A program made the translations under genes and the position numbers. DNA of 10,409 nucleotides from assembly GCA_030670605.1 (NCBI GenBank), contig DAOVBK010000030.1, positions 1 to 10,409 on the forward strand, written 5' to 3'. Source of the DNA: Candidatus Stahliibacteriota bacterium (lineage in GTDB: Bacteria; Hydrothermota; Tepidihabitantia; SM23-42). Of the stretch, positions 1 to 10,409 are shown piece after piece (position 1 is the first letter of the stretch; the number at the start of each line of letters is the position of its first letter). Below the pieces are notes generated by a model. That model was given only the letters and a program-made list of their open reading frames with translations. It made no database searches and had not been told where the DNA came from.

Positions 1-3000
1 CGAAATCGCCTCGTATGGACACAAGCTACTACAGAGCCCACAACCGACACAGATCTCCTCATTCACCTGTGCAACCGTTGCTTCAGCATAGTATTTGTCG
101 TTCGCCAGAATTGTTGCTGCGCGTGCAGCGGCTGCTCGTGCTTGAGTGATTGTTTCAGCAATAAACTTCGGACTGTGGGCGAGCCCTGCAACGAAGATAC
201 CTTCAGTAGCAAAATCAACAGGGCGCAACTTCACATGCGCTTCGAGGAAATAGCCATCACTGTTGAGCGGAACCTTGAGCATTTTGGCAATATGTGCATT
301 ATCAGGATCAGGCACAATGCCAGTTGACAGAACGACAAAATCCGGGTTGATGTCGATCTCCTGTTTCAATACCGGTTCAAGAACTCGCAGGGAAAGTGTG
401 CCGTTGTTTGTATGCAACACAGGCTTTCGGTCACTTTCGTAGCGAATGAACATCACCCCTGATTCACGTGCTTTCGTGTAGAAATTTTCTTTGAAACCAT
501 ACGTTCTCACATCACGGTATAACACAAACACTCTGGCGTGCTGATTCAACTCGGTGAGCTTCAACGCATTCTTAATGGCCTGCGAGCAGCAACGTCTGCT
601 ACAATACAAATGACCATTTTCTCGAGACCCAACACACTGAATCATGACAACTGACTTGATGTCTTTAATGCGTTCATCGCCATCTATGAGCATATGCTCA
701 AACTCTTTCTGGGTGATAACACGACTATCATGACCATACTGATACTCGCTTGGCTGATACTCCTGGGCACCGGTTGCGACGATAATGACACCATGTTGAA
801 AGACATGACGCTTTTCATCTTTGCACCGAATGTGTGACTCGTAGTTCCCGATAAATCCGTGTACCGCCTCAATCGATGCGCTCGTGAACACCCGAATAAG
901 CGAATGTCTCTGTACCTCATCAATCATTCTCGTAAGGAATGGTTGAACATCATCACCCTCAATCGTGTAATATATGTTGCGCGCATGACCGCCGAGCTCT
1001 GGTTCCTTTTCCACCAACGCCACTTCGAAACCCTGTTGGGCAAGGGAAAAACTGGCGACCAGCCCAGCAATGCCACCACCAATCACGAGCGCTTTCTGTG
1101 TCACGTCTATTTCGACGCGTTTCAGTGGCGTCAGCAGCACTGCTTTGGCAACTGCCATCTTAACGAGCTCCTTGGCTTTCTCTGTTGCTTCGCGCGGTGT
1201 CGACATGTGTATCCATGAACACTGGTCACGTATGTTCGCCATTTCGAACAGGTATGGATTCAATCCTGCCTCCCGAACGGTCTCGCGGAATAATGGCTCA
1301 TGGGTGCGCGGTGTACATGAAGCAACGATAACACGATTGAGTTTATGCTTATGTATCATCTCAATGATCCGCTTCTGACTATCTTGCGAACAGGTATACA
1401 TGTTATCCTCGACATATACAACACTGTCGAGCTTCCTTGCATATTCAACGACTGCAGCGACATCAACATACGCCCCGATATTGATGCCACAGTGGCAGAT
1501 GAAAACACCTGCTCGCGGTTCCTCGCCGCGCACATCTCTTTCTGGAGGCAACTCCTTTTTCTCAATCAGACTGTGCCTCTTCGGTGCGAGCAGCTCCATA
1601 ACCTGTGCAGCTGCAGACGATGCTTGTGTGACCGTTTCAGGAATGTCTTTTGGCTCAACACACGGTCCAGAAACGTAAATACCTGGACGACTTGATGCGG
1701 TCGGTGCAAACGCAGGAGTGCTACAGAAACCGGCCTCATTGAGTTCAATACCGAATGTCTGTGCGGTTTTCTGAATATCACGCGGCGGGTGCAAACCACA
1801 CGAGAGGATAATCATGTCAAATTCACGTGAGTGAATCTTACCATCATCACCGGAATACTTAACGAGCAAGTCCTTTGTGGATGATACTTCGTCTATGGAC
1901 GAGGGACGGCAGCGTATGTAGTGAACACCACTCCTCTTTGCCTTTTCATAGTATTCATCAAAACCTTTGCCAAACGCACGCATATCCATAAAAAATATCG
2001 TGCATTCAAGACCTGGCGAATGTTCCATCGCAATGAGCGCTTCTTTTGTCGCATACATACAGCAAACCGATGAGCAGTATCCATACTCATCGTCACGGCT
2101 GCCAACGCACTGTATGAATGCGATGCGCTTCGGTTCCTTTTTGTCGCTCGGTCGTACGATGTGCCCACTGAATGGCCCTGAGGCTGAAAGAATACGCTCA
2201 AACTCAATCGATGTTACAATGTTTTCAAAGCGACCATTTCCAAATTCCCGTTTCTCTTTTCCGTTGTATACATGCGAGCCAGCTGATAGCACGATCGCAC
2301 CAACTGGTACTCTCAATATTTCTTCGTGTTGTTCAAAATCGATTGCCTTCGCTTCACAAAGGTCCTGGCAGATCTTGCATGTATCATTCTTGAAATGCAC
2401 ACAGTGCTCACGATCAATGATCGCCACATTCGGGACGGCTTGTGGAAAGGGAATGCGTATGGCTGAACGGGTTCGTAAGCCTTCATCAAACTCGTCAAGC
2501 AATGGTCGTTCTGGTCTTGTGCCGAGCTTCTTGAGTCGTTTTGACGCCGTCGGGCAGATTGAGTAACATGCCCCGCAGACCATACATTGCTCAGATGCGA
2601 CATCAAATGGAGGTGCGATTTCACGTTTGTCACCACGTTGCGTGAAAGCAATAATATCACGCCCCATTCGCTCACGACACATGCGAATGCACAAACCGCA
2701 GCGTATACAATCATCATCCCGTTCGACGAAAGGAGTTGAAGCAACGCCGAGCATGCGCGCCATTTCCTGGACCTTCTCGGCATGGGGCGCACGCGCCATC
2801 ATCAATTGGATCATCGTTCTTCGAATGTTGTGTAGTTCTGGTGTTTTCGTTCGGACGGTTATCCCATCCTCTGCGGGATAAATGCACGAACTCTGTATCT
2901 TCTTCCAGCCGTTCTTCTCTATCTCAACAACACACAGGCGACACGCACCGTAAGAACTGAGTGCTTTGTGGTAGCAGAGGGTTGGTATGTCTATATTCAG

Positions 3001-3075
3001 TCGGTGTGCAGCCTCAAGGATACTCGTGCCTCGCTCGACAGTAATGGGCTGACCATCAATGGTTAGAGAAACCAT
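1..3075 (-). CDS. NuoG-like N-terminus fused to HdrA (C-terminal part plus second HdrA module), partial at left edge
   Basis: Reading the minus strand from ATG 3075 gives 1025 codons without a stop up to base 1, so the 3' end lies outside. Residues 1-190 resemble NuoG/HydA N-termini: a plant-type [2Fe-2S] site (Cys34, 45, 48, 64) and two [4Fe-4S] sites (Cys123/126/129/133 and Cys164/167/170/174). The NuoG His-Cys3 cluster is absent. From about 195 (DEFDEGLRTRSAI, FPQAVPN) the sequence is HdrA without its N-terminal Rossmann fold: [4Fe-4S] site Cys225/233/236/240 and QCVGSRD with the CSSVCC cysteines (322-338). A second HdrA module starts near 520 (GVFICHCG, CTPRTHEP 587-594, FAD motif GGGIAGL 666-672, QCVGSRE 813-819, CVGCGLCSSLC 1009-1019). 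It probably passes electrons between NuoF/NADH and HdrA flavin and its partners; this role is inferred. The start is uncertain: an in-frame GTG at 3105 adds ten residues. Confidence 0.88.
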   Translation of the reverse strand, partial: MVSLTIDGQPITVERGTSILEAAHRLNIDIPTLCYHKALSSYGACRLCVVEIEKNGWKKIQSSCIYPAEDGITVRTKTPELHNIRRTMIQLMMARAPHAEKVQEMARMLGVASTPFVERDDDCIRCGLCIRMCRERMGRDIIAFTQRGDKREIAPPFDVASEQCMVCGACYSICPTASKRLKKLGTRPERPLLDEFDEGLRTRSAIRIPFPQAVPNVAIIDREHCVHFKNDTCKICQDLCEAKAIDFEQHEEILRVPVGAIVLSAGSHVYNGKEKREFGNGRFENIVTSIEFERILSASGPFSGHIVRPSDKKEPKRIAFIQCVGSRDDEYGYCSSVCCMYATKEALIAMEHSPGLECTIFFMDMRAFGKGFDEYYEKAKRSGVHYIRCRPSSIDEVSSTKDLLVKYSGDDGKIHSREFDMIILSCGLHPPRDIQKTAQTFGIELNEAGFCSTPAFAPTASSRPGIYVSGPCVEPKDIPETVTQASSAAAQVMELLAPKRHSLIEKKELPPERDVRGEEPRAGVFICHCGINIGAYVDVAAVVEYARKLDSVVYVEDNMYTCSQDSQKRIIEMIHKHKLNRVIVASCTPRTHEPLFRETVREAGLNPYLFEMANIRDQCSWIHMSTPREATEKAKELVKMAVAKAVLLTPLKRVEIDVTQKALVIGGGIAGLVASFSLAQQGFEVALVEKEPELGGHARNIYYTIEGDDVQPFLTRMIDEVQRHSLIRVFTSASIEAVHGFIGNYESHIRCKDEKRHVFQHGVIIVATGAQEYQPSEYQYGHDSRVITQKEFEHMLIDGDERIKDIKSVVMIQCVGSRENGHLYCSRRCCSQAIKNALKLTELNQHARVFVLYRDVRTYGFKENFYTKARESGVMFIRYESDRKPVLHTNNGTLSLRVLEPVLKQEIDINPDFVVLSTGIVPDPDNAHIAKMLKVPLNSDGYFLEAHVKLRPVDFATEGIFVAGLAHSPKFIAETITQARAAAARAATILANDKYYAEATVAQVNEEICVGCGLCSSLCPYEAIS

Positions 3076-3084
3076 GTTCTTTTT

Positions 3085-3105
3085 GCTCGCGAGCTCCTTC
3101 TTCAC
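3085..3105 (-). promoter_or_regulatory. Translation-start region of the NuoG/HdrA fusion: alternative GTG and spacer palindrome
   Basis: ATG 3075 has no Shine-Dalgarno at normal distance. AAGGAG lies 18 nt upstream, and the intervening bases hold a perfect 10-bp palindrome, GCTCGCGAGC (3085-3094). If that folded, AAGGAG would sit about 9 nt from the ATG. The competing start is in-frame GTG 3105, preceded by a weak AAGGG. Family N-termini (M-x-x-LTIDG) favour 3075. The palindrome is seen; its function is inference. Confidence 0.35.
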
Positions 3106-3134
3106 GTTTCCCTTGCTTCGTTTTCTCCTTTTAT

Positions 3135-4985
3135 TCACACGACCACCGGTGATACTTTCCTGATTGCGCCGAACTTCTCAGGACAACTCGTTATGCATAT
3201 ACCGCACTTTATGCATTTTGATTGATCAATGGTATGTACTTTTTTCGGTTCGCCTCGGATTGCGCCCGTTGGGCACTTCTTTGCGCAAATCGTACATCCG
3301 CGGCACAATTCTGCATCAATAGTATAGGAAATGAGTGCCTTACAGACGAGGGCAGGACACTTCCTGTCTTTGATATGTGCGCTATATTCATCACGGAAAT
3401 ACCTCATCGTTGAAAGAACTGGGTTAGCAGCCGTCTGCCCTAATCCACAGAGTGATGCAGTTTTAACAACACGACCAAGATTTTCCAGCAGTCCAATATC
3501 ACCCTCAGTACCATTGCCTTCAGTAATCCGTTTCACAATCTCATACATTTGTTCTGTGCCTTCACGGCACGAAACGCACTTACCACACGATTCATCTTTC
3601 AAAAAAGACAAGAAATAGAGAGCAACATCAACCATACACGTATCTTCATCCATGACAACCATGCCACCAGACCCCATCATTGAGCCAACCTCAGTCAGTT
3701 TCTCATAATCGACCGGGAGATCGAGCAACGTGACTGGAATGCAGCCGCCTGACGGGCCACCGGTCTGCACTGCTTTGAATTTCTTGTTATTGGGTATGCC
3801 TCCGCCAATATCATAGATAATCTCACGCAGCGTGATCCCCATCGGCACCTCGACAAGCCCAGTGTTGTTGACCTTGCCAACAAGGGAGAAAATTTTCGTG
3901 CCCTTACTTTTCTCTGTACCGATGTGTGCGTACCATGCATGGCCTTTGTCAATAATGAGGGGCACATTCGCCCATGTCTCGACATTGTTGTTATTTGTTG
4001 GTTTTCCCCACAAGCCTGACTCTGCAGGAAAGGGCGGTCTCATTCGCGGCTCAGGAGAACGTTCGCCTTCGATTGAAGCAATGAGCGCAGTCTCTTCACC
4101 ACAAACAAAAGCACCGGCTCCCTGACATATTCGCACGGTGAAGCCAAATCCTGAATCGAATATGTTTTCACCAAGGTAGTTGTTCTGTTGCGCGTGATCT
4201 ATTGCTATACCTAAGTTCTCAATTGCCAGCGGGTATTCGGTCCGTACATACACAATACCTTCAGCGGCACCAATCGCATACGCGCCGATGATCATGCCTT
4301 CAAGCACACTGTGGGGATTACCTTCGAGAACGCTCCTATCCATATACGCTCCGGGATCACCTTCGTCCGCATTACACACGACGTATTTTGGCGCTCCAGC
4401 AGCTTTGCGACAGATCTCCCATTTTTTGCCGGTCAGGAATCCTGCACCGCCACGTCCGCGCAGCCCAGACTTTGTAATTTCCTCAATGACCTGTTCAGGC
4501 GTCATGCCTGTGAGCACCTTCTTGAGTGCCTGATAGCCACCTAATGCCACATAATCCTCGATCTTTCTTGGATCAATCCGTCCATTGCTCCCGAGAACGA
4601 GTCGATGTTGTTTCTTATAAAAGCTGACATCGTCAACATGAACTGCGCGTTCATCGGTAACTGGGTCAACGTACAGCAAACGTTCGACAATCTTTTTTCC
4701 GTTCAGCAAGCCATCGATTATCTCACCAACATCTTCGGGCGTAACACGTTGATAGAAAATGCCTTCAGGAAAAATGACAACAATAGGTCCTCGTTCACAG
4801 AACCCGTGACAGCCTGTTGTTTTTATTTCAATCGTGTCCTGCACGTTTCTCTTTCTTACTTCCTCAATGAATGCGTTGCTCACCTTCTCACAATGATATG
4901 CGTGACAGCCAGTACCGCCACACACACTTATGCAATATGTGTCGGCTCGGGTGACTGACCTCTTGCGTTGCCCCGGACTCGTCAT
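3135..4985 (-). CDS. NADH-binding NuoF/HydB/HndC-type flavoprotein subunit
   Basis: This 616-residue protein is the NADH/FMN entry subunit of a soluble Nuo-like or hydrogenase-like complex; its length and domain order fit the HydB/HndC group. Residues 15-95 form a thioredoxin-like [2Fe-2S] domain (Cys22, 27, 59, 63). The NuoF core follows: GLRGRGGAGF (174-183), NADEGDPG (205-212) and GAFVCGEETA (291-300) for NADH and FMN. An SLBB-like stretch comes next, then the N3-type [4Fe-4S] site Cys467/470/473/513. The C-terminus carries two ferredoxin [4Fe-4S] motifs (Cys561/564/567/571 and Cys591/594/597/601). No signal peptide or membrane segment is evident, so it is probably cytoplasmic. Start ATG 4985 has GAGGT seven bases upstream, overlapping the stop of the preceding gene. 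The lack of hydrogenase genes here suggests it serves the HdrA fusions instead. Confidence 0.95.
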   Translation of the reverse strand: MTSPGQRKRSVTRADTYCISVCGGTGCHAYHCEKVSNAFIEEVRKRNVQDTIEIKTTGCHGFCERGPIVVIFPEGIFYQRVTPEDVGEIIDGLLNGKKIVERLLYVDPVTDERAVHVDDVSFYKKQHRLVLGSNGRIDPRKIEDYVALGGYQALKKVLTGMTPEQVIEEITKSGLRGRGGAGFLTGKKWEICRKAAGAPKYVVCNADEGDPGAYMDRSVLEGNPHSVLEGMIIGAYAIGAAEGIVYVRTEYPLAIENLGIAIDHAQQNNYLGENIFDSGFGFTVRICQGAGAFVCGEETALIASIEGERSPEPRMRPPFPAESGLWGKPTNNNNVETWANVPLIIDKGHAWYAHIGTEKSKGTKIFSLVGKVNNTGLVEVPMGITLREIIYDIGGGIPNNKKFKAVQTGGPSGGCIPVTLLDLPVDYEKLTEVGSMMGSGGMVVMDEDTCMVDVALYFLSFLKDESCGKCVSCREGTEQMYEIVKRITEGNGTEGDIGLLENLGRVVKTASLCGLGQTAANPVLSTMRYFRDEYSAHIKDRKCPALVCKALISYTIDAELCRGCTICAKKCPTGAIRGEPKKVHTIDQSKCIKCGICITSCPEKFGAIRKVSPVVV

Positions 4986-4995
4986 TCTTTATACC

Positions 4996-5883
4996 TCATA
5001 CTTGTTCTTTTGATTTGTGATATTCATCGATCACTTTCGCCACCTTATCCGGTGACATGTGACCATAATACTCACTGTCGACCATAACGACTGGCGCGAG
5101 CGCACAGGCGCCAACACAGTTTACTGTTTCCAATGTGAAAAGCATATCATCAGTATTATGTCCTGAGGGTATACCCAATATACGCTCAAACTCTTCGAGA
5201 ACGCGCTTTGCACCACGCACATGGCAGGCAGTGCCCTGACATACCTTGATGACGTGTTTGCCCCGTTCAGTCAAACTGAAGGCCTTGTAGAATGTAGCAA
5301 CATTGTAGATCAGACTCAAAGGTATGTTGAGTTCTCGAGAAACAAACTTAAGCAACTCCACGGGTAGGTAGTTGTAGTCGTGATTTATCCTTTGCAGTAC
5401 CGGCATCAGACTGCCTCTCTTACCGCGATATTCCTTGACTATTGCCTCGATCCTGTGCTGCTCCGACTCACTCAGCGCTATTTCTACCGGAGTATGATCA
5501 ACATATATGGCTTGGCGAACCGGACAGTTCTGCATGCATAAACCGCATCCTGTGCATTTTTCTTCATCGACGTAGCGCGGATTTTTCTTTATGGTAACAA
5601 TGTAATTGCCTGATTCGCCAGCCACGTCTGTGATCTCCGCATTTGTCACAACGGTGATATTGGGATGGCGTGCCACACTCACAAGTTTCGGCGCAAGAAT
5701 GCACATAGAACAATCGTTCGTCGGGAATGTCTTATCCAGTTGGGCCATGACCCCACCAACGCTTGGAGCCTGTTCCACAAGATAAACCTTGAACCCAGAG
5801 TCAGCAAGGTCAAGCGCAGCTTGGATACCTCCAATCCCGCCACCGACGACAAGAGCAGCACCTATTCTATCGACACTCACCAT
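4996..5883 (-). CDS. HdrA N-terminal domain fused to NuoE-like [2Fe-2S] subunit
   Basis: This 295-residue protein joins two families. Residues 1-130 are the HdrA N-terminus: Rossmann FAD motif GGGIGG (14-19), the family motif FPTNDCSMC (Cys58, Cys61) and one [4Fe-4S] site (Cys110/113/116/120). The HdrA similarity ends just after this, at [13 protein letters not shown]. Residues 140-295 are a NuoE/HndA thioredoxin-like domain with the [2Fe-2S] pattern C-x4-C (215, 220) and C-x3-C (256, 260). NuoE normally relays electrons between the NuoF FMN and its partners; the attached domain could add a flavin or dock the split HdrA partner, which is inference. ATG 5883 follows the stop of the response regulator with two bases between and has AAAGG seven bases upstream, so translation is probably coupled. 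The missing rest of HdrA is encoded two genes downstream. Confidence 0.92.
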
Positions 5884-5885
5884 GT

Positions 5886-6281
5886 CTAAACCTTTAGTAG
5901 CTTCTTGATACGATCAACCAAAACACCTGCCTCAACCGGCTTGTCAACATAGTCATCAACCGGTAGCCAGCGCTCATCGCCAGCTGCAGAGGCAAAGCGG
6001 AGTGGATACTTCTGGTCAATCGCTGTCAACATGAGGATGGGAATCTCCTTGGTTTCAGGAGTGCGTTTCAGCTGCCGGCACAGATCAAAACCCGAATGGT
6101 CTGTTTCCATCATGACATCACAGACAATCAAGTCAGGTTTAGCTATGTCCAGAGCATCCAGACACTCTTGTGCCGAAGCACACGTTGTGACAACATAGCC
6201 GCTCTTCTCCAGCACTATTCCTGTTGCCTCTAGGAAATCCCTATCGTCATCGACGAGCAAAATTCTCTTCTTGTTGCTCAT
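5886..6281 (-). CDS. Single-domain response regulator (receiver only)
   Basis: The 131-residue product is a stand-alone CheY-like receiver. The acidic pocket Asp11-Asp13, phosphoacceptor Asp55 (VCDVMM), Thr86 and Lys114 (VDKP) are all present, so it should be phosphorylatable. There is no output domain. The stretch before Lys114 ([17 protein letters not shown]) is longer than in CheY. The start at 6281 is fixed by a near-perfect Shine-Dalgarno, although the frame is open to 6506. The gene begins inside the end of the kinase gene (35-nt overlap) and is followed after two bases by the HdrA/NuoE fusion. Position suggests the upstream kinase as phosphodonor. It may adjust complex activity by protein contact or act as a phosphate relay or sink; neither can be read from sequence. 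Confidence 0.93.
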
Positions 6282-8010
6282 GATGAACCTCCTTTCTCCG
6301 GCGATGTGTGCCGGAGGGAACCACAAACACAAATCTAGCAAATCTTTTTGGTCGTTTATTCCCGGCCTTCTCCGCACCTGGACGCATGTCTGAACGGTGA
6401 GAGACAACAGGAGTATTATCAATGACATACCCTGATTCTGCCCGTACCGACCCTTTATGCTGCTCCGCAATGATTCGTACGACGTGAAGACCGAGACCCG
6501 TTCCACTCATGCCGACCGTGGAAAATCGTACGTACTTCTCAAAAATGTCCTCGAGCTTGTCCTGATCAATTCCTATGCCCTCATTAAAAACACTGAGTTC
6601 ACACATGCCGTTGGATGTTCTGTACACACATTGAATTTCCGTATTGGAAGTACCGTATTTTATGGCATTGTTTATCAGATTACTGAGGGCAATTCTTATT
6701 AGATCAGGATCGCAGTCCATTGTCTTTTTTCCCTGAATAGTCGTCTTAACAGTCATATGCTTGTGTTTCAGTATTGCATGAAACTCACGCACTGTTGCAT
6801 CAATGATATCTTTCTCGACATGACACTGCTTTGTTTGACACACCAAGGTGCCCTGCTCACCTTTGTAGGAAATAATATAGTTGCGAATCATGTCGTATAG
6901 CAATTTGAGGCTGCTCAGAGCGCTAAGGAGCATCTCGTTCCTTTTCTGAACACCTATTGTGCGAGCAAACCGTGCATTTGTGAGAGCACTAATACCCATC
7001 ATTGCGGTACCCAATGTACCTTTGCATTCGTGTACAAAGAAACCCATCATCCAATTCAGATGTTTCGTCGTGTTGTACATTTCTGTGTTGTCACGCACTA
7101 TTTCGAGCACCTGCGTGATACGCCCGCGCTTGTTCTTAACAGGCAGCGCGATCACGTCACAGTAGTGTTCATTCCCATCGCTATCGAAATTGACATGCAT
7201 ACATTTCACGGGTTGCTTTTTTTTGTAACACTGGCGCACCGGACATATAGATTCATCACATGGTTTGAGTGAACGACGACTAACCCGGTAGCAGTACTCA
7301 CCGATCACATTCTCTCTCGAAACATCATGTGATGTCAGGTATGATGTATTACAACTCTGGATTTTGAGACTCCTATCGAGGATTGCGACACCTTCATCCA
7401 TTGTTTCAAGAATGAGCGTTCCAAAATCTATCTGATGCTGTGTAGCGTGGAGCTTGAACCATTCAAGGAGCTGGCTTCTTGAGAAATACCACATTCGTCC
7501 TATCTTCTTGGCGGGCAATTCCCCACGCCTTGCATACATGCTCACAGTCGCCTTGCTCACGTTGAGCATGGCACTTGCTGCAGCGAGTGTGAGAATAGAA
7601 TCATCTTTACAGGGCACCTTGTTGACTTTTTCACGATGACGCGTGTATCGTCGATTCAAGGCATTTTTAAGAGCTAACTTTATCTCCGCGATATCAATTG
7701 GCTTTAGTGAAAAGTAGAAAACCCCCTGTTCCCTTACTCGTGTCGCGAGTTCGATTGAGTCATCACTCGAAGTAACGATTATGGGCAGCAGTCTGTTCGC
7801 TCTCTTTATCATTGGCAGCAGCTCACGCCGGTGTCTGCCCGTGGCTTCGACATTAAGAATAAGCACATCAATCCGATCAGAATTCACCTCCTGCATCAGC
7901 TTCTCCGGGTTATTGATGCGCTCCACAACGTACCCATCCCGCTGCAAGCTCTTCATAATCCTTGCGACACTTGGTTGGTCATCATCCATTATCGCCACAT
8001 TGGCAGGCAT
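6247..8010 (-). CDS. Soluble hybrid histidine kinase: degenerate receiver, HTH, Cys-rich PAS, kinase core
   Basis: The protein has 587 residues and no membrane segment. Residues 1-120 are a receiver fold with acidic residues 9-11, Ser/Thr 80-82 and Lys103, but the phosphoacceptor position is Asn53 (LILNVE). Residues 138-187 resemble an excisionase/MerR-like HTH (LTLAAASAMLNVSKATVSMY and GRMWYFSRSQLLEWF). Residues 195-310 are a PAS domain with cysteines at 240, 251, 256, 261, 270 and 284. The kinase core has His327 (FFVHECKGTLG), N-box NLINNAIKYG (444-453), G1 NEGIGI and G2 GTGLGL (503-508). A basic, low-complexity insert (about 527-556) precedes the last strand. The start at 8010 is set by AAGGAG and by a sigma-54 promoter just upstream. 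It probably senses a cytoplasmic redox or ligand signal; the signal is unknown. The last 35 bases overlap the response-regulator gene. Confidence 0.92.
   Translation of the reverse strand: MPANVAIMDDDQPSVARIMKSLQRDGYVVERINNPEKLMQEVNSDRIDVLILNVEATGRHRRELLPMIKRANRLLPIIVTSSDDSIELATRVREQGVFYFSLKPIDIAEIKLALKNALNRRYTRHREKVNKVPCKDDSILTLAAASAMLNVSKATVSMYARRGELPAKKIGRMWYFSRSQLLEWFKLHATQHQIDFGTLILETMDEGVAILDRSLKIQSCNTSYLTSHDVSRENVIGEYCYRVSRRSLKPCDESICPVRQCYKKKQPVKCMHVNFDSDGNEHYCDVIALPVKNKRGRITQVLEIVRDNTEMYNTTKHLNWMMGFFVHECKGTLGTAMMGISALTNARFARTIGVQKRNEMLLSALSSLKLLYDMIRNYIISYKGEQGTLVCQTKQCHVEKDIIDATVREFHAILKHKHMTVKTTIQGKKTMDCDPDLIRIALSNLINNAIKYGTSNTEIQCVYRTSNGMCELSVFNEGIGIDQDKLEDIFEKYVRFSTVGMSGTGLGLHVVRIIAEQHKGSVRAESGYVIDNTPVVSHRSDMRPGAEKAGNKRPKRFARFVFVVPSGTHRRRKEVHHEQQEENFARR
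6287..6295 (-). promoter_or_regulatory. Strong Shine-Dalgarno for the response regulator
   Basis: AAAGGAGGT on the minus strand lies five bases before ATG 6281 and inside the 3' end of the kinase gene. It decides the start of the 131-residue receiver against the longer open frame and suggests re-initiation by ribosomes finishing the kinase. Confidence 0.85.
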
Positions 8011-8014
8011 GTTT

Positions 8015-8020
8015 CTCCTT
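8015..8020 (-). promoter_or_regulatory. Ribosome binding site of the hybrid kinase
   Basis: AAGGAG on the minus strand, four bases before ATG 8010. It fits a leader of only about 19 nt from the predicted sigma-54 start site and excludes the open-frame extension to 8100. Confidence 0.75.
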
Positions 8021-8039
8021 TTTCTCCACAGTACTAGAT

Positions 8040-8055
8040 AGCAAAAAACATGCCA
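8040..8055 (-). promoter_or_regulatory. Sigma-54 (-24/-12) promoter of the kinase-HdrA/Nuo operon
   Basis: The minus strand reads TGGCATGTTTTTTGCT, preceded by C. Against the recalled sigma-54 consensus YTGGCACG-N4-TTGCW, only the C after TGGCA differs (T here). Invariant GG (8054-8053) and GC (8042-8041) are correctly spaced. The predicted start site is near 8029. An NtrC-family activator is encoded immediately upstream, and two dyads lie at suitable enhancer distance. No experimental support exists. Confidence 0.82.
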
Positions 8056-8157
8056 GAATGAGGTGCGCTGGTAATCAGGAATAAAGTGCCGATAATGCAT
8101 GACTTATTCTGTACTCAGTCTCTGTTCAATCGAGTTGTCTCATAAGTGGCGTGAATG

Positions 8158-8178
8158 GTGCATACGAAATATATGCAC
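8158..8178. promoter_or_regulatory. Dyad operator 1, candidate enhancer site
   Basis: GTGCATA-N7-TATGCAC is a perfect inverted repeat with 7-bp arms and a 7-bp spacer. Its centre (8168) is about 139 bp upstream of the predicted sigma-54 start site, a usual distance for NtrC-family binding sites. Candidate binders are the neighbouring activator (Fis-type HTH) and, less conventionally, the HTH of the hybrid kinase. Confidence 0.68.
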
Positions 8179-8244
8179 TTGCAAAAGTATCAGCCCTAAA
8201 AACCGCGAGTTGGAACTGAATGGTCAGGAATGACAATTATATGC

Positions 8245-8265
8245 ATGCATAAAGAATGTATGCAC
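8245..8265. promoter_or_regulatory. Dyad operator 2, candidate enhancer site
   Basis: ATGCATA-N7-TATGCAC has the same layout as operator 1: 19-bp TGCATA-N7-TATGCA core with unrelated spacer bases. Its centre (8255) is 87 bp further upstream, about 226 bp from the predicted start site. The left arm also belongs to a perfect 12-bp palindrome TATGCATGCATA (8240-8251), which could give overlapping binding registers. Confidence 0.66.
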
Positions 8266-8314
8266 TATCTGGACCTAAAAATTTGCTCTTGGGATATGCC
8301 TGTGACGAGGCTGG

Positions 8315-9718
8315 TTAGGAGTTTTGCCCTTGCTTTATGGCATATTTCCGCATCAGTGCCTGGAAGTTCTGTCGTCTCATCCCAACTTCCTGCGCTGCTT
8401 TGGTTATGTTCCATTCGTTTCTCTTGAGGGCATCAAGAAGAAACGCTTTTTCGATTTTCTCAACTGCCTGCGAGCGTATCTGCCTTTTATGAAGTTTCAA
8501 TTCTTCATTTGTTCTGGGCGTCGCAATATGGAAGCACACACGCTTTCCCTGAATATATGCAGGTAAACACTGAATATCAATAGTATCGCTTTCACTCATG
8601 ATGACCATGCGTTCAATGAGATTCTCCAGCTCTCGTACATTACCCGGCCATTCATACTCGACAAGATTCTGCAGTGCTGCAGAAGAAATATTGACAACGC
8701 TCTTTTCACATTTCCTTTTGTATTTCTCTAAAAAGTGCTGTACGAGGAGTGGGATATCTTCTCGCCGTTTGGCAAGAGGCGGAATAACGAGCGGAACGAT
8801 ATTAAGCCGGTAGAAGAGGTCATCACGGAATTGCTGTTCCTTTATCATTATTTCCAGATTCTGGTTTGTCGCAGCGACGAGCCGGATGTCAACCTTGATG
8901 TTCTTCACGCCACCGACCTGCCTGAACTCTTTTTCCTGAAGAACTCTTAACAGTTTTGACTGAATACCCATGCTCAGGTCGCCAACCTCATCCAGGAAAA
9001 ACGTGCCACCATCCGCAACCTCAAGCAGCCCACGCTTGGTCATTGTCGCACCAGTAAATGAACCTTTAACATGTCCGACCAATTCGCTCTCTAAAAGCGT
9101 TTCGGGCAGTGCACCACAATCAACAGCAATGAATTTTCTGTCCTTGCGCAATGAGTGATGATGAATAGCACGAGCAATCAATTCCTTACCAGTACCGCTG
9201 TCGCCACGAATAAGAATGGTTGAATCAGTTGGTGCAATTTTCTCAACCAGTCTAAAAATCTCCTGCATTACCTTACTTGTGCCAATGATGTTATCAAACT
9301 GATATCGCTCACCCAGTTCTTGTTTTAACAAGACGTTTTCAGCATCTATCCTTTTCTTCTCGAGAGCCTTGCTCACCCGTATCCGCAATTCATCAGGGGT
9401 GAAGGGCTTCACTATGTAATCAACCGCCCCAGCCTTCATCGCCTCAACGGCATTCTCAACTGTCGCATAGGCAGTAATAATAATGACAGGAATGTGCGGT
9501 TTGAGTTTGCCTACTGTTTTCAGCACTTCGATACCATCAATGCCTGGCATTTTGAGGTCGACAAGTGCTAAATCCCATTCTTCGTCTTTGATTTTTTCGA
9601 TTGCCTGGTAGCCGTCGTCGACTGCGACAACATCGCGGCCATCCTCTTCTAAACACGCATGTATTGATCTTCGGACAATCTCTTCGTCATCAACAACGAG
9701 AATTCTGTTTTGCGCCAT
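8315..9718 (-). CDS. NtrC-family sigma-54-dependent response regulator
   Basis: The 467-residue protein has the three NtrC domains. The receiver (1-123) has Asp10/Asp11, phosphoacceptor Asp54 (LVDLKMPG), Thr82 and Lys104. The AAA+ domain (about 142-370) has Walker A GDSGTGKE (172-179), the sigma-54 contact loop GSFTGA (219-224, Ser instead of the usual Ala), Walker B FFLDE (Asp243, Glu244) and arginine-finger region FRDDLFYRLN. The C-terminus is a Fis-type HTH (NITKAAQEVGMRRQNFQALM). It should hydrolyse ATP to open sigma-54 promoters, and the best candidate target is the downstream operon, possibly with the hybrid kinase as phosphodonor. The start is ambiguous: ATG 9718 gives the usual short N-terminus and follows a predicted transcription start; ATG 9730 (four extra residues) has AAGGA five bases upstream. 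The open frame reaches 9877, but that part looks non-coding. Confidence 0.94.
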   Translation of the reverse strand: MAQNRILVVDDEEIVRRSIHACLEEDGRDVVAVDDGYQAIEKIKDEEWDLALVDLKMPGIDGIEVLKTVGKLKPHIPVIIITAYATVENAVEAMKAGAVDYIVKPFTPDELRIRVSKALEKKRIDAENVLLKQELGERYQFDNIIGTSKVMQEIFRLVEKIAPTDSTILIRGDSGTGKELIARAIHHHSLRKDRKFIAVDCGALPETLLESELVGHVKGSFTGATMTKRGLLEVADGGTFFLDEVGDLSMGIQSKLLRVLQEKEFRQVGGVKNIKVDIRLVAATNQNLEIMIKEQQFRDDLFYRLNIVPLVIPPLAKRREDIPLLVQHFLEKYKRKCEKSVVNISSAALQNLVEYEWPGNVRELENLIERMVIMSESDTIDIQCLPAYIQGKRVCFHIATPRTNEELKLHKRQIRSQAVEKIEKAFLLDALKRNEWNITKAAQEVGMRRQNFQALMRKYAIKQGQNS

Positions 9719-9728
9719 GATGTAAAGC

Positions 9729-9756
9729 ATTATAGTCCTTCTATTGCCGATGTCAA
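9729..9756 (-). promoter_or_regulatory. Perfect-consensus sigma-70 promoter of the activator gene
   Basis: The minus strand has TTGACA (9756-9751), 16 bases, then TATAAT (9734-9729): both hexamers match the consensus exactly. The predicted transcription start is about 9722-9720, only two to four bases before ATG 9718 and downstream of ATG 9730. Transcripts from it would be almost leaderless. A chance 12/12 match is unlikely but not excluded. Confidence 0.6.
9736..9740 (-). promoter_or_regulatory. Shine-Dalgarno for the alternative activator start (ATG 9730)
   Basis: AAGGA with a five-base spacer before ATG 9730. It lies inside the spacer of the sigma-70-like promoter, so it can only work on transcripts that start further upstream. 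It supports a second, four-residue-longer form of the activator. Confidence 0.45.
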
Positions 9757-9838
9757 TTACGTTAACCATGGACGTGATGGGGTCAGGGCAAGGACGCTGG
9801 AGATCGTACTGGTGACTCGTATTTCGTATTCGTTGTAC

Positions 9839-9863
9839 GCAGAGAACGCAGAAAAAGCGCAGA
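9839..9863. repeat. GCAGA cluster 1
   Basis: GCAGA occurs at 9839, 9848 and 9859 (spacings 9 and 11), mostly preceded by C or AC. It matches a second triple cluster at 10181-10214, suggesting an interspersed or decayed intergenic repeat family. Confidence 0.4.
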
Positions 9864-9946
9864 TTCACGCGAATCAACAGAAAGGAGCTTCTCGATGCGT
9901 CCTATCTGCGATAGGACTTACTCGAAGAGTACTATGATTTATTGTT

Positions 9947-9989
9947 CGAGTGACCCCGCCTCTTGGTAGGGGGCGGGGGAATCGAGAAC
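9947..9989. repeat. Repeat unit copy 1: CGAGTGA ... GAATCGAGAAC
   Basis: CGAGTGA (9947-9953) and GAATCGAGAAC (9979-9989) flank a 25-bp GC-rich middle. The same two words flank an unrelated 11-bp middle at 10090-10118. Constant ends around a variable core suggest a small repeated element; its nature is unknown. Confidence 0.4.
9954..9978 (+). repeat. GC-rich hairpin
   Basis: CCCCGCC (9954-9960) pairs with GGCGGGG (9972-9978). On plus-strand RNA a G-T wobble and one more C-G pair extend it to nine pairs with a 7-nt loop. No T-run follows on either strand, so it is not a standard intrinsic terminator. It is the variable middle of repeat copy 1. Confidence 0.45.
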
Positions 9990-10089
9990 GTACATTAAGG
10001 AACTTCTCCACTCGGTCGCCAAACAACAAAGCGGCCTCGGTCGAAGGATAAACTATCATTACTGTTCCCCCCGTTCTACTCGGGACAAG

Positions 10090-10118
10090 CGAGTGAGCGC
10101 CACGCGCGAATCGAGAAC
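10090..10118. repeat. Repeat unit copy 2: CGAGTGA ... GAATCGAGAAC
   Basis: CGAGTGA (10090-10096), an 11-bp middle, then GAATCGAGAAC (10108-10118). The end words are identical to those of copy 1, 140 bp away, with a different middle. Confidence 0.4.
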
Positions 10119-10180
10119 CAAAATACCACTAGGGTCAGGCTTGAATAACTGAATTCGCACGCTTATAAACGCATATTAAC

Positions 10181-10214
10181 GCAGAGGGTGCTGAAATACC
10201 GCAGAGACCGCAGA
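10181..10214. repeat. GCAGA cluster 2
   Basis: GCAGA at 10181, 10201 and 10210, the last two in the context ACCGCAGA or similar. It parallels the cluster near 9850. Confidence 0.38.
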
Positions 10215-10232
10215 AGTCAATATAGAGAGTGC

Positions 10233-10254
10233 ATCAGGATATCAGGTTATCAGG
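10233..10254. repeat. 8-nt tandem repeat (ATCAGGNN)
   Basis: ATCAGG recurs at 10233, 10241 and 10249, a strict 8-nt period with the last copy incomplete. It is simple-sequence DNA with no visible coding role. Confidence 0.5.
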
Positions 10255-10409
10255 AGGTGCATATCAGAACAGCAGAATATCGGGGACAATATTCGTATTT
10301 AGAATTTGGGATTTGTTTGGTGCTTGGTACTTGCCCCGTTAGAGACAGGCGTTCTCAAATGTGGGTAATCAACTATTTCATGACTCATCATACCGCAGTG
10401 GGATGTCGC

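Follow-up and report, generated by a model that had tools for sequence, protein, structure and literature searches.

We analysed a window of 10,409 nucleotides from Candidatus Stahliibacteriota bacterium (assembly GCA_030670605.1, contig DAOVBK010000030.1, positions 1-10,409, forward strand). Completeness of this genome is put at 79% and its contamination at 5.7%; most of the loci considered here come from metagenome assemblies. HdrA is an electron-splitting (bifurcating) flavin enzyme of anaerobes. P1 (4996..5883, minus strand, as are all P1, NuoF and P3 features below; 295 aa) fuses the N-terminal part of HdrA to NuoE. Its residues 1-122 (5518..5883) hold the first half of the HdrA FAD domain and of the inserted ferredoxin, with an FPTNDCSMC motif at 5701..5727 and, at 5524..5556, the first of the two cysteine motifs between which the ferredoxin is split. 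The NuoE (BfuC) [2Fe-2S] thioredoxin-like domain follows at 4999..5469 (Pfam PF01257). NuoF (BfuB; 3135..4985, 616 aa) lies between P1 and P3 (1..3138, 1046 aa, truncated by the contig end). P3 starts with the N-terminal part of NuoG (NuoG-N or BfuA, 2530..3075; a single [2Fe-2S] motif plus a pair of [4Fe-4S] motifs) and continues with HdrA-C (1585..2496), which comprises the second half of the inserted ferredoxin, with cysteines C246/C254/C257/C261 at 2356..2403, and the remaining FAD domain. A second HdrA, HdrA2, completes P3: its N-terminal Fe-S domain (1123..1521) is followed by a FAD domain that has neither an inserted ferredoxin nor a Cys197 motif (103..1101) and by the start of a C-terminal ferredoxin domain (1..69, Pfam). 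A preliminary description had proposed an HdrA split around a NuoE-F-G module, and the order P1, NuoF, P3 bears this out.

Pfam matches identify, likewise on the minus strand, a response regulator directly upstream of P1 (5886..6287), a receiver/HTH/PAS histidine kinase (6247..8100) and a sigma-54 NtrC-type response regulator (8315..9877). A response regulator also precedes P1 in L128, L129, L131, L133, L134 (=L054) and L150 (=L023), and the operons of L129, L131, L133 and L134/L054 also encode, further on, an intact tandem HdrA. The genes downstream of the cassette are presumably those that carry the name Flx. A check of the selenocysteine machinery returned a top tRNA-Sec model match barely above the cut-off in the window genome; ARAGORN calls the same sequence tRNA-Leu.

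We asked where HdrA is cut. In the profile comparison, P1 covers HdrA positions 141-258 and P3 covers 259-561, so that the two fragments, divided at a single site, jointly span the protein from end to end; the preliminary description had proposed checking for such gapless coverage. The same contiguous coverage was seen with the structure model. The cut falls in the linker of 4-6 residues that separates the two cysteine motifs of the inserted ferredoxin, a length found in 94 of 95 intact HdrAs. This HdrA is thus encoded by two genes with nuoF between them and is not a single polypeptide. One earlier proposal failed: the R-x-AI piece, described as duplicated at both junctions, occurs in 2/36 loci and in 9/120 homologues among the matches listed.

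Searching other genomes for the pair of fusions yielded 36 distinct P1 loci among those examined. P3 lies on the same stretch in 31 of them, and NuoF stands between the two in 30. The named bacterial hosts are Stahlbacteria/WOR-3, Spirochaetota, Fibrobacterota, Acidobacteriota, Planctomycetota, Cloacimonadota and deltaproteobacteria; the named archaeal hosts are two assemblies. Exceptions exist: NuoF is absent from locus L143, and L029 and L149, whose P1 contigs are short, yielded no P3. The predominance of metagenome loci, together with the completeness and contamination of the window genome, might raise the suspicion of an assembly or binning artefact. This explanation is vanishingly improbable, because the order recurs in so many groups, the operon is intact in two single-contig genomes (G020/L129 and G056/L130), and each of the 120 P1 homologues among the matches listed is hit by the HdrA-N model as well as by the NuoE model.

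Two architectures recur: class A, a split tandem HdrA as in the window, and class B, a split canonical HdrA beside HdrB/HdrC. In P1, the glycines G14/G16/G19, the motif FPTND C58 x M60 C61 and the cysteines C110/C113/C116/C120 are invariant in 27/27 sequences, and TFPTxDCxxC is present in all 35 P1 frames long enough to include it. By count along the 5odc_A alignment, the second cysteine of FPTNDCSMC is predicted to be Cys197, described in the excerpted text of PMC9012536 as a trans ligand of the N-terminal cluster in HdrA. In P3, the four ferredoxin cysteines are invariant in 19/19, as are E314 and K365, which correspond on the same alignment to the bifurcation residues E356/K409. All eight cysteines of the inserted ferredoxin are therefore kept, four in each protein. 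Upstream of HdrA2, GxGxxG is found in P1 only. The dinucleotide motif G[GAS]G[IVL][AGS]G was found before HdrA2 in 0/21 class A P3 proteins and anywhere in 0/10 class B P3 proteins, some of them cut by contig ends; nor did we find any Rossmann start in P3 that could replace that of P1. Because P3 has no dinucleotide-binding motif for the first HdrA, the first FAD domain is incomplete without P1, and it takes both P1 and P3 to supply the TrxR-like FAD-binding domain (GxGxxG plus C-terminal half). The Cys197 motif is absent from HdrA2 in 21/21 class A P3.

HdrA-N of P1 might instead be a mere docking mimic of HdrA, the first HdrA half of P3 being free of FAD, with no split flavoprotein at all. 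Such a reading could draw on G003 and G113, where P1 is unlinked from P3 and lies far from it (G003 is rearranged and its NuoF has 443 aa). It could also draw on a profile search in which the last [4Fe-4S] motif of NuoG aligns with the first motif of HdrA (A2 positions 166-506 against 5odc_A 242-567); P3 could then complete the ferredoxin alone, with only the FAD domain needing P1. A docking mimic, however, would account poorly for the invariance of the P1 glycine motif, FPTNDCxMC and CxxCxxCxxxC, or for the kept bifurcation residues and cysteines of P3. Moreover, both halves follow the same HdrA lineage (see below), and in L030, where stops separate HdrA-N and NuoE into two frames, HdrA-N is retained as a frame of its own. 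We therefore consider the docking explanation very unlikely and favour a split flavoprotein.

Each structure prediction covers one chain. For P1 the model is weak (mean pLDDT of 66.9, and 44-46 in the half-ferredoxin), and Foldseek and VIA-align 2 each gave only NuoE-type chains among the 50 PDB rows listed, so fold comparison with this model did not pick out the HdrA half of P1. The model of P3 residues 1-525 (mean pLDDT 76.1) matches HdrA 5odc_A and also 9mqx_A; in it, pLDDT drops below 50 over the junction and the ferredoxin (162-187 and 203-239).

The genes inside the split are of the bifurcating Bfu type. NuoF of the window has the domain set of a BfuB (an N-terminal 2Fe-2S thioredoxin-like domain, the FMN/NADH domain and a C-terminal 2x[4Fe-4S] domain; Pfam), and its best nine solved relatives are all bifurcating enzymes. 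The NuoE part of P1 is closest among solved sequences to 7t2r_C of the bifurcating NiFe-HydABCSL, and its BfuC [2Fe-2S] cysteines C215, C220, C256 and C260 are invariant in 27/27. Over its length, NuoG-N has 9mqx_A, a tungsten aldehyde oxidoreductase, as its nearest solved relative. A type 2 BfuA would be without the A3 and A5 clusters; the family of the His-ligated NuoG [4Fe-4S] cluster is absent from the Pfam matches, and the clusters were assigned by analogy with 9mqx. Pfam found no GltD-type domain (Fer4_20) in P1, NuoF or P3 of the window; in the relative L132, a GltD-like domain replaces the C-terminal ferredoxin of NuoF.

To follow the history of the two halves, we built trees in 'quick' mode. 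For the HdrA tree, intact HdrAs sharing more than 72% identity with a retained row were removed beforehand, leaving 82 of 107 rows; AU tests and separate N and C trees used 78 rows, with the long branches L156_477, L063_18216, L063_7244 and L050_6267 left out. Of the 36 P1 loci, 27 (20 of class A and 7 of class B) had two sufficiently complete halves to enter the tree. HdrA-N of P1 groups with HdrA lineages and not with non-HdrA flavoproteins. Although encoded by separate genes, the halves score on the same side: >0 on both in 20/20 class A rows and <0 on both in 7/7 class B rows. The separate trees agree on L022, L143 and a five-member class B group, within which the intact HdrA L088_4831 sits. 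The AU test rejected one common origin for all split HdrA genes (p 4e-8) and likewise class B alone as one clade (p 0.007). Locus L036, whose linker has 19 residues, nests inside class A (98.9), and class A without it was rejected (p-AU 0.008).

Classes A and B are thus different HdrA lineages, yet they carry homologous Nuo cassettes of the BfuABC type. One clade for the cassette genes of both classes was not rejected (p-AU 0.56 for NuoE, 0.075 for NuoG-N; L030 stood outside the tested group because of its labelling). An unfused NuoG-N from the window's own genome (L159) falls within this clade. Over the first 30 columns past the junction, all seven class B rows, which represent about three lineages only, are class A-like; they are mixed over the following 30 and otherwise canonical-like. 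The junction bin is positive in 0/18 canonical and 3/47 intact tandem rows (at most 1.9) and negative in 2/20 class A rows. The cassette was probably transferred from one hdrA lineage to another through homologous recombination in the conserved flanks; the similarity of the classes at the junction could be convergence.

Two flanking hdrA copies could also have been truncated in opposite directions around a nuo operon, giving the same function without any insertion. The raw material for such an origin exists, because an intact hdrA lies immediately upstream of P1 in L019, L020 and L022. We regard this origin as unlikely, since both truncations would have to end in the same short linker, with neither gap nor overlap, and the N and C halves are of the same lineage in both classes.

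Taken together, these results suggest that a BfuC-BfuB-BfuA operon is nested inside hdrA and that P1 and P3 probably fold as one NADH-wired HdrA. An operon of nuoE, nuoF and nuoG-N would have been inserted in hdrA at the ferredoxin linker, its ends fused in frame to the HdrA halves. P1 and P3 would jointly form one FAD-binding HdrA, and the inserted ferredoxin would take four cysteines from each chain, a view that draws on the topology of ferredoxin clusters. The graft would plug the ferredoxin port of HdrA into the [4Fe-4S] chain of NuoG, so that electrons would run between NADH (and ferredoxin, at the NuoF FMN), NuoE/F, NuoG, the split ferredoxin and the HdrA FAD, and from there to HdrA2/HdrBC/MvhD-type partners. 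In class A, the split HdrA1 and HdrA2 may act as their own heterodimer, because HdrA1 gives Cys197 and HdrA2 the N-terminal Fe-S domain.

The direction that we infer, entry from NADH, may be reversed: the low-potential FAD branch could reduce NAD+ or ferredoxin at NuoF, electrons leaving HdrA through the cassette. The inserted ferredoxin of methanogen HdrABC is a low-potential outlet to free ferredoxin (PMC9012536) and Bfu enzymes are described as reversible (PMC9304861). Against this, a Moorella tandem HdrA with GltD interrupting its first TrxR domain was measured to oxidise NADH (excerpt of PMC9430772). We therefore treat exit through the cassette as a real possibility but well short of an even chance, and retain entry from NADH.

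The split HdrA resembles type III HdrA (HdrL), in which an NAD(P)H-oxidising module also lies within the inserted-ferredoxin region and whose host, in Moorella and L088, is the first HdrA of a tandem pair (excerpts of PMC12054007, PMC9430772 and PMC2702500). There, however, the insert is one GltD domain in a single chain, whereas here three genes unrelated to GltD yield two polypeptides; in L088, GltD starts about 30 residues further on, after PNAYAIEK. With the Bfu family (HydABC, NiFe-HydABCSL, Wor-Bfu, NfnABC, StnABC), the locus shares NuoE, a NuoG-N resembling BfuA and a NuoF that carries additional Fe-S domains at its N and C termini, but the place of the third-substrate module is taken by a split HdrA whose pieces are joined to BfuC and BfuA. 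No HdrA-fused type is among the Bfu types listed in the excerpt of PMC9304861; the HdrA-type modules that work with NuoE-F-G there are alike, except that their Nuo genes are separate from HdrA. The window also resembles type II tandem HdrA, where Cys197 and the N-terminal domain are complementary on two HdrAs (excerpt of PMC9012536): HdrA1 has Cys197 and no N-domain, and HdrA2 the reverse. The order in that source differs, and HdrA1 of the window is divided between two genes. Going by the Bam gene order, we infer that loci with an intact tandem HdrA followed by nuoE-F-G (Geobacter L077 and others) are Bam-type; their NuoG-N and NuoE sequences each fall in a clade apart (100 and 99, respectively), and the window cassette lies outside these. 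The open-access literature searched yielded no description of a split HdrA/Nuo fusion; the review of HdrA modules by Appel et al. (2021) may discuss such fusions.

The following history is more tentative, a little short of even probability. Cassette insertion would have made two obligately interlocking chains, with cysteines of both holding each of the shared ferredoxin clusters. The cassette would then have entered further hdrA lineages by recombination at identical codons, been cut out again in Methanoperedens with a scar left in the linker, and in Desulfobulbaceae been reduced to a single chain, with ferredoxin domains derived from NuoF and NuoG still between the HdrA halves. One machine would thereby wire an FMN/Fe-S bifurcation site to a FAD bifurcation site.

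If our reading is right, this would be a case of unusual clarity in which a cassette of several genes entered a gene and became fused to it at either end, making an obligate split enzyme conserved across phyla. Two proteins annotated as NuoE and as heterodisulfide reductase subunit A (or FAD-dependent oxidoreductase) could then belong to a single HdrA as its two halves, and counts of HdrA and complex I in the genomes of anaerobes may be wrong as a result. The inserted ferredoxin of HdrA would become identifiable as a socket into which NAD(P)H modules fit, GltD in type III and Nuo/Bfu here, and this would make HdrA-NADH coupling directly testable.

We compared the points at which HdrA is divided in the two fusion proteins: P1, in which the N-terminal part of HdrA is fused to NuoE, and P3, in which a NuoG N-terminus is fused to the rest of HdrA and to a second HdrA (HdrA2). 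Of the 95 intact HdrAs in the fetched loci, 94 have 4–6 linker residues and then a DEFN/SEFD-like start after the CxxCxxCxxxC(P/R) motif of the inserted ferredoxin; the sole exception, L036, has a 19-residue linker. The junction table shows that the HdrA part of P1 stops at this first cysteine motif and that the HdrA part of P3 resumes at DEFD/SEFD, confirming the preliminary description, which had HdrA divided right after the first ferredoxin cysteines. An FAD-domain start in P3 ahead of the second HdrA would speak against such a split. Using the pattern G[GAS]G[IVL][AGS]G, we found no FAD motif upstream of the second HdrA in 21/21 P3 proteins of class A (split tandem HdrA, as in the window), and none anywhere in P3 of the 10 loci of class B (split canonical HdrA), some of which end at contig ends. 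A complete first FAD domain would therefore need P1, and the two chains would be expected to form a single flavoprotein together.

The four ferredoxin cysteines of P1 are invariant in 27/27 aligned homologues and those of P3 in 19/19 (16 class A and 3 class B). In a two-cluster ferredoxin of ordinary topology, each cluster is held by three cysteines of one motif and the last of the other. With this topology, each cluster of the split ferredoxin would thus be liganded by cysteines from P1 and P3 together. A different pairing is possible, in which the last [4Fe-4S] motif of NuoG takes the place of the first HdrA motif; the P3 profile does align these two motifs.

Other residues are also distributed over the two chains. 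E356 and K409 of the reference HdrA (5odc_A), marks of bifurcating HdrA in excerpts of PMC12054007, correspond to E314 and K365 of P3 (invariant, 19/19). TFPTxDCxxC, which includes Cys197, is present in 35/35 P1 frames that reach the motif; it is absent from the second HdrA of P3 in 21/21 proteins, where the N-terminal Fe-S domain is present. In tandem HdrA heterodimers, Cys197 and the N-terminal domain are complementary (excerpts of PMC9012536). Because P1 and HdrA2 divide these elements in the same way, the split HdrA1 and HdrA2 may, by analogy, be each other's partners. The predicted structure of P1 is weak (mean pLDDT 66.9; 44–46 in the half-ferredoxin), which fits a fragment that requires a partner and proves nothing.

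The preliminary description had supposed that this split may exist in databases, and it does. In the protein search, 120/120 listed P1 homologues matched both the HdrA-N and NuoE models and carried GxGxxG and TFPTxDCxxC. A junction-centred search returned 668 proteins with E values no higher than 1e-30; among the 120 matches listed, 118 covered 99–100% of P3 120–340, and most of those with a name were annotated as heterodisulfide reductase subunit A or FAD-dependent oxidoreductase. Of 79 loci returned when named genomes were scanned, 14 had the arrangement (13 as fusions, L030 as separate frames), and P1 occurred in at least 23 genomes among 150 relatives, cut by the contig end in two of these. 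Without duplicates, the annotated loci include 36 P1 loci, 26 of class A and 10 of class B (two of the latter placed by their P3). P3 lies on the same stretch in 31/36, with NuoF between in 30. In L128 (genome G003), L140 (G113) and L025, P3 lies elsewhere in the assembly, for L025 at the start of another contig; for L029 and L149 no P3 was found. The operon is intact in two genomes that consist of a single contig (L129, class A; L130, class B) and broken in a third such genome, G003. Named bacterial hosts are Stahlbacteria, Spirochaetales/Spirochaetes, Fibrobacterota, Sulfotelmatobacter (Acidobacteriota), Sedimentisphaerales (Planctomycetota), Cloacimonadota, Desulfobacteraceae and another deltaproteobacterium; the archaeal hosts, an uncultured archaeon and Altiarchaeales WOR_SM1_SCG with one assembly each, could be binning errors.

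Class A loci have the order P1 (~290 aa), NuoF, P3 (~1,090 aa). In L129, L131, L133 and L134 (=L054), P3 is followed by MvhD (FlpD), an HdrC-like ferredoxin, an intact tandem HdrA with the domain order of the split one, and a second MvhD; beyond lie an FeS gene and, where the stretch extends, an FAD/NAD reductase gene, which we take to resemble the Flx set. Contig C248 (L155) of the window's genome looks like the continuation of the window operon. Class B loci have the order P1' (~430 aa; N-domain, HdrA-N, NuoE), NuoF, P3' (~590 aa; NuoG-N, HdrA-C), with HdrC- and HdrB-like genes upstream in L130 and L142–L146. L022 instead has an intact hdrA upstream, and MvhD follows downstream in three loci (L022, L130 and L143). 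Class B looks like a canonical HdrABC operon carrying nuoEFG within hdrA.

Several loci depart from these orders. P1' adjoins P3' without NuoF in L143 (1707–4764; class B), where the upstream gene fuses HdrC- and HdrB-type domains, and CBS-HATPase and PHP-domain genes separate NuoF from P3 in L139 (10341–11324 and 11674–12414). In G003 (L128/L178, L170, L171; one contig), the pieces are scattered: P1 and a 443-aa NuoF lie near 1.836 Mb; a full P3 neighbours an OsmC-like gene at 1.754 Mb; and another P3, its start truncated, is located at 2.762 Mb. In two genomes, HdrA-N (137 aa) and NuoE overlap in different frames (L172, 7583–7996 / 7029–7667; L173, 2255–2668 / 2584–3207), by either fission or frameshift of P1; L172 also fuses NuoG-N to a glycine-cleavage H-like domain (3905–5188). 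A Lys/Arg-rich tail, either real or a misplaced start codon, precedes the NuoG start of P3 in the window (3078–3138, ahead of MVSLTIDG), L054, L023, L129 and L131.

In-frame TGA codons occur at the HdrA Cys197 position in L154 (the window genome's own contig C100; 1880–3679 and 6323–6802), L082 (9965), L128 (16121–18556) and L030 (9694–9879), in the last within the split HdrA-N itself; one C100 frame has TGA also at the preceding Cys. These codons suggest selenocysteine HdrAs; tRNA-Sec was looked for in the window's genome and not confirmed.

In a tree built from both HdrA halves side by side (82 rows), class A branched among the first HdrAs of tandem proteins and class B among the canonical ones. 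Class A and L036 form one clade (98.9). AU tests on 78 rows rejected a class A clade excluding L036 (p 0.008), class B as a single clade (p 0.007), and A and B as a single HdrA clade (p 4e-8). In both separate half trees, of which the N-only one was built on few columns, the closest row to L022 is the hdrA adjacent to it and the closest to L143 is L072; both trees also group the other five class B rows with the intact HdrA L088_4831 (98 and 100).

For the cassette between the halves (nuoE-nuoF-nuoG-N), AU tests rejected A and B as one clade neither with NuoE (p 0.56) nor with NuoG-N (p 0.075, close to rejection). An unfused NuoG-N copy from the window's genome (L159) falls within the A+B group of its tree, and L030 is counted outside that group by labelling. 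Seven loci in which nuoE-F-G accompanies an intact tandem HdrA, taken as Bam-type, stand apart in the cassette trees, and each Nuo tree pairs L022 (class B) with L026 (class A), both from Spirochaetales, as sisters (98 and 88). Since the Nuo trees allow one clade of A and B and the HdrA trees separate them, hdrA genes of different lineages carry homologous cassettes at one site. When rows were compared by profile, all 7 of class B (about three lineages) resembled canonical HdrA in each HdrA-N bin and past column 60 of HdrA-C, were mixed in columns 31–60 after the junction, and class A-like in the first 30 (7/7; 5.4 to 19.9). Over those 30 columns, positive rows numbered 0/18 canonical (leave-one-out), 3/47 intact tandem (at most 1.9) and 18/20 class A. 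Convergence adjoining NuoG is an alternative source of this tract; homologous recombination through conserved flanks would account for both the tract and the identical site.

Two kinds of one-chain HdrA may descend from such cassettes. L036 (Methanoperedens) encodes an intact tandem HdrA that falls inside class A and has the long linker VGKAKAAQDGKERKIKPIP; the end of this linker resembles those of P3 proteins, for example NKPIPIP in L024. L036 is a candidate re-joined gene, the short resemblance being weak by itself. L040 and L070 (Desulfobulbaceae) encode one-chain tandem HdrAs in which 193 residues are inserted at the cut site; the HdrA halves of these proteins cluster with other tandem HdrAs, outside class A. 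The insert has two [4Fe-4S] motifs, which in L070 best match NuoF C-termini (45%, 7e-13; those of Bam-type loci first), HdrA C-terminal ferredoxins being a close second (2e-11); the next stretch best matches NuoG parts of P3 proteins (7e-14). We read the insert as a putative collapsed cassette whose ferredoxin assignment is not unique.

As in bifurcating enzymes, NuoF begins with a [2Fe-2S] domain and ends with a 2x[4Fe-4S] domain. The nine solved structures that match it best belong to NiFe- and FeFe-HydABC, NfnABC, StnABC and the tungsten enzyme 9mqx, and 9mqx_A is the closest solved relative of NuoG-N along its length. NuoF reaches 1,030–1,100 aa in L132 (8572–11784), L135, L136, L138, L142 and L149; the L132 protein, the one checked by Pfam, has a GltD-like domain (Fer4_20 + Pyr_redox_2) in place of the C-terminal ferredoxin, a replacement that may let it use NADPH as well. 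Excerpts of PMC9304861 name many third-substrate modules of the Bfu (bifurcating NADH dehydrogenase) family, including Bam complexes with an HdrA-type module; in our mostly open-access coverage of the literature, the HdrA-fused type was absent from the modules in these excerpts.

Three precedents bear on electron flow, each from excerpts of its source. In methanogen HdrABC, low-potential electrons go via the inserted ferredoxin to free ferredoxin (PMC9012536); type III HdrA carries a GltD domain, a proposed NADH port, in the inserted-ferredoxin region (PMC12054007); and the Moorella tandem HdrA, whose first TrxR domain is interrupted, oxidises NADH (PMC9430772). The split HdrA carries a Nuo/Bfu graft within its inserted ferredoxin. 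Because these domains adjoin, the graft would, by analogy, link NADH (and ferredoxin at the FMN site) to the HdrA FAD via the split ferredoxin; electrons may run either way, and both flavin sites may be reversible.
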